A stretch of DNA of 64,000 nt. Source: Acidovorax radicis. Its GTDB lineage: Bacteria > Pseudomonadota > Gammaproteobacteria > Burkholderiales > Burkholderiaceae_C. The translations under genes and the position numbers were made by a program. A model generated the notes under the pieces. That model ran no database searches and was not told where the DNA came from. It saw nothing but the letters and a program-made list of their open reading frames with translations. Positions 1 to 64,000 of the stretch are shown one piece after another; positions within the stretch are counted from its first letter, which is position 1; each line of letters begins with the position of its first letter. The stretch spans positions 2,976,001 through 3,040,000 of the forward strand of contig NZ_CP075184.1 in NCBI RefSeq assembly GCF_020510705.1, read 5' to 3'.

Positions 1-465
1 TTTGGGCAGCAGCACCTTTGCCACGCGCTGGAACACCCCCGGCTCATGGCGGGCGACCCAGCGCAGCTTAGGCGCGGTAAAGCCGGGCATCGCCAAACTG
101 CCGGCCAAGGTGGGCAGCTCGGGGCACTCGGCCATCATCTCGGTGCACTCCAACGCGCTTCGCGTGTCGTTCCACAAAATGGCGGGGCGAAGCACCTGGT
201 CGTGCGCATCGAGCAGCACGGCGCCATGCATTTGCCCAGACAGCCCAATGCCCTGCACCTGCGCGAACGCTGCAGGGAAGTCCTGGCGCAGCTGGGCCAG
301 GGCCTGCTGGGTGGCGTGCCACCAGTCCGCCGGTGCCTGCTCGCTGTGGCCAGGGTGGGGACGAGACACCTGGAGCGCCGCGCCCGCCGAGCCAATCACC
401 TGGTGGCGGTTGTCGAGCAGCAGTGCCTTGACTTCCGAGGTGCCAATATCAACGCCTAAATACAT
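1..465 (-). CDS. xylB: Xylulokinase, N-terminal part (cut by window edge)
   Basis: FGGY-family sugar kinase that phosphorylates D-xylulose for the pentose phosphate pathway. The 155 visible residues open with MYLGVDIGTSEVKALL, the FGGY nucleotide-binding start, followed by GIGLSGQMHG near residue 85 and RPAILWNDTRS near residue 110, all typical of xylulokinase. The frame is open to base 1, so the remaining two thirds lie outside. It is the last visible gene of the minus-strand operon xylF-xylH-xylG-ROK-xylB, 31 bp after the repressor gene. Another FGGY pentulose kinase is possible, but the neighbours favour xylulose. A xylose isomerase gene is not in the window and may lie further left. Confidence 0.9.
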   Translation of the reverse strand, partial: MYLGVDIGTSEVKALLLDNRHQVIGSAGAALQVSRPHPGHSEQAPADWWHATQQALAQLRQDFPAAFAQVQGIGLSGQMHGAVLLDAHDQVLRPAILWNDTRSALECTEMMAECPELPTLAGSLAMPGFTAPKLRWVARHEPGVFQRVAKVLLPK

Positions 466-496
466 GAGAGATCCAAAGTTGGGAGTGGGCTAGCAG

Positions 497-1651
497 TCAT
501 AGGTCGTCGGTCGCGCCCTGGGGAGACATCACCGGCGATGGCGAGCGGTTGTGCATGGGACGCAGCTCGTGGTGCAGCACCAGGGCAGCCGCGCCCACGG
601 CAGAGGCGAGCAAACCGAAACGGGCCGCACGCAAAGTCGGTGCGGCCATGCCCGCACTGTTGGCGTAGGCCTGCAGGCTGCTTTGAGCAACCTCGACGAT
701 CGCGGGGTAACGCACACACGAAGGCCCACCCACCACCAGAACGTTGGGGTTGAACGTGGTCCACAGGTTTTGCAGCACCACGCCCAGGTAACGCCCGCCG
801 TGCGCGGGCTCTGGCAAACGGGCCAGGGCCCGCGCGCCAAAAAAGGTTTCGGCGCATCCGTGTCGCCCGCAGGAGCAGAGCGCGCCATCGACCTGCAAAA
901 TGCTGTGCCCTATTTCGCCAGCCATGCCCTGTGCGCCGGTGAACAGGCGGTCGTTCAACACAATGCCTGCACCCACACCAGCACCACAGCTGACGAAGAT
1001 GAGGGAGTCTTTGGCGTCGCCGGGAGAAAACTCATACTCGCTCAGGGCGGCGGTGTCCGCTTCGTTTTGCACATGCACCGGCACATCGGGCGCACCCGCA
1101 TCGCTGAGGGCCTGGGTGATCAAGGGAACAAAGTTCACGTTGCGCCAGCCCAGGTTGGGGGCAAAACGCACCACGCCGGTTGCGTCATCAAAGGCGCCCG
1201 GCAGGCCTATTCCGATGCCGGTCAGCCGCAGCTCGCGTTTGATGAACTGCATGCATGCCAGCGATACGAGTTGTGCGGCTTGTTTGCACACACGCTCGGG
1301 CGCGGTGTCGGCCAGAGGCTCTTCGACCGACCACAACACCTCGCCAGTCAGCGAGATGCCAACCACGCGCAGGGCTTCCACCGCCACCTCCACACCAATC
1401 AGCCCCCGGGTGGTGCCGTCGATGTGCAGCGGGGTGGACGGCCGGCCCTGGCCACTGGCGGGCGTCACGCCCGTCTCTGACAGCCAGCCTTCGTCTATCA
1501 GCTCGCGCACCAACAAACTCACGGTGGATTTCGTCAACCCACTGGCCTGCGCCAACTGGGCGCGCGACAAGCCACTGTGGGCGCGAACCAGGCGCAGCAA
1601 CACGCTGCGGTTGATGCGTTTGACAAGTTGTTGGTCGCCGGTGGTTTTCAT
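497..1651 (-). CDS. xylR: ROK-family transcriptional repressor, XylR-like
   Basis: 384-residue ROK repressor. A winged helix-turn-helix occupies about residues 28-56 (SRAQLAQASGLTKSTVS), followed by a sugar-kinase-like domain. The ROK zinc signature is present: GEIGH at 245-249 and cysteines 259, 261 and 266 in a CxCGxxGC pattern. It sits between the xylose ABC transporter genes and xylB in the same direction, 19 bp after the ATPase gene, which suggests it controls this operon and responds to xylose. The family commonly binds inverted repeats of the TTAGT...ACTAA type, and one lies upstream of xylF (4859-4879). Ligand and operator are inferred from context. Confidence 0.86.
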   Translation of the reverse strand: MKTTGDQQLVKRINRSVLLRLVRAHSGLSRAQLAQASGLTKSTVSLLVRELIDEGWLSETGVTPASGQGRPSTPLHIDGTTRGLIGVEVAVEALRVVGISLTGEVLWSVEEPLADTAPERVCKQAAQLVSLACMQFIKRELRLTGIGIGLPGAFDDATGVVRFAPNLGWRNVNFVPLITQALSDAGAPDVPVHVQNEADTAALSEYEFSPGDAKDSLIFVSCGAGVGAGIVLNDRLFTGAQGMAGEIGHSILQVDGALCSCGRHGCAETFFGARALARLPEPAHGGRYLGVVLQNLWTTFNPNVLVVGGPSCVRYPAIVEVAQSSLQAYANSAGMAAPTLRAARFGLLASAVGAAALVLHHELRPMHNRSPSPVMSPQGATDDL

Positions 1652-1670
1652 GGTCAGGGTGCGTAAACGC

Positions 1671-2456
1671 TCAGCAGGTCAGTGCCTGCGATTTTCCATC
1701 GGGCTTTTTGCCCGCGATGATCATGCCCAGCACCTCGTCTTCGGTGACATCGCTCGTGCGGTAGGTGCCCACCAGGCGGCCGTTTTTCATCACTGCCAGG
1801 CGATCGCTCAAGCCAAAAACGTCGGGCATGTCGTGGGTGATCAGAAAGATGCCCACGCCTTCGGCCTTGAGCTGGCGCACCAGCGCGCCCACCATGGCTG
1901 TTTCTTCTGGCCCCAGCGCTGCGGTGGGCTCGTCCATGATCAAAATGCGGGCGTTGAAATAGATCGCCCGCGAAATCGCCACCACTTGCCGCTGTCCACC
2001 CGAGAGGCGGCGCACCGGCGTGTGGACGTTTTTGAAGTTTTTGTTGAGCCGGTGAAAGACCTTGCGCGCATCGGCGCCCATGCGGTGGTCGTCCAGCGTG
2101 TTCCAGCGGGTGAGCAACTCACGCCCCAGAAACAGGTTGGCCACGGCGTCGAGGTTGTCGGCCAGCGCCAGCGTCTGGTAGATGGATTCAATGCCGCAGC
2201 GTTGCGCGTCCACGGGCGAGCGAATGGTGGCGCGCTCGCCGTTGATGGCCACCTCGCCGCTGTCAATCGGGTAGGCCCCGGCCAGCATTTTCATCAGGGT
2301 CGATTTGCCAGCGCCGTTGTGGCCCAGCAGGGCGACCACTTCGCCGGGGTAGAGGTTCAGGCTCACATCGTCAACGGCCTGCACGCCGCCAAACGCCTTG
2401 CCGATGTGGCGCAGATCCACCAGTGGCGCGCTGCCCGTTGGGTTCGCGGGGCTCAT
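1671..2456 (-). CDS. xylG: Xylose ABC transporter ATP-binding protein (single ABC domain)
   Basis: 261-residue ATPase that powers sugar import with the XylH permease and XylF binding protein. Visible motifs are Walker A GHNGAGKS at 45-52, signature LSGGQ at 151-155, Walker B ILIMDEP at 171-177, and an H-loop ITHDM near 206. It carries one ABC module, unlike the two-module XylG/RbsA proteins of enterobacteria; single-module versions are familiar in FrcA-like and rhizobial xylose systems, so this is probably not a truncation and would work as a homodimer. Its ATG overlaps the xylH stop by 4 bp (ATGA), implying coupled translation. Confidence 0.88.
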
Positions 2457-3643
2457 ACGGTGTCTCCCGTCACTTTGCGGTACATCACGTCAAACACCAC
2501 GGCCGCAATCAGCACCTGCCCAATGATCACGTAGCGCATGCCAATCGACACGTCCAGCAGCAGCATGCCGCTGTCAATCGACTGCATGATCAGTGCGCCA
2601 AACACAGAGCCCATGATGGAGCCACTGCCACCCGAGAGCGCAGCGCCACCAATGACGGCAGCGGCAATCACATACAGCTCCATGCTGGTGCCCAGCGAGT
2701 TGGTGCCTGCGTTCAACCGGGCAATGGAGACCACGGCGGCAATGGTGATGAGAACACCCATCAGCATGAACAGCATCAGCGTGACCCGGCGCACCGGGAT
2801 CCCCACCAGGGCCGCAGCCTCGGGGTTGCCGCCCATGGCAAACACGTAGCGGCCAAAGCGCGTGCGGTGCACGATGAAAGACAGCGCCATCGCCACAGCG
2901 GCCCAGATCAGCACCGGAATCGGAATGCCCTGGGGCGCCTCTTTGCTGCCAATCTGGTAGCTGTTCATGGCGTTGACAAAGGCCAGCACGATCAGGGCTG
3001 GCACCAACACCATGACGGCGTCCAGCCACAAGGGGTTGTTGGGCACCCCGTACGACGCCTTGGCGCGGCGCCTGGCCACGGCCAGCCAGACCAGCACCAC
3101 CACCACCACAGCAGCCAGCGTCCAGCTGGGAACAACGCCAATGGCACCCGCAAAACCGCCGCCCAGGCGTTGGAAAAATTCATCGGTGACGGGTTGGGTC
3201 TTGCCGTCTGCCACCAAAAATGCGGCGCCGCGAAACGACATGAGGCCGCCCAGCGTGACCACAAACGACGGCACCCCCATCAGCGAGGTCAACGCGCCTT
3301 GGTACAGCGACACGGCGATGGCAACGGCCAGCCCGGCCAGCGACGCCTCGACCCAGTGCCAGCCTCGGCTGTACATGAGCGTGGCAATCAGCACGCCCAC
3401 AAAACCCATGACGGAGCCCACCGACAAGTCAATATGGCGCGCCACGATCACCAGCACCACCACGGTGGCGACGATACCGACCACGGCCGTTTGCTGGGCG
3501 ATGTTGTAGAGGTTCTCGGGGCTCAAAAACAGACCGCCCGAGAGACAGTTGAAGACGATGGCAATGGCGGCCAGCACCAGGCTCATCATCACCAGGCGCC
3601 AGTCAACGGCCGCCTGTTTAAGCGAATTCATCACGGGGTTCAA
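2453..3643 (-). CDS. xylH: Xylose ABC transporter permease
   Basis: 396-residue inner-membrane permease of the carbohydrate uptake 2 (RbsC/XylH) family. It is strongly hydrophobic with about ten membrane segments and carries the family signature HIDLSVGSV near residue 70. A hydrophilic stretch around residues 180-200 separates two membrane halves, as in XylH, which is longer than RbsC. It lies 104 bp after xylF and overlaps xylG by 4 bp, so xylF-xylH-xylG read as one transcription unit. Xylose specificity is inferred from the linked xylB and ROK genes. Confidence 0.88.
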
Positions 3644-3747
3644 ATGCGTTCTCCGCCAGAGAGGTCGTAGGGTCGGGGCTCAAAGGAATCCCGCAGGCAC
3701 CGGGCCTGCGGGACGACGGCGCGGAACGCCGGCAAACCAAACCCGGC

Positions 3748-4767
3748 TTATTTGCAGGCTGCGGGGCCGGTAGCGGCGTTCACACCTTTGCACAGGTCGT
3801 CTTTCTTGATCCAGCCCGCTTTCACCACCACGTCCAGATTGGCCGACGAAATAGGCAGGGGCTTGAGGAACTGGGCCTGCATGACCATCTTCTTTTCGCC
3901 ACCGTTCCAGTTCGTGGCGCCATCCACCTTCTTGCCATGGGCCAGGGCCACGGCAGCGGCAGCGGCATCACGCCCCAGTTCACGAGCGTCCTTCCAGACA
4001 GACACGGTCTGGGTGCCTTGCGCGACGCGGTTCAACGCGGCATGGTCCCCGTCCTGGCCAGACACCGGCACGCCCTTGATGCCTTTGCCGTTGAGCGCGG
4101 CCACCACCCCGCCCGCCGTGCCGTCGTTGGAGGCCACCACGGCGTCCACCTTGCCGCCGGTTTTGGTCAGAATTTGCTCCATGTTCTTCTGCGCCACTTC
4201 GGGCTTCCAGCCCTCGGTGTATTCCTCGCCAACGATCTTGATCTCCCCTTTTGTCAAAGCGACTTCAAGGACCTCTTGCTGACCGGCGCGCAGAAAATTG
4301 GCGTTCGGGTCGGTGGGGGAGCCTTTGATCATCACGTAGTTGCCCTTGGGCTTGGCAGCCAGGATGGCGCGGGCCTGCATGCGCCCCACTTCCACATTGT
4401 CAAACGTGATGTAGAACACGCCAGGGGCTTCGATCAGGCGGTCGTAGGCCACCACAGGGATCTTTTGCTGGTTGGCTTTGTTGATGGCGGGCAGGATGGC
4501 GTCCTTGTCCATGGCCAGAATGATCAGCGACTTGGCGCCTTTGGCGATCAGGCTGTCGATGTCCCCCAACTGCTTCTCGGGCGAGCCGCCAGCATCGGCA
4601 CTGATGTACTTGGCACCCGACTTTTCCAACTGCGCCTTGATGGCGGCTTCGTCCGTCTTCCAGCGCTCTTCCTGGAAGTTGGACCAGCTCACGCCCACCG
4701 TCTGAGCAAAAGCGCCCGCAGCGGCGAGGCCTAGCGTCAAAGCGGTCAGTGTTGTCTTCAGTTGCAT
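3748..4767 (-). CDS. xylF: Periplasmic D-xylose-binding protein
   Basis: 339-residue periplasmic sugar-binding protein of the type I fold. A signal peptide covers about residues 1-20 ([20 protein letters not shown], then AQTVG). The start at 4767 is preferred over an in-frame one 54 bp upstream because an AGGAGACA ribosome site lies just ahead and the signal peptide begins there. The mature part has XylF features such as [12 protein letters not shown] near the N-terminus and VAYDRLI in the hinge region. It is the first gene of the xylose operon. A candidate ROK operator and an interspersed repeat lie in the 420-bp upstream gap. Confidence 0.9.
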
Positions 4768-4858
4768 CGATGTCTCCTGTTGGTTGGCCTTGAACAAGCC
4801 TTTGGTTTGGGAAAAATTCACGTGCCCATCGTGCTGCCCTCCATGCCACCCAGTGCAT

Positions 4859-4879
4859 TTAGTGCGAACGACAAACTAA
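4859..4879. promoter_or_regulatory. Candidate ROK/XylR operator upstream of xylF
   Basis: TTAGT-N11-ACTAA inverted repeat 92 bp upstream of the xylF start, resembling XylR-type ROK operators (TTAGTTTG...CAAACTAA). The right arm CAAACTAA matches well; the left arm is weaker. A second, poorer AGTT-N9-AACT repeat lies at 4926-4942. Binding is not shown by sequence alone. Confidence 0.4.
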
Positions 4880-5083
4880 TTATGAAGACACTGCCCCAGA
4901 AACAGCCTTGGTGAAAACCCGACATAGTTTATTGATCGAACTTAATGACTGGCCGCGCACGCCGACATGTGGCTTGCGACTAGCTTTTTTGGGCGACAGG
5001 CGGCCGCCCAGCAGACATGCGCCGTCGCTGAGGTCCCATCACCGTGGCAGCGCTTGGCAACCCCTGCGGGTTCAAATTTCAAG

Positions 5084-5139
5084 CAAAAAATGGCTCTAGC
5101 GCCCTATCCATAAGCGCTAGCAGCTATCTTTTTTGATAG
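5084..5139 (-). repeat. Interspersed Comamonadaceae-type repeat, copy 1
   Basis: Contains TAAGCGCTAGCAGCTATC, the reverse orientation of the TAGCTGCTAGCGCTTA core, ending in a TTTTTTGATAG run. The inner part (AGCGCCCTATCCATAAGCGCT) is an imperfect inverted repeat able to fold as a hairpin. It lies between the xylF promoter region and the aldose epimerase gene. It is one of about ten copies in this window. Confidence 0.8.
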
Positions 5140-5187
5140 ACCCAACACCCCCAGGCCGAACAGGATGCGTGGTGCCCCCAACACGCT

Positions 5188-6144
5188 TCAGCGCATGGCT
5201 GCGCCGCCATCGCCGAAGGGGCCAAAACGCCACTGCACGTTCAGCGCCATGCTTTCGCCCCGTGCCAGCACACGCAACCCGGGTTGCCCGGGTTGGTGAA
5301 ACGCATCAATGGGCTGGCTCACGGGCTCAAAGCAGAACGCAGGGCCCTGGGGCGGCCGGTAGATCAGGCAATAGTGCTGGGCCTCGCCCCCGTCCTGCGC
5401 AAAATCAGGCATGTGGGCTGTGAGCTGCAGGCCCCGTTCGGGCCACTCGATGCACGCCGTGCCCCCCCAGCCGGTGTAGGCGTTGTCAATCAGGCTGCCA
5501 TTGGCGGCCACCCCGGCGTTCAGGTCCCAGCCAGCGGGGAACCGGGTGGTGTGCTCGGTGGGCAGTGGGTCCGCCCCGCTGAGCCAGACACCTTGCACCG
5601 GCGCCGTGATGCGCGTGGCGGCCGTGCGCGGAAACCAGGGGTGCAACCCCAGCCCATATGGCAGCGGCTGAGCGCCGTGGTGGCGCACCTGCACGCGCTG
5701 GTCCAGGCCGCCATCGACCAGACGAAACGTCTGCACACAGTCGTAGTCGTAGGGGCTGCCATCAAAGCACCGCGAGCGCAGCGACATCTCCAGCGTGTCA
5801 TCGGCGGGCTGCGCGAGGGCCCATGCCTGCAACCAGCCATCGCCATGAATGGGGTAAGGCTCTCCCTCGCGATTGGGGCGCATGGGATAGAACTGCCCCC
5901 CTTGCGAGAAACCACCGCCGCTGATGCGGTTGGACCACGGCACCATCGCAAACGACGCCATCTGGTAGAGGTCTGGCGTCTGGCCGTCCCAAGGCCGCCA
6001 CAGATCGATGCGTGCCTGCGCGTCTTGGGGTGCGCGCGGGTCATCGATCTGCCAGGCCGCAACGCCTGCGCCGAGGGAGGGAACCAGCCCCAGGTGTTGA
6101 CCGGCATGGTGCAGCCAGACGATGGGATGAGCGGTGTCGGTCAT
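5188..6144 (-). CDS. Aldose 1-epimerase (mutarotase) family protein
   Basis: 318-residue galactose-mutarotase fold protein, expected to interconvert alpha and beta sugar anomers in the cytoplasm so that the sugar dehydrogenase receives the right form. Family features visible are PWSNRISGG near residue 70 (substrate loop), LGLHPWFPR near 165 with a probable catalytic His, and FCFEPVSQPIDAFH near 275 with the probable catalytic Glu. It runs in the same direction as the SMP-30 lactonase gene, 86 bp downstream of it, and probably shares its transcript. The exact sugar cannot be read from the sequence; arabinose and galactose are the candidates from the neighbourhood. Confidence 0.85.
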   Translation of the reverse strand: MTDTAHPIVWLHHAGQHLGLVPSLGAGVAAWQIDDPRAPQDAQARIDLWRPWDGQTPDLYQMASFAMVPWSNRISGGGFSQGGQFYPMRPNREGEPYPIHGDGWLQAWALAQPADDTLEMSLRSRCFDGSPYDYDCVQTFRLVDGGLDQRVQVRHHGAQPLPYGLGLHPWFPRTAATRITAPVQGVWLSGADPLPTEHTTRFPAGWDLNAGVAANGSLIDNAYTGWGGTACIEWPERGLQLTAHMPDFAQDGGEAQHYCLIYRPPQGPAFCFEPVSQPIDAFHQPGQPGLRVLARGESMALNVQWRFGPFGDGGAAMR

Positions 6145-6230
6145 GGGCAGACTTTCTGAGAGGGCAATAAAACCGGTGAGCGATGGACGCTATGGACGGT
6201 GGTGGTGGTTTTCAAGCGATGCATGCGCCC

Positions 6231-7238
6231 TCATCCACCAAACGCGTGGGCGGGCAAGCCGGGGCTGTCAAGCGACACGGCAAACAACGCGCCGGCCAGC
6301 GGCTCGGCAAGCAGTTGAGCGGGCGAGAGCCCCACGCGGGCAGAGGTGATGAACAGGGTGCGCAGATCCGGCCCGCCAAACGCGCAGTTGGTGACCTGGC
6401 TGACCGGCAGCACCACCCGCGCCAGCTCGGCGGCGGTGACAGGGTCGTGGCAGCTCACGCACGAGCCGCCCCAATGGGCAATCCACAAACGGCCCTGGGC
6501 GTCGGTGGTCATGCCATCGGGCACACCGTCGCCGGGCGCAAAACGGTTCCACAGGTTTTTGTGGGACAAGGTGCCACTGGCCTCATCGAAGTCATAGCGG
6601 TAAGTGCAGCCCTGCACGGTGTCGTTGAAATACAGCGCTTGCGTGGCCTGCGATCCCTCTTGCTGCTGGCCGCCATTGCGCGCAACGGGCCCCCAGGTGG
6701 GGCCATTGGTTACCGCAAACCCGTCGTCATGCCGCGTGCAGCGCCCGTCAGGGTCATAGCGGTACAAGGCACCCGTGGGGCGCTCGCAGGCGAAGTCCAT
6801 CGTGCCCGCCCAAAAACGCCCCTGCGCATCGCATTTGCCGTCGTTGAACCGGTTGCCCCCGCGCTCGGGTTCTGGCTGGTGCAGATATTGGGGCGCGGTA
6901 TCGCAGGCCGGGTCAAAAAGCGCAAAACCCCGGCGCAGTGTCACCACCAGGCCAGGGGCGTTGGCCCGCTCGGCCAGTGCCGATATCTCCTCAGAAAAAG
7001 TCCATTGGCGGTGCACATCCAGGGCCGGAACCCAGCGGTGCAGGTGGCACGAAAGAATGTCCACCCAATACAGCGCCTGCTCGCGCACCGACCACAGCAA
7101 GCCCTCCCCCAGGGCATCGCCCAGTGCCTGCACGCAGCGCGCGGCGCCCGCCGAGGGCGCATAAAAACGGGTGGCCGGCGGTTCGGCAGGCGGAAGATTT
7201 GAGGGAATCAAGGCAGTCTCCGGTTGTTGTTTATGCAC
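6231..7238 (-). CDS. SMP-30/gluconolactonase-family sugar lactonase
   Basis: 335-residue beta-propeller lactonase likely to hydrolyse the aldonolactone made by the sugar dehydrogenase. SMP-30 metal-site motifs are visible: GEGLLW near residue 44 (Glu), GNRFNDGKCD near 130 (Asn/Asp), AVTNGPTWG near 180, and PDGMTTDAQGRLWIA near 230 (Asp). The start shown is a GTG; no strong ribosome site is seen and the first 30 residues are poorly conserved in character, so the true start may be internal. It is divergent from the SDR dehydrogenase gene across a 95-bp AT-rich promoter region holding TTGAT-type repeats. Confidence 0.85.
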   Translation of the reverse strand: MHKQQPETALIPSNLPPAEPPATRFYAPSAGAARCVQALGDALGEGLLWSVREQALYWVDILSCHLHRWVPALDVHRQWTFSEEISALAERANAPGLVVTLRRGFALFDPACDTAPQYLHQPEPERGGNRFNDGKCDAQGRFWAGTMDFACERPTGALYRYDPDGRCTRHDDGFAVTNGPTWGPVARNGGQQQEGSQATQALYFNDTVQGCTYRYDFDEASGTLSHKNLWNRFAPGDGVPDGMTTDAQGRLWIAHWGGSCVSCHDPVTAAELARVVLPVSQVTNCAFGGPDLRTLFITSARVGLSPAQLLAEPLAGALFAVSLDSPGLPAHAFGG

Positions 7239-7280
7239 ATGTCTGTCGCATGGCTCTTGACGGGCGGCATCTTATCAACG

Positions 7281-7341
7281 CAAATTGATGCTCGTAATTA
7301 ATATTTTTATCATCAATTGATACATAAATTGATATGTCAAA
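7281..7341. promoter_or_regulatory. Divergent promoter with repeated TTGAT motifs (candidate LysR sites)
   Basis: AT-rich stretch between the lactonase and SDR genes. It contains CAAATTGATG (7281-7290), CATCAATTGATA (7311-7322) and TTGATATGTCAA (7329-7340), the first two forming an inverted repeat. TTGATAT also occurs twice in the second divergent promoter at 9232-9274, suggesting one shared regulator. The last motif overlaps the first possible SDR start codon (7334). Confidence 0.45.
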
Positions 7342-8149
7342 CATTTCACACTCCATGAGCCCATCCCCAGCCCCCGCAGCACCCCAGGGTTTCTCACGTT
7401 TCCCCAGCCTGCATGGCCGCACCGTGTTTGTGACCGGCGGTGGCAGCGGTATTGGCGCCGCCATCGTCAAGGCGTTTGCCGAACAAGGGGCACGTGTGGC
7501 TTTTGTGGACGTGGCCCAGCAGGCGAGCGAAAGCCTGGTGCAAGAGATCGCCGACGCAGGGCTTGAGCGCCCGTGGTGGCGTGTATGTGATGTGCGTGAC
7601 GTGTCGGCCTTGCAGGCCTGCATCAGCGCGGCGGCCACTGAACTGGGCGATTTTTCGGCGCTGGTGAACAACGTGGCCAGCGATGACCGACATTCGCTCG
7701 AATCCGTCACGCCGGAGTACTACGACGAGCGCATGGCCATCAACGAGCGCCCGGCATTTTTTGCCATTCAGGCCGTGGTGCCGGGCATGCGCCGCCTCGG
7801 CGCCGGTTCGGTCATCAACCTGGGCTCCACAGGCTGGCAGGGCAAGGGCGCAGGCTACCCCTGCTACGCGATTGCCAAATCGTCGGTCAATGGCCTGACC
7901 CGGGGCCTGGCCCGCACGCTTGGGGCCGACCGCATTCGCATCAACACGGTGTCACCCGGGTGGGTCATGACAGAGCGCCAGATCAAACTGTGGCTGGACG
8001 CAGAAGGCGAGCTTGAAATCGCCCGCAACCAGTGCCTGCCCGACAAGCTGCGCCCCCACGACATCGCGCGCATGGTGCTGTTTCTGGCATCCGACGATGC
8101 CGCCATGTGCACGGCGCAGGAGTTCAAAGTGGACGCGGGCTGGGTGTAA
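7334..8149 (+). CDS. SDR-family sugar dehydrogenase
   Basis: 271-residue short-chain dehydrogenase, probably the NAD(P)-dependent aldose 1-dehydrogenase that starts oxidative sugar breakdown. The Rossmann motif TGGGSGIG is at 34-41, and the catalytic triad reads S165, Y178, K182 (YAIAK). The usual NNAG is NNVA. The first ATG (7334) overlaps a TTGATATG motif; an in-frame ATG at 7355 gives a 264-residue protein and may be the real start. It is divergent from the lactonase gene and near the ABC importers and L-arabinonate and galactonate genes. Substrate (L-arabinose, D-galactose or D-xylose) is inferred. Confidence 0.82.
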   Translation: MSNISHSMSPSPAPAAPQGFSRFPSLHGRTVFVTGGGSGIGAAIVKAFAEQGARVAFVDVAQQASESLVQEIADAGLERPWWRVCDVRDVSALQACISAAATELGDFSALVNNVASDDRHSLESVTPEYYDERMAINERPAFFAIQAVVPGMRRLGAGSVINLGSTGWQGKGAGYPCYAIAKSSVNGLTRGLARTLGADRIRINTVSPGWVMTERQIKLWLDAEGELEIARNQCLPDKLRPHDIARMVLFLASDDAAMCTAQEFKVDAGWV

Positions 8150-8220
8150 CCAAAGCGGCATGAATCTGGCGCAGCACCCTGCCGAGCCGTAGGACTGCGA
8201 ATGAATCCGCGCACACCGGT

Positions 8221-9210
8221 TCAGCGCGCTGTGCCCGCTAGCGCCTGTTCAAAGTCCGCGTCCAGCTTGCGCCCGTACTGGATCATGCTGCTCTGCTTGA
8301 TGGCTTTCATCATCACCTTGGCAGCTGGCGACAGCAGCCGGTCGCTGCGGGTGATGATGCCAAACGCATCCATGTGGCAGGGCATGGCCAGCGGCAGCAC
8401 CGAGACAAATCCGTGGGATGCGTAATAGTGCGCCACGTCAGCGCCCACCACGGCCACCATGTCGCTTTGCTGGAGCATGCGCGTGATGAACAGCAGCGCT
8501 GAGGTCTCCACGGTATTGATCGGCGGGGCCAGGCCATCTTGCTGAAACATGAGATCAAACCGGTGGCGCAGCACACTGCCGGCGGGCGGCACGATCCAGC
8601 AGGCCGACACCACATCGCGCAGTGTCAAACCACTGATGCCCAGCAAAGGGTGCCCTGGCCGTGTCATGGCGCACACCATTTCTTCGGTCAGGGATTCGTA
8701 GCGCAGATTGCTCTTGTCGTGCTGCGCATACAGCCGCCCGACCACGATGTCGAGCTTGCCTTGCTCCAGCCGGTCCAGCAGCACAGGGCTGGTTTCAATG
8801 TCGAGTGAAATGCGCAGGCTGGGGTGCTCTTGCTTGACCTGGGCCACCGCCGCAGGCAACAGGCTCAGGCCCGGCGACGTGATTGCACCGATACCCACCT
8901 GGCCAAAGTGACCGGTTTTGAGCGCACCAATTTCGTCGTGCGCCTGGTTCAGGCTGGCCAGCGCCATGCGCGCGTGGCGGATCATCGCCTCGCCATACCA
9001 GGTCGGACGCATGCCGCGCGGCAGGCGATCAAAAAGCGAAACCTCCAGCACGTCTTCCAGATCCTTGAGCAGCTTCGATGCTGCGGGCTGCGTCATGCTG
9101 AGCACCTGCGCTGCGCGGTGGATGTTGCCCTCCTCAGCCAGCGCTACCAGCAGCAGCAATTGCCGCGTTTTAAGGCGTGCCCGGATGAACCAATGGTTGT
9201 AGGTGCTCAT
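8221..9210 (-). CDS. LysR-family regulator, GbpR-like
   Basis: 329-residue LysR-type regulator. The N-terminal helix-turn-helix is at about residues 25-60 (EEGNIHRAAQVLSMTQPAAS), followed by a substrate-binding-like effector domain. The start TRQLLLLVALAEEGNIHRAA is characteristic of the GbpR subgroup, known from Agrobacterium for controlling chvE with arabinose, galactose or fucose as inducer. It is divergent from the semialdehyde dehydrogenase gene that leads the chvE-containing operon, which fits that role. Family is clear; inducer and targets are inference from relatives and position. Confidence 0.85.
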   Translation of the reverse strand: MSTYNHWFIRARLKTRQLLLLVALAEEGNIHRAAQVLSMTQPAASKLLKDLEDVLEVSLFDRLPRGMRPTWYGEAMIRHARMALASLNQAHDEIGALKTGHFGQVGIGAITSPGLSLLPAAVAQVKQEHPSLRISLDIETSPVLLDRLEQGKLDIVVGRLYAQHDKSNLRYESLTEEMVCAMTRPGHPLLGISGLTLRDVVSACWIVPPAGSVLRHRFDLMFQQDGLAPPINTVETSALLFITRMLQQSDMVAVVGADVAHYYASHGFVSVLPLAMPCHMDAFGIITRSDRLLSPAAKVMMKAIKQSSMIQYGRKLDADFEQALAGTAR

Positions 9211-9231
9211 GGGGTTTTCCAGAATGTGTGA

Positions 9232-9274
9232 ATTGATATGTATTTTGTCTAAAAAACTATTGGATTGATATCAA
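9232..9274. promoter_or_regulatory. Divergent promoter with TTGATAT motifs between LysR and dehydrogenase genes
   Basis: AATTGATATG at 9231-9240 repeats a motif found at 7327-7336 before the SDR gene. A perfect palindrome TTGATATCAA lies at 9265-9274. The 105-bp interval separates the LysR start (9210) from the dehydrogenase ATG (9316), a normal place for LysR binding sites. Confidence 0.45.
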
Positions 9275-9315
9275 AATCATTCATAGACTTTGCGGCTACA
9301 GGAACAAAGGCTCTC

Positions 9316-10767
9316 ATGAAGTTCGGCGACATGCAGTACACGCCCCGGCACCTGATCAATGGCCGCTGGGAGACAGGCACCACTACCGGGGTGAGCACCA
9401 ACCCGTCGGACACCCGCGAGGTGGTGGCTGAATTCGCACGCGCTGACCGCAACCAGGCCGAACAGGCCATTCGCGCTGCGGCCGACGCCCTGCCCCACTG
9501 GAGCCAAAGCAACCCTCAGCGCCGCGCCGACGTGCTGGACATGGTGGGCAGCGAGTTGCTGGCACGCAGGGACGAACTGGGCGCACTGCTGGCGCGTGAG
9601 GAAGGAAAAACACTGCCCGAGGCCGTGGCCGAGGTCGCGCGCAGCGGGCAGATTTTCAAGTTCTTTGCGGGCGAGGCACTGCGCATCCCCGGCGAAATAA
9701 TGGCATCCGTGCGCCAAGGGGTGCAGGTAGACGTGACCCGCGAACCCGTGGGTGTGGTGGGCATCATCGCGCCCTGGAACTTCCCCTTCGCCATCCCGGC
9801 ATGGAAGATCGCACCCGCGCTGGCCTATGGCAACACCGTGGTGTTCAAGCCTGCCGAGCTGGTCCCGGCCTGCGGCTGGGCGCTGGCCGAGATCATCAGC
9901 CGAAGCGGTTTGCCAGCGGGTGTGTTCAACCTGGTCATGGGCAGTGGCCGCGAGGTGGGCCAGACACTGGTGGACCACTCCCTGGTCAATGCACTCAGCT
10001 TTACGGGCTCGGTCTCCACAGGCGAACGCATCCTGCGCGCAGCCACAGCCCGGCGTGCCAAGGTGCAACTGGAGATGGGCGGCAAAAACCCGCTGATCGT
10101 GCTGGCGGATGCCGACATGGAACAGGCGATTGATTGCGCACTGAATGGGTCCTATTTTTCAACCGGCCAACGGTGCACCGCATCAAGCCGCCTGATCGTG
10201 GAAGCCCGTGTGCACGATATCTTTGTGGACAAGCTCCGCGAACGGCTTGCGGCTCTCAAGGTAGGGCACGCGCTTGAGCGCGGCACAGAGATGGGCCCCG
10301 TGGTGGACAGCACCCAGCTCGATCAGGACCTGGGGTATGTCGAGATCGCACGCAACGAAGGGGCCGAACACATCTGGGGCGGAGAACGCCTGGAGCGCCC
10401 TACGCCCGGCCATTACATGAGCCCGGCCCTCTTTCTGGCCCAGCCCGAACACCGTATTGCGCGCGAAGAGATCTTCGGACCTGTCGCCTGCGTGCTGCGC
10501 GCCGATGACTATGACCATGCGCTGGCGCTTGCCAACGACACCCCTTACGGCCTTTGTGCAGGGATCTGCACCACATCGCTCAAGAGGGCCATGCATTTCA
10601 AGCGCCATGCGGTCGCAGGCATGACCATGGTCAACCTGCCCACTGCGGGTGTGGACTTTCACGTGCCCTTCGGTGGGCGCAAAGAATCGAGCCACGGCTC
10701 GCGTGAACAAGGCCGTTATGCGGCCGAGTTCTATACCACCGTCAAGACTGGCTACATGCTGGCCTGA
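9316..10767 (+). CDS. NAD(P)-dependent aldehyde dehydrogenase, probable 2-oxoglutarate semialdehyde dehydrogenase
   Basis: 483-residue aldehyde dehydrogenase. The catalytic cysteine is C287 in GQRCTASSR and the general base is E253 in LEMGGKNP; the cofactor motif FTGSVSTG is near residue 230. The N-terminus YTPRHLINGRW and overall length match the semialdehyde dehydrogenases of oxidative pentose pathways, which turn 2,5-dioxopentanoate into 2-oxoglutarate. The ATG at 9316 is preferred to an in-frame ATG 51 bp upstream since AGGAACAAAGG precedes it and family homology begins soon after. It leads the plus-strand sugar operon and supplies the last step after the arabinonate dehydratase and the 2-keto-3-deoxy-acid dehydratase encoded downstream. 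Confidence 0.85.
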   Translation: MKFGDMQYTPRHLINGRWETGTTTGVSTNPSDTREVVAEFARADRNQAEQAIRAAADALPHWSQSNPQRRADVLDMVGSELLARRDELGALLAREEGKTLPEAVAEVARSGQIFKFFAGEALRIPGEIMASVRQGVQVDVTREPVGVVGIIAPWNFPFAIPAWKIAPALAYGNTVVFKPAELVPACGWALAEIISRSGLPAGVFNLVMGSGREVGQTLVDHSLVNALSFTGSVSTGERILRAATARRAKVQLEMGGKNPLIVLADADMEQAIDCALNGSYFSTGQRCTASSRLIVEARVHDIFVDKLRERLAALKVGHALERGTEMGPVVDSTQLDQDLGYVEIARNEGAEHIWGGERLERPTPGHYMSPALFLAQPEHRIAREEIFGPVACVLRADDYDHALALANDTPYGLCAGICTTSLKRAMHFKRHAVAGMTMVNLPTAGVDFHVPFGGRKESSHGSREQGRYAAEFYTTVKTGYMLA

Positions 10768-10818
10768 CGGTACCCCCTGCAACCGGTCATCAATCAACCA
10801 TTAATAACAGGAGACAAG

Positions 10819-11787
10819 ATGATGAAACTGAACCGCCGAACACTGGCTGCCGCATTGGCCTGTGCACCCGTGGCCGCCCTGCTGCCTGCCGCAGCGTGGG
10901 CACAAAAACCCATCGTGCTGGGTTTCAGCCAGGTGGGCGCCGAGAGCGAATGGCGCACGGCCAACACCGAGTCGATCAAGTCGGCCGCCAAGGATGCGGG
11001 CATCGAACTGAAGTTCTCGGACGCACAGCAAAAGCAGGAGAACCAGATCAAGGCCATCCGCTCATTCATCGCCCAGAAGGTGGACGTGATCGCGTTCTCG
11101 CCCGTGGTCGAATCGGGCTGGGAACCGGTGCTGCGCGAGGCCAAGGCCGCGAAGATTCCCGTGGTGCTGACCGATCGTTCGGTGAACGTCAAGGACCAGT
11201 CCCTGTTTGTCAGCTTCATGGGCTCAGACTTTGTGGAAGAAGGCCGCAAGGCAGGCCGCTGGCTGGTGGAAAAGATGAAAGACCAAAAGGGCGATGTCAA
11301 CATCGTCGAGCTGCAAGGCACCGTGGGCTCGGCTCCAGCCATCGACCGCAAGAAGGGCTTCGAAGAAGTCATCAAGGCTGACCCAAAGTTCAAGATCCTG
11401 CGCTCGCAAACCGGCGACTTCACCCGCGCCAAGGGCAAAGAGGTGATGGAAGCGTTCCTCAAGGCTGAGGGCAAAAAGATCAACGTGCTGTATGCGCACA
11501 ACGACGACATGGCCATTGGCGCGATCCAGGCCATTGAAGAGGCCGGGCTCAAGCCAGCGCAAGACATCACCATCATTTCCATCGATGCGGTCAAAGGCGC
11601 CTTCGAAGCCATGATCGCCGGCAAGCTCAACGTGAGCGTGGAATGCAGCCCCCTGCTGGGCCCGCAGCTCATGGCGGCCGTCAAGGACATCAAGGCGGGC
11701 AAGGCGGTGCAAAAACGCATCGTGACCGAAGAAGGCATCTTCCCCATGGAAGTGGCCGCCAAAGAGTTTCCCAAGCGCAAGTACTGA
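10819..11787 (+). CDS. ytfQ: Periplasmic sugar-binding protein, YtfQ-like
   Basis: 322-residue type I periplasmic binding protein with a signal peptide over about residues 1-29 ending AAAWAQ. GFSQVGAESEWRTANTESIK at the mature N-terminus is characteristic of YtfQ, which binds galactofuranose in E. coli and galactose or arabinose in relatives. An AGGAGACAAG ribosome site precedes the ATG. Its expected partners ytfR, ytfT and yjfF lie 4 kb downstream, separated by the chvE-gguA-gguB genes. The stop codon falls in the first unit of an 11-bp triplicate. Confidence 0.88.
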   Translation: MMKLNRRTLAAALACAPVAALLPAAAWAQKPIVLGFSQVGAESEWRTANTESIKSAAKDAGIELKFSDAQQKQENQIKAIRSFIAQKVDVIAFSPVVESGWEPVLREAKAAKIPVVLTDRSVNVKDQSLFVSFMGSDFVEEGRKAGRWLVEKMKDQKGDVNIVELQGTVGSAPAIDRKKGFEEVIKADPKFKILRSQTGDFTRAKGKEVMEAFLKAEGKKINVLYAHNDDMAIGAIQAIEEAGLKPAQDITIISIDAVKGAFEAMIAGKLNVSVECSPLLGPQLMAAVKDIKAGKAVQKRIVTEEGIFPMEVAAKEFPKRKY

Positions 11788-11811
11788 TCAAGTACTGATC
11801 AAGTACTGATC
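11779..11811 (+). repeat. Three perfect 11-bp tandem units at the ytfQ stop
   Basis: AAGTACTGATC occurs three times head to tail. Each unit holds the AGTACT palindrome and, across its junction, TGATCA. The first unit encodes the last ytfQ codons and its TGA stop; the others are outside the gene and look like replication slippage. Confidence 0.9.
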
Positions 11812-11910
11812 AATCCGCTGGCCCCCAGCGGATCGCGATCACATCCATCGCACGCCAGTGCAGCCCGTGGCGTGCCTTTTCACACCAAAAAAATTCAGGA
11901 GACTTAACCA

Positions 11911-12981
11911 ATGAAACGAGCCGTTCTCAAAGCCGTTGCCGCCACCCTCGCACTGGGGGCGTTCGGTGCCCTGCCCTTGGCCCATGCCGAGGACAAGGGA
12001 AGCATCGGTATTTCCATGCCCACCAAGTCGTCCGCGCGCTGGATTGCCGACGGCGACAACATGGTCAAGGTACTCAAGGAACGCGGCTACAAGACCGACC
12101 TGCAGTACGCGGACGACGACATCCCCAACCAGCTCGCGCAGATCGAGAACATGATCACCAAGGGCGCCAAGGTGCTGGTGATCGCGTCGATTGACGGTAC
12201 CACCCTGTCCAAGGCGCTGCAAAACGCAGCCGATAAAGGCGTGAAGGTCATCGCGTACGACCGCCTCATCAAGGGATCGAAGAACGTGGACTACTACGCC
12301 ACGTTCGACAACTTCCAGGTGGGCGTGCTGCAGGCCACGTCCATCGTCGACAAACTGGGCCTCAAGCAAGGCAAAGGGCCCTTCAACATCGAGCTCTTTG
12401 GCGGCTCGCCCGACGACAACAACGCCTTCTTCTTCTACGACGGCGCCTTGAGCGTGCTGCAGCCCTACATCGACAGCGGCAAGCTGGTGGTCCGCAGCAA
12501 GCAGACCGGCATGAACAAGGTGGGCACGCTGCGCTGGGACGGCTCGGTGGCCCAGGCGCGCATGGACAACCTGCTGTCGGCCTACTACGGCAAGGACAAG
12601 GTGCATGCGGTGCTCTCGCCCTATGACGGCATCTCCATCGGCATCCTGTCCTCCCTGAAGGGCGTGGGCTACTGCACGGCCCAGCAGCCCTGCCCCGTGG
12701 TCAGCGGACAGGACGCCGAGGTGCCTTCAGTCAAGTCGATCCTCAAGGGCGAGCAGTACTCCACCGTGTTCAAAGACACGCGCGAACTGGCCAAGGTAGC
12801 CGCCAACATGGTGGACGCCACGCTCTCGGGCAAGCAACCCGAAATCAATGACACCAAGACCTACAACAACGGAGTGAAAGTGGTGCCCTCGTATCTGCTC
12901 AAGCCCGTGTCGGTGGATGCCTCCAACTGGAACGCAGTGCTGGTGGGCAGTGGCTACTACAAGGAATCGCAGATCAAGTAG
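11911..12981 (+). CDS. chvE: Multiple sugar-binding periplasmic protein, ChvE-like
   Basis: 356-residue periplasmic receptor with a signal peptide of about 26 residues (ending PLAHA). The mature part carries ChvE hallmarks: [20 protein letters not shown] close to the N-terminus, [17 protein letters not shown] near residue 70, and [12 protein letters not shown] near 130. ChvE-type proteins bind galactose, arabinose, glucose and related aldoses and deliver them to GguAB. CAGGAGACTTAACC lies ahead of the ATG. It is followed by gguA and gguB. In Agrobacterium the equivalent receptor also feeds a virulence sensor; nothing here suggests that second role. Confidence 0.9.
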
Positions 12982-13096
12982 CCAAGCCGCTGCGCGCCTT
13001 GCGGCGCACGGGCCGCTGCCTGCAAGTGCCCCCAAGGCCTTGCAGGCAGCCATGTGGACAGGACGGGCACCAGTCCCGCCAACAGACTCTGAGACC

Positions 13097-14614
13097 ATGC
13101 TTCTTGAAATGCGGAACATCCGCAAAATATTCCCTGGGGTGGTAGCCCTCAACCAGGTGAATCTGCGCGTCAATGCAGGTGAAATTCACGCCATCGTGGG
13201 TGAAAACGGCGCAGGCAAATCCACGCTGATGAAAGTGTTGTCTGGCGTGTACCCGCATGGCAGCTACAGCGGCGAGATCATGTTCGACGGTGAAGAGCGC
13301 CAGTTCTCCGGTATCCGCGACAGCGAGCATCTGGGGGTGATCATCATCCACCAGGAACTGGCGCTTGTTCCGCTGTTGTCGATTGCAGAAAACATCTTCC
13401 TGGGCAACGAAACCGCACACTGCGGCGTGATCGACTGGATGGCCGCACACAGCAAGACACAGGCCTTGCTCAACAAAGTGGGTCTGCGCGAGTCGCCCGA
13501 GACTCTGGTCACCCATCTGGGCGTGGGCAAGCAGCAACTGGTAGAGATCGCCAAGGCGCTGTCTCGGCAGGTGCGCCTGCTGATCCTGGACGAACCCACC
13601 GCCAGCCTGAACGAAAACGACAGCCAGGCCCTGCTCGACCTGTTGTTGGAGCTCAAGGCGCAGGGCATCACCTGCATACTGATCTCGCACAAACTCAATG
13701 AAATATCGCGCGTGGCCGACGCCATCACCGTGCTGCGCGATGGCAGCACCGTCGAGACGCTGGACTGCCGCGCTGCACCGGTCAGTGAAGACCTTGTGAT
13801 CAAGGCCATGGTGGGCCGCGAAATGGCCGACCGTTATCCCCCACGCCAGCCCCGCATCGGCGAGACCGTGTTCGAGGTGCGCGACTGGCATGCCTACCAC
13901 CCCCAACGCCCCGAGCGCGCCTTCATCCAGGGTATCAACCTTCAGGTGCGTCGTGGCGAGATTGTGGGCATCGCAGGCCTTATGGGCTCAGGCCGCACCG
14001 AGCTGGCCATGAGCGTCTTTGGGCGCTCGTGGGGCCAACGCATCAGCGGGCAGGTGCTGTTGCACGGCAAGGCCATCGACGTGAGCACCGTGGAGAAGGC
14101 GGTACGCCACGGCCTGGCCTATGTGACCGAGGACCGCAAGGGCAATGGCCTGGTGCTGGGCGAAGACATCCAGTTCAACGTGTCGCTGGCCAACCTCAAA
14201 GGCGTGTCCACCGCCACGGTGATCGACAGCGGCCGTGAGCACCAGGTAGCCCAGGGCTACCGCGACAAGCTGCGCATCCGCTGCTCGGGGGTGGAGCAAA
14301 AAACGCTGAACCTGTCGGGTGGCAATCAACAGAAAGTGGTGCTGAGCAAATGGCTCTTCACCAACCCCGAGGTGCTCATCCTCGACGAACCCACGCGTGG
14401 CATCGATGTTGGCGCCAAGTACGAGATCTACACCTTGATTGCACAACTCGCCGCCGAGGGCAAATGCGTGATCGTGATCTCGTCGGAAATGCCCGAACTG
14501 CTGGGTATTTCGGACCGCCTTTACGTCATGAACGAAGGCCGATTTGTTGCCGAGATGCCGACCACAGAAGCCTCCCAGGAAAAGATCATGCGCGCGATCG
14601 TGAAAGCCCACTGA
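13097..14614 (+). CDS. gguA: Sugar ABC transporter ATP-binding protein (two ABC modules), GguA-like
   Basis: 505-residue tandem ATPase of the carbohydrate uptake 2 family. Module 1 has Walker A GENGAGKS at 35-42 and Walker B LLILDEP near 162. Module 2 begins near residue 290 and has the usual degenerate P-loop GLMGSGRTE but intact LSGGNQQK and [18 protein letters not shown]. The start ATG at 13097 is chosen because homology begins at [18 protein letters not shown]; the frame is open upstream without family similarity. It stops one base before the gguB ATG, so translation is probably coupled. Confidence 0.88.
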
Positions 14615-14615
14615 A

Positions 14616-15839
14616 ATGTCTCAAACACCAGCAACTCTTACCCACAGCGCAAGCCCCGAACGCCCCCCTGCACGCAACGACCGCTCGGTGCTGGATCACC
14701 TGAAGCACAACGTCAGGGAATACGGGATGCTGATCACGCTGGTCGCCATCATGGCGTTCTTCCAGTACATGACCGACGGCACGCTGATGCAGCCGCTCAA
14801 TCTCACCAACCTGCTGCTGCAAAACAGCTACATCGTCATCATGGCGCTGGGCATGCTGCTGGTGATCGTGGCGGGACACATCGACCTTTCCGTAGGCTCT
14901 GTCAGCGGATTCATCGGCGCCCTGGCTGCGGTGTTGATGGTGCAGTACCAATGGCATTTTGTGCCGGCCGTGCTGGTGTGCCTGGTCTGTGGCGGCGTCA
15001 TTGGCGGCATACAGGGCTGGTTTGTCGCGTTCTCGCGCATCCCCTCTTTCATCGTCACGCTGGCAGGCATGCTGGTTTTCAAGGGCCTGGCTCTGGCGCT
15101 GCTGGCGGGCCAGTCCGTGGGGCCATTTCCTGACAGCTTTCAGATGCTCAGTTCGGGTTTCATGCCCGATTTTTTCAGCGTCGAAGGCCTGCGCCTGACC
15201 TCGCTCCTGCTGGGCGTAGCGGCAGCGGTGGCGCTCATCGTCGCGGCCGTGCGTGCGCGCGCCAATCGCTTGCGCCATGGCGTGCACACCGAGCCCACCG
15301 TGTTCTTCGCGGTGCGCACCGCCGTCTTTGCTGCGCTGCTCATTGGCTTGAGCTACCTGCTGGCGTCTTACAAAGGGCTGCCCAACGTGCTGATCGTGAT
15401 GGCGATTCTGATTGTGTTGTTCGAGTTCGTGACCAGCCGCACCACCATCGGCCGACGCATCTACGCGATGGGCGGCAACGAGAAGGCGGCCAAGCTCTCG
15501 GGCGTCAAGACCGAACGCCTGTCTTTTTATGCCTTTGTCAACATGGGCGTTCTGGCCGCCCTCGCCGGTTTGGTGTTTGCGGCGCGCCTGAACACCGCCA
15601 CACCCAAGGCGGGCCTGGGTTTTGAGCTGGATGTGATCGCTGCCTGCTTCATCGGGGGCGCGTCTGCCTCGGGCGGCGTGGGCAAGGTGATGGGAGCGGT
15701 GATTGGCGCCTTTGTGATGGGGGTGATGAACAACGGCATGTCCATCCTGGGTATCGGCATCGACTATCAGCAAGTCATCAAGGGGGTGGTGCTGCTCGCC
15801 GCTGTGCTGGTGGATGTCTACAACAAGAACAAGGCATGA
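14616..15839 (+). CDS. gguB: Sugar ABC transporter permease, GguB-like
   Basis: 407-residue inner-membrane permease with about ten membrane segments and the family signature [14 protein letters not shown] near residue 86. A long periplasmic or cytoplasmic insertion around residues 170-240 makes it the size of GguB/XylH rather than RbsC. It follows gguA after one base and, with ChvE and GguA, forms a complete importer for arabinose, galactose and similar sugars. An 86-bp gap without notable features separates it from ytfR. Confidence 0.88.
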   Translation: MSQTPATLTHSASPERPPARNDRSVLDHLKHNVREYGMLITLVAIMAFFQYMTDGTLMQPLNLTNLLLQNSYIVIMALGMLLVIVAGHIDLSVGSVSGFIGALAAVLMVQYQWHFVPAVLVCLVCGGVIGGIQGWFVAFSRIPSFIVTLAGMLVFKGLALALLAGQSVGPFPDSFQMLSSGFMPDFFSVEGLRLTSLLLGVAAAVALIVAAVRARANRLRHGVHTEPTVFFAVRTAVFAALLIGLSYLLASYKGLPNVLIVMAILIVLFEFVTSRTTIGRRIYAMGGNEKAAKLSGVKTERLSFYAFVNMGVLAALAGLVFAARLNTATPKAGLGFELDVIAACFIGGASASGGVGKVMGAVIGAFVMGVMNNGMSILGIGIDYQQVIKGVVLLAAVLVDVYNKNKA

Positions 15840-15925
15840 AAGATGAAGCGCCCCTTGAGTCGCTTCGCGCCTTGGCCGCGCCAGTTTGGCAGGCCGTGCG
15901 GACAAGCACGAGTGTCTGAAAAACC

Positions 15926-17452
15926 ATGAGCAGCCCATCCCAAAATCCCGTGCTGCAGCTCTCGGGTATCCACAAGCAGTTTGCGGGCATCCCGGTGCTG
16001 CGCGATGTGCAGCTCAACCTCTACCCCGGCGAGATCCATGCTCTGATGGGGCAGAACGGCGCGGGCAAGTCCACGCTGATCAAGGTGCTCACAGGTGTGC
16101 TCGAAGCCAGCGGCGGGCAAATGCGCCTGGGCGGAGAGGCCGTGTGGCCCGATTCGCCGCTGGCCGCGCAGCGCATGGGTATCAGCACCGTGTACCAGGA
16201 GGTCAACCTCTGCCCCAACCTCTCGGTGGCCGAGAACATTTTTGCGGGCCGCTACCCGCGCTGCGGCATTGCGCAGGGTTTTCGCATCGACTGGGCCACG
16301 CTGCACCAGCGCGCCCGCGAGTTGGTGGCGCGCATCGGCCTGCAGATCGACGTGACCCGCCTGCTGTCGGACTACCCCGTGGCCGTGCAGCAACTGGTGG
16401 CGATTGCCCGGGCGCTCAGCATCGAGTCACGCGTGCTGATCCTTGATGAGCCGACCTCCAGCCTGGACGATGACGAAGTTCGCAAGCTGTTCGAGGTGTT
16501 GCGCCGTCTGAGCGCAGAGGGCCTGGCCATTGTGTTCGTGACCCATTTTTTGAACCAGGTGTATGCCGTATCAGACCGGATCACCGTGTTGCGCAACGGC
16601 AGTTGGGTGGGCGAATGGCCCGTGCACGACCTGCCTCCCCAGGCCTTGATCGCGGCCATGCTGGGCCGTGATCTCGCAGCCACTTCTGCCGCAAACACCA
16701 CGGCAACCACCTTCGACGCCCACCAAACGCCCTTGCTGAAAACCGAAGGGCTGGGTCAAGGCAACCACCTTCAACCGATGGATCTACAGATACAGGCCGG
16801 CGAGGTGGTGGGACTGGCCGGGTTGCTGGGCGCCGGTCGTACCGAGCTGGCCCGGCTGCTGTTTGGCCTGGAACAGCCAGACCGGGGCATGCTGCGCATC
16901 GACGGCAAGGCGGTGAATTTTTCCGACCCGCGCGATGCTATCGCACAGGGCCTGGCCCTGTGCCCCGAGGAGCGCAAGACCGACGGCATCGTGGCCGAAC
17001 TCTCTGTGCGCGAAAACATCGCACTGGCGCTGCAGGCACGCATGGGCGTGGGCAAGTTTTTGTCGCGCGCCGAGCAGACCGCCCTTGCAGACCGCTACAT
17101 CCAGCTGCTGGGCATCAAAACCGCCAGCGTGGACACGCCCATTGGCTTGCTCTCGGGCGGCAACCAGCAAAAAGCGATTCTTGCGCGCTGGCTGGCTATC
17201 GAACCCCGTTTGCTGATTCTGGACGAGCCCACGCGCGGCATCGACATCGCCGCCAAGCAGGAAATCATGGACCAGATCCTGCACCTGGCACGCGGCGGCA
17301 TGGCCGTGTTGTTTATCTCTTCCGAAATGAGCGAAGTGGTGCGCGTGGCGCACCGCATCGTGGTACTGCGCGACCGCCGCAAAGTGGGCGAGCTGCCCGC
17401 GGGCAGCAGTGAAGACGCCGTCTATGACCTGATTGCCACAGAACATGCCTGA
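15926..17452 (+). CDS. ytfR: Sugar ABC transporter ATP-binding protein (two ABC modules), YtfR-like
   Basis: 508-residue tandem ATPase. Walker A GQNGAGKS lies at 42-49; the second module near residue 285 has the degenerate GLLGAGRTE, then SGGNQQKAILARWL and [18 protein letters not shown]. It is the second complete ATPase of this class in the operon and is followed by two half-length permeases, as in the ytfQRT-yjfF galactofuranose system, so it is assigned to that set. It overlaps the ytfT start by 8 bp. Confidence 0.86.
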   Translation: MSSPSQNPVLQLSGIHKQFAGIPVLRDVQLNLYPGEIHALMGQNGAGKSTLIKVLTGVLEASGGQMRLGGEAVWPDSPLAAQRMGISTVYQEVNLCPNLSVAENIFAGRYPRCGIAQGFRIDWATLHQRARELVARIGLQIDVTRLLSDYPVAVQQLVAIARALSIESRVLILDEPTSSLDDDEVRKLFEVLRRLSAEGLAIVFVTHFLNQVYAVSDRITVLRNGSWVGEWPVHDLPPQALIAAMLGRDLAATSAANTTATTFDAHQTPLLKTEGLGQGNHLQPMDLQIQAGEVVGLAGLLGAGRTELARLLFGLEQPDRGMLRIDGKAVNFSDPRDAIAQGLALCPEERKTDGIVAELSVRENIALALQARMGVGKFLSRAEQTALADRYIQLLGIKTASVDTPIGLLSGGNQQKAILARWLAIEPRLLILDEPTRGIDIAAKQEIMDQILHLARGGMAVLFISSEMSEVVRVAHRIVVLRDRRKVGELPAGSSEDAVYDLIATEHA

Positions 17453-18500
17453 AAAGCACCCCTCTCCTTCCTTTGCCGCGTTGGCCATGCACCACCGCCT
17501 GGCGTGGCCGCTCATCACCCTGGCGTTGCTGCTCGCCGTGAACATCGCCTTTAACGCGAGCTTCCTGCACATCGAGTGGCGCGACGGCCACTTTTACGGG
17601 AGCCTGATCGACATCCTGAACCGCGCAGCGCCTTTGGTGCTGGTGTCCCTTGGCATGACGATGGTGATTGCCACGCGTGGCATCGATATCTCGGTGGGCG
17701 CGGTGGTCGCCATCGCGGCGGCAGTGGCTGCGTGGCTCATTGGCGGATCGGTGTCCGCCCATGAAAGCCGCTTTCCGCTGCCGGTCGCCATCCTGGGCGC
17801 TCTGGGTGTGGCCCTGGTGTGCGGTTTGTGGAACGGCATCCTCGTGGCGCGCGTGGGCATGCAACCCATCATTGCCACCCTGATACTCATGGTGGCAGGC
17901 CGTGGTATTGCCCAGCTTATTACCGACGGGCAGATCATCACCATCTACTACACGCCGTACTTCTTCATGGGCGGCGGCTACCTGGCAGGTTTGCCGTTTT
18001 CGCTGTTCATCGTGGCGGCCGTTTTTGCGGCGCTCTACCTGGCCGTCACGCGCACGGCGCTGGGGCTGTTCATTCAAGCCGTGGGCATCAACCCCACGGC
18101 AGCACGTGTGGCCGGGGTGCAGGCAGGCCGGCTCACGGTGGCTGCCTATGTGTTTTGCGGTGTATGTGCCGGCATTGCCGGGCTGCTGATCAGCTCCAAC
18201 GTGAAAAGCGCCGACGGCAACAACGCGGGGCAGTTGCTGGAGCTGGATGCCATCCTGGCCGTGACGCTGGGCGGCACAGCGCTGACTGGCGGCCGCTTCA
18301 GCCTGGTGGGCAGTGTGATTGGCGCACTCATCATTCAGACCCTCACCTACGCGATCTATTCGCTGGGTGTTCCGCCCGAAGTCAATCTGGTAGTCAAGGC
18401 GGTGGTGGTTTTTGTGGTGATGCTGCTGCAGTCACCAGAGTTTCGCGCCCAGGTAGGTGCCGTGGCGCGCCGCCCTGCGGCCACAGGAGCCACGCCATGA
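17445..18500 (+). CDS. ytfT: Sugar ABC transporter permease, YtfT-like
   Basis: 351-residue permease of the carbohydrate uptake 2 family, mostly membrane segments, with ATRGIDISVGAVVAIAA near residue 75 as family signature. The ATG at 17445 lies inside the end of ytfR; a TTG 12 bp further up is possible. It pairs with YjfF, encoded next with a 4-bp overlap, as a heterodimeric channel. Assignment to the YtfQ system rests on order and on two permeases with one double ATPase. Confidence 0.86.
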   Translation: MPEKHPSPSFAALAMHHRLAWPLITLALLLAVNIAFNASFLHIEWRDGHFYGSLIDILNRAAPLVLVSLGMTMVIATRGIDISVGAVVAIAAAVAAWLIGGSVSAHESRFPLPVAILGALGVALVCGLWNGILVARVGMQPIIATLILMVAGRGIAQLITDGQIITIYYTPYFFMGGGYLAGLPFSLFIVAAVFAALYLAVTRTALGLFIQAVGINPTAARVAGVQAGRLTVAAYVFCGVCAGIAGLLISSNVKSADGNNAGQLLELDAILAVTLGGTALTGGRFSLVGSVIGALIIQTLTYAIYSLGVPPEVNLVVKAVVVFVVMLLQSPEFRAQVGAVARRPAATGATP

Positions 18501-19552
18501 GCGCCGTGCCCACCACCACCACCTCCCTCGACAGCGTGGTGAATGCCGCCACACCGGCGCCCCCCCTGGCAGCCAAGGCCATGCAGCGCCGTCTCAACCC
18601 CAAGTACCTTCCGCTGGCCGCCACCATCTGCCTGTTTGTGGTCATGGCCGCGCTGGGGTCGGTGCTCTACACCGGTTTCTTTTCAGCACAGGTGTTCCTC
18701 AACCTGCTGATTGACAACGCATTTCTCATCATCGTTGCGGTGGGCATGACCTTCGTGATCCTGTCGGGCGGCATCGACCTCTCCGTGGGCTCGGTGGTGG
18801 CGCTGACCACGATGGTGCTGGCCACCCTGGTGGAGCACCACGGATGGAACCCCTTCGCCGCCATACCGCTGGTGTTGCTGATGGGCGCCGCGTTTGGTGC
18901 GTTCATGGGTTTCTTGATCGAGCGCTTTCGACTGCAGCCGTTCATCGTGACGCTGGCAGGCATGTTCCTGGCGCGCGGCCTGTGCTACCTCATCAGCATC
19001 GACTCGATCAGCATCACCAACGAGGCGTATTCAGACCTTGCGCAGTGGCGCCTTCCGCTGTGGGAGGGCGCCTCTTTGTCGGTGGGCGCAATGGTGGCCA
19101 TCGGGGTCTTGCTCGCGGCCCTGTTTGTGGCGCATTGCACGCCCTTTGGCCGCACGGTGTATGCCGTGGGCGGCAACGAGCACTCGGCGGTTCTCATGGG
19201 GCTGCCCGTGCGCACAACCATCGTGGGCGTTTACACGCTGTCGGGCCTGTGCTCAGCCCTTGCTGGCGTGGTGTTCACCTTTTATATGTTGTCGGGCTAC
19301 GGCCTGCACGCCACCGGCATGGAGCTGGATGCGATCGCCGCCGTGGTGATTGGTGGCACGTTGCTCACCGGCGGTGTCGGCTATGTCGCGGGCACGCTGT
19401 TTGGCGTGCTCACGCTCGGAATCATCCAGACGCTCATTTCCTTTGACGGCTCGCTCAGCTCCTGGTGGACACGCATCGTTGTTGGCGTGCTGCTGCTGGT
19501 GTTCTGCCTGTTGCAGCGCCTGCTGGCCCGCCGCGCCCCCAAGCGTTCCTGA
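18497..19552 (+). CDS. yjfF: Sugar ABC transporter permease, YjfF-like
   Basis: 351-residue permease with the signature [16 protein letters not shown] near residue 88. The start at 18497 overlaps the ytfT stop (ATGA) and is preceded by CACAGGAGCC. The frame stays open upstream through ytfT but without family similarity, so the upstream part is ignored. It forms the second half of the YtfT/YjfF channel. The dehydratase gene follows after 48 bp. Confidence 0.87.
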   Translation: MSAVPTTTTSLDSVVNAATPAPPLAAKAMQRRLNPKYLPLAATICLFVVMAALGSVLYTGFFSAQVFLNLLIDNAFLIIVAVGMTFVILSGGIDLSVGSVVALTTMVLATLVEHHGWNPFAAIPLVLLMGAAFGAFMGFLIERFRLQPFIVTLAGMFLARGLCYLISIDSISITNEAYSDLAQWRLPLWEGASLSVGAMVAIGVLLAALFVAHCTPFGRTVYAVGGNEHSAVLMGLPVRTTIVGVYTLSGLCSALAGVVFTFYMLSGYGLHATGMELDAIAAVVIGGTLLTGGVGYVAGTLFGVLTLGIIQTLISFDGSLSSWWTRIVVGVLLLVFCLLQRLLARRAPKRS

Positions 19553-19600
19553 TTTTTTTGTCTGCCCGTCTCTCTGAATCTCCCTGAATCGCACACCACA

Positions 19601-21334
19601 ATGACTACCACCCCACGCAAATTACGCTCCACCGAATGGTTTGGCACCGCTGATAAAAACGGTTTCATGTACCGCAGCTGGATGAAGAACCAGGGCATCC
19701 CCGACCATGAATTCGACGGTCGCCCGATCATCGGCATCTGCAACACCTGGTCCGAGCTCACGCCGTGCAACGCCCACTTTCGCAAGATCGCCGAGCACGT
19801 CAAGCGCGGCATCTACGAGGCGGGCGGCTTCCCGGTCGAGTTTCCGGTGTTCTCCAACGGCGAATCGAACCTGCGCCCCACGGCCATGCTCACGCGCAAC
19901 CTGGCCAGCATGGATGTGGAAGAAGCCATCCGCGGCAACCCCATCGACGCCGTGGTGCTGCTGGTGGGCTGCGACAAGACCACGCCCGCCCTGCTGATGG
20001 GCGCAGCCAGTTGCGATGTGCCCGCCATCGTGGTCACGGGCGGGCCCATGCTCAACGGCAAGCTCGACGGCAAGGACATCGGCTCGGGCACGGCCGTGTG
20101 GCGGCTGCACGAATCGCTGAAGGCGGGTGAGATCAACGAGCACCAGTTCTTCGCGGCGGAAGCCGGCATGTCGCGCTCGGCGGGCACCTGCAACACCATG
20201 GGCACGGCATCCACCATGGCCTGCATGGCCGAGGCGCTGGGCACCTCGCTGCCCCACAACGCGGCCATCCCGGCTGTGGATTCGCGCCGCTATGTGCTGG
20301 CCCACATGTCCGGCAAGCGCATTGTGGAGATGGCCCACGAAGGGCTCACGCTCTCGAAAATCCTGACGCGGGAAGCATTCGAGAACGCCATCCGAACCAA
20401 TGCGGCCATCGGCGGCTCCACCAACGCCGTCATTCACTTGAAAGCCATTGCAGGCCGCATCGGTGTGCAGCTGGATCTGGAGGACTGGACCCGCATCGGC
20501 CAGGGCACCCCCACGATTGTGGATCTGCAGCCCTCGGGCCGCTTCCTCATGGAAGAGTTCTATTACGCCGGTGGCCTGCCCGCCGTGCTGCGGCGCCTGG
20601 GCGAAAACAACCTGCTCCCCCATCCCGGCGCACTCACCGTCAACGGAAAGAGCCTGTGGGACAACGTGCGCGAAGCCCCGCAATACAACGACGAGGTGAT
20701 CCGCCCGCTGAGCAACCCGCTCATTGCCGACGGCGGCATCTGCATCCTGCGCGGCAACCTGGCACCGCGCGGCGCGGTGCTCAAGCCATCGGCCGCCTCG
20801 CCAGAGCTGCTCAAGCACCGGGGCCGTGCCGTGGTCTTCGAGAACCTGGAGCACTACAAGGAGCGCATCGTCGATGAAAACCTGGACATCGACGCCAGCT
20901 GCGTGATGGTGATGAAGAACTGCGGCCCCAAGGGCTACCCCGGCATGGCCGAGGTCGGCAACATGGGATTGCCACCCAAGCTGCTGCGCCAGGGCGTCAA
21001 GGACATGGTGCGCATCTCCGACGCCCGCATGAGCGGCACCGCCTACGGCACGGTGGTGCTGCACGTCGCGCCCGAAGCCGCAGCTGGCGGCCCGCTGGCA
21101 GCCGTACGCGACGGCGATTTCATTGAACTCGACTGTGACGCAGGCCGCCTGCACCTGGACATCAGCGATGCCGAGCTGGCCGAACGCCTGGCCGCCGTGG
21201 CCACCGGCGACCAGGGTGGACGCGGCGGCTACCAGCGCCTGTATGTGGACCATGTGTTGCAGGCCGACGAAGGCTGCGACTTCGACTTTCTGGTGGGCTG
21301 CCGCGGCTCTGCCGTTCCGCGCCACTCCCACTGA
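19601..21334 (+). CDS. araC: IlvD/Edd-family sugar acid dehydratase, probable L-arabinonate dehydratase
   Basis: 577-residue Fe-S dehydratase. Three cysteines in conserved settings (TPCN C56, GCDKTTP C124, AGTCNTMGT C197) match, with an offset of three, the cluster ligands I recall from the structurally known Rhizobium L-arabinonate dehydratase (59, 127, 200), and the length fits that group. It removes water from an aldonate to give 2-keto-3-deoxy-acid. The gene directly downstream encodes a DHDPS-family dehydratase and the operon's first gene a semialdehyde dehydrogenase, completing the route from L-arabinonate to 2-oxoglutarate. D-xylonate or D-fuconate activity is also possible. Note that araC here is not the AraC regulator. 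Confidence 0.86.
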   Translation: MTTTPRKLRSTEWFGTADKNGFMYRSWMKNQGIPDHEFDGRPIIGICNTWSELTPCNAHFRKIAEHVKRGIYEAGGFPVEFPVFSNGESNLRPTAMLTRNLASMDVEEAIRGNPIDAVVLLVGCDKTTPALLMGAASCDVPAIVVTGGPMLNGKLDGKDIGSGTAVWRLHESLKAGEINEHQFFAAEAGMSRSAGTCNTMGTASTMACMAEALGTSLPHNAAIPAVDSRRYVLAHMSGKRIVEMAHEGLTLSKILTREAFENAIRTNAAIGGSTNAVIHLKAIAGRIGVQLDLEDWTRIGQGTPTIVDLQPSGRFLMEEFYYAGGLPAVLRRLGENNLLPHPGALTVNGKSLWDNVREAPQYNDEVIRPLSNPLIADGGICILRGNLAPRGAVLKPSAASPELLKHRGRAVVFENLEHYKERIVDENLDIDASCVMVMKNCGPKGYPGMAEVGNMGLPPKLLRQGVKDMVRISDARMSGTAYGTVVLHVAPEAAAGGPLAAVRDGDFIELDCDAGRLHLDISDAELAERLAAVATGDQGGRGGYQRLYVDHVLQADEGCDFDFLVGCRGSAVPRHSH

Positions 21335-21373
21335 ACGCCCCCAATTCAAAAAAACATGCAAGGAACAACCACC

Positions 21374-22297
21374 ATGGCCTCCCCACCACGCTATCGCGGC
21401 ATCTTCCCCGTGGTTCCCACCACGTTTCACGACGATGGCCGGCTGGACCTGGACAGCCAGAAGAGCTGCCTGGATTTCATGATCGACGCGGGCGTGGACG
21501 GCCTGTGCCTGCTGGCCAATTTTTCCGAACAATTTTCACTGTCAGACGCCGAGCGCGAAGCCGTCACGCGCGTGTCGCTCGAACATGTTGCAGGCCGCGT
21601 GCCGGTGATCGTCACCACCACCCACTACGGCACCCGTGTCTGCGCCGAGCGCAGCCGCGCCGCCCAGGACATGGGCGCGGCCATGGTGATGGTCATGCCG
21701 CCTTACCACGGCGCCACCTTCCGTGTGCCTGAGGCGCAGATCTTCGAGTTCTATGCCGGGGTGTCCGACGCCATCACCATTCCCATCATGGTGCAGGACG
21801 CGCCCGCCAGCGGCACGGTGCTGTCGACCGCATTCCTGGCCCGCATGGCCATGGAGATCGAGCAGCTGGCCTACTTCAAGATCGAGGTGCCTGGCGCCGC
21901 CAGCAAGCTGCGCGAGCTGATCCGCCTGGGCGGTGCGGCCATCGAAGGCCCGTGGGACGGCGAAGAAGCCATCACCCTGCTGGCAGACCTGGACGCAGGC
22001 GCCACCGGCGCCATGACGGGCGGGGGGTTTCCCGATGGCATACGCCCCGTCATCGAGGCGCACCGCCAGGGCAATGGGGATCAAGCCTTCGCGCTATACC
22101 AGCGGTGGCTGCCCCTCATCAACCACGAGAACCGCCAAAGCGGCATCCTCACCGCCAAGGCCCTCATGAAAGAAGGTGGCGTGATTGCCAGCGAGGCCGG
22201 CCGCCACCCGTTCCCGGCCATGCATCCCGAAGTGCGCCTGGGCCTGATCGACATCGCGCGCCGGCTGGACCCGCTCGTATTGCGCTGGGCAAAGTAA
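21374..22297 (+). CDS. araD: DHDPS-family 2-keto-3-deoxy-L-arabinonate dehydratase
   Basis: 307-residue TIM-barrel protein of the dihydrodipicolinate synthase family. The Schiff-base lysine is K169 in AYFKIEVPG; THYGT near 84 holds the partner tyrosine. In oxidative pentose pathways this family dehydrates 2-keto-3-deoxy-L-arabinonate to 2,5-dioxopentanoate. The ATG at 21374 has AAGGAACAACCACC before it and is preferred to the ATG 18 bp upstream. It sits 39 bp after the arabinonate dehydratase gene and 7 bp before dgoK. An aldolase activity of the same family cannot be ruled out. Confidence 0.83.
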   Translation: MASPPRYRGIFPVVPTTFHDDGRLDLDSQKSCLDFMIDAGVDGLCLLANFSEQFSLSDAEREAVTRVSLEHVAGRVPVIVTTTHYGTRVCAERSRAAQDMGAAMVMVMPPYHGATFRVPEAQIFEFYAGVSDAITIPIMVQDAPASGTVLSTAFLARMAMEIEQLAYFKIEVPGAASKLRELIRLGGAAIEGPWDGEEAITLLADLDAGATGAMTGGGFPDGIRPVIEAHRQGNGDQAFALYQRWLPLINHENRQSGILTAKALMKEGGVIASEAGRHPFPAMHPEVRLGLIDIARRLDPLVLRWAK

Positions 22298-22304
22298 ACC
22301 GTCC

Positions 22305-23378
22305 ATGGCCGGCCATCCCACCACATCCACCGCCCCACTGGCATCAGCGGGCACCCCCAGCCTGGTGGCGCTGGACTGGGGCACGAGTTCGTTGCGTGCC
22401 TTTTGCTTCGACGCTGGCGGCCAGGTGCTCGAGATGCGCCACCGTCCCTGGGGCATCATGCACCTGCCCCCTGCGCCGGACGGCGCACCCGACACAGTAC
22501 ACAGCGCTGCCTTCGAGCGCGCGTTGCACGACACCTGCGGTGACTGGCTCAGCACCACCCCGGCGCTGCCCCTGGTGGCCTGCGGCATGGTGGGCAGCGC
22601 ACAAGGCTGGAAAGAAGCGCCCTACCTGAACACCCCCACATCGCTCGACGACCTGGCGCGCAGCCTGACGGTGGTGCACCGCGGCACCGACAAGCCCTTG
22701 CACATCGTGCCCGGGCTGCTTCAGCGCGGCAGTCTGCCCAATGTGATGCGTGGCGAAGAAACCCAGGTGCTTGGCGTGCTGGCCGGTGGCCCCGCCACCG
22801 GCGATGCCTCTGTGCTGATCGGCCTGCCCGGCACCCACAGCAAATGGGTAACGGCAACAGCAGGCGCACAAGGGCGTTGCATCCAGCACTTTGATACGTT
22901 CATGACGGGGGAAGTGTTTGCAGCCTTGCGGGGCCACACCATCCTGGGCAAGACGATGCAAACCCCTGCAGCCCCGGACGACACCGCGTTTGCCCGCGGC
23001 CTGGCCGTGGCGCGGGGCGACGATGCGCAGCGGGGCCTGCTGTCGCACATCTTTAGCAGCCGCACGCTGGGCCTGACGGGGGCCCTGCCCGCATCGGCAC
23101 AGGCCGACTACCTGTCGGGCATTCTGATCGGCCACGAAATCAGTGCACTCGCCCCACTACTAACGCAAGGCCCCGCTGGCCGCCCTGCCACGGTGGTGCT
23201 GTGCGGCGAAAACGATCTGTGCCGGCGTTACGCCAAGGCGCTGCAGGCCTATGGTTTGCCCGCCCCCGTGATCGCCGAAAACGCCACGGCCCTCGGGCTG
23301 TGGCAGATCGCCTGTGCAGCCAGCCTCATCCCCCCTGTGGCACCCGCCACCGGGTCTGTCTCACCACGGAGCACTTGA
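22305..23378 (+). CDS. dgoK: 2-dehydro-3-deoxygalactonokinase
   Basis: 357-residue sugar-acid kinase of the DgoK family that phosphorylates 2-keto-3-deoxy-D-galactonate. The actin-like phosphate-binding start VALDWGTSSLRAFCFD lies near residue 21; PCGMVGSAQGW-like (here ACGMVGSAQGWKEAPYL near 88), GLPGTHSKWV near 178 and FDTFMTGEVFAALRG near 198 are DgoK features. It lies between the arabinonate branch and dgoA, 2 bp before the latter, and belongs to the De Ley-Doudoroff galactose route. Confidence 0.88.
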   Translation: MAGHPTTSTAPLASAGTPSLVALDWGTSSLRAFCFDAGGQVLEMRHRPWGIMHLPPAPDGAPDTVHSAAFERALHDTCGDWLSTTPALPLVACGMVGSAQGWKEAPYLNTPTSLDDLARSLTVVHRGTDKPLHIVPGLLQRGSLPNVMRGEETQVLGVLAGGPATGDASVLIGLPGTHSKWVTATAGAQGRCIQHFDTFMTGEVFAALRGHTILGKTMQTPAAPDDTAFARGLAVARGDDAQRGLLSHIFSSRTLGLTGALPASAQADYLSGILIGHEISALAPLLTQGPAGRPATVVLCGENDLCRRYAKALQAYGLPAPVIAENATALGLWQIACAASLIPPVAPATGSVSPRST

Positions 23379-23380
23379 AC

Positions 23381-24040
23381 ATGAACCCCATCGACAAAAG
23401 CCTCTTCAACACCATGCAGACCTGTGGGCTCATCGCCATCTTGCGCGGCGTGAAGCCCCATGAGGTGGTGGCCATTGGCCACGTGTTGTACGACGCGGGT
23501 TTTCGCATCATTGAAGTGCCACTGAACTCACCCGATCCGCTGGCCAGCATCCGCGCGCTGCGCGACGCGTTGCCCGCCGACTGCCTGGTGGGCGCGGGCA
23601 CCGTGCTTTCGGCGCAGGCGTGCGCCGACGTGGCGGCCGCAGGTGGGCAGATCATCGTCATGCCCCACAGCGATATCGACGTGATCCGCGCCGCCAGGGC
23701 GGCCGGCATGGCATGTGCCCCTGGCGTGGCCACGCTCACCGAAGCCTATGCAGCGCTGGCAGCGGGGGCCAACATACTCAAGCTGTTCCCCGCAGAAGCG
23801 CTGCCGCCCCACGTGCTCAAGGCCTGGCGTGCGGTGCTCACACCACCCATGGCCCTGGTGCCGGTGGGCGGCATCGTGCCCGAAAACATTGCCACCTATG
23901 CCGCCGCTGGGGCCAGTGGCTTTGGCCTGGGATCGGCCCTCTATCGGCCCGGCAACACGGCCACCGAGGTGGCCACCAAGGCCGCCCAATTCATGAAGGC
24001 CTGGCACGGCGCCTATGACGCGGTGCCCGCAGCCTCTTGA
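23381..24040 (+). CDS. dgoA: 2-dehydro-3-deoxy-6-phosphogalactonate aldolase
   Basis: 219-residue class I aldolase that splits KDPGal into pyruvate and glyceraldehyde 3-phosphate. The catalytic Glu is E45 in IIEVPLNSP and the Schiff-base lysine is K134 in NILKLFPAE; LNSP and LFPAE distinguish DgoA from the gluconate aldolase Eda. The ATG at 23381 follows CACGGAGCACTTGAAC and starts where family similarity begins. It lies between dgoK and dgoD with short gaps. Confidence 0.9.
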   Translation: MNPIDKSLFNTMQTCGLIAILRGVKPHEVVAIGHVLYDAGFRIIEVPLNSPDPLASIRALRDALPADCLVGAGTVLSAQACADVAAAGGQIIVMPHSDIDVIRAARAAGMACAPGVATLTEAYAALAAGANILKLFPAEALPPHVLKAWRAVLTPPMALVPVGGIVPENIATYAAAGASGFGLGSALYRPGNTATEVATKAAQFMKAWHGAYDAVPAAS

Positions 24041-24070
24041 TTTCTCACACTCTCCGACAAGTTTTCTCCC

Positions 24071-25219
24071 ATGAAGATCACACGACTGACAACGTTTCTG
24101 GTGCCGCCGCGCTGGTGCTTCCTCAAAATAGAAACAGACGAAGGCATCGTCGGCTGGGGAGAGCCCGTGCTGGAAGGCCGGGCAGAAACCGTGGCCGCTG
24201 CCGTGCAGGAGCTGGGCGACTACCTCATTGGCAAGGACCCGCGCCACATCGAAGACCACTGGACGGTGCTGTACCGGGGTGGCTTCTACCGGGGCGGCGG
24301 CATCCACATGAGCGCACTGGCTGGCATCGACCAGGCGCTGTGGGACATCAAGGGCAAGGCCCTGGGCGTGCCGGTGTCCGAACTGCTGGGCGGCAACGTG
24401 CGCGACCGCATCCGGGTCTATAGCTGGATTGGCGGCGACCGCCCCAACGAAACCGCGCAACAGGCCAAAGACGCGGTGGCGCGCGGCTTCACAGCGGTGA
24501 AGATGAACGGCACCGAAGAAATGCAGTATGTCGACACCTTCGACAAGGTGGAGCGCTGCCTGCAAAACGTCGCTGCCGTGCGCGAGGCCGTGGGCCCGCA
24601 TGTCGGCATTGGTGTGGACTTTCATGGGCGCGTGCACCGGCCCATGGCCAAGGTGCTGGTCAAAGAACTCGAGCCCTACCGGCTGATGTTCATCGAGGAG
24701 CCCGTGCTCAGCGAACACGACGAAGCCCTCAAGGAAATCGCGCGCATCACATCCACCCCCATCGCGCTGGGTGAACGCCTGTATTCACGGTGGGACTTCA
24801 AGCGTGTGCTGTCGCAAGGGTATGTGGACATTGTCCAGCCCGACCCATCCCACGCCGGTGGCATCACCGAGACGCGCAAGATCGCCACGATGGCGGAGGC
24901 CTATGACGTGGCACTGGCGCTGCATTGCCCCCTGGGGCCCATCGCACTGGCCGCCAATCTGCAACTCGATGCGGTTTGCTACAACGCCTTCATCCAGGAG
25001 CAGAGCCTGGGCATCCACTACAACGCGGACAACGATCTGCTGGACTACGTGTCCAACCCCGAGGTGTTTGCCTACCACGACGGCATGGTCGCGATCCCCA
25101 AGGGCCCCGGCCTGGGCATCGACGTCAACGAAGACCACGTGCGCGAGCGCGCCGCGCAGGGCCACCGCTGGCGCAACCCCATCTGGCGCCACCGCGACGG
25201 CAGCTTTGCCGAATGGTGA
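24071..25219 (+). CDS. dgoD: D-galactonate dehydratase
   Basis: 382-residue enolase-superfamily enzyme that converts D-galactonate to 2-keto-3-deoxy-galactonate. The metal ligands and catalytic residues D183, H185, E209, E235 and H285 fall at the numbers I recall for E. coli DgoD, within [21 protein letters not shown] and LHCPLGP. This strongly supports galactonate over other mandelate-racemase-group substrates. It is the last gene of the long plus-strand operon; an interspersed repeat follows. Confidence 0.93.
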
Positions 25220-25272
25220 CAGGGCGAACGTGTGCCTTGTGCCTTGTGCCCTGCTCCAGTCAGACTTCAATT

Positions 25273-25329
25273 GCTATTTATTTGATAGCTTCTAGCGCTT
25301 ACAAATAAAGCGCCAGAGGCCTATTTGGC
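25273..25329 (+). repeat. Interspersed Comamonadaceae-type repeat, copy 2
   Basis: TTTGATAGCTTCTAGCGCTT, then ACAAATAAAGCGCCAGAGGC: the two halves can pair as a hairpin around AGCGCTT and AAAGCGC. It sits just downstream of dgoD. Confidence 0.85.
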
Positions 25330-25554
25330 TTGATTTCATCGGGTTTCATCTGATGGGATGCCGGCGTCGGGCAAACCAGCCGCTCTGTGCTGCTCGCCAG
25401 GTTCTTGACGTCATCAAGAAAAATGGGCTAGACAAGCCTTTGTCCGACAACTTCGCCAACCCGTGGATGGCGCAGGGCGGGTGCATGGGGCTGAAAAATG
25501 GATTCAGCGAGCCACGCAATGGTTCGCGTGTTCACAGCACCCAAGGAGAGACTC
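25330..25554. other. Gap without a recognised gene
   Basis: Between copy 2 of the repeat and the glycine-zipper gene. A 72-codon frame (25353-25571, plus) exists but has no ribosome site, no recognisable family and runs into the next gene, so it is not called. The segment 25543-25550 holds the AAGGAGAG ribosome site of the next gene. Confidence 0.5.
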
Positions 25555-25941
25555 ATGAACCCCGTCCCTAGCCCATCCCCCCATACCGCCCCAGAGCCCC
25601 CCGTGGACGGCGACCTGGCCGAGCAGGCACTGCCCGGTCATGGTGTGCCGTCGCAAGACCCGGATCCCGCCGCCCAGCAGATGCTGACGCCCACGGAGTC
25701 TGAGCGCGAATCCAAAACGGCACTGATGGGCGGAGGAATGATGGCCGGTGCGGCAGCCGGTGCCGCTGTCGGCGTGGCGGTGGGCGGACCCGTGGGGGTG
25801 TTTATAGGCGGCACCGCTGGCGCCATCGCCGGCGCACTGGGGGGTGCGGCGGTGGGCCAGGTCGTAGAACCACAATCGCCAAGCAACCTGGCAGGCGAAG
25901 CCATGCAAGTCACGAAACCCGTGCTGGTGGAAAAAAGCTGA
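25555..25941 (+). CDS. Small glycine-zipper protein
   Basis: 128-residue protein of unknown function. Residues 1-58 are hydrophilic and proline-rich; residues 60-105 form an alternating Gly/Ala stretch (MMAGAAAGAAVGVAVG, then GGTAGAIAGALGGAAVG) typical of glycine-zipper membrane domains, ending VGQVVEP and a short tail. There is no signal peptide, so it is probably an inner-membrane or membrane-associated protein. The ATG at 25555 is set by AAGGAGAG five bases ahead. It stands alone between a sugar operon and the nuclease-helicase pair. Confidence 0.75.
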   Translation: MNPVPSPSPHTAPEPPVDGDLAEQALPGHGVPSQDPDPAAQQMLTPTESERESKTALMGGGMMAGAAAGAAVGVAVGGPVGVFIGGTAGAIAGALGGAAVGQVVEPQSPSNLAGEAMQVTKPVLVEKS

Positions 25942-26002
25942 GCCCCAGATTCGCGCCACTGCCGTCATTGAAGGATGGTGACGGCACCCACATCCATGCG
26001 CA

Positions 26003-26051
<49 letters not shown>

Positions 26052-26068
26052 GGCCGGTAGACACTACA

Positions 26069-26120
26069 TTTTTTATAGCTGTTAGCGCTTTATACATAAG
26101 CGCTAGAGGCCAATTTGGCG
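26069..26120 (+). repeat. Interspersed Comamonadaceae-type repeat, copy 3
   Basis: TTTTTTATAGCTGTTAGCGC, then TTTATACATAAGCGCTAGAG. It lies 17 bp after the 7-bp tandem array and upstream of the PD-(D/E)XK gene. Confidence 0.88.
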
Positions 26121-26232
26121 TCAAACTTTGGCCACTCGAGGGCCTAGAGAGCTTTGGCAACGACATGCCAGGGTGGCCCTGCGGGAACACTGGGATTAAA
26201 ATCAGTGCTTCACCCATCCCTTCGGCAGCTTC

Positions 26233-27189
26233 ATGTCGGCGCAGCCCTCTACCCCCCTGCCTCTTTCCCTTACCCTGACCCGCCCTCACCGCACGCGGCT
26301 GATGCAGATCTGGCGCTCGGCCGGGTGGCCGTGCAAGGATGGGCTGGAGGTGGACCTGCTGGCTGCCGGGTTGGTGGCACAGCACATCGCGCCCGAGGGG
26401 TGCGAGACGCTGCGACTGACCGACGAGGGCATTCGTACGCTTGCAGTGGCGCGCCAGCGCGGCGTGCGGGCACTGAGCGCACACGACCGCCTCGGCCAGA
26501 AGTTTGCCGGGCAGTTGCTGGGGGCGGGGCGCATTGTGTGGGCGGAGTTGTCGCTGCGCGCCGTGGTCGACACCGCCCCTACGCCTACGTCTATACCTGC
26601 CGCAGCGTCGCCCGCTGCGCACGTGGGCACCACACCCGCCATGCCCCCCCTGTGGAGCGATGACGACGGCACCCCCACCGCCCGCGCCGCTGCCCATGTG
26701 TGGCGCATGGCGCGGCCCGACCTTTTCTCGGTGCGCAACACCTCGGTGCCGGCTTACCTGCAACCCATGGTGCACGAGATCAAATACAGCCGGGCCGACC
26801 TGCTGTCAGACCTGCGGCACGACGCCAAGCGGCAGGCTTACCAGTGGTTGTGCGAGGAGTGTTATTACGTCTTCCCGGCGGGCATTGCCGAGCCCGATGA
26901 AATCCCCGAGCACTTTGGCATCTGGGTGCTGCATGGCGGCCTGGACGAAGGCCACTTTGAACTGTTGCGGCCCGCGCGCCACGCCCCTTGCACCCTGCCC
27001 TTTGCGGTATGGATGGCGCTGTGCAAAGCCACGCCGCTGCGCAGCGATGCGGACCTGGTGCAGGCGCAACTGGGCGAAACACCGCAGCCATCACCCGCAC
27101 CGTTGCCCCCCACAGCATTCCAGACCATAGAACAGGGTCCGCGCGGCGGCCAAGGCCCAGCCGCCGCTGAGGGTGCCGACGGCCCATGA
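26233..27189 (+). CDS. PD-(D/E)XK nuclease-like protein (MmcB-like), partner of the helicase
   Basis: 318-residue protein. The C-terminal half carries a PD-(D/E)XK nuclease core: RPDLF at 161-165 with D163, then HEIKYSRADL with E182 and K184, followed by KRQAYQWLCEECYYVFPAG and GIWVLHG. This pattern resembles MmcB-family DNA repair proteins. The N-terminal half (about 18-110) looks like a winged-helix DNA-binding domain (RTRLMQIWRSAGWPC, then LRLTDEGIRTLAVAR); a low-complexity linker at 112-150 joins them, and the tail after 275 is disordered. No strong ribosome site precedes the ATG, so the start is uncertain by some codons. Its stop overlaps the helicase start (ATGA). Nuclease activity is predicted, not shown. 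Confidence 0.7.
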   Translation: MSAQPSTPLPLSLTLTRPHRTRLMQIWRSAGWPCKDGLEVDLLAAGLVAQHIAPEGCETLRLTDEGIRTLAVARQRGVRALSAHDRLGQKFAGQLLGAGRIVWAELSLRAVVDTAPTPTSIPAAASPAAHVGTTPAMPPLWSDDDGTPTARAAAHVWRMARPDLFSVRNTSVPAYLQPMVHEIKYSRADLLSDLRHDAKRQAYQWLCEECYYVFPAGIAEPDEIPEHFGIWVLHGGLDEGHFELLRPARHAPCTLPFAVWMALCKATPLRSDADLVQAQLGETPQPSPAPLPPTAFQTIEQGPRGGQGPAAAEGADGP

Positions 27190-29558
27190 CCTACACCGTG
27201 GCCGTGCGTGAGCTGTGCGAGTTCACCGCCAAACAGGGCGACCTGGACCTGCGCTTTACCCCGGCACCCACGGCCCTGGAAGGCATGGCGGGCCACGGGG
27301 TGGTGGCGTCGCGCAGAGCCCCGGGCTACCGTGCAGAAGTGCCCCTGGCGGGGCGCTACAAAACGCTGCAGGTTCGGGGGCGGGCCGATGGTGTCGACCC
27401 CGCGCTTCAGCGGCTGGACGAGGTCAAGACCTTCAAGGGGCGGCTGGACCGCCAGCCAGCATCGCATCGGCACCTGCACTGGGCCCAGGCGCGCATCTAC
27501 GGCTGGCTGATGTGCCAGCAAGAGACGTGGAGCCACATCGACCTGGCCCTGGTCTATTTCGACATCGGCACGCAGCAAGAGACGGTGTTCACCGAGCGGC
27601 ACAGCGCTGCAGCGCTGTTGCAGCACTTTGAAGCCCTGTGCGAGCGGTTTCTGGCCTGGGCCGAAGCCCAGAGCGCACACCGCGCGGCGCGCGATGCGGC
27701 CCTCACGGCGCTGACATTTCCTTTTGGCGACTTTCGCGCCGGCCAGCGCGCCTTGGCACAGGCGGTTTACAGGGCCACCACATCGGGCCGCTGCCTGCTC
27801 GCCCAGGCGCCCACGGGCATCGGCAAGACCATGGGTACGCTGTTTCCGATGCTGAAGGCCGCGCCCGCACAACGGCTGGACAAGGTGTTCTTTTTGGCGG
27901 CCAAGACCTCGGGCAGGCAAACGGCACTGGACGCCCTGGCACGCCTGGGCCACACCAGCGCCGCCGCGCCCCTGCCCTTGCCCCTTCGGGTGCTGGAGCT
28001 GGTGGCGCGCGACAAGGCCTGCGAGCACCCCGACAAGGCGTGCCACGGCGCATCCTGCCCCCTGGCCCAGGGCTTTTACGACCGGCTTCCTGCCGCACGC
28101 GCCGCCGCGCTGCACGTCGCCGGCACGGCCACCAGCCCCCACACCGGCCTGGTGGCCCTGCACCAGCCCCAGGTGCGCGAGGTGGCACTGGCACACCAGG
28201 TGTGTCCCTATTACCTCAGCCAGGAACTCGCCCGCTGGGCCGACGTGGTGGTGGGCGACTACAACTACTACTTCGACATGGGCGGGCTGCTGCATGGCCT
28301 GACCCAGGCCAACCAGTGGCGCGTGGCACTGCTGGTGGACGAGGCCCACAACCTGGTCGAGCGTGGCCGCAAGATGTACACCGCCGAGCTGCGCCCCGAA
28401 AGCCTGGCGCAGGCGCGCAAATCCCCCACAGCACACGGTTATCCGGCCGTGAAAAAGGCGCTCGACAAGGTGCGCCGCCACTGGTCCGCGCTGGACAAGG
28501 CGCAGACCTCCGACTATGCGGTGCTGGAGACCTTGCCCGACAAACTGCTGGCGGCCCTGCAGCAATGTGGCAGCACGCTGTCGGACCACTTGGCCGAGCA
28601 CCCCACCGAGCCCGATGCGGCACTGCACAACTTTTATTTTGATGCGCTGCACATGCTTCGCATGGCAGAACTGCTCGATGACCATTCGCTGGTGGACCTC
28701 ACCCTGCCAGCCACGCACTCCCACCCCTATGGCAGCGGCCACAGCGGCAACGGCAGCGGCAGCACGACCACCAACGCCTCGACCAAGGGCGGTGCCTCCA
28801 CACTGTGTGTGCGCAATGTGGTGCCAGCGCCCTTCCTGCGGCCGCGCATGCTGGCGGCCCACACCTGCACGCTGTTCTCGGCCACGCTGCAACCCGCGCC
28901 CTATTACGCCGACTTGCTGGGCTTGCCCGAGAACCATGTGTGGGTGGATGTGCCAGCGCCTTTTGAGGCCGCGCAGTTGCAGGTGTCAGTGGCGCGCCAT
29001 ATCTCCACGCGCTACCCGCACCGCAAGGCATCGCTGGGCCCTATCGTCGAGTTGATGGCATCGCAGTTCCACACGCGGCCTGGCAACTACCTGGCGTTTT
29101 TCAGCAGCTACGACTATCTGCAGCAGGTGGCCGACCTGCTTGAACAGCGCTACCCGCAGTTGCCGCAGTGTCGCCAGTCGCGCCGCATGCTCGAAGCCGA
29201 GCAAAGGCAGTTTCTGGCGCGTTTTACCGACACCAGCCAAGGCATTGGTTTTGCGGTGTTGGGCGGCGCCTTTGCCGAGGGCATCGACCTGCCGGGCCAA
29301 CGCCTGACCGGCGCATTCCTGGCCACTCTGGGCCTGCCGCAGATCAACCCTGTGAACGAGCAAATCCGCCAGCGCATGCAGGCGATGTTCGGCGCCGGTT
29401 ATGACTACACCTATCTGTACCCCGGGCTGCAAAAGGTGGTGCAGGCGGCAGGCCGGGTGATCCGCACACCCCAAGACCAAGGGGTTGTGCACCTGATGGA
29501 CGACCGCTACGGCCAGGCACACATACAGGCGCTGCTGCCTGCATGGTGGGGGCTATGA
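27186..29558 (+). CDS. RecB-like nuclease fused to XPD/DinG-type Fe-S helicase
   Basis: 790-residue fusion. Residues 1-165 hold a RecB/Cas4-type nuclease: H37, GRADG with D68, DEVK with E79 and K81, and QARIY with Q101 and Y105. From about 180 an XPD/DinG superfamily 2 helicase follows: Walker A APTGIGKT (208-215), DEAH box VDEAHNL (384-390), motif V-like GAFAEGIDLPG and motif VI QAAGRVIR. Cysteines 279, 286, 291 and 340 lie between the Walker A and DEAH motifs, where XPD-type enzymes bind a 4Fe-4S cluster. It overlaps the preceding nuclease-like gene by 4 bp. A role in DNA repair or invader defence is plausible; the precise substrate is unknown. Confidence 0.82.
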   Translation: MTYTVAVRELCEFTAKQGDLDLRFTPAPTALEGMAGHGVVASRRAPGYRAEVPLAGRYKTLQVRGRADGVDPALQRLDEVKTFKGRLDRQPASHRHLHWAQARIYGWLMCQQETWSHIDLALVYFDIGTQQETVFTERHSAAALLQHFEALCERFLAWAEAQSAHRAARDAALTALTFPFGDFRAGQRALAQAVYRATTSGRCLLAQAPTGIGKTMGTLFPMLKAAPAQRLDKVFFLAAKTSGRQTALDALARLGHTSAAAPLPLPLRVLELVARDKACEHPDKACHGASCPLAQGFYDRLPAARAAALHVAGTATSPHTGLVALHQPQVREVALAHQVCPYYLSQELARWADVVVGDYNYYFDMGGLLHGLTQANQWRVALLVDEAHNLVERGRKMYTAELRPESLAQARKSPTAHGYPAVKKALDKVRRHWSALDKAQTSDYAVLETLPDKLLAALQQCGSTLSDHLAEHPTEPDAALHNFYFDALHMLRMAELLDDHSLVDLTLPATHSHPYGSGHSGNGSGSTTTNASTKGGASTLCVRNVVPAPFLRPRMLAAHTCTLFSATLQPAPYYADLLGLPENHVWVDVPAPFEAAQLQVSVARHISTRYPHRKASLGPIVELMASQFHTRPGNYLAFFSSYDYLQQVADLLEQRYPQLPQCRQSRRMLEAEQRQFLARFTDTSQGIGFAVLGGAFAEGIDLPGQRLTGAFLATLGLPQINPVNEQIRQRMQAMFGAGYDYTYLYPGLQKVVQAAGRVIRTPQDQGVVHLMDDRYGQAHIQALLPAWWGL

Positions 29559-29559
29559 C

Positions 29560-29598
29560 AAAAAAAACCCTGAACGCCCGCAAGCGGACGAACAGGGG
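29560..29598 (-). terminator. Rho-independent terminator for tctBA
   Basis: Read on the minus strand: CCCTG-TT-CGTCCGC-TT-GCGGGCG-TT-CAGGG followed by eight T. The stem has twelve pairs with one TT/TT internal loop. It lies about 65 bp past the tctA stop and 2 bp beyond the end of the convergent helicase gene, which it may also shield. Confidence 0.85.
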
Positions 29599-29662
29599 TC
29601 GGCATGACGGACGGGGCCTGAACCCATGGCGCAACCCGCAGGCCACGCCAGTCCACACCACA

Positions 29663-31189
29663 TCACGTACTTGCGTGTGCGACTTCTGCCGGGGGCTGCG
29701 GCAGCGGGGCCGCTTTGCCGCGCTTCATGAAGAACGAAAGCACCTGCCAGCCGATGAACAACGCAATCAGCCCCAACAGGGTGCCGCTGATGGGCCGGTT
29801 CACAAACACGCTGAAACTGCCGCGCGACAACAGCATGCTGCGGCGGAAGTTTTCCTCGAGCATGGGGCCCAGGATAAAGCCCAGCATCAGCGGCGATGGG
29901 TCCAGCTCCAGCCGCAAGAACAGATAGCCGAGCGCGCCAAACGCGACCGTGATGAAAACGTCATCGAGGTTGTTGTTGATGCTGTAGGTGCCGATGCAGC
30001 AAAAGAACAAAATCGCCGGGAACAACACGTTGTACGGAATCTTGAAAACCGACAACCAGTAGCGCACCAGTGGCACGTTCAAGATCAGCAAGAAGCAGTT
30101 GCCGATCCACATGCTGGCCACCAGGCCCCAGAACAACTCAGGGTGGCCCGAGATCATGTTGGGGCCGGGCTGAATGCCCTTGATGATGAAGGCGGCCATC
30201 ATGAGCGCCATCACAGCGTTTTCGGGGATACCGATGCTCATCAGCGGAATGAAGCTGGTGCGCGCGGCGGCCTCGTCAGCGGCGGCCTGGCCGGCCACAC
30301 CTTCGATACAGCCGGTGCCGATTTCGTGCTTGTACTTGCTGACTTTCTTGTCGAGCGCATAGGCTGCAAACTGGGCAATCACCGGGCCGCCGCCGGGCAA
30401 AATGCCCAGCACCGAGCCCACCACGCTGCCACGCAACGCGCTGGGGATAATGCGCTTGAACTCGGGCCAGGTGGGCATCAGCTTGATCTTGCCGTTGAAC
30501 GGAGAGCGCTCTTCGCGCGAATCCAGGTTCTTGGTGATTTCTGCAATACCAAAACACCCCAGCGCAATGCTCACGATGCCCACGCCATCGGCCAAAAAGG
30601 GCATGTCAAACGTGAAGCGCGCCAGACCACTGTTGACGTCGGTGCCCACCGAGCCCAGCAAGATGCCGATCATGCACATGGCCAGGCCGTTGAGCAGGCT
30701 GCCCGTGGTAACAAAACTCACGCACACAAAACCCACCAGCATCAACGCGCAGTAGTCGGCCGGGCCAAACAGAAAGGCCACTTCACCCAGCTTGGGCGCA
30801 AAAAACGCCAGCACCACAATCGCCACCGTGCCACCAATGAAGCTGGAGACGCCTGCGGTAAATAGCGCAAGCCCCGTTTTCCCCTTCAAGGTCATCTGGT
30901 AGCCATCGATACACGCCACGATGCTGCTGGCGTGCGGGATCTTCATGGTGATCGCGCTCACGCTGTCACCATATTGCGCGCCGTAGTAAATACCGGCCAG
31001 CATGATCAGTGCGCCGGTGGTGTCCATCGAGTAAGTCAGTGGCAGCAACAAGCTGATGGTGGCCAGTGGCCCCAAGCCCGGCAACAAGCCGACCAAGGTG
31101 CCGACCGTGCAGCCCATGGCGCAATACATCAGGTTTTGCAGCGTCAGCGCGTGGCTGAAACCGAAGGCGAGGTTGTTTAAGACGTCCAT
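29663..31189 (-). CDS. tctA: Tripartite tricarboxylate transporter large permease, TctA family
   Basis: 508-residue inner-membrane permease of the TTT family with about eleven or twelve membrane segments. Family features are GTLVGLLPGLGPLATISLLLP near residue 30, QYGDSVSAI near 73 and GILPGGGPVIAQF near 270. The start at 31189 (MDVLNNLAFG) is where family similarity begins; the frame extends 57 bp further without it. It follows tctB by 7 bp. No periplasmic TctC-type receptor is encoded nearby, so the solute cannot be inferred beyond a carboxylate, and citrate is only the classic example. Confidence 0.9.
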   Translation of the reverse strand: MDVLNNLAFGFSHALTLQNLMYCAMGCTVGTLVGLLPGLGPLATISLLLPLTYSMDTTGALIMLAGIYYGAQYGDSVSAITMKIPHASSIVACIDGYQMTLKGKTGLALFTAGVSSFIGGTVAIVVLAFFAPKLGEVAFLFGPADYCALMLVGFVCVSFVTTGSLLNGLAMCMIGILLGSVGTDVNSGLARFTFDMPFLADGVGIVSIALGCFGIAEITKNLDSREERSPFNGKIKLMPTWPEFKRIIPSALRGSVVGSVLGILPGGGPVIAQFAAYALDKKVSKYKHEIGTGCIEGVAGQAAADEAAARTSFIPLMSIGIPENAVMALMMAAFIIKGIQPGPNMISGHPELFWGLVASMWIGNCFLLILNVPLVRYWLSVFKIPYNVLFPAILFFCCIGTYSINNNLDDVFITVAFGALGYLFLRLELDPSPLMLGFILGPMLEENFRRSMLLSRGSFSVFVNRPISGTLLGLIALFIGWQVLSFFMKRGKAAPLPQPPAEVAHAST

Positions 31190-31196
31190 AGCGATC

Positions 31197-31619
31197 TCAG
31201 AACAGGGGAAGGTTGACGCCCAGAATCTTCTGGAACCCGAAAGCAATGGCCAGCAACACGGCGGCGATTTTTATGTTGCGCACCACGGAGTAGGACGTGC
31301 CGGCAAACCCCGAGCAAAACACCAGCACCACAATGCCCAGGGCCATGTTCACAAAGTGCGAGGCCAGCGCAAAGCCGCACAGGCTGCCCAGGATGACCGC
31401 GATGTTGCGAAACTGGAAGTTCATCGCAACCGGTGCCACCAGCCGGGCACGCACCACCGTGATGACCCCGATCACAAACAGCATGCAGCTGACCATGAAC
31501 GGGAACAGCCCCGGCCCCGCGTGACTGAGCGCCCCCAGCGAATAATTCACCGACGGCAGGCCAAAAGCCAGCGCCAGCGCCATGAGGACAAGGCCTCTGA
31601 GAATGTTGCGATTGATCAT
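31197..31619 (-). CDS. tctB: Tripartite tricarboxylate transporter small permease, TctB family
   Basis: 140-residue protein with four predicted membrane segments and the usual spacing of the TctB family (AFGLPSVNYSLGALSHAGPG near residue 16). The start at 31619 is set by AGGAG upstream (minus strand); the frame continues 252 bp further but overlaps the regulator promoter. It forms the membrane complex with TctA. The divergent tctD-tctE regulators begin 143 bp away. Confidence 0.86.
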   Translation of the reverse strand: MINRNILRGLVLMALALAFGLPSVNYSLGALSHAGPGLFPFMVSCMLFVIGVITVVRARLVAPVAMNFQFRNIAVILGSLCGFALASHFVNMALGIVVLVFCSGFAGTSYSVVRNIKIAAVLLAIAFGFQKILGVNLPLF

Positions 31620-31762
31620 GAAAACACGGTCTCCTGAAGACTTTTTGGATCGTTCCCATGCCCGCAGGTGGCGCCTGTGGCTGGGGTATGCTGACCCGGC
31701 AACTATTCCCATCGAACCTGAGCGCTGGCTGACCTGGCCTATGCGTATTTCCACGTAAACCC

Positions 31763-32458
31763 ATGCGATTACTCCTGGTGGAAGACGACCCCGTCCTGAG
31801 CCGAACCATGGCCCAAGGGCTTGAAACTGCGGGCCACCGCGTCGAAGTGGCCCGCACCGTGCAAGAGGCACAACACTGGTGGGCGGTGCACACCTTTGAT
31901 GCCGTGCTGCTCGACCTGAACCTGCCCCACGGGTCAGAGCCCCGCAGCGGCCTGGGCAGCGGGCTGACCGCGTTGCGCGGCGCGCGCGCGCGCGGCGACC
32001 GCACGCCGGTGCTGGTGCTCAGCGCGCGTGACAGCACCGAGGACCGGATCGCCGGGCTGGACGCGGGCGCCGACGACTACCTGGGCAAACCATATGAGCT
32101 CAAAGAAATCGAAGCCCGGCTGCGCGCGCTGATGCGGCGCGCCAGCGGCACGGCTGACCTTGTCACCGTGGGTCAACTGGCGCTGGACCGGCTGGCACGC
32201 CGCTACAGCGTGGCGGGCCAACCGCTGGAGCTGCCCGCTCGCGAGTTCGACCTGCTTTGGGAGCTGATGACCCCACCTGGCAGGGTGCTCAGCAAACGTG
32301 ACCTGTCAGACCGCCTGTCGGATGCGGGCGAGGCGCTGGGCGAAAACGCGCTCGAGGCGTTTGTCTCGCGTCTGCGGCGCAAGCTCACGGGCAGCGGGGC
32401 GTCCATTCGCACACTGCGCGGGCTCGGCTACATGCTGCAGGACGATGTCAGCCAATAA
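31763..32458 (+). CDS. tctD: OmpR-type response regulator, TctD-like
   Basis: 231-residue regulator with an N-terminal receiver (acidic D8/D9, phospho-acceptor D51 in LLDLNLP, K109) and a C-terminal winged helix (RVLSKRDLSDRLSD, then NALEAFVSRLRRKL). An insertion of about ten residues (HGSEPRSGLGSG, 56-67) follows the phosphorylated strand and is not usual for the family. It is divergent from tctB-tctA and overlaps the kinase gene by 14 bp, so it very likely controls the transporter in response to its substrate. Confidence 0.88.
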   Translation: MRLLLVEDDPVLSRTMAQGLETAGHRVEVARTVQEAQHWWAVHTFDAVLLDLNLPHGSEPRSGLGSGLTALRGARARGDRTPVLVLSARDSTEDRIAGLDAGADDYLGKPYELKEIEARLRALMRRASGTADLVTVGQLALDRLARRYSVAGQPLELPAREFDLLWELMTPPGRVLSKRDLSDRLSDAGEALGENALEAFVSRLRRKLTGSGASIRTLRGLGYMLQDDVSQ

Positions 32459-34061
32459 CAGCCACGCAGGCGCTGGCGCACGCGCCATCCCAGCCACTGC
32501 TGACAGTGCCACGCCCGGTCACGCCCCCCGCAATGCGCCAGGCGCGGCGCTCGGCGGTGCGCCCCCCTCCTTGCTGGAGGGCATTGGCCGCCATGTGCTG
32601 CTCTCGCTGGTGCTCATCTGGGGACTGGGTAGCGCGGTGGTGCTGGGTGTTGGCAACCACTTTGTGGCCGAGGCCTTCGACCGCGCCCTGCTGGACGACG
32701 CCCATGCGCTGGCGGCCCATGTGCGCGGCGGCGAATTCGGCGACAACATTGACGAGCCCTTGCGGCTGGATCTCACGCCGCGAGAGGTAGGCCTGCTGCG
32801 CTTTGACCAGAGCGAAACCGTGTGGTTCGCGGTGTATGGGCCCGACGGCGCCTATCTGGCGGGCGACCATGACCTGGCAGCAGGCCCCCTCGCCCCGCAA
32901 GCCACCCACGCGTTCCACAACCTGGTGCGCGACAAGCTCGAACTGCGCCGGGTGACCCTGCGCATTGATGGCCCGCAGCCATTCACCGTGGTCATAGCCC
33001 AGACGACAGCAGAGCGAACCCAGCTGCTGCGCAGGCTGCTGATGTATTCAGGCCTGGCGCAGATCTGGCTGCTGATAGCGCTGGGTGCGTGGCTGCTGCG
33101 CGGCATCGAACGTGACCTGCAACCCCTGAGCGACCTGCAGGACGCCATGGACCACCGGGACGCTGCCGACCTGCAGCCGCTGCCGCAGGCCCTGACACAA
33201 GACGCCGCCACGCGCGACGTGCAACGCCTGGGAGAAGCCCTGGACCGGCTGCTCGCGCGCGTGCAGCAAAGCGTGCACGCGCAGCGCGAGTTTGCGGGCA
33301 ACGTGGCGCATGAATTGCGCACCCCCCTGGCGGGCATCCGGGCACAAGCGGCCCGAGCGCTCGCACACAACGATCCCCAGGTGTGGCGCGATGAGCTTCA
33401 AGGCATTGCCCAGGCCGAACAACGGGCCAGCCGCACCGTGGACCAACTGCTGGCCCTGGCCCGGGCCACAGAGAGCGGTATTTCCTTGTCGGTGCAGACG
33501 ATTGCGCTGGACGGCGTGGTACGCGAGACGCTGCTGCGCTACCTGCCCCGCGCCGACACGCTGGGTGTCGACCTGGGCGCCGAGGGCCTGGATCCCCCCG
33601 AAGGGTCCGTCAACATACGCGGCAACATCGCACTGATTGAAGGCATTTTGAACAACCTGCTGGACAACGCGCTGCGCTATGGCCGGGGTGAGCCGCCCCG
33701 CATCACCGTGGCCCTGCGCACCGACAGCAGCTACGCCGTGATACAGGTGACCGACAACGGCCCCGGGGTGGACGCCGACTTCGCGCAGCGCCTGCAACGA
33801 CGCTGGGCGCAAGGAGAACAGGGCCTGCAGCTCGGCCACGGCGCGGGGCTCGGCTTGTCGATCGTCGCGCGGTACGCGCAGCTCATGGACGGCCGGCTGG
33901 AGATCGGCACCGCCACCCCGCCCCAAGACTCCGAGGCGCCCGACGCCCTCGGGGTCTCCAGGCCTCTGGATGGCGTTGCACGGCTCCACCCAGGGTTCGC
34001 GGCCAGCGTCTGGCTCCCGCTGCTCCCCACCGGCACCACCGATGAGTCCACGCAAACTTGA
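32445..34061 (+). CDS. tctE: Sensor histidine kinase, TctE-like
   Basis: 538-residue inner-membrane kinase. The first ~45 residues are low complexity; a membrane segment lies at about 50-72, a periplasmic sensor domain of ~130 residues follows, and a second membrane segment lies near 205-222 (MYSGLAQIWLLIALGAWLL). The phospho-acceptor is H289 in VAHELRTPL; N, G1 and G2 boxes are LLDNALRYG, DNGPGVD and GHGAGLGLSIV. Translation begins within the tctD end. The long polar N-terminus is odd; a later start close to the first membrane segment is possible. Confidence 0.87.
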   Translation: MSANNSHAGAGARAIPATADSATPGHAPRNAPGAALGGAPPSLLEGIGRHVLLSLVLIWGLGSAVVLGVGNHFVAEAFDRALLDDAHALAAHVRGGEFGDNIDEPLRLDLTPREVGLLRFDQSETVWFAVYGPDGAYLAGDHDLAAGPLAPQATHAFHNLVRDKLELRRVTLRIDGPQPFTVVIAQTTAERTQLLRRLLMYSGLAQIWLLIALGAWLLRGIERDLQPLSDLQDAMDHRDAADLQPLPQALTQDAATRDVQRLGEALDRLLARVQQSVHAQREFAGNVAHELRTPLAGIRAQAARALAHNDPQVWRDELQGIAQAEQRASRTVDQLLALARATESGISLSVQTIALDGVVRETLLRYLPRADTLGVDLGAEGLDPPEGSVNIRGNIALIEGILNNLLDNALRYGRGEPPRITVALRTDSSYAVIQVTDNGPGVDADFAQRLQRRWAQGEQGLQLGHGAGLGLSIVARYAQLMDGRLEIGTATPPQDSEAPDALGVSRPLDGVARLHPGFAASVWLPLLPTGTTDESTQT

Positions 34062-34220
34062 TGCACATCAAGCGGCAAGCGCACCCCACGGCGCCACAAT
34101 CACCCCGTGCCAACCCCTCTCTCCCCCCTCCCACCTTCCGTCACGTCAACCACCTCCGCCGCTGCGACCTCGGCCACAGCAGCCATAGCAGCTAAAACGG
34201 CCCGGTGTCTGCACCAGGGC

Positions 34221-34745
34221 ATGCACCCCATCGGCAAGGCCATTGCCATGATGATGTGCGCCGCGGCTTTGGCCGGGTGCAACAAAACCGCTGGGGACGC
34301 CACGCAGATCAGCGCGGCTGAAACGAGCTTCAACGCCATCGTGGCGGCATGCACCCAAACCATCGCAGCCAGAGCCTTCACAGTGAGCGCCGATGGTCAG
34401 GGCGAATGGGTCAAGACCGGCTACAGCCCGGCTTCGGTGCAGGGCGAGGTGATCCACACCGAGTCGGCCATCACCCCGTATCTGGGCAAGCTGGTCATCA
34501 AGGACAACACCGCCCGTGTCAGCGCTGCGACCGAGGCACAAGCCGCCGCCGCAACCCTGACACCCGCCCATGTGCTTGCCAACCGCACCTACACCTTCAT
34601 CTTCCGCTTCGACGGCCAACAATGGGTGTGGAACAACGGCTCGCTGGTGACCAAAACCAAGACCACGGAAGACACCACCGCAGGCCTGACACTGGCCGAC
34701 GTTGCTGCGGCAGGCCCGGGCTTTTCGGGCTGCGTTGCGCGCTAG
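34221..34745 (+). CDS. Putative lipoprotein of unknown function
   Basis: 174-residue protein. Starting at 34221 gives a lipoprotein signal peptide (MHPIGKAIAMMMCAAALAGC) with lipobox ALAGC and mature Cys20. A GTG 114 bp upstream opens the same frame but adds a low-complexity Ser/Thr/Ala leader. The mature part is mixed polar sequence with FIFRFDGQQWVWNNGSL near residue 130 and a Cys near the end (FSGCVAR), so a disulfide with C61 region (VAACTQ) is possible. No family is recognised. It stands alone after tctE. Confidence 0.65.
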   Translation: MHPIGKAIAMMMCAAALAGCNKTAGDATQISAAETSFNAIVAACTQTIAARAFTVSADGQGEWVKTGYSPASVQGEVIHTESAITPYLGKLVIKDNTARVSAATEAQAAAATLTPAHVLANRTYTFIFRFDGQQWVWNNGSLVTKTKTTEDTTAGLTLADVAAAGPGFSGCVAR

Positions 34746-35000
34746 GCACCCTCTACAAAAATCGAGCGGAAAGTGTGTGCTGCGGATCGGAATGGGCTGC
34801 AAGGCGCAAACACAGCAATAGCCGTCGCCGTGCAGCTATTACGAGCATTTACAGCGCCGCAGGCCGCCCGAGCCCGCAGATGCACACGGCGAGGTGATTG
34901 GTGAAGAGCGCCCCAAGGAGTCTGCGCGGCCGAAGCTCGGCGGGGGCCTGATTCGGTCTGCTGATCACCACAGGTCAAGCGCCTGCGGGCATGCGATGGA
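34746..35000. other. Gap without a recognised gene
   Basis: About 255 bp between the lipoprotein gene and the relic regulator. No frame here has a ribosome site or recognisable family. It may include further decayed regulator sequence, but no stretch could be matched by eye. Confidence 0.5.
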
Positions 35001-35158
35001 TTAGAGCTTCGCCGCACGCCATCGCGGCCCTGCTGGAGCCTGCGCGCGGCTCTGGCGGCTCACGCCAGGCTCGGAGGTGTGCAGCATCTGGGCCACTTCG
35101 GTCAGGTTGAACCACGCCGCGCGGCTTCGCGCACGAAGCGCAGTTGCTGGAAATTCAT
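35001..35158 (-). pseudogene. Relic of a CysB/Cbl-type LysR regulator (N-terminus only, frameshifted)
   Basis: Reading from the ATG at 35158 on the minus strand gives MNFQQLRFVREAARR and then, after loss of one base near 35112, FNLTEVAQMLHTSEPGVSRQ in the next frame. Joined, these match the helix-turn-helix start of CysB/Cbl sulfur regulators. After the VSRQ motif the sequence diverges into non-homologous codons and stops at 35001, so the effector domain is missing. It is a broken remnant lying at the end of a sulfonate gene block. Confidence 0.8.
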
Positions 35159-35219
35159 GGATCGGGTTCCCGCAAAAGAGCAGCCCCTGCAACGCAGGGC
35201 CCGTTCACTCAAAACACTC

Positions 35220-35270
35220 ATTTTTTAATAGCTGCCAGCGATTAATCCATAAGCGCTAGAGGCACTTTTC
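35220..35270 (+). repeat. Interspersed Comamonadaceae-type repeat, copy 4
   Basis: TTTTTTAATAGCTGCCAGCG, then ATTAATCCATAAGCGCTAGA. It separates the relic regulator from the molbindin gene. Confidence 0.88.
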
Positions 35271-35278
35271 ACTTAAAT

Positions 35279-35497
35279 TTACGACAGCTTGGCGATGGAC
35301 ACTTCGGTGGACTTCACGAGTGCCACCACCTCCGAGCCCACGATCAGGTTCAGCTCGTCCACCGAGCGGGTGGTGATGACGGAGGTGACGATGCCCCAGG
35401 GCGTTTCGACATCGACCTCTGACACGACATCGCCGCGAATGATCTCGCGCACTTTGCCCTTGAACTGGTTGCGTACGTTGATGGCTTGAATAGACAT
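35279..35497 (-). CDS. Molbindin-like TOBE-domain protein
   Basis: 72-residue protein made of one Mop/TOBE domain (SIQAINVRNQFKGKVREI at the start; SEVDVETPWGIVTSVITT in the middle; SIAKLS at the end). Such molbindins bind molybdate or tungstate oxyanions in the cytoplasm as oligomers. AAGGAAAACACC precedes the ATG. It lies downstream of ssuB in the same direction after a purine-rich gap. Why a molybdate protein follows sulfonate genes is unclear; sulfate and molybdate are related oxyanions. Confidence 0.85.
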   Translation of the reverse strand: MSIQAINVRNQFKGKVREIIRGDVVSEVDVETPWGIVTSVITTRSVDELNLIVGSEVVALVKSTEVSIAKLS

Positions 35498-35533
35498 GGT
35501 GTTTTCCTTGAAAAAAATCCGGAATGGATGGGT

Positions 35534-35580
35534 GAAGAGAAAAGGGGAAGGGAAAAAGGGAAAGAAAAAAAGAAGGGGAG
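35534..35580 (+). other. 47-nt uninterrupted purine tract
   Basis: Only A and G on the plus strand, in runs such as GAGAAAAGGGGAAGGGAAAA, in the 122-bp gap between the molbindin start and the ssuB stop. It is not coding and stands out against the GC-balanced surroundings. Function unknown. Confidence 0.85.
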
Positions 35581-35619
35581 CGACGAAAAAAAGAGATGGA
35601 GCACCCGTTCAGGCGCAGC

Positions 35620-36432
35620 TCACACAGCCCACCGCAGTCCATATGCAGGCACGCCGGGCCATGCCGCATCGGGCACGGCTTCGGCATTTGGCTTTTGCAG
35701 CACGCGGTCGAGAATGCGTTTTTCAATGGCGGCAAATGCCGCGTCGCCATGCGATCGGGGCCGGGGCAGGTCAATGTGCTGGTCCAGCGCAATCTGGCCG
35801 TCCTCGATCAGGATCACGCGGTCGGCCAGGGCCACGGCCTCCTGCACGTCGTGCGTGACCAGCAACGCGGTGAAGCCGCTGGCCTGCCACAGGCCTTCAA
35901 TAAGGCGGTGCATCTCGATGCGCGTGAGCGCATCGAGCGCGCCCAAGGGTTCGTCCAGCAGCAGCAAGCGCGGGTTGTGCACCAGCGCACGGGCCAGGGC
36001 CACGCGCTGGCGCTGGCCGCCCGACAGGCGCGCGGGCCATTCGCCCAGGCGGTCGCCCAGGCCCACGCGGGCCAGCACCTCGGCGGCGGCGCTGCGCCGC
36101 TCGGGCGGCAGCCCCAGGGCCACGTTGTCCACCACCCGCTTCCACGGCAACAGGCGCGAGTCCTGGAACATGATGCGGGTGTTGTCGCTCAGGCCGTTGA
36201 TGTCTGTGCCATCGAGGCGGATGGTGCCGCCCGAGACGGATTCCAGGCCCGCCACCAGGCGCAGCAGCGTGCTCTTGCCGCAGCCGCTGCGCCCCACGAT
36301 GGCCACGAACTGGCCAGGCTCGATGGTGAGTTCCGTCTTCTTGAGCACATCGCGTGTGCCGTAGCGCTTGTCCACGCCGCGCACCTCCAGGCGCATGCCA
36401 GTGGTGTTCTTCGGGGTATTTTTATTGGTCAT
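35620..36432 (-). CDS. ssuB: Aliphatic sulfonate ABC transporter ATP-binding protein
   Basis: 270-residue ATPase of the nitrate/sulfonate/taurine importer family. Walker [10 protein letters not shown] is at 47-55, [15 protein letters not shown] at 136-150 and Walker [13 protein letters not shown] at 156-167; [16 protein letters not shown] near 85-100 is a Q-loop typical of SsuB. It works with SsuC and SsuA to import alkanesulfonates as a sulfur source. Copy 5 of the interspersed repeat lies directly upstream and separates it from ssuC by 51 bp. Confidence 0.9.
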
Positions 36433-36433
36433 A

Positions 36434-36480
36434 TGGGCCTCCAGCGCTTGTAAATAAAGCGCAAGCAGCTATAAAAAAGT
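36434..36480 (-). repeat. Interspersed Comamonadaceae-type repeat, copy 5
   Basis: CCAGCGCTTGTAAATAAAGC, then GCAAGCAGCTATAAAAAAGT. It fills almost the entire gap between ssuC and ssuB inside the operon, so it is probably transcribed. Confidence 0.82.
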
Positions 36481-36483
36481 GAG

Positions 36484-37356
36484 TCATGCGGATTGGTAGC
36501 CCGGATGCCAGCGCAGCCAATACCGCTCCAGCCCCTTGGCAAACAGGTCGGCCAGCTTGCCCAGCAGGGCATAGAGCAGGATGCCCACGAGCACGATGTC
36601 GGTCTGCAAAAACTCGCGCGCGTTCATCGTCAGGTAACCAATGCCTGCCTGCGCCGAGATGGTCTCGGCCACGATCAGAATCACCCACATCAGGCCGAGC
36701 GAGAAGCGCAGCCCCACCAGGATGCTGGAGAGCGCGCCGGGCAGGATGATCTGCCGGTACAGCTGCCAGAGACCCAGGCCGTAGGTGCGCCCCATCTCGA
36801 TCAGGCCAGGGTCCACGTTGCGGATGCCGTGGAAGGTGTTGAGGTAGATGGGGAAGAACACCGACACGCTGATGAGGAACAGCTTGGCCGACTCGTCAAT
36901 GCCGAACCACAGGATCACCAGCGGGATGAGCGCCAGCGCGGGGATGTTGCGCACCATCTGGATGGTCGAATCCAGCAGTGTCTCGAACAGCTTTACCGAG
37001 CCAGTGAGCAAGCCCAGCAGCAGGCCCAGGCCGCCACCGACGGCCAGCCCGGCCAGCGCGCGGCCCGCGCTGACCTTGACGTGCGTCCACAGCTCGCCCG
37101 ACGCGGTCAGTGTCCAGGCAGCCTTCACGACGTCCACCGGCGCGGGCAGCACCCGCGTGGACAGCCAGCCCAGCGACGAGGCGATCTGCAACAGCACGAT
37201 CAGCCCCACGGGCACGGCCCATGGCAGCAGGCGCTGCCCAACGTTGGCAAGAAAGCGGATCAGCGGCGCGGGGAGCAAGGGCCCGTCGAGCGGAAGATCG
37301 GCGGAGTCGGCCACGGGAGATACCTGCAGCTCTCGAACAATCTGGGTCTGTGTCAT
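36484..37356 (-). CDS. ssuC: Aliphatic sulfonate ABC transporter permease
   Basis: 290-residue inner-membrane permease with about six membrane segments and the SsuC/TauC signature region (LGLWQLYRQIILPGALSSI near 195). The N-terminal 35 residues are a cytoplasmic leader. Its ATG overlaps the stop of the VOC gene (ATGA), so the two are translationally coupled. It belongs to the minus-strand run ssuE-ssuA-ORF46-ssuD-VOC-ssuC-ssuB. Confidence 0.9.
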   Translation of the reverse strand: MTQTQIVRELQVSPVADSADLPLDGPLLPAPLIRFLANVGQRLLPWAVPVGLIVLLQIASSLGWLSTRVLPAPVDVVKAAWTLTASGELWTHVKVSAGRALAGLAVGGGLGLLLGLLTGSVKLFETLLDSTIQMVRNIPALALIPLVILWFGIDESAKLFLISVSVFFPIYLNTFHGIRNVDPGLIEMGRTYGLGLWQLYRQIILPGALSSILVGLRFSLGLMWVILIVAETISAQAGIGYLTMNAREFLQTDIVLVGILLYALLGKLADLFAKGLERYWLRWHPGYQSA

Positions 37357-37730
37357 GGATTGGTTTCCTGTAATTCGTCGTCGGGCTCCAGGAACTCCAG
37401 CTGGTTGCCCGCCGGGTCCTTGACATAAAAGCGCAGGTAGCCGGGCAGCGCGCGGTTCTCCACCAGCGGCAGCCCGGCCTGCAGCAGGCGGTGGCGCAGC
37501 GCGGGCAGGTCTTGCACCTCAAAGGCCAGGTGCGAGACTGCGGGCACCGGTTGCCAGTGCTCGGTGGGCACCAGATCGATGCGCTGGGTGCCTGCGGCAA
37601 AGCGCAGCGTGTTGCCCGCCTGCAGGCACACCTCGGGCAGGCCCAGCAGGCTGGCGTAGAAGCGGCGGATCGACGCCTCGGCCCCGGCCGGGAAGGCCAG
37701 CTGCACATGGTTGATGGACTGGATGCTCAT
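37353..37730 (-). CDS. VOC/glyoxalase-family protein inside the ssu operon
   Basis: 125-residue single-chain vicinal-oxygen-chelate protein: INHVQLAFPAGAEASIRRFY at the start, IDLVPTEHWQPV and HLAFEV in the middle, YVKDPAGNQLEFLEP at the end, with H8, H67 and E113 or E116 in metal-ligand-like positions. AGGAGCCACGCC precedes the ATG at 37730. It lies 23 bp after ssuD and overlaps ssuC by 4 bp. The function is unknown; handling an aldehyde or another product of sulfonate cleavage would fit the context but is a guess. Confidence 0.83.
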   Translation of the reverse strand: MSIQSINHVQLAFPAGAEASIRRFYASLLGLPEVCLQAGNTLRFAAGTQRIDLVPTEHWQPVPAVSHLAFEVQDLPALRHRLLQAGLPLVENRALPGYLRFYVKDPAGNQLEFLEPDDELQETNP

Positions 37731-37753
37731 GGCGTGGCTCCTGTGGTGCGGGT

Positions 37754-38917
37754 TCAGCTTTGCGATGCGCGGGGCACAAAGTCGTTGGCCACGGTCTCGC
37801 CAAAGGGGCCCAGCGGGTTGCCCCCGGTGAGCTTGTCGCGCAGCTTCAGTGGCAGCAGCGGGAACACGAGTTCGGCAAAGCGATAAGCCTCTTCCAGGTG
37901 CGGGTAGCCCGACAGCACAAAGGTGTCCAGGCCCAGCGCAGCGTATTCCTCGATGCGCGCGGCCACGGTCTGCGGGTCGCCCACCAGCGCCGTGCCCGCG
38001 CCACCGCGCACCAGGCCCACCCCGGCCCACAGGTTGGGGCTGATTTCCAGGTCTTTGCGACTGCGTTTGACGCCACCGGCATGCAATGCGGCCATGCGGC
38101 GCTGGCCCTCCGAATCCATGCGCGAGAACACGGCCTGGGCATGTGCCACGGTTTCGTCCTGAACATGGCTGATGAGTTCTTCGGCGGCTGCCCAGGCCTG
38201 CGCGTCCGTCTCGCGCACGATGACGTGCAGGCGGATACCGAACTTCACGGTGCGGCCGTGTTTGGCAGCGCGGGCGCGCACATCGGCCACCTTCTTGGCC
38301 ACTTCGTCGGGGGGTTCGCCCCAGGTCAGGTAGGCCTCGACCTGCTCGGCCGCCAGGTCGTGGGCGGCAGCGGACGACCCCCCAAAGTACACCGGCGGGT
38401 GCGGATGCCGCAGGGGTGGAAACAGCAGCTTGGCGCCCTTCACGCTGAGGTGCTTGCCGTCGTAATCGAACGATTCACCGCGGTGGCTGCGCGCGAGGAT
38501 CTCGCGCCAGATGCGGATGAACTCGGCCGACTGTTCATAGCGCGTGGCATGGTCCAGAAACACGCCATCGCCCTCCAGCTCCGCCTGGTCGCCACCCGTC
38601 ACCAGGTTGACGAGCAGGCGCCCGCCCGAGAGCCGGTCGAACGTGGCCGCCATGCGCGCCGCCAAGGCGGGCTGGTGCAGGCCGGGGCGCACCGCCACCA
38701 GGAACTTGAGCTTCTTGGTAACGGCAAGCAGGCTGGACGCGATCACCCAGGGGTCTTCGCACGACCGGCCTGTGGGGATGAGCACGCCTTCGTAGCCCAG
38801 GCTGTCGGCCGCCACCGCCACCTGCTGGAGGTAGTCATGGCTGAGTTGGCGCGCGCCCTTGGCCGTGCCGAGATACCGGCTGTCGCCGTGGGTGGGGATG
38901 AACCAGAAAATTTGCAT
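37754..38917 (-). CDS. ssuD: FMNH2-dependent alkanesulfonate monooxygenase
   Basis: 387-residue bacterial-luciferase-family enzyme that cleaves alkanesulfonates to aldehyde and sulfite using reduced FMN from SsuE. Features of SsuD are [18 protein letters not shown] at the N-terminus, C53 in [21 protein letters not shown] near residue 225 (Arg and His) and [15 protein letters not shown] near 345 with the mobile-loop tyrosine. Length matches E. coli SsuD (about 381). The released sulfite can be reduced by the CysI-type enzyme encoded 7 kb away. It follows ORF46 by 12 bp. Confidence 0.93.
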
Positions 38918-38929
38918 GGAACAGGTCTT

Positions 38930-39070
38930 TCAGTACGAGATGGCAAAGCCGAACTGGGGCGCACGACGCACCAGGCGGCGTTGCTGCACGCTCAGCCCCC
39001 ACGCAGTGGCCGTGACACACAGAACGCGTTGCAGTTGGGCGTGCAGCGGGAAGGGCATGGGCGCTGGCAT
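38930..39070 (-). CDS. 46-residue small protein between ssuA and ssuD
   Basis: Short frame of 46 codons starting MPAPMPFPLHAQLQRVLCVT and ending QFGFAISY. AAGGAGCCCACC immediately ahead of the ATG at 39070 is one of the best ribosome sites in the operon. It begins 24 bp after ssuA ends and stops 12 bp before ssuD, filling the intercistronic gap. It has a hydrophobic middle (VLCVTATAWGLSV) followed by an Arg-rich patch (QQRRLVRRAP). No family is recognised. Either a real small protein or a leader that couples ssuD translation. Confidence 0.55.
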   Translation of the reverse strand: MPAPMPFPLHAQLQRVLCVTATAWGLSVQQRRLVRRAPQFGFAISY

Positions 39071-39094
39071 GGTGGGCTCCTTGGGTAGTGCGGG

Positions 39095-40060
39095 TTACAG
39101 CAGATCCACCGGCGCGGCATGCAGCAGGTTGAGCTTCTTGGGGATCAGCTTGAGGTCGAAGAAGGTGTCGGCAATCGCCTGCTGCTCGGCCAGGATCTCG
39201 CGCGTGACCGGGGCCGTGCCGAACTGCGCGCGGTTCAGGTACAGCTCGGTGATGGACTTGTCCAGCCCCAGCACGGCAGAGAGTTCGGTAGCGGCGGCCG
39301 TCTTGTTCTTGGACGCCCAGGTGTCGATCGCGTTGACCTCTTCAATCGCAATGCGCAGCACGTCGGTGTTCTTGGTCGCGAAATCGCGCGACGTGAAGTA
39401 GTACTGGCGGTTGTTGACCACCCCGGTGGCGTCGGCCAGCAGGCGGGCGTCGAGCGTTTTTTGCGCAGCGGCCAGGAACGGGTCCCAGATGATCCAGGCA
39501 TCCACCGCGCCCCTTTCAAAGGCGGCACGCGCATCGGCGGGGGCCAAAAAGACCGACTGCACATCGCCATATTTCAGCCCGTGCTTTTGCAGCAGCTTGA
39601 CCAGGAAATACTGCACATTCGAGCCTTTGTTGTAGGCCACGCGCTTGCCCTTGAGGTCAGCCACGCTGCGGATGGGCGAATCCTTGGGCACGATCACGGC
39701 CTCCAGCGCGGGGCGTGGCACCGTGGCGCCGGCATACACCAGCGGCGCACCGGCGGCCTGGGCAAAGATGGGCGGTGCTTCGCCCACATCGCCAAAGTCG
39801 ATGGAACCCACATTGAGCGCTTCCAGCTGCACAGGGCCGGCGTTGAACTCGGTCCAGGTGACCTTCACGCCCAGCGGCGCCAGACGCTTTTCGAGGGTGC
39901 CACGGCCCTTGAGGATGGACAGCCAGCCCTTTTGATAGCCCACACGCAGCACGCGGCTGCCGGTTTGGGCCCAGGCAGGCACGCCGGTGGCGGCCAGACT
40001 GGCTGCGGCCAGGGCGGTCAAAAGCACTTGTCGACGCTGAGAATCCAATGGAAATGTCAT
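39095..40060 (-). CDS. ssuA: Periplasmic aliphatic sulfonate-binding protein
   Basis: 321-residue periplasmic receptor with a Tat/Sec-like signal (QRRQVLLTALAAASLAATG, cleaved after AWAQ). The mature protein starts VLRVGYQKG, a SsuA feature, with PRPALEAVIVPKDSPIRSVA and GKRVAYNKGSNVQYFLVKLL later on. The start at 40060 is chosen since it begins the signal peptide; the frame is open 72 bp further. SsuE lies upstream after a gap of 152 bp that could hold an internal promoter. Confidence 0.9.
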   Translation of the reverse strand: MTFPLDSQRRQVLLTALAAASLAATGVPAWAQTGSRVLRVGYQKGWLSILKGRGTLEKRLAPLGVKVTWTEFNAGPVQLEALNVGSIDFGDVGEAPPIFAQAAGAPLVYAGATVPRPALEAVIVPKDSPIRSVADLKGKRVAYNKGSNVQYFLVKLLQKHGLKYGDVQSVFLAPADARAAFERGAVDAWIIWDPFLAAAQKTLDARLLADATGVVNNRQYYFTSRDFATKNTDVLRIAIEEVNAIDTWASKNKTAAATELSAVLGLDKSITELYLNRAQFGTAPVTREILAEQQAIADTFFDLKLIPKKLNLLHAAPVDLL

Positions 40061-40212
40061 GGCAATGTCTTTCTGGGTCAGCCCGCAGAGGACGGACAGG
40101 CAACAGCCCGCCCTGCCCTCTGTCAAAGGCATATCGAGGGTTCAAAACGAAAAGGGGGCGGAGGGAGTGGCGCGGCAGGCCTTGCAAGGGGCCGGTGCGC
40201 GGCAGCTGCGCG

Positions 40213-40812
40213 TTACACGCTACATCGCACTTGCGAGAAGTGCACCGGCGCGAAATGCGCGGAGTGCGCCACTTGTGCAGGGGTGGGCCGCAGCGTTTCG
40301 GTGAACAACACGTGGACAGCTTCGTCCAGGCGTTTGGCGATGTCGTCTTGCAGGTGGTATGCGCCCTCGGGCGTCAGCGCCACCTGGGCATCGGTGGCAT
40401 AGATACCCGGCAGGATGCTCTTGGCGCCGAGCGACTGCAACACCGGGCGCAGCGCGTAATCGAGCGCCAGCATGTGGTGCGGGCTGCCCCCGGTGGCCAG
40501 GGGCAACACGACCTTGCCCTTGAGCGCGGTCTGCGGCAGCAGGTCTAAAAACACCTTGAGCACACCGCTGTAGGCAGCTTTGTACACCGGGCTGGCCACC
40601 ACCAGCACACGGGCACGGGCTACCTGGTCCAGGGCGTTCACCACCGTGGGGTGCGCAAAATCGGCCAGCAGCAGCGCCTGGGGCGAGAGGTTGCGAATGT
40701 GCACCCGGTCCACCAACGCACCGCGCACCGACAGGCGCTGCGCCACGGCATCGAGCAAGGCGGCGGAGCGTGAGCGCTCGGAAGGACTACCGGCAATCAA
40801 CAAGGCGGACAT
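40213..40812 (-). CDS. ssuE: NADPH-dependent FMN reductase
   Basis: 199-residue flavodoxin-like reductase that supplies FMNH2 to SsuD. The phosphate-binding loop GSPSERSRSAALLD is at residues 8-21; VASPVYKAAYSGVLKVFLDLLP near 90-112 and LATGGSPHHMLALDYALRPV near 125 are SsuE signatures. It is the first gene of the sulfonate run. Copy 6 of the interspersed repeat lies immediately upstream. Confidence 0.9.
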   Translation of the reverse strand: MSALLIAGSPSERSRSAALLDAVAQRLSVRGALVDRVHIRNLSPQALLLADFAHPTVVNALDQVARARVLVVASPVYKAAYSGVLKVFLDLLPQTALKGKVVLPLATGGSPHHMLALDYALRPVLQSLGAKSILPGIYATDAQVALTPEGAYHLQDDIAKRLDEAVHVLFTETLRPTPAQVAHSAHFAPVHFSQVRCSV

Positions 40813-40827
40813 GGCTTTCCTTTGCTT

Positions 40828-40880
40828 TTGTTTTGATAGCTACCAGCGATTTATGGATATGCGCTAGAGCCTGATTTCTT
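40828..40880 (+). repeat. Interspersed Comamonadaceae-type repeat, copy 6
   Basis: TTTTGATAGCTACCAGCGAT, then TTATGGATATGCGCTAGAGC. It lies between ssuE and the sulfate-binding protein gene, upstream of the ssuE start. Confidence 0.82.
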
Positions 40881-40899
40881 ATAAAAATCGATGAGGAAC

Positions 40900-40992
40900 C
40901 GGCCCTGCGGGCTGAGCGTGGCCTGTCCTGTCGAAGGATCGAAACCGGTGCCCTCTGCGAGCAGCCCTTCGACAGGCTCAGGGCGAACGGTT
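40900..40992. repeat. Second repeat type with inverted arms (CTGTCGAAGG / CCTTCGACAG)
   Basis: Left arm GGCTGAGCGTGGCCTGTCCT followed by GTCGAAGG; right arm CCCTTCGACAGGCTCAGGGC followed by GAACGG. The arms are inverted copies around a 30-nt centre. The right arm, CCTTCGACAGGCTCAGGGCG, is a dispersed element I recall from several proteobacterial genomes. It lies just downstream of the sbp stop. Confidence 0.75.
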
Positions 40993-41036
40993 CATCCGCG
41001 GCCGATACCGCATCAGGCCGATCAGAGTGCGCGAAC

Positions 41037-42059
41037 CTATTTCTTCGTATAGATCTGGTCGAAGCTCGCGTTGTCTGCAAAGTGGTCCTTGGCGGCCTTG
41101 TCCCAGCCACCGAACGCTGCGTCGATGGTGAACAGGTTCAGCTTGGGAAACTGCTTGGCATATTTGGCCTTGGCCTTTTCAGAAACCACGGGGCGATAAA
41201 AATTTTTGCCCGCAATGTCCTGCCCTTCTTCGGTGTAAAGGAACTTCAGGTATTCCTCGGCCACGGCGCGCGTGCCTTTTTTGTCCACGTTTTTATCCAC
41301 GACCGTCACGGCGGGCTCGGCCAGGATGGAGATCGACGGAGCGATCACGTCAAACTTGGCGCCAAACTCTTTTTCCAGCAGATAGGCCTCGTTCTCCCAG
41401 GCAATTAACACATCGCCCTGGTTGCGCTGGGCAAAGGTGATGGTGGAGCCACGGGCGCCGGTATCAAGCACAGGCACGTTGCCGTACAGCTTGGCCACGA
41501 AGTCCTTGGCTTTGGCATCGCTGCCGAGCTTGCGCTTGGCGAATTCCCAGGCGGCCAGGTAGTTCCAGCGGGCGCCCCCCGAGGTCTTGGGGTTGGGCGT
41601 GATCACGCTGACACCGGGTTTGATGAGGTCGTCCCAGTCCTTGATGCCCTTGGGGTTGCCCTGGCGCACCACCAACACGATGGTGGACGCGTAAGGCGAG
41701 CTGTTGTGGGGCAGGCGCTTTTGCCAATCTTTGGGGATCAGACCGCCGTTGGTGTGCAGCGCATCGGTGTCCCCGGCCAGCGCCAGGGTGGCGACATCGG
41801 CATCCAGCCCGTCGATGATGGACCGCGCCTGCTTGCCCGAGCCGCCGTGGCTTTGCTTGATGGTTACGTCCTGGCCTGTCTTGGCCTTCCAGTACTTGGC
41901 GAACGCCTGATTGAACTCCACATACAACTCCCGCGTGGGGTCGTACGACACATTGAGCAAGGTCACAGACTGTGCGAACGATGGCAATGCCGTCAGGGCC
42001 AAAGCGCCTGCAAAGGCTGCGGCAAAGGGAAACTTGATAAAGTCGCGGCGAAAGTTCAT
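41037..42059 (-). CDS. sbp: Periplasmic sulfate-binding protein
   Basis: 340-residue receptor with a signal peptide ([20 protein letters not shown], cleaved near SFAQ). Family motifs are [13 protein letters not shown] at the mature start, [14 protein letters not shown] near residue 68 and [14 protein letters not shown] near 160, which bind sulfate or thiosulfate through backbone amides. The start at 42059 begins the signal peptide; the frame is open 72 bp further. The usual partners cysT, cysW and cysA are absent from the window, so the receptor gene is separate from its transporter or serves one encoded elsewhere. Confidence 0.9.
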
Positions 42060-42216
42060 GAGGAGCCTCTGGATGTGAATGCAAAGTGGTGCGAAACACC
42101 GATGAATTGCATTCTCAAAGGCCGCTCTCAAAACTGGAACTACTAAGATTTCAGTTCTTTATATCCAAATCGTCTGAGCAGGCGTTTTTCTGCTCACCCA
42201 TTACAAGGAAACCCCC

Positions 42217-42489
42217 ATGGCGCGCACTATTCAATGCATCAAGCTCGGCAAGGAAGCGGAAGGCCTCGACTTTCCTCCCTACCCCGGCGAGCTGGGCAAA
42301 CGTATCTGGGAAAGCGTGAGCAAGGAAGCCTGGGCCGACTGGCTCAAGCACCAGACCATGCTGGTCAACGAGAACCGCCTGAACCTGGCCGACGCCCGCG
42401 CCCGCCAATACCTGGCCCGGCAAATGGAAAACCACTTTTTTGGCGGCGGCGCAGACGCCGCGGCGGGCTACGTCCCGCCCAGCGCGTAA
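42217..42489 (+). CDS. yggX: YggX-like Fe(II)-trafficking / oxidative damage protection protein
   Basis: 90-residue cytoplasmic protein linked in enterobacteria to protection of Fe-S clusters and iron handling. Family features are [20 protein letters not shown] with conserved C7, [28 protein letters not shown] and the C-terminal GYVPP. ACAAGGAAACCCCC precedes the ATG. The last 17 codons ([18 protein letters not shown] and stop) belong to the first unit of a 103-bp tandem repeat, so downstream units carry near-copies of this gene's end. It is divergent from sbp. Confidence 0.92.
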
Positions 42490-42875
42490 CGAAGCGAAGC
42501 GCAGTGCAGCGCTGCCAAAGCGGTTTCGCCAAAACCACTTTTTTGGCGGCGGCGCAGACGCCGCGGCGGGCTACGTCCCGCCCAGCGCGTAACGAAGCGA
42601 AGCGCAGTGCAGCGCTGCCAAAGCGGTTTCGCCAAAACCACTTTTTTGGCGGCGGCGCAGACGCTGCGGCGGGCTATGTCCCGCCCAGCGCATAACGAAG
42701 CGAAGCGCAGTGCAGCGCTGCCAAAGCGGTTTCGCCAAAACCACTTTTTTGGCGGCGGCGCAGACGCTGCGGCGGGCTATGTCCCGCCCAGCGCATAACG
42801 AAGCGAAGCGCAGTGCAGCGCTGCCAAAGCGGTTTCGCCCAAATCACTTTTTTGGCGGTGGCGCAGACGCTGCGG
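42430..42875 (+). repeat. 103-bp tandem repeat, four units plus a partial fifth, covering the yggX 3' end
   Basis: Units begin at 42430, 42533, 42636, 42739 and 42842 (the last matches for about 35 nt). Each starts AACCACTTTTTTGGCGGCGG and ends AAGCGGTTTCGCC. Units 1-2 carry GCCGCGGCGGGCTACGTCCC while units 3-4 share GCTGCGGCGGGCTATGTCCC, so they pair by subtype. The first part of each unit encodes the yggX C-terminus and stop. As 103 is not a multiple of three, the frame shifts from unit to unit; short frames inside are by-products. Confidence 0.95.
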
Positions 42876-42998
42876 TGCGGTCGGTCCCATGCAGCGATGG
42901 ACGCAGCCATCTGAGCGGCCTTGGCATACGGCGTGTCATGCATCGCTGCGACATCACGCGTCAGACCTGTTCCATGAATTTTCACCCCACGACACCAA

Positions 42999-44918
42999 AT
43001 GCCTGAGCGTATTGACTGGCTACCGGACGGCACTCCGTTCAGCCCCCGCTTCGGCGACCGCTATCACAGTGAGAACGGGGGCCTGGAGCAGGCCCTCCAG
43101 GTGTTTCTGCACGGTTGCGGCCTGCCTGCGGCGTGGGCAGGGGCGGCACAGTGGCGCATTCTCGAAACCGGGTTCGGCTTCGGGCTGAACTTTCTGGTCA
43201 CCTGGGCCGCTTGGCGCGCCGATCCACAGCGCCCTCGCATCCTGCATTTCGTGTCCACGGAAGCCTGGCCCGTCAGCGCGGCCGATCTGTTGCGTGCCAC
43301 CTGCGCGCACCCCGAGCTGGCCTCGCTGGCGCAAGAACTGCACGACCAGTTCTGGGGTTTGCTGCCGGGCGTGCATCGCCTGGCCTTCGAGGGCGGGCGC
43401 GTCCTGCTCACCCTGGGTATCGGCGACGCTCAAACCCTGTTGCGCCAACAGGACTGGACCGTGGACTCGGTCTATCTGGACGGCTTCAGCCCGCAGCGCA
43501 ACCCTGACATCTGGGACTTGTACACACTGAAAGCCGTGGCCCGCTGCTGCCACCGGGGCACGCGCCTGGCCACCTGGACCATTGCGCGCGCCGTGCGCGA
43601 TGCGCTCACACAATGCGGCTTCGAGGTCCACAAGGTGCCAGGGGTGCCCCCCAAGCGCGACAACCTCAATGCCCTCTTCAACCCCCGCTGGGAGCCGCGC
43701 ACCGCGCGGCCAGCGGCACCAGGCACCGGGCCCGCAGCGCCCGCCCGCTGCATCGTCATTGGAGGCGGGCTGGCGGGCGCTGCCACCGCCGTCAGCCTGG
43801 CACGGCGCGGCTGGCAGGTGCAGGTGCTGGATGCCGCGGCAGCCCCGGCGGCAGGCGCATCCGGCCTGCCCGTCGGCCTGTTTGCGCCCCACCTCTCGCC
43901 CGACGACAACGTTTTCTCGCGCGTGTCGCGCAGCGGCGTGCGCGCCATGCTGCAGCAATCGCAGGCGCTGCTGCAGCAGGGCGTGGACTGGAATCCCTGC
44001 GGCGTGCTGGAGCGTCGGCCCGACCAGAACCTGGGCTTGCCCAAGGACTGGGAGCCCGGCCCAGGTGCCGACTGGAGCCAGGCGGCCAACGCCCAGACAC
44101 TGCAGGCCGCCGGGCTGGCGTCAGACACCCCTGCTTGCTGGCATGTGCGTGCAGGCTGGGTACGGCCCGCCCGGTTGGTGCAGGCCCTGCTGGCCCAACC
44201 CGGCATTGAATGGCGGCCCCACACCCCCGTGGCCCGCCTGCAGAAAGCCCCCGGCGCCACCGACACCGACACCGCCCCGCTGTGGCGTGCCGTGGATACG
44301 CAAGGGCAAACACTGGCTGAGGCCGAATGCGTGGTGCTGGCAGCGGGGCCGGCCTGCAACGCCCTGCTGGCGCGATCAGCAGCGCCCGGACTTCCGCTGC
44401 AACCCGTTCGCGGCCAGCTGTCGTGGGGCGTGCAAGGCGCCACGATGTCGGGGTTGCCGCCCTTTCCTGTCAATGGCAATGGTGGCCTGGTGGCCCATGT
44501 GCCCCATGAAGACGGCCTGGCCTGGCACATGGGTTCCACCTTCGAGCGCGACGTGGACACCCTGCCGCTGGGGCCCGCCGAGGTCGCTGCAGCACACGCC
44601 ACCAATTGGCAGCGCCTGCAGGAACTCGTGCCCGGCGCCAGTCCCGCGCTGCAGGCGGCATTCGCTGCCCCCTCACCCACCGACGCGGGGGCCGTGCGCG
44701 CCTGGGCCAGCGTGCGCTGCACCTCCACCGACCGCCTGCCCATCGTCGGCCCCATCGATGCCGACGCCCTGCCCGGCCTGTGGGTCAACACCGCCATGGG
44801 CGCGCGCGGGTTGACGCGGGCAGTGCTGTGCGGCGAACTGCTGGCCGCGCGCCTGCAGGGCGAACCGCTGCCAATCGATGCCAGACTGGCACGCGCCATG
44901 GGGACCGAGCGGATCTAG
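42999..44918 (+). CDS. mnmC: Bifunctional tRNA 5-methylaminomethyl-2-thiouridine synthesis protein
   Basis: 639-residue two-domain enzyme that finishes mnm5s2U34 in the tRNA wobble position. The N-terminal methyltransferase domain has LETGFGFGLNFLVTW at 55-69, DSVYLDGFSPQRNPDIW near 155 and PPKRDNLNALF near 220. The C-terminal FAD oxidoreductase starts CIVIGGGLAGAATAV at about 251 and ends with TAMGARGLTRAVLCGELLAA. Both domains are complete. It is preceded by the 103-bp repeat array, and its stop codon lies in the arm of an inverted repeat. Confidence 0.92.
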   Translation: MPERIDWLPDGTPFSPRFGDRYHSENGGLEQALQVFLHGCGLPAAWAGAAQWRILETGFGFGLNFLVTWAAWRADPQRPRILHFVSTEAWPVSAADLLRATCAHPELASLAQELHDQFWGLLPGVHRLAFEGGRVLLTLGIGDAQTLLRQQDWTVDSVYLDGFSPQRNPDIWDLYTLKAVARCCHRGTRLATWTIARAVRDALTQCGFEVHKVPGVPPKRDNLNALFNPRWEPRTARPAAPGTGPAAPARCIVIGGGLAGAATAVSLARRGWQVQVLDAAAAPAAGASGLPVGLFAPHLSPDDNVFSRVSRSGVRAMLQQSQALLQQGVDWNPCGVLERRPDQNLGLPKDWEPGPGADWSQAANAQTLQAAGLASDTPACWHVRAGWVRPARLVQALLAQPGIEWRPHTPVARLQKAPGATDTDTAPLWRAVDTQGQTLAEAECVVLAAGPACNALLARSAAPGLPLQPVRGQLSWGVQGATMSGLPPFPVNGNGGLVAHVPHEDGLAWHMGSTFERDVDTLPLGPAEVAAAHATNWQRLQELVPGASPALQAAFAAPSPTDAGAVRAWASVRCTSTDRLPIVGPIDADALPGLWVNTAMGARGLTRAVLCGELLAARLQGEPLPIDARLARAMGTERI

Positions 44919-44967
44919 GAGGCTGCCGGACTTGGAAATCGTCGGCTGCAAATCCAACAGCCTCCTA
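44916..44967. repeat. Inverted repeat across the mnmC stop (possible terminator or small element)
   Basis: TAGGAGGCTG (44916-44925) and CAGCCTCCTA (44958-44967) are perfect 10-bp inverted arms, separated by 32 nt that contain further weak complementarity. The left arm starts with the TAG stop of mnmC. No T-run follows, so it is not a classic terminator. Confidence 0.7.
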
Positions 44968-45084
44968 GCCTCATACCCGCCCACCACGCACGCAGAGGGC
45001 CTCCATGTGGTGCCGCGCCCACAGCCTGCGCCACATCGGCATCACACCGGTCAAACCGCCGCCAGGCCGCGCCAGCATTGGCGC

Positions 45085-45129
45085 ATAAGCTTATTCGCAT
45101 AAGAGCAGCACGAAACAATCGTTTGTTTC
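45085..45129. promoter_or_regulatory. Promoter region of the sulfate assimilation operon with nested palindromes
   Basis: ATAAGCTTAT (45085-45094), CTTAT-TCGC-ATAAG (45090-45103) and GAAACAA-TCGT-TTGTTTC (45112-45129) lie within 45 bp, ending 27 bp before the exporter ATG. ATAAG/CTTAT elements of this sort are found in CysB-regulated promoters, so CysB-type control is likely but unproven. Confidence 0.5.
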
Positions 45130-45156
45130 CATAAGCGCGGCCTCTACATTCGCGGC

Positions 45157-45960
45157 ATGCATGAATTGGCGTTTGTTTTTGCAGGCTTTGCGATCGGGCT
45201 GATCGTGGGACTGACTGGCGTGGGCGGTGGCTCACTGATGACGCCTGTGCTGATCTTCTTCTTTGGCGTCAAGCCCCATCTGGCCATCGGCACCGATCTG
45301 CTGTTCGCGGCATTCACCAAGCTGGGGGGCACGGTGGGCCTGGCCCGCAGGCGGATGGTGCCCTGGAGCGTGGTCGGCCTGCTGTGCGCGGGCAGCATTC
45401 CAGCAGCCCTGGGATCGTTGGCGCTGCTGCAGCACCTGGGCCCGACCAGCGAGCCGGTGCAACGCCTCATGACCACCACGCTGGGCGTCGCGCTGCTGCT
45501 GACTGCGGCAGCCACGCTCTACAAGGTGGTGGCTTTCTCGGCCCAGCGCCAGGCCGCCGAACAAGCCGCCCGCCAGGGCAGCGGCGCCGCCGCCACGCGG
45601 CCACGCCACTGGAGCCTGCCGGTGCTGCTGGGCGCCGTCATCGGCACGATGGTCACCTTTACCTCGGTGGGGGCTGGCGCCATTGGCGTCACGGTGCTGC
45701 TGCTGGTGTTTCCGCACCTGCCGCTGCCACGTATCATCGCCGCCGACATCGCTTACGCCGTGCCGCTCACGCTGGTGGCCGGCCTGGGCCATGCATCGCT
45801 GGGCTCGGTGGACTGGCCACTGCTGCTGCAGTTGCTGGCGGGCTCGCTGCCCGGCATCTGGCTGGGCTCGCGCCTGGTATCCCATACGCCTGAGCGGCTG
45901 ATCCGCTCTGCCCTTTCGCTGCTGCTCGCCTGGGCGGGCGCCAAACTTGTTTTGATTTAA
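45157..45960 (+). CDS. TauE/SafE-family sulfite exporter / sulfur permease
   Basis: 267-residue inner-membrane protein with seven or eight membrane segments. TauE/SafE features are the repeated FAIGLIVGLTGVGGGSLMTP near residue 8 and AVIGTMVTFTSVGAGAIG near 160. Family members export sulfite, sulfoacetate or other small sulfur anions, and some may import sulfate. It is the first gene after the palindrome-rich promoter and lies 15 bp before cysI, so it is probably part of the sulfate assimilation operon. Direction of transport cannot be told. Confidence 0.85.
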   Translation: MHELAFVFAGFAIGLIVGLTGVGGGSLMTPVLIFFFGVKPHLAIGTDLLFAAFTKLGGTVGLARRRMVPWSVVGLLCAGSIPAALGSLALLQHLGPTSEPVQRLMTTTLGVALLLTAAATLYKVVAFSAQRQAAEQAARQGSGAAATRPRHWSLPVLLGAVIGTMVTFTSVGAGAIGVTVLLLVFPHLPLPRIIAADIAYAVPLTLVAGLGHASLGSVDWPLLLQLLAGSLPGIWLGSRLVSHTPERLIRSALSLLLAWAGAKLVLI

Positions 45961-45975
45961 GAGGCTCGTTGCCCC

Positions 45976-47772
45976 ATGTACCAATACACCCACTTCGACA
46001 AGCAATTCGTCAAACTGCGCGCTGAGCAGTTCCGCGACCAGATCGAACGCTGGCAGCGCGGCGAGCTGACTGACGAACAGCTTTTGCCGCTGCGCCTGCA
46101 AAACGGCTGGTACATCCAGCGCTACGCGCCCATGGCGCGCATTGCCGTGCCCTATGGCGAAATCAGCAGCACGCAGTTGCGCACGCTGGCCCACATCGCA
46201 CGCGAATACGACAAGCCCGCACCTGAATTGCTGGCCCATGCCCAGGCCACACAAGACGCATTGCAAAACGCGCAGCCCGGCACCACGCTGCCTGCCGCGC
46301 CGCTGCGCTATGGCTACGGCCACTTCACCACGCGCACCAATGTGCAGTTCAACTGGATTCCCATCACCCGCGCCGCCGACGTGATGGACCTGCTGGCCAG
46401 CGTGAGCATGCATGGCATTCAGACCAGCGGCAACGACATCCGCAACATCACCTGCGACGCGCTCGAAGGCATCGCCGAAGACAGCATCGTCGATACCCGC
46501 CCGTTTGCCGAAATCACGCGCCAGTGGAGCTCGCTGCACCCCGAGTTCACCTACCTGCCGCGCAAGTTCAAGATCGCCTTCAATGGCGCCGCAGAAGACC
46601 GCGCCGCCATCGGCTGGTATGACGTCGGCCTGCAGGCCCGCCGCGCCGACGACGGCAGCGTGGGGTTCACGGTGAAGGTGGGCGGCGGCATGGGCCGCAC
46701 GCCCATCATTGGCAGCGTGGTGCGCGAATTTTTGCCCTGGGACCAGTTGCTCAATTACATCGAGGCCATTGTTCGCACCTACAACAGCTACGGCCGGCGC
46801 GACAACAAATGGAAGGCGCGCATCAAGATTCTGGTCAAGAGCGAAGGCCAGAACTTCATCGACGCGGTGGAGAAGGAATACAAGGACATCGTCGAGCTCG
46901 ACGGCGCGCCCCACACCATCACGCAGGACGAGCTGGACCGGGTCACCCGCAATTTCGTGGTGCCCGAACTGAAAGCCGCCAACCTGCCGTCCAAGGTCAA
47001 CACCGAGGGCCAGCTCTATCAGCGCTGGCTGCAGCAAAACGTGCGCGGCCACCGCTTGCCTGGCCTCAAGACGGTCACCCTGTCGTTCAAGCGCCCCGGT
47101 TTTGCCACCGGCGATGCCGACGCCGACACCCTGGACGCGCTGGCCCAGCTGGCCGAGCAGTTCAGCGCTGCCGAGGCGCGCCTGACCCACGAACAAAACC
47201 TCATGCTGCCCTGGGTGCATGAGAGCGACCTGCCCGCACTGTACGACGCGGCGCGCGCCCTGGGCCTGGCGCAGCCCAACATCGGCTTGCTGACCGACAT
47301 GATCGTCTGCCCGGGCGGCGACTTTTGCTCGCTGGCCAACGCACGCTCGCTGCACATCGGTGCTGCCGTGACAGATCGCTATCAGGACCTGGACGAGCTG
47401 TTCGACCTGGGCCCCATCGACCTGCACATGAGCGGCTGCATCAACTCGTGCGGCCACCACCACAGCGGCCACATCGGCATTCTAGGTGTCGACAAGGACG
47501 GCAAGGAGTGGTATCAGATCACGCTGGGCGGTTCGGACGGCACCACGCTGTCTGGCCCCGCGATTGGCGGCAAGGTGGTCGGCCCGTCGTTCACGGCGGC
47601 CGAAGTGCCCGATGTGATCGAGGCCCTGCTCGCCACCTTCCGCACACTGCGCAAGCCGGGCGAGCTGTTCATCGACGCCCTGCGCCGCATTGGCCACGAG
47701 CCCTTCAAGCAGGCGGCCAACAGCGCACGCCGCCCCAAGGCCGACCAGGAAGCCCTGACTGAACAAGACTGA
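45976..47772 (+). CDS. cysI: Siroheme sulfite (or nitrite) reductase, CysI-like
   Basis: 598-residue siroheme/4Fe-4S hemoprotein reducing sulfite to sulfide. The cluster and siroheme cysteines are C445 and C451 (CPGGDFC) and C488 and C492 (SGCINSCGHHHSGHIG). Two ferredoxin-like half-domains precede them (NVQFNWIPI near 125, VGGGMGRTP near 235). Length is close to sulfite reductases of this group. The neighbours cysH, cysD and cysN fix the role as assimilatory sulfite reduction. No CysJ flavoprotein gene follows; the nearby ferredoxin and ferredoxin reductase could supply electrons. Confidence 0.9.
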   Translation: MYQYTHFDKQFVKLRAEQFRDQIERWQRGELTDEQLLPLRLQNGWYIQRYAPMARIAVPYGEISSTQLRTLAHIAREYDKPAPELLAHAQATQDALQNAQPGTTLPAAPLRYGYGHFTTRTNVQFNWIPITRAADVMDLLASVSMHGIQTSGNDIRNITCDALEGIAEDSIVDTRPFAEITRQWSSLHPEFTYLPRKFKIAFNGAAEDRAAIGWYDVGLQARRADDGSVGFTVKVGGGMGRTPIIGSVVREFLPWDQLLNYIEAIVRTYNSYGRRDNKWKARIKILVKSEGQNFIDAVEKEYKDIVELDGAPHTITQDELDRVTRNFVVPELKAANLPSKVNTEGQLYQRWLQQNVRGHRLPGLKTVTLSFKRPGFATGDADADTLDALAQLAEQFSAAEARLTHEQNLMLPWVHESDLPALYDAARALGLAQPNIGLLTDMIVCPGGDFCSLANARSLHIGAAVTDRYQDLDELFDLGPIDLHMSGCINSCGHHHSGHIGILGVDKDGKEWYQITLGGSDGTTLSGPAIGGKVVGPSFTAAEVPDVIEALLATFRTLRKPGELFIDALRRIGHEPFKQAANSARRPKADQEALTEQD

Positions 47773-47783
47773 GAGAGCGATTG

Positions 47784-48185
47784 ATGACTATGAAAATAAT
47801 AGCTGCTGGCGCTTTATCCACGGGCGCTGAAGCCGAAAAAACCTTGCAAATCACCAACGACGCCGATTTGGCCGATCTGGTGACCAGCGGCGCGCTCGAA
47901 GGCGTGCAATGTGTGGAACTGCAGTTCCCCAAATTCACGGACGGCCGCGCGTACAGCCAGGCCTTGCTGCTGCGCCGGCGCTACCGCTTCACTGGCGACA
48001 TCCGCGCCACAGGCGATGTGCTGATTGACCAGCTGGTGCACATGCACCGCAGTGGATTCAGCAGCGCAGTGCTGGCGGAAGGCGTGGACCCCGCCGCCGC
48101 CCAGCGCCAGTTCGAACGCTTCGGCGATTTCTACCAGGGCGACGTGAACGAGCCGCGCCCCCTGTTTGCACGGGAGGCGGCATGA
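47784..48185 (+). CDS. DUF934-family protein of the cys operon
   Basis: 133-residue protein of the DUF934 family, regularly encoded between cysI and cysH in betaproteobacteria; its exact role is unknown. Conserved family stretches are VQCVELQFPKFTDGRAYSQA near 46 and GDIRATGDVLIDQLVHMHRS near 73. The first ~16 codons (KIIAAGALSTGAEAEK) are encoded by a copy of the interspersed repeat, so the N-terminus is lineage-specific. A start at 47784 is used; a TTG lies 3 bp upstream. It overlaps cysH by 4 bp (ATGA). Confidence 0.82.
   Translation: MTMKIIAAGALSTGAEAEKTLQITNDADLADLVTSGALEGVQCVELQFPKFTDGRAYSQALLLRRRYRFTGDIRATGDVLIDQLVHMHRSGFSSAVLAEGVDPAAAQRQFERFGDFYQGDVNEPRPLFAREAA
47793..47842 (+). repeat. 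Interspersed repeat copy 7, inside the DUF934 coding region
   Basis: ATAATAGCTGCTGGCGCTTT, then ATCCACGGGCGCTGAAGCC, match the TAGCTGCTAGCGCTT...AGCGCTAGAGGCC element with point changes. It lies in frame from codon 4 to about codon 19 of the DUF934 gene. Confidence 0.78.
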
Positions 48186-48832
48186 GCCATCCTGTGAGCC
48201 ATCCAATGAACAGCAGCACCGACCTCGCGCAGGTCAATGCCACACTCGGCCACGATGCCCCCGGCCTGGTGGCATGGGCGCTCGGCCTGGGCCAACCGGC
48301 CATCGTCACCACCAACTTCCGCCCGTTCGAAGCGGTGATCCTGCACCTGGTCACGCGCGTGCAGCCCGATGTGCCGGTCATCTGGATGGACAACGGCTAC
48401 AACACCGAAGCCACCTACCGTTTTGCCGACGAAGTGACCAAGCAGCTGGGGCTGAACCTGCACATCTACCTGCCGCGCCGCTCGCGCGCGCACCGTGAGG
48501 CCGTCGATGGCACCACGCCCGCGCTCGACGACCCGCGCCATGCCGCCTTTACCGAAGAGGTCAAGCTCGAACCCTTTGCCCGTGCCCTGCGCGAGACGGC
48601 CCCCAAGGTCTGGTTCACCGCGCTGCGCGCCACCGACACCGCCGTGCGCGCCCAGATGGAGCCCGTCAGCATCAACCCCGACGGCCTGATCAAGGTCGCG
48701 CCGCTGCTGCACTGGTCGTCCAAGGATCTGTACGAGTATTGCCAAAAGCACGGCTTGCCCAACAACTTCGACTACGTGGACCCGACCAAGGGCGAAGACC
48801 AGCGCGAGTGCGGACTCCACCTGGCCCACTGA
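48182..48832 (+). CDS. cysH: Adenylylsulfate / phosphoadenylylsulfate reductase
   Basis: 216-residue reductase of activated sulfate to sulfite. The nucleotide and sulfate-binding parts VTTNFRPFEAVILHLV near 38 and MDNGYNTEATYRFAD near 68 are present, and the catalytic cysteine is in the C-terminal RECGLH motif. Only one other cysteine (YCQKH) exists, so the CC...CxxC pair that binds the 4Fe-4S cluster in APS-type reductases is missing; by that criterion it is the PAPS type. GGGAGGCGGC precedes the ATG at 48182, which overlaps the DUF934 stop. Confidence 0.88.
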   Translation: MSHPVSHPMNSSTDLAQVNATLGHDAPGLVAWALGLGQPAIVTTNFRPFEAVILHLVTRVQPDVPVIWMDNGYNTEATYRFADEVTKQLGLNLHIYLPRRSRAHREAVDGTTPALDDPRHAAFTEEVKLEPFARALRETAPKVWFTALRATDTAVRAQMEPVSINPDGLIKVAPLLHWSSKDLYEYCQKHGLPNNFDYVDPTKGEDQRECGLHLAH

Positions 48833-48856
48833 ACAAAGCGTGAAAAAACACTCGCC

Positions 48857-49828
48857 ATGAATGCACGAACCACCCCTGACGTGATCCAGTCGGCCCTGAG
48901 CCAGGCCGCTGCACACCACCTGAGCAACGCCCACCTTGACGCGCTGGAAGAAGAAACCATCTTCATCCTGCGCGAGGTGGCCGCCGCCTTCGATCGCCCC
49001 GCCTTGTTGTTCTCGGGCGGCAAGGATTCGCTGGTCATGCTCAAGTGCGCCGAAAAAGCCTTTGGCACCAAGGCCAGCGGTGGCGGCATTCCCTACCCGC
49101 TCTTGATGATCGACACGGGCCACAACTTCCCCGAGGTCACGGACTTCCGCGACTTCCGTGCGAAGGAGCTGGGCGCCGAACTCATCGTGCGCAGCGTCGA
49201 AGATTCGATGGCGCGTGGCACCGTGCGCCTGGCCCATCCCGGCGAATCGCGCAACGTGCACCAGTCCGTCACGCTGCTCGAAGCGATTGAAGAGTTTCGG
49301 TTTGACGCCCTGATCGGCGGCGCCCGCCGCGACGAGGAAAAGGCCCGCGCCAAAGAGCGCATCTTTTCGCACCGCGACAGCTTCGGCCAGTGGCAGCCCA
49401 AGGCCCAGCGCCCCGAGCTGTGGACCCTGTTCAACACCCGCCTGCAGCCCGGCGAACACTTTCGCGTGTTCCCCATCAGCAACTGGACGGAGCTGGATGT
49501 GTGGCAGTACATCGACCGCGAGCAGATCGCGCTGCCCAGCATCTACTACACCCACAAGCGCAAGGTGGTGGACCGCCGGGGAATGCTGATGCCCGTCACC
49601 GAACTGACGCCCCCGCGCGACGGCGAGACCGTGGAGACCCGCGACGTGCGTTTTCGCACCGTTGGCGATATCACCTGCACCGCCCCGGTGGAGAGCACGG
49701 CGGCCACCGCAGCCGACATCGTGATCGAAACCCTGGCCGCCGACGTGAGCGAACGCGGCGCGACACGCATGGACGACAAGACCAGCGACGCTTCGATGGA
49801 GAAGCGCAAAAAAGACGGCTATTTCTGA
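48857..49828 (+). CDS. cysD: Sulfate adenylyltransferase small subunit
   Basis: 323-residue PP-loop ATP sulfurylase subunit. The PP-loop LLFSGGKDSLVMLKCAEKAF is at about residues 50-70; FPLLHIDTGHNF-type sequence (LLMIDTGHNFPE) near 85, GGARRDEEKARAKERIFS near 155 and SIYYTHKR near 230 are diagnostic. With CysN it makes adenylylsulfate from ATP and sulfate. The end (DGYF, stop) is repeated imperfectly in the 14 bp before cysN. Confidence 0.93.
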   Translation: MNARTTPDVIQSALSQAAAHHLSNAHLDALEEETIFILREVAAAFDRPALLFSGGKDSLVMLKCAEKAFGTKASGGGIPYPLLMIDTGHNFPEVTDFRDFRAKELGAELIVRSVEDSMARGTVRLAHPGESRNVHQSVTLLEAIEEFRFDALIGGARRDEEKARAKERIFSHRDSFGQWQPKAQRPELWTLFNTRLQPGEHFRVFPISNWTELDVWQYIDREQIALPSIYYTHKRKVVDRRGMLMPVTELTPPRDGETVETRDVRFRTVGDITCTAPVESTAATAADIVIETLAADVSERGATRMDDKTSDASMEKRKKDGYF

Positions 49829-49842
49829 GACGGGTATTTCTG

Positions 49843-51210
49843 ATGACCACTACCAATTCGATAGCTGCCAGCGCTTACCCATCAATCGCCAGCGGCACAA
49901 ATGACCATATTTCCGCGCTGAAATTCATCACCTGCGGCAGCGTGGACGACGGCAAAAGCACGCTGATCGGCCGCCTGCTGGTGGACAGCAAGGCCGTGCT
50001 GCAAGACCACCTCGCGGGCGTACAACGCCAGGGCGAGACCGATCTGGCCTTGCTGACCGACGGCCTCAGCGCCGAGCGCGAACAAGGCATCACCATCGAC
50101 GTGGCCTACCGCTACTTCGCCACCGAAGAGCGCAAATTCATCATCGGCGACGCGCCGGGCCATGAGCAATACACGCGCAACATGGTCACTGCGGCCAGTA
50201 GCGCCGACGCGGCGGTGGTGCTGGTCGATGCCACCAAGCTCGACTGGAAGAACCCGCAGCTGGAGCTGCTGTCGCAGACGCGCCGCCACTCGCTGCTCGC
50301 CCACCTGCTGCGCGTGCACTCGTTGGTGTTTGCCGTGAACAAGCTCGACGCAGTGGAAGACCCCGCCCTGGCATGGACGCACATCCAGGGAGCGCTGACC
50401 ACTTTTGCACAGGCCGCAGGCATCGCCGTGCGCGCCATGGTGCCGGTTTCAGCGCTCAAGGGCTGGAACGTGGTGGACGCCCATCCGGGCTGGAGCGGCT
50501 ATGACGGCCCCACGCTGCTGCAAGTGCTGGAAGCACTGCCCAACACCCCCACCGACACGGACTTGCCGCTGGCCCTTCCGGTGCAATGGGTGGAGAAATC
50601 CTCGTCGTCGTCCGCCGACACCTCGCAGGGCCGCCGCGTTTTCTGGGGCCGTGTGGCCGCAGGGCAAGTGGCCCCTGGCACACCGGTGCAGGTGTTCCCC
50701 AGTGGCCAACTCGCCGCCGTGGCCCAGGTGCTGGACCATGCACGCCGCCCCGGGGGGGTTGGTGCGGGCCAAAGCGCCGGCATCATCCTCGACCGCGAGG
50801 TGGACGTCTCGCGGGGCGACTGGATCCTGGCCGCACCAACTGCCGCCGCCCCCGCTGAGGATGACTTCGACACGCCTGCCAGCGTGCCCGCATGGCCCGC
50901 CAGCCGCGAGTTGCGCACCACCGTGGCATGGATGGACGATGAGCCCCTGGTCGCCGGACGCGTGTATTGGGCGCTGCACGGCCACCGCTGGGTGAAAGCC
51001 AAGGTGAAGGCTGTGGTGCACAAGCTCAACATCAACACGCTGGCCGAAGAGGCCGCCACGCAACTGGATCCCAACGCCATCGGCCACGTGGATCTGCTGC
51101 TGCAAGAAGCCCTGCCCGCAACGGCGTTCAGCCAGGCGCGTGTGCTGGGTTCGATGATTCTTGTCGACACTGCCAGCCACAAAACGGCGGCGGCCGTGCT
51201 GGTCAATTGA
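49843..51210 (+). CDS. cysN: Sulfate adenylyltransferase large subunit (GTPase), without APS kinase domain
   Basis: 455-residue EF-Tu-like GTPase subunit that drives ATP sulfurylase. G motifs are GSVDDGKSTLIG (32-43), GDAPGHEQY near 106 and NKLDAV near 160. The C-terminus ends after the beta-barrel (ASHKTAAAVLVN), so there is no fused CysC kinase domain as in CysNC. The first ~18 residues (TNSIAASAYPSIASGT) come from a copy of the interspersed repeat; homology starts at ISALKFITCGSVDDGKS. The ATG overlaps TGATG after the duplicated cysD end. Confidence 0.92.
   Translation: MTTTNSIAASAYPSIASGTNDHISALKFITCGSVDDGKSTLIGRLLVDSKAVLQDHLAGVQRQGETDLALLTDGLSAEREQGITIDVAYRYFATEERKFIIGDAPGHEQYTRNMVTAASSADAAVVLVDATKLDWKNPQLELLSQTRRHSLLAHLLRVHSLVFAVNKLDAVEDPALAWTHIQGALTTFAQAAGIAVRAMVPVSALKGWNVVDAHPGWSGYDGPTLLQVLEALPNTPTDTDLPLALPVQWVEKSSSSSADTSQGRRVFWGRVAAGQVAPGTPVQVFPSGQLAAVAQVLDHARRPGGVGAGQSAGIILDREVDVSRGDWILAAPTAAAPAEDDFDTPASVPAWPASRELRTTVAWMDDEPLVAGRVYWALHGHRWVKAKVKAVVHKLNINTLAEEAATQLDPNAIGHVDLLLQEALPATAFSQARVLGSMILVDTASHKTAAAVLVN
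49857..49902 (+). repeat. Interspersed repeat copy 8, inside the cysN coding region
   Basis: TCGATAGCTGCCAGCGCTTA, then CCCATCAATCGCCAGCGGCA, match the element with several changes in the right half. It supplies cysN codons 6 to about 20. Confidence 0.72.
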
Positions 51211-51324
51211 CCCACATCAACCGATCAACACCCAAGTCACCCCACCGGGGTGAGGGCCCCTGTAACCAATGTCGGTGAAAGCTCCTAAAATCGAGGGTTT
51301 TCACCGCCCCACACAACTGCTGCC

Positions 51325-51654
51325 ATGACCCACGTCGTTTCCGAAAACTGCATCAAGTGCAAGTACACCGATTGTGTGGATGTGTGCCCCGTGGACTGCT
51401 TCCGCGAAGGTCCGAACATGCTCGTCATCGACCCCGATGAGTGCATCGATTGCGCCGTCTGCATCCCCGAGTGCCCCGCCAACGCCATTTTTGCCGAAGA
51501 AGACCTGCCTGCAGACCAGGTCGCGTTCATCAAGCTCAACGCCGACCTCGCCTTTGCCGATGGCTGGAAGAGCATCACCAAACGCAAGGCCGCTCTGCCC
51601 GACGCAGACGAGTGGAACGGCAAGCCCGGCAAGATCAGCGACCTGGCCAAGTGA
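51325..51654 (+). CDS. fdxA: 7Fe-8S ferredoxin
   Basis: 109-residue cytoplasmic electron carrier with cysteines 9, 12, 17, 21, 25, 40, 43, 46 and 50, the arrangement of Azotobacter-type ferredoxin I (one 3Fe-4S and one 4Fe-4S cluster), shifted by one residue. The C-terminal extension ([20 protein letters not shown]) is usual for FdxA. It follows the cys operon after 114 bp and precedes a ferredoxin reductase gene, so it may serve sulfite reductase or other reductive steps. Confidence 0.93.
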
Positions 51655-51801
51655 CGCCTGCCCTGAGCCGCTGCGCGCCTTCCTCCTGGGGGACATGCCA
51701 CCGGCGGCCTGGCAAGGCGGGCCCCGTGATGGCAGTGGCTAGCGGTGCGCCGGTTTACGGCCAGACGGCAGGCCCCACGGCCCTGGCTTGAATCGTCAGA
51801 C

Positions 51802-52842
51802 ATGATGGAAGAAACAGATGCCGTCGTCATCGGCGCAGGCCCCGTGGGTCTGTTCCAGGTGTTCCAGCTCGGCCTGCAAGGCCTCAAGGCCCATCTGATC
51901 GACGCGCTGCCCCATGCGGGCGGCCAATGCGTCGAACTGTATGGCGACAAACCCATCTACGACATTCCGGGCGTGCCCGTGTGCACCGGGCGCGAGCTGG
52001 TGGCGTTGCTGCTCAAGCAGATCGCCCCTTTTGCGCCGCACTGGCATTTGGGCTCGATGGTCTCATCCCTCGCACCCCAGCCCGATGGGCGCGTGCTGGT
52101 GCAAACAGATACCGGCGCAATGCTGCTGGCCCGCGCTGTTTTCGTTGCCGCAGGTGTCGGCGCCTTTGTGCCGCGCACGCTCAAGACCGAAGGCATTGAA
52201 GTGTTTGTCGGCACGCAGGTTTTCTACCAATCGCTGCCCACAGGGTTCGACACCGCAGGCCGCCATGTCGTTGTGCATGGTGGTGACGAAAGCGCCGTGG
52301 CCTGTGCCCTCGACCTGGCCGAACGCAGCCCTGCAACACGCATCACGCTCTTGCACCGCCGCGACGTGTTTCAGGCGCCAGACGCCTTGCTACAACGCCT
52401 GCAGCACCAGCGCGACACCGGGCGCATCGTTGTCGAAGCGGTTCAGATCACCGGCATCGACACCACCCATGACCACCTCAATGCGTTGAGGGTGGTCGAT
52501 GCAGAAGGCGCCCAGCGCGCCCTGGCGCTTGATGTACTGGTTGCCGTGCTCGGCCTCTCGCCCCGACTCGGTCCCCTTGCAGATTGGGGCCTGGCCATGG
52601 AGCGCAAACAACTCGTGGTGGACCCCGCCACCTTCGCCACCAGCGTGCCCGGCATCTATGCCGTGGGCGATATCGTCACCTACCCGGGCAAACGCAAGCT
52701 CATCCTCAGCGGCTTCCACGAAGCCACGCTGGCCGCCTTCGGCGCCGCCGAGTGGCTGGCGGGACACAAGCTGCCGTTGGAGTACACGACAAGCAGTGCG
52801 AAGCTGCAGGGGTTGTTGGGGGTTGCTGCGGCACAGAGCTGA
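51802..52842 (+). CDS. Ferredoxin--NADP+ reductase, thioredoxin-reductase-like type
   Basis: 346-residue flavoprotein. The FAD motif is [20 protein letters not shown] (8-27); [20 protein letters not shown] near 45 is typical of the TrxR-like ferredoxin reductases; [20 protein letters not shown] near 155 is the NADP domain; [20 protein letters not shown] near 290 binds FAD. There is no CxxC redox pair, so it is not thioredoxin reductase. It lies 147 bp after fdxA, a natural partner. ATG 51802 and 51805 are both possible starts. Confidence 0.9.
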
Positions 52843-52915
52843 CAGACGGGGTTTGCCGCAGCCGCACGGCGTCAAAGGTTTGCCGTGTCTTGGTTTGCCC
52901 CCCAGAGAGGCTTCA

Positions 52916-53308
52916 ATGTTTGTGCTGCCCACACTCATCTTCCCGCTGGTTTTTGGTCTTGCGATCTATCGCCTCTACCAGATTCCCCGCAAGCTTTGGT
53001 CCGGTGAGTTGCGGCTTCCTGGCACGCAACGCATGGTCTTGCTGAGCGCAACGGCAGGCGCATATCTGGTGCTGTTGGTCTACACCATCGCACTGGCCAC
53101 GCTGTTTTTGCGCGCCCTCTTTTTGTCCGCTGATCAAGGCTCGGCATACATTGCACTGTTCGCGTATCTGGCTGCCTATCCATTTGTCTACTTCGGCGCA
53201 GCATGGATTTTTTACTACGGCCTCGGGGCAGATTCGCGATCAGGCCAACAGAATTGTCGAGAGCAATCCACACGGCAAAGCGCCAAGGGCAGCGGAACAC
53301 TGCACTAA
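52916..53308 (+). CDS. Small membrane protein of unknown function
   Basis: 130-residue protein with four hydrophobic segments at about 1-18, 42-68, 76-94 and a last one up to FFYYG-like (here IFYYGLGAD) near residue 107, followed by a polar tail rich in Gln, Ser and Arg. No signal peptide or family is recognised. AGAGAGG lies eight bases before the ATG at 52916. It sits between the ferredoxin reductase gene and a TPP riboswitch and is not obviously tied to either. Confidence 0.65.
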   Translation: MFVLPTLIFPLVFGLAIYRLYQIPRKLWSGELRLPGTQRMVLLSATAGAYLVLLVYTIALATLFLRALFLSADQGSAYIALFAYLAAYPFVYFGAAWIFYYGLGADSRSGQQNCREQSTRQSAKGSGTLH

Positions 53309-53343
53309 AATCCGCCCCGCACCACTGCAAGCCTGGTGCATTC

Positions 53344-53433
53344 GCTAGGGGTGTCCACTGCCGACGTTGGCAGGCGGGCTGAGAGAGTCCCTTTGAACCT
53401 GATTGAGATCATCCTCGCGCAGGGAAGCCCGTC
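53344..53433 (+). promoter_or_regulatory. TPP riboswitch (THI element) upstream of cytX
   Basis: Conserved blocks in order: CTAGGGGTGTCC, GGCTGAGAGAGTCCCTTTGA followed by ACCTGATTGAGATCAT, and CGCGCAGGGAAG. This is the thiamine pyrophosphate aptamer, expected to lower expression of the transporter when TPP is plentiful. It ends about 70 bp before the cytX start. Confidence 0.92.
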
Positions 53434-53502
53434 TGAAACGCCACGCCACACGCAGCGCGGGGCACGGGTCTTTCTTGCGCCACAGGAGCCAAGGAGTCCA
53501 CA

Positions 53503-54780
53503 TTGAGCACACACGACAACGCATCCGCCAATGAGGCGCTGACACCGGTTTCCACCGCGCAGCGCGTTTTTCGCTGGCACGACCATGCCTCGTTGTGGTT
53601 CAGTCTGGGCGTGGGCCTGCTGGTGATGCAGGTGGGTGCCTATCTGATACCAGCGCTGGGTACTCAGGAAGCGGTGTTGTCCATTGTGGCGGGTTCGGTA
53701 ATAGGGGCGGGATTGCTGGGTTGGGTGGCAAAAATAGGCTGCGAGAGTGGACTGGCCAGCGCCGGCTTGATGCATGCGGTGTATGGCCGCGCGTTCGCGC
53801 GGTTGCCCATCGTGCTGAACATCGTGCAGCTAATTGGCTGGGGTACTTTCGAGCTGGTGGTGATGCGCGATGCCACAGTGTCCATCGGGCGCCAGTCGGG
53901 CGCCATGGCGGCCGCCTATTGGCCAACACTGGCCACGCTGCTGTGGGGAGGCGTGATCACGCTGCTGATCAGCGGCTCTATGGTGCAGCTGGTGCGGCGC
54001 ATCATTGCCCGTGTCGCACTGCCGCTGGTGGTGTTGTCGCTGCTGTGGCTGAGCTGGCAATTCCTCGGATTGGCCCACGCGCAGGGGCTGGAGCAGTTGT
54101 GGCAGCGGCGCGGCGAAGGCGGCATGGGTGTGATGCCGGCGCTGGACCTGGTGATTGCCATGCCGATTTCGTGGCTCCCGTTGGTGGCCGACTACGCGCG
54201 CCACGGCAAAAACGGCAGTGCCGCGCTGCGTGGCACCTGGGCCGGTTATGCGCTGGCCAACGTGTGGTGTTATGCATTGGGCGTGCTGGTGGCGCTGACG
54301 CTGCCCAGCGAGGATTTGGTGACCGCGCTGCTGCTGGCGCAGGGCGGGCTGATTGCGCTGTCGCTGATTCTGATCGACGAGGTAGACAACGCCTATGGCG
54401 ACACGTACTCGGGCGCGGTGTCGGCCCACAGCCTGCTGCCACGCTGGAGCGTGCGCCAATGGGGCCTGGGCGTGGCGGTGCTCTGCACGCTGATGGCGCT
54501 GGTGCTGCCGATGCACAGCCTGGAGCCCTTCCTGCTGATGCTCAGCTCCGTGTTCGTGCCACTTTTTGGTGTGATTCTGGGGCGCCTGGCCTTCGGCGCC
54601 GACGCGGCGGCCATGCTGCAACGCGCAGGCAAAGCGCATGCCGCACCCATCGCCATCTGGCTGGCGGGCATCGCGTTCTACCACCTGCTGCCCACGGTGG
54701 CCCCGGCGCTGGGGTCAGCACTGCCGACACTGGCACTGAGCTTTGTGCTGGCCTGGGGTACACGGCCACGCGGGGTCTGA
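53503..54780 (+). CDS. cytX: Putative hydroxymethylpyrimidine transporter (NCS1 family)
   Basis: 425-residue inner-membrane permease with about twelve membrane segments, of the nucleobase:cation symporter-1 family (HASLWFSLGVGLLVMQVGAY near residue 28, IGWGTFELVVM near 110, SWLPLVADYARHG near 220). The start is a TTG, supported by AAGGAGTCCACA directly before it. The TPP riboswitch upstream makes uptake of a thiamine precursor, probably hydroxymethylpyrimidine, the best guess over cytosine or purines. Convergent thiD follows after a repeat. Confidence 0.88.
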   Translation: MSTHDNASANEALTPVSTAQRVFRWHDHASLWFSLGVGLLVMQVGAYLIPALGTQEAVLSIVAGSVIGAGLLGWVAKIGCESGLASAGLMHAVYGRAFARLPIVLNIVQLIGWGTFELVVMRDATVSIGRQSGAMAAAYWPTLATLLWGGVITLLISGSMVQLVRRIIARVALPLVVLSLLWLSWQFLGLAHAQGLEQLWQRRGEGGMGVMPALDLVIAMPISWLPLVADYARHGKNGSAALRGTWAGYALANVWCYALGVLVALTLPSEDLVTALLLAQGGLIALSLILIDEVDNAYGDTYSGAVSAHSLLPRWSVRQWGLGVAVLCTLMALVLPMHSLEPFLLMLSSVFVPLFGVILGRLAFGADAAAMLQRAGKAHAAPIAIWLAGIAFYHLLPTVAPALGSALPTLALSFVLAWGTRPRGV

Positions 54781-54810
54781 CGGGCTTTGGTTGCTTCTTT
54801 TCTGATTGCT

Positions 54811-54862
54811 TCTTTTTTGATAGCTACTTGCGCTTGATGGATAAGCGCCAGAGCCAGAAAAC
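54811..54862 (+). repeat. Interspersed Comamonadaceae-type repeat, copy 9
   Basis: TTTTTTGATAGCTACTTGCG, then CTTGATGGATAAGCGCCAGA. It lies between the convergent cytX and thiD genes. Confidence 0.86.
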
Positions 54863-54872
54863 ACTTAAAAAC

Positions 54873-55733
54873 CTACAACACCACCTGTGCCACTGGCGCA
54901 TAACCGTGATTGAGCGGGCCGTGGCCCTTGCCGGTGTGTACGGCGGCGCCTGCCTGGATAGCCCCCAGGATGTAGGTGCGCGCGCGCTCCACCGCCTCGG
55001 GCAGCGCGTGGCCCAGGGCCAGCTGCGCGGCAATGGCCGACGACAGCGTGCAACCTGTGCCATGGCCGTTGTGCGTGGCAATACGTGGCGAGCGCAGGTG
55101 TCGAAGCGTGCCATCGGACAGCGCGAGCACGTCCACCACCTCATCACCCGGCAAGTGCCCGCCTTTGAGCAGCACGGCCTGCGCACCGAGCGTGAGCAAA
55201 GCGCGGGCAGCGTCGTCCAGCGCACTGATACCGGGGATGGGGCGGCCCAGCAGCAACGCCGCTTCGTCCAGATTGGGCGTGACCACGGTGGCCAGCGGGA
55301 ACAGGTCGCGCACCAGCACCTGCACGGTTTCTTGGGCCATGAGCCGGTCACCGCTGGTGGCCACCATCACCGGGTCAAGCACCACATGCGGCAAGTGATA
55401 CCGCCGAATGGCATCGACCACCACGGCAACCACCTCGGGTGCATGCAGCATGCCGATTTTCACGGCATCCACGCCGATGTCTTCCACCACGGCGTCGATC
55501 TGCGCGCGCAGCATGTCGGGCGGCACGCCGTGGATGGCACGCACGCCCTGCGTGTTCTGCGCGGTGAGGGCGGTGATGGCCGTCATGCCATAACAACCGA
55601 GAGCGCTGAAAGTCTTCAGGTCGGCCTGGATGCCGGCACCACCGCCGCTGTCAGACCCCGCGATGGACAAGACACGTGCGTAGCGAAGGAGTGGCTGGTG
55701 CTCAGAGCTGACAATGGGAGTGGAAGAAGTCAT
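54873..55733 (-). CDS. thiD: Hydroxymethylpyrimidine / phosphomethylpyrimidine kinase
   Basis: 286-residue ribokinase-fold enzyme that phosphorylates HMP twice for thiamine synthesis. GSDSGGGAGIQADLKTFSAL (26-45), DAVKIGMLHAPEVV near 102, VLDPVMVATSGDRLM near 135 and GTGCTLSSAIAAQLA near 225 are ThiD motifs. The start at 55733 is where family similarity begins; the frame is open 156 bp further but crosses the riboswitch region of the opposite strand. It is divergent from thiO and convergent with cytX. Confidence 0.91.
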   Translation of the reverse strand: MTSSTPIVSSEHQPLLRYARVLSIAGSDSGGGAGIQADLKTFSALGCYGMTAITALTAQNTQGVRAIHGVPPDMLRAQIDAVVEDIGVDAVKIGMLHAPEVVAVVVDAIRRYHLPHVVLDPVMVATSGDRLMAQETVQVLVRDLFPLATVVTPNLDEAALLLGRPIPGISALDDAARALLTLGAQAVLLKGGHLPGDEVVDVLALSDGTLRHLRSPRIATHNGHGTGCTLSSAIAAQLALGHALPEAVERARTYILGAIQAGAAVHTGKGHGPLNHGYAPVAQVVL

Positions 55734-55805
55734 GCAAAAATTATGGCCTATGCGCCAGGTCAACAGACGCTTGTAAGGGATGTGCTGTAATTTGTTTTTC
55801 CGGAC

Positions 55806-55931
55806 GAAACAGGGGTGTCCCGCCTTTATGGTGTGCGACTGAGAAATACCCTGGGGCCTGCTCAACGTGTCTTGCACCGCGTTGTGCACGACGGCCCCGC
55901 TACCCGATCCAGGTCATGCTGGCGTGGGGAG
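55806..55931 (+). promoter_or_regulatory. TPP riboswitch with extended P3 arm upstream of thiO
   Basis: AGGGGTGTCC, then GACTGAGAAATACCC, then a ~48-nt GC-rich arm closed by GGGGCC/GGCCCC, then CCCGATCCAGGTCATGCTGG and CGTGGGGA. The core matches the THI element; the long arm is an enlarged P3. It ends 69 bp before thiO and should control thiO-thiS-thiG-thiE. Confidence 0.88.
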
Positions 55932-56000
55932 TTTCCACCAACGGCATAGCCCCGTTTTGTCCACTGTTGCCTTTCAGCACACGGACACAACGCCAGCCAT

Positions 56001-57134
56001 ATGCCACTTCCCCCCTCTTCCATTGTCATTTTGGGCGCCGGCCTGATGGGTCGATTACTCGCGGTCGAACTGGCCCGCCAGGGGCACCGCATCGATATTT
56101 ATGACGCTGGCAGCCCCGCCGCAGAAGCCTCAGCCGCCCGGGTGGCTGCAGCCATGCTGGCCCCTTTGGCAGAGTCGGCGATCACCGAGCCAGGCGTCGT
56201 GCGCATGGGACACCACGGGCTCACCCGCTGGCCCCAGATGCTGGCGGCGTTGGCTGAGCCGGTGTTCTTTCAGCAGGCGGGCACTCTGATCGTGTGGCAC
56301 CGCCAAGACGCCGCCGAGGCGCAGCGGCTCACGCGCCAGCTGGAAACCAATCAAACCATCGTGCCCGAGCTGCCCCCCCTGCAAAAGCTCGATGGCGCCG
56401 CACTCGCGCAGGCAGAGCCCACGCTGGCGAGCCGCTTTGCCCACGGCCTGTACCTGCCCGGTGAAGGCCAGCTCGACAACCGCCAGCTGCTGGCGGCTCT
56501 GGCGGTGGAAATGGACCGGCTATCGGTCCGCGCGCACTGGCACACACCACAGACTCCCGAGGCGTTCACGCCGGGCATGCCCGGCCAGCCGGACTGGGTT
56601 CTCGATTGCCGTGGCCTGGGCGCCAAGGGCCACTGGCCCGCACTGCGCGGTGTGCGCGGCGAGGTGGTGCGCATACACGCCCCCGACGTCACGCTGCAGC
56701 GCCCCACGCGGCTGGTGCACCCACGCTACCCCATCTACATAGCCCCCAAGGAAGACCACCTGTTCGTCATTGGCGCCACCGAGATTGAATCCGATGACAT
56801 GTCTCCGGCCAGCGTGCGCTCCACCCTGGAACTGCTCAGCGCCGCGTATGCCGTTCACCCCGGTCTTGCAGAAGGCCGCATCCTGGAGCTGGCCACGCAA
56901 TGCCGCCCCACGCTGCCCGACAACCTCCCGGCCATCCGGCAGCTGCGCGAGGGCGTGCTCGAAATCAACGGCCTGTACCGCCACGGCTTCATGATTGCCC
57001 CGGCCTTGCTGGATGTGGCGCTGGAAGTGCTGAACACGGGACAATCGGGGCTTTCGCAACGCTTTGATCTTGCGCTGGACCTGGAGCCCACTGCCGTGGC
57101 CCCGGCCGGCGCCGCTCTCCACGCTTTGGCATGA
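56001..57134 (+). CDS. thiO: Glycine oxidase, thiamine biosynthesis
   Basis: 377-residue FAD-dependent amine oxidase that oxidises glycine to dehydroglycine for the thiazole ring. The dinucleotide motif VILGAGLMGRLLAVELARQG is at 9-28; AARVAAAMLAPLAE near 46, RGVRGEVVRIHAP near 218 and GLYRHGFMIAPALLD near 325 are ThiO/DAO features. It is first in a tightly packed operon: thiS overlaps its end by 4 bp. No thiC is present in the window. Confidence 0.9.
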   Translation: MPLPPSSIVILGAGLMGRLLAVELARQGHRIDIYDAGSPAAEASAARVAAAMLAPLAESAITEPGVVRMGHHGLTRWPQMLAALAEPVFFQQAGTLIVWHRQDAAEAQRLTRQLETNQTIVPELPPLQKLDGAALAQAEPTLASRFAHGLYLPGEGQLDNRQLLAALAVEMDRLSVRAHWHTPQTPEAFTPGMPGQPDWVLDCRGLGAKGHWPALRGVRGEVVRIHAPDVTLQRPTRLVHPRYPIYIAPKEDHLFVIGATEIESDDMSPASVRSTLELLSAAYAVHPGLAEGRILELATQCRPTLPDNLPAIRQLREGVLEINGLYRHGFMIAPALLDVALEVLNTGQSGLSQRFDLALDLEPTAVAPAGAALHALA

Positions 57135-57328
57135 ATATTTCGATCAATCAGATTCCCCACGAACTGCCCGACAACGCCACGGTGGCCGACGCCGTGGCCG
57201 CCCTTGCCGCGCGACCGCCCTTTGCCGTGGCCGTCAACACCCATTTCGTGCCCAACACACGCTACGCAGCCCACGTCCTCCAGCCGGGCGACCACGTCGA
57301 AATCATCTCCCCTGTGACCGGGGGCTGA
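57131..57328 (+). CDS. thiS: Sulfur carrier protein ThiS
   Basis: 65-residue ubiquitin-like sulfur carrier ending in the required Gly-Gly (SPVTGG, stop). The middle ([20 protein letters not shown]) and [12 protein letters not shown] match ThiS. Its C-terminus is adenylated and turned into a thiocarboxylate that delivers sulfur to ThiG. It overlaps thiO by 4 bp and is followed by thiG after 10 bp. Confidence 0.93.
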
Positions 57329-57338
57329 CCCCTTTGCC

Positions 57339-58148
57339 ATGACACACAACCCTACATCCGACGCTCTGGTCCTTTACGGCCAGACCTTCTCCAGCCGCCT
57401 GTTGCTGGGCACTTCGCGATACCCATCGCCTGCCTTCCTGGAGGCCGCCGTGCAGCGCGCGCGCCCGGCCATGGTCACAGCATCCTTGCGCAGACAAGGC
57501 AGCAATCCTGCCGAAAGCGGCAGCAGCTTCTGGGAGCTTTTGCGCAAGCTCGACGTACCGGTGTTGCCCAACACCGCCGGCTGCTATAGCGCTCAGGAGG
57601 CCATCACTACCGCGCAGATGGCACGCGAAGTGTTCAACACCCCATGGATCAAGCTGGAGCTGATTGGGGACGACTACACCCTGCAGCCCGACACGCTGAA
57701 CCTGGTGGGCGTGGCCGAACACCTGATCAAGGAGGGATTTCAGGTGCTGCCCTACTGCACGGAAGACCTGGTGCTCTGCCAGCGCCTCGTCGATGTCGGT
57801 TGCCAGGCGGTGATGCCATGGGCAGCCCCCATTGGCACGGGCCGTGGCCCTGTCAACCCCTATGCATTGCAGACTCTGCGAGAGCGCCTGAACGTTCCGA
57901 TGCTGGTGGACGCAGGGCTGGGCCTGCCTTCTCATGCGTGCCAGGTGATGGAATGGGGTTATGACGGCGTGCTGCTCAACACCGCCGTGGCGCTAGCGCA
58001 GGACCCTGTCGCCATGGCGGGCGCATTTGCCGATGCGGTGAGCGCTGGGCGCACTGCCTACCGCGCTGGCGCCATGACCGCACAGGATTCAGCGCAGCCA
58101 AGCACCCCCGTGCTGGGCACGCCGTTCTGGCACCACGCCCATGCGTGA
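57339..58148 (+). CDS. thiG: Thiazole synthase
   Basis: 269-residue TIM-barrel enzyme that forms the thiazole phosphate from deoxyxylulose phosphate, dehydroglycine and ThiS thiocarboxylate. [19 protein letters not shown] near residue 10, [14 protein letters not shown] near 78, [10 protein letters not shown] near 102 with the Schiff-base lysine, and [16 protein letters not shown] near 160 are diagnostic. It overlaps thiE by 8 bp. Confidence 0.93.
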
Positions 58149-59058
58149 TACCGCAGCGATGGCGCAAGCCATTCTTGAGCACCACGCAGCCACTTTTGCT
58201 GGGTTTTCACCCGAACCGACGCCAGAGCCAACCCGCAGCGAACCCGCCTACCTCGCAGCCCTCAGCGCCTGCAGCGCCCTCGGGTTTATCGCCCACGATG
58301 CCGAATGCCTTGCGCAGGCATGGCTGGCGCAGAGCCTGCGCACAGGCACATTTCAGGCCGATGCATGGCCTGACAACCCCGTTGATTTTGGCCTGCAGCC
58401 CCAGCCCAGGGCGCAGCAGTTCGCCGCATGCCCGCATCAGCTCGGCCTGTATGCCGTTTTGCCCGACGCGCAGTGGGTTGCCCGCATGGCCCGCACTGGC
58501 GTGCCCACCGTGCAGTTGCGCTTCAAATTCGACGACGCGGCAACCATTCAACATGAAGTGCAGGCCGCCGTTCGCGCCGTGCAAGGCACAGGGGCATTGT
58601 TGTTCATCAACGACCACTGGCGGGTAGCCATCGACGCCGGGGCGTATGGCGTCCACTTGGGGCAAGAAGATCTGGATGCCTTGAGCGCCCAAGAGCTGCA
58701 AACCCTTCGCGCCTCTGGTATCCGGCTCGGGGTGAGTACCCATGGATATGCAGAAATGGTGCGCGCAGACGCCGTCGGGCCAAGCTACATTGCCATGGGG
58801 GCGGTGTTCCCTACCACCCTCAAACGCATGGCCACCGCGCCACAAGGTGTTGGCAGGCTGGGGGTGTATGCGCGCCTGCTGCGCCACTACCCACAAGTCG
58901 CGATTGGCGGGATTGGACCCGAGCAGTTCGCGCCGGTGCTGGCCACAGGTGTCGGCTCCATCGCCGTGGTGAGAGCCCTCGTCAACGCAACGAATCCCGA
59001 AGAAGCCGCCGCTCAGCAGATGCGGCAAATGCAGCAGTTCACAACACGGTTGGCATAG
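58141..59058 (+). CDS. thiE: Thiamine phosphate synthase with N-terminal extension
   Basis: 305-residue protein; the usual ThiE is about 210. The catalytic barrel starts near residue 98 ([13 protein letters not shown]) and carries [45 protein letters not shown] and AIGGIGPEQ. The first ~95 residues contain [20 protein letters not shown], which resembles the C-terminal helix pair of ThiD-type kinases, as if left over from a ThiD-ThiE fusion. It joins HMP-PP and thiazole-P. Note RFK in place of the more common RDK in the substrate loop. Confidence 0.88.
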
Positions 59059-59064
59059 CACCAG

Positions 59065-59098
59065 GGTTTTGTAGCTTCACATTAACGCTAGCGATTTG
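59065..59098 (+). repeat. Degraded interspersed repeat, copy 10
   Basis: TTTTGTAGCTTCACATTAAC, then GCTAGCGATTTG, retain only the first part of the element. It lies just after thiE. The next ~170 bp up to 59270 hold no recognisable gene. Confidence 0.55.
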
Positions 59099-59270
59099 CC
59101 CGACGCGTGCGCGCTTGCGCCTTGTCGGTCGCCAGTTGTTGGGGAGCCGTCACCGCGCCATGCGGGGCGTTCAGCGAGACGGTTTCACTCGGTACGACGA
59201 ATCCATGGTTTCCTGAGGGGATGCGTCGTGTGTGCGCCGTCGGCTTTCCTCCCACGAGCGAGCGAACCTG

Positions 59271-61460
59271 CTACTTGTTGTCGACCTTCTTCTGTTCCAG
59301 TTCCAGCCGCAGTTCCATCAGGTCATTGGCCATGCCAAACCCGACCGGCTGCCCGGCGGAAGGCGCTGCCGTCACCGGTACGGCGGGCAAATCGCTGAGC
59401 GTCAGGTGCACCGGCTCTGAGAGATCGAGGTCAAGCGGTATGCCCTGGCTGTCACCGCTGGTGCCGTAAGCAGGTGCGGCGGGTGCAGGTGAGTCGGCTG
59501 TGGCGGGCCCGGCGACAGACCGCTGCGGCAGCAGGTCAAAATCAAACTCCAGACTGGCAGCCAACGAATCCAGCGGAAGCTCCGCTGACGGCAAGACGGC
59601 CGAAGGCGCCTCATTGACCTGCGAGTCTGCCCTCGGGGGGGCCAAGGGTGTGGTCCGCTTTCGGGGAGGTGGAGCCCCCCGCGCGCTAGCGGGTGTGGTC
59701 TGCGCAATCGACAAAAGCAACAGGAGATCGTCGTAGGCCGCCAGATCAAAGGGCTCTACGCCGGTTGTATCCGCGCGCCGGAAAAGAAAGGCCTCAAGGA
59801 GCGGCAAAACGGCTGAGGTGGTCCACTCCGCCTCGATCTCTGCCAGGGCGTCGGTGTAGTGGTACAGCATGCGTCCCGTGCGATGAAAACCCGAGAACTC
59901 AGGCACCTGCGCATTGAAGAACTGCATGAACTGCGATCGCAGTTGCGCAAAATCGTCCACGCGGCTGAGCGTGTGATAAAGCCGCAAAAGTTCAAGATAA
60001 GCCAGCGGCGACCTTTCACGATGCTCGGCAATGTGTTTTCTCAAGACCTCAATGGCCTGCTGGTGCTCACCGACAGAGATGAAAAATTCGGCCTGCTGCT
60101 GAATGTCAAAAAGCTCTTCGGGGTTGACGAAATGCAGCGACGGGCGCGGGGCGGCAACAACCGGTGCGGCGCCCACCAAGGGCGCGGGGGCACTGGCCAC
60201 GGGCCTTGTCGATACAAACGGCACCCGTGCTTCGGCGGCCACCGGCGCTGGGCGTGACGTGTCCGCATGCGCATCGGGCGTTGGCAATGTCTCCGGGGGG
60301 CCCCAGGTGTCTGCGGGATGCGGCGCAAGGCCCAACGCTGCCTCGTGGGCCGCCACGGCATCCCGCGAGCCCAGGGCCACCGAGTCGCGCCAAGCGCGCA
60401 CAGCCATCTGTGACACATTGCGCAAGCGCGTCCAGACCCAAGCGGCAACCAACAACGCCAGCAGCAGCAATGCGCCAAGCACATACACCACCTTTGCCGG
60501 GAATCGCTCTTGCTCCACCCGCTCCAGTTGCTCGCGCAGCTGCGCAACGTCGGCTTGGTCTTTGATGGCCTGCTTGCGCACTGCGTCGGCGTTGGCCTCC
60601 AGCGTTTTCAACCGCTCGCCGTCCTTTTGCACATCTTCGGGCTGCGTATTCAACGACTTCCACAACGCCGTGGCCTGCGCACGCTGCGCCGAGGCGTCTT
60701 GTGACGGCGCCGTCAACAGCTCAGGGGTTGTGCGCAATGTCACCGGGCTCTCAAGCCAGGTGTCCAGCGGCTCCACCACAAGCCGCGCACGGCCGTCTGC
60801 GGGCGCTGTGGTGCCCGGAGCCTTTTGGGTTGTCGGCGCGCTCTTTGTCTTTGTGTCTGACAGCCGTGCAGGCGGGCTCTTCAGCGGCTTCGCAGGCACA
60901 GGCAAGAGCGCGGGTGGAGTGAAGGTTTCTTTTGGTTCGCGCGCCTTGGCCCGCGAACCCGAACGATTGTCCGCATTTTTCGACGCAGGCAGCAACGAAC
61001 CCGCCGCCACAGCCACACCCGCAGCCACCGCCACATTGGGCAGGCGTGCAACATCCACGGGCGATGCCGACGAATAACGCGGCGCCGTCGTTGGCAGCTC
61101 GGAAAGGAAGGTGTAGGTGCGGGTCGTCTTGCCCGCACAGCCTGCAGACAGGGTGACCGTCAAAACAGGCTCATCCAGCGCGATCGACGCCAGAACACGC
61201 ACACCGGAAGGACGGCCTCGCACCTCGGGCAAGGGCACTACGCGCACCTTGCTGTCACTTACCGCAGTGTCCCCCGCCATCAGCTTGGCAGTCACACACG
61301 ACGAAGCAACATCCGCCCCCGGGTCGGGCTGAAGCTCGAACGACACGTCAATCGGAGCCCCCAACACCACCGCACCGCTACCGCCACCCAACGAGAGTGC
61401 CGAGGCGCCGGCTGCAACCGCCCACAAGCCAGGCCCCAAAATGGTGTTACGAATTTGCAC
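59271..61460 (-). CDS. FimV-like membrane protein
   Basis: About 729 residues. The N-terminal ~130 residues are a FimV-type beta-rich domain (VVLGAPIDVSFELQPDPGAD, later VRVVPLPEVRGRPSGVRVLA). A linker and a coiled-coil (LEANADAVRKQAIKDQADVA) precede one membrane segment (VVYVLGALLLLALLVAAW), then a cytoplasmic part with a TPR-like domain (FDIQQQAEFFISVGEHQQAI). FimV proteins organise polar type IV pilus functions; here the neighbours are metabolic, so the role is open. The start is uncertain: GTG 61460 leaves room for a promoter, while an ATG at 61523 would sit 9 bp from the divergent gene. Confidence 0.72.
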   Translation of the reverse strand: MQIRNTILGPGLWAVAAGASALSLGGGSGAVVLGAPIDVSFELQPDPGADVASSCVTAKLMAGDTAVSDSKVRVVPLPEVRGRPSGVRVLASIALDEPVLTVTLSAGCAGKTTRTYTFLSELPTTAPRYSSASPVDVARLPNVAVAAGVAVAAGSLLPASKNADNRSGSRAKAREPKETFTPPALLPVPAKPLKSPPARLSDTKTKSAPTTQKAPGTTAPADGRARLVVEPLDTWLESPVTLRTTPELLTAPSQDASAQRAQATALWKSLNTQPEDVQKDGERLKTLEANADAVRKQAIKDQADVAQLREQLERVEQERFPAKVVYVLGALLLLALLVAAWVWTRLRNVSQMAVRAWRDSVALGSRDAVAAHEAALGLAPHPADTWGPPETLPTPDAHADTSRPAPVAAEARVPFVSTRPVASAPAPLVGAAPVVAAPRPSLHFVNPEELFDIQQQAEFFISVGEHQQAIEVLRKHIAEHRERSPLAYLELLRLYHTLSRVDDFAQLRSQFMQFFNAQVPEFSGFHRTGRMLYHYTDALAEIEAEWTTSAVLPLLEAFLFRRADTTGVEPFDLAAYDDLLLLLSIAQTTPASARGAPPPRKRTTPLAPPRADSQVNEAPSAVLPSAELPLDSLAASLEFDFDLLPQRSVAGPATADSPAPAAPAYGTSGDSQGIPLDLDLSEPVHLTLSDLPAVPVTAAPSAGQPVGFGMANDLMELRLELEQKKVDNK

Positions 61461-61532
61461 AATAATTTCAATTCTTGGTCGAATAGATTCTTGCACAGAA
61501 CCCCAGCGCAGTGCCAGAGCCATAATGCCGCT

Positions 61533-63056
61533 ATGAAAATTCAGTTTTCCAACATTGCCGTCGTGGGCACGGGCGCCATGGGACGGGGTATTGCGCAAAT
61601 TGCAGCCCAGGCCGGGAGCCAGGTTTTTCTGCTGGATGCCAACCCCGGCGCGGCCGAAGCCGCCAAAACCGCACTTCAACAACAATGGGGCAAGCTGGTC
61701 GCCAAAGGGCGACTGGAAGCCGACGAGGCTATCGCGCTGACGGCGCGGCTGCACCCCGTTGGATCGATGGCAGACCTGGGCGCGTGCGACCTGGTGGTGG
61801 AGGCCATCGTCGAGCGCCTGGACGCCAAACAGGCTCTTTTTTCCGGTCTGGAAGCCGTGGTGCGCAGCGACACCATTCTGGCCACCAATACCTCGTCGCT
61901 CTCGGTCACGGCCATCGGTGCCGCGCTGAAGCAGCCTGATCGGCTGGCTGGTTTTCATTTTTTCAACCCCGTCCCCCTCATGAAGGTGGTGGAAGTGATC
62001 GCGGGTCTCAAAACCGATCCGGCCGTGTGTTCCGCGCTGTCGGCCTATGCCGTGCAGATGGGCCACACCCCAGTGCAAGCGCAAGACACGCCTGGCTTCA
62101 TTGTCAACCACGCGGGGCGCGGTTTTGGCACCGAGGCTTTGCGCATCGTGGGCGAAGGCGTGGCTGATTTCGCCACCATTGATCGCATCCTGCGCGACCA
62201 GGTCGGCTTCAAACTCGGCCCTTTCGAGTTGATGGACCTCACTGCCCTGGATGTGTCGCACCCCGTGATGGAATCCATCTACCGCCAGTACTACGACGAG
62301 CCACGTTTTCGGCCGAGCGTCATCACGGCCCAACGCCTGGCAGGCGGTATGGTGGGCAAAAAAGTCGGCGAAGGTTTTTACCGGTATGTGGACGGCGTTG
62401 CGCAGGTCCCGGCAGAGCCAGCCCCCCCCGTCGTCGACAACATAGCACCCGTGTGGGTGTCACCGCGCGCCGCACGCCGTGCAGAGCTGTACCAGTTGCT
62501 CAAGGACCTGGGTGCCACCATAGAAACCGGGCAATCGCCCTCCCCCCATGCCATCACGCTGGTGGCACCGCTGGGTTTTGACATCACCACCGTCGCCGTG
62601 GTCGAAAGGCTCGATCCGGCGCGCACCATCGGCATCGACATGCTCATCGATGACGCGGCCACCAAGCGCCGCGTGCTTGCCACCAACCCGGCCACGCGGC
62701 TGGACATTCGCAACGCAGCGCACGCGTTGTTTGCACGTGACGGCAAGGCAGTCAGCGTCATCCGCGACAGCGGTGGTTTTGTGACACAGCGCGTGGTGGC
62801 CACGATTGTCAACATCGCTAGCGACATCTGCCAGCAGGGCATCTGCAGCCCGCGCGACCTGGAAACAGCGGTGACGTTGGGCCTGGGCTACCCCCTGGGG
62901 CCGCTGGCCATGGGCGACCGCTGGGGCCCCACCAATATTCTGGAGGTGCTTTTCAACATGCAGACCGTGTACGGGGACACCCGCTACCGCCCCAGCCCGT
63001 GGCTGCGCCGCCGGGGTGCCATCGGGCTGAGTCTCACACACGTCGAAGACCACTGA
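61533..63056 (+). CDS. 3-hydroxyacyl-CoA dehydrogenase, PaaH-like
   Basis: 507-residue NAD-dependent dehydrogenase oxidising 3-hydroxyacyl-CoA. The Rossmann motif VVGTGAMGRGIAQIAAQAG is at about 9-27; GFHFFNPVPLMKVVEV near 143 holds the catalytic His; DTPGFIVNHAGRGFGTEAL near 185 and a second C-terminal dehydrogenase-like domain with DSGGFVTQRVVATIVNIASD near 412 complete it. The length and two-domain build fit the phenylacetate-pathway enzyme PaaH/PaaC, but a general beta-oxidation role is possible because no other paa gene is visible. The ATG at 61533 begins the homology. Confidence 0.87.
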   Translation: MKIQFSNIAVVGTGAMGRGIAQIAAQAGSQVFLLDANPGAAEAAKTALQQQWGKLVAKGRLEADEAIALTARLHPVGSMADLGACDLVVEAIVERLDAKQALFSGLEAVVRSDTILATNTSSLSVTAIGAALKQPDRLAGFHFFNPVPLMKVVEVIAGLKTDPAVCSALSAYAVQMGHTPVQAQDTPGFIVNHAGRGFGTEALRIVGEGVADFATIDRILRDQVGFKLGPFELMDLTALDVSHPVMESIYRQYYDEPRFRPSVITAQRLAGGMVGKKVGEGFYRYVDGVAQVPAEPAPPVVDNIAPVWVSPRAARRAELYQLLKDLGATIETGQSPSPHAITLVAPLGFDITTVAVVERLDPARTIGIDMLIDDAATKRRVLATNPATRLDIRNAAHALFARDGKAVSVIRDSGGFVTQRVVATIVNIASDICQQGICSPRDLETAVTLGLGYPLGPLAMGDRWGPTNILEVLFNMQTVYGDTRYRPSPWLRRRGAIGLSLTHVEDH

Positions 63057-63086
63057 GCCACCGAACCGGCGCAACCCAGCGACTCC

Positions 63087-63866
63087 ATGCCCGCAGAACT
63101 TCAGAGCACCAGCCAGGGCCAGACCCTGATCCTGACCCTTCGCAACCCCGAGCGGCGCAATGCCATCGAGCCTGCCATGTACGCTGCAGGCATCGAAGCC
63201 TTGGGCGTGGCAGAGAGCAGCCCTGACATCCGCAGTGTGGTGATCACCGGGGCGGATGGCATGTTCTGCTCGGGTGGCAATTTGCAACGCCTGCTGGCCA
63301 ACCGCGAACAGGCGCCACAAGTGCAGGCCCAAAGCATCGAAGGCCTGCACAACTGGATAGAAACCATCCGCACCTACCCCAAGCCGGTGATCGCCGCCGT
63401 GGAAGGCGCCGCAGCGGGCGCCGGGTTCTCGCTGGCGCTTGCATGTGACTTCATCGTGGCGGCACGCAATGCCGTGTTTGTCATGGCGTACAGCAACGTT
63501 GCCCTTTCACCCGACGGCGGCGCAAGCTGGAGTTTGGCACACGCCCTGCCCCGTCAGCTGGCCACGGAAATCCTCCTGTGTGGCGACCGTGTGGACGCGC
63601 CGCGCCTGCACACCTTGGGCGTGGTCAACCGACTCACAGAACCGGCCAATGCGCTGGGCGCGGCGCTGGCGCTCGCCGAGCAGCTCAACGCCCGCGCACT
63701 CAACGTCCTGGCCAGCATCAAGGAATTGCTGAACGAAGCGCCGCAGGCCAGCCTGACACAGCAACTGGGCATGGAACGCGATCATTTCGTGAAGAACCTG
63801 CACCACGCCAATGCGGGCGAGGGCATCAACGCATTTTTGGACAAGCGCGCGCCACGCTACGAATAG
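63087..63866 (+). CDS. Enoyl-CoA hydratase/isomerase family protein
   Basis: 259-residue crotonase-fold enzyme. The oxyanion-hole motifs are MFCSGGNLQRLL near 56 and AAAGAGFSLALACDFIVAA near 110; the acidic active-site position is SPDGGASW near 142, with Asp as in isomerase-type members such as PaaG. It lies 30 bp after the dehydrogenase gene and probably acts in the same CoA pathway. Genes of this kind in relatives are often annotated as an alternative oxepin-CoA hydrolase, but that cannot be decided here. Confidence 0.85.
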   Translation: MPAELQSTSQGQTLILTLRNPERRNAIEPAMYAAGIEALGVAESSPDIRSVVITGADGMFCSGGNLQRLLANREQAPQVQAQSIEGLHNWIETIRTYPKPVIAAVEGAAAGAGFSLALACDFIVAARNAVFVMAYSNVALSPDGGASWSLAHALPRQLATEILLCGDRVDAPRLHTLGVVNRLTEPANALGAALALAEQLNARALNVLASIKELLNEAPQASLTQQLGMERDHFVKNLHHANAGEGINAFLDKRAPRYE

Positions 63867-63909
63867 CACGGCCCACCCGCTGTGGGCATCAACCCCTACG
63901 TACACCACA

Positions 63910-63949
63910 GGCCCCGGGATGCTGCGCACAGCAACCCGGGGCCTTTTTT
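63910..63949 (+). terminator. Rho-independent terminator after the enoyl-CoA hydratase gene
   Basis: GGCCCCGGG (63910-63918) pairs with CCCGGGGCC (63935-63943), with an inner GCTG/CAGC stem, followed by six T (63944-63949). It is the clearest terminator in the window and closes the dehydrogenase-hydratase pair. The last 50 bases to the right edge show nothing recognisable. Confidence 0.93.
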
Positions 63950-64000
63950 GCGTGCGCAGCCGGGCCAGGTCCCTGCTGATCCAGGAATCTCTGTTCGAAA

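Follow-up and report, generated by a model that had tools for sequence, protein, structure and literature searches.

Two overlapping genes of Acidovorax radicis, ORF1 and ORF2, most likely make up a conserved two-gene set that functions as a DNA repair module. In the window (the whole stretch of DNA analysed, 64,000 nucleotides), ORF1 (26233..27189, plus strand) encodes a protein of 318 residues with a winged helix and an MmcB-like PD-(D/E)XK nuclease, and ORF2 (27186..29558, plus strand) encodes a protein of 790 residues in which a RecB/Cas4-type nuclease is fused to an Fe-S helicase of the XPD family. We consider it probable that the pair is an SOS-induced module for the repair of branched or crosslinked DNA, which combines a helicase-nuclease with an incision nuclease. 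The computed basis of this proposal consists of the families of the two proteins, the predicted fold of ORF1, the intact active sites, the co-occurrence of the genes, a conserved upstream box, and the alternation of ORF1 with the nuclease FAN1.

The stop codon of ORF1 and the start codon of ORF2 overlap in an ATGA (27186..27189, plus strand), and a 4-bp overlap is present in 27 of the 35 linked loci of the Acidovorax group (ATGA in 25, GTGA in 2). Given that a TRxHRTRL segment, 5' of the ATG at 26302, is conserved among the ORF1 relatives, the start at 26233 is favoured over the start of the protein database, which gives 295 residues. Among the 37 relatives of ORF1 in named genomes, those of Acidovorax are the closest, and those of Paracidovorax, Curvibacter and Roseateles are more distant. 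One neighbour gene of the pair matches MR_MLE in the domain search, and the other neighbours are presumably genes of sugar-acid metabolism and a transporter gene. The region 23000-32000 of the window gave no match in Rfam.

The N-terminal part of ORF1 probably forms a winged helix (26308..26472, plus strand), followed by the PD-(D/E)XK domain (26473..26985, plus strand) with D163 (26719-26721), E182 (26776-26778) and K184 (26782-26784), and the active site appears intact as judged from these residues. The predicted structure of ORF1 shows the PD-(D/E)XK fold, as an earlier note on this DNA had supposed. The residue E82, which we take to be the helix glutamate common in PD-(D/E)XK enzymes, is a glutamate in only 91 of 142 sequences, and this counts against the proposed module. 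ORF1 did not match the MmcB-like family PF06319 at E values up to 1, so that the Pfam cut-off is not reached; a narrow ORF1 profile gave no match in the PDB, and the top match of a wider one was 3dnx (E 0.021). The fold, the order of the motifs and a detectable profile homology place ORF1 in the wider MmcB-like superfamily. For this reason the word uncharacterised, used in the earlier note, has to be qualified: according to the review PMC9578287, the Caulobacter member, MmcB, is encoded by an SOS gene and protects the cell from mitomycin C and cisplatin. ORF1 differs from MmcB (PF06319, a DNA-repair endonuclease of Caulobacter crescentus) by the additional N-terminal domain, the probable winged helix, by a core stretch that is longer and of low confidence, and by being paired with a helicase. 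The possibility that ORF1 is a VRR-NUC or FAN1 protein was discarded, given that the domain search gave no match to VRR_NUC, FAN1_HTH or FANC_SAP and that hhalign against FAN1 yielded 0.1%; VRR_NUC had no match in the genome of the window at E values up to 1.

The N-terminus of ORF2 contains the H...D...ExK...QxxxY motif of RecB/Cas4-type nucleases. In this domain (27186..27680, plus strand) D68 (27387-27389), E79 (27420-27422), K81 (27426-27428), and the Q101 and Y105 of QxxxY (27486-27500) are kept in 107 of 107 relatives, and H37 in 98 of 107. PDDEXK_1 matched 6 of the 29 ORF2-family sequences scanned (best E 7.1e-7), the protein of the window not being one of them, and an N-terminal profile matched the structures 9kqh (E 2.8e-39) and, weakly, 4ic1 (E 0.0056), which we take to be Cas4. 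The C-terminal part matches DEAD_2 and Helicase_C_2 (PF13307, residues 628-788, 29067..29549, plus strand, E 3.1e-38). Upstream of the latter, and on the same strand, are the Walker A sequence TGIGKT (residues 210-215, 27813..27830), conserved in the ORF2 alignment, the DEAH box (residues 385-388, 28338..28349), present in 107 of 107 relatives, and four cysteines, C279, C286, C291 and C340 (28020..28205), also present in 107 of 107, whose position is that of an Fe-S cluster and which would hold one. By its Walker A, DEAH box, cysteines and Helicase_C_2, ORF2 belongs to the XPD/DinG superfamily of Fe-S helicases. The claim that two separate PD-(D/E)XK-type sites accompany a single Fe-S helicase of the XPD type is supported, in the case of the ORF2 site by sequence evidence.

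DinG and YoaA are, like ORF2, Fe-S helicases of the XPD family, but ORF2 scores 88 bits against their cut-offs of 598 and 680 (88.4 bits for the DinG equivalog NF008729, cut-off 598). Given these scores, and given that the genome of the window encodes elsewhere one DinG (782 bits) and one YoaA by the NCBI cut-offs, the identification of ORF2 as either of them was rejected. The structure 9kqh, a 'DNA 5'-3' helicase', aligns with residues 5-501 and 561-788 of ORF2, that is, with nuclease and helicase (E 8.3e-105); its relatives in Listeria and Enterococcus have no partner nuclease alongside, whereas the ORF2 of the window has ORF1. The PADLOC model PDLC01439 (typeIV_DinG) also matches ORF2, at 2e-116, and this favours a defence role, as the earlier note had suggested, which would be directed against phages or plasmids and perhaps be akin to that of CasDinG of CRISPR type IV. 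However, this match is limited to the helicase part (residues 176-787), and none of the eight neighbour genes scanned, which include the nearest on each side (about 31.3-37.7 kb lies outside the scan), matched PADLOC at E 0.001, so that the adjacent type IV cas genes that define CasDinG are not found among them. The pair is located on a contig of 5.0 Mb, beside the apparent sugar-acid metabolism genes, and 102 of the 250 family genomes surveyed contain ORF2. A search of 72,556 plasmid records at E 1e-50 and of 50,697 phage records at E 1e-20 gave an ORF2 relative in 10 and 16 of them, respectively. The pair also has a LexA-like box, and its alternation with FAN1 points to DNA repair (both are described below); we regard a role in defence as very improbable.

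The distribution of the genes was analyzed in 250 genomes of the family with a different search threshold for each of the three gene families (ORF2, E 1e-60 or better; ORF1 profile, E 0.001; FAN1-type VRR_NUC, E below 1e-30). ORF2 was found in 102 genomes, ORF1 in 129, and FAN1 in 7; five genomes with weak VRR matches (7e-8 to 5e-4), three of which have ORF1, were left out of the last count. The 102 genomes with ORF2 comprise 92 that also have ORF1, 7 that have FAN1, 3 with neither (G107, G518 and G441) and none with both, and in 7 of 7 cases FAN1 immediately precedes ORF2 and shares its strand. That none of the seven FAN1 genomes has ORF1 carries a p value of 0.006 in the 250 genomes and of 6.5e-9 within the 102; neither these values nor the co-occurrence counts take account of a species tree. 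At the level of genus, ORF2 occurs in 66 genera, of which 59 have ORF1 and exactly the other 7 have FAN1. A total of 37 of the 129 genomes with ORF1 have no ORF2; when these and the genomes of loci L033 and L038 (39 in all) were searched at E 1e-15, a remnant of 61 residues of ORF2 was found right after ORF1 in G306, and none in the other 38. Members with ORF2 and members with only ORF1 coexist in six genera. From these counts it follows that ORF2 is nearly always accompanied by a partner nuclease and that ORF1 is able to stand alone; the 37 genomes suggest that ORF1 also works alone, which counts against the module.

With ORF1 in 92 of 102 ORF2 genomes, the rare co-occurrence that would have argued against a conserved pair is refuted, yet only 38 of the 92 have the two genes side by side, with ORF1 upstream; in 7 they lie within 10 kb in another arrangement and in 45 ORF1 is elsewhere. 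The ORF1 of G382 and that of G440 are weak matches without a listed place, and locus L154 puts that of G440 also upstream. Since 45 pairs are far apart and 7 are out of operon order, a fixed complex is not required. In the surroundings of the unlinked ORF1 genes, the largest clusters of recurrent neighbours include frames that overlap ORF1. The unlinked pairs, 45 of 92, together with the 37 genomes that have ORF1 alone, would also fit a different explanation, in which two SOS genes share an operator and act separately, their co-occurrence reflects shared ancestry, and FAN1-ORF2 is an unrelated mobile cassette; it is also favoured by the phylogenetic test described below, in which a single FAN1-ORF2 clade was not rejected. 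On the other hand, in 0 of 66 genera is ORF2 found without ORF1 or FAN1 (only three single genomes lack both), and ORF1 is present in only 19 of the 75 genera without ORF2, and we therefore judge separate action improbable.

The alternation extends outside the family. When 274 genomes from the whole class were searched, ORF2 was found in six, which are that of the window, G107 (with neither partner; a member of the family) and four outside the family, and in 4 of 4 of the latter FAN1 is directly upstream. FAN1 itself is present in 12 of the 274 genomes (E 1e-10), and it is followed by an ORF2-like gene in 6 of the 12 and weakly in a seventh. In the domain scan of three FAN1 neighbours VRR_NUC was present each time, accompanied by both FANC_SAP and FAN1_HTH, by only FANC_SAP, or by a FAN1_HTH below the cut-off, and a profile of six FAN1 neighbours matches solved FAN1 chains. 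A Burkholderia stagnalis record has a VRR-type gene, recognised by its motif, directly upstream of ORF2. One record from Cupriavidus and two from Firmicutes have ORF2 with neither partner within 3 kb, as judged from the annotation in the case of the Firmicutes, and these records, like the three family genomes that lack both partners, count against the module. Regarding the history of the exchange, FastTree places four changes of the FAN1 label on the ORF2 tree, but the AU test did not reject a single clade of FAN1-linked ORF2 (p 0.70 and 0.74), so that a single event may account for the alternation; several independent partner swaps are not claimed.

A LexA-like (SOS) operator, CACTGGGATTAAAATCAGTG (26188..26207, no strand assigned), is located 25 bp 5' of the ATG of ORF1, and its sequence suggests that LexA may bind there. 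This box, of the form CTGG-N9-CAG, was spotted by eye and tested afterwards. An A+T-rich CTG-N10-CAG box is present in 58 of 64 distinct regions upstream of ORF1 genes of at least 320 bits, a set that includes the window and a few genomes without ORF2, against a mean of 0.96 boxes and a maximum of 3 in a Markov-resampled control of the 64 regions; from the start of the box to the first residue covered by the ORF1 model the median distance is 85 bases. The copy in the window is atypical, with CTGG where 55 of the 58 have CTGT and TCAG where 49 of the 58 have ACAG, and an exact search of the window for CTGT-N8-ACAG found none. In the same genome lexA is preceded by the boxes TACTGGATTAAAAAACAGTT and AACTGGTGAAAAATACAGCT and recA by CACTGTTGTTAATAACAGTT; these differ from the box of the window at 6 to 9 of 20 positions, and the likeness is thus one of form. 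A LexA-type operator near the start, as expected for the SOS (LexA) regulon, is therefore present as an imperfect copy. Only 7 of 57 regions upstream of ORF1 genes below 320 bits have the box, which counts against the proposed module. Where neither ORF1 nor FAN1 immediately precedes ORF2, the box is found in 12 of 54 cases with ORF1 elsewhere and in 0 of 3 without any partner, and upstream of FAN1 it is found in 2 of 9 recognised FAN1 frames (19 loci given). The box DNA shows no unusual hairpin potential. PA1044-PA1045 of P. aeruginosa, described as two LexA-regulated genes in PMC12796719, at first resembled a homologous pair and carries no weight in our conclusions.

If the pair works as a repair module, DNA damage would end the repression by LexA at 26188-26207, and transcription of the operon would follow. 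ORF2 would load onto single-stranded DNA at a stalled fork, a flap or a crosslink, and it would presumably move in the 5' to 3' direction, as helicases of the XPD family do, while its own RecB/Cas4-type nuclease trims strands. The winged helix of ORF1 would bind the branched duplex, possibly in physical contact with ORF2, and ORF1 would then make the incision by which the lesion is opened or unhooked; in this way ORF1 may carry out the task that, in related bacteria, FAN1 has alongside this helicase. This order of steps, and crosslinks or branched DNA as the substrate, are what we infer.

Human FAN1 helps to remove DNA crosslinks. Like ORF1, FAN1 is encoded immediately 5' of this helicase gene, and both are PD-(D/E)XK nucleases; FAN1 is linked to crosslink repair and has no detectable sequence relation to ORF1 (hhalign 0.1%). 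PMC4103454 assigns to FAN1 the role of a flap nuclease in crosslink repair, and PMC6550410 places plant FANCJB and FAN1 in one pathway. The reading of the pair as a module for crosslinks or branched DNA is based on this shared plant pathway and on the fact that MmcB and FAN1 are both published for crosslink repair. Still, the RecB/Cas4-type sequence of the ORF2 nuclease and a SOS control compatible with any damage would equally suit a general SOS pair for end processing or recombination at a double-strand break or gap, not directed to crosslinks, with ORF1 as a flap or junction nuclease; moreover, stand-alone VRR-Nuc proteins act on junctions according to PMC4103454, so the parallel with FAN1 need not imply crosslinks. 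The computed data do not separate the substrates, but both alternating partners, FAN1 and MmcB, are published for crosslink repair, and we consider the general pair unlikely.

The eukaryotic FANCJ and FAN1, as presented in PMC6550410, also combine an Fe-S helicase with a structure-specific nuclease in crosslink repair. This likeness is an analogy only, given that ORF2 is no closer to FANCJ than to XPD and has its own nuclease; furthermore, a study cited in the same paper reports that the loss of FAN1 and FANCJ is synergistic in chicken cells, which counts against one pathway. It is quite possible, if somewhat short of probable, that the alternation reflects an interchangeable nuclease slot, in which the Fe-S helicase-nuclease needs a partner, either FAN1 or an MmcB-like protein, the set being a bacterial counterpart of FANCJ-FAN1 and ORF1 a non-orthologous replacement of FAN1.

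In the open literature that was searched we recognised no description of a FAN1-helicase operon or of an MmcB-helicase pair, and the presence of an MmcB-like nuclease in the place of FAN1 beside the same helicase appears to be a new and testable point. To our knowledge, the repair of interstrand crosslinks in bacteria is poorly mapped beyond UvrABC and the recombination routes, and most work on the FAN1 of bacteria has been done in vitro. Public fitness data exist for Acidovorax sp. GW101-3H11, whose locus L026 contains both ORF1 and ORF2, and the mutant-fitness survey of Price et al. (2018) reportedly includes cisplatin data. The alternation offers a candidate helicase partner for bacterial FAN1, suggests a pathway for 'hypothetical proteins' that adjoin genes annotated as 'ATP-dependent DNA helicase', and provides a testable case in which one nuclease would have replaced another within the same machine.

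Upstream of the operon formed by ORF1 (a probable winged helix joined to an MmcB-like PD-(D/E)XK nuclease) and ORF2 (a RecB/Cas4-type nuclease fused to an Fe-S XPD-family helicase), the window carries the gene of a small alanine- and glycine-rich protein (25498-25941), whose glycine-zipper matches are weak and all fall below their respective cut-offs. Short tandem repeats with GCTGAGC-like units, at about 26003-26052, lie between this gene and the operon.

In G306, one of the 39 genomes searched for ORF2 at E 1e-15, ORF1 is retained 5' of an ORF2 remnant (66% identity; locus L240) that is cut off about 61 N-terminal residues in, and past this point the reading frame continues as unrelated sequence.

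Distant ORF1-like proteins are encoded in 17 plasmid records (e.g. NC_010679.1), 13 of them from Burkholderia, and 13 of the 17 are typed as conjugative; the ten matches listed show 27-28% identity, and most of these are annotated as 'hypothetical protein'. At another locus, L043, the gene of a distant MmcB-like protein adjoins a gene that resembles those of phage Gp37/Gp68-type proteins.

Relatives of ORF2 were observed in Listeria and Enterococcus (L244 and L245); they are full-length, with about 32% identity, and by annotation no partner nuclease (ORF1 or FAN1) adjoins them in the two annotated records. Records filed as phages also contain ORF2 relatives, with 28-36% identity.
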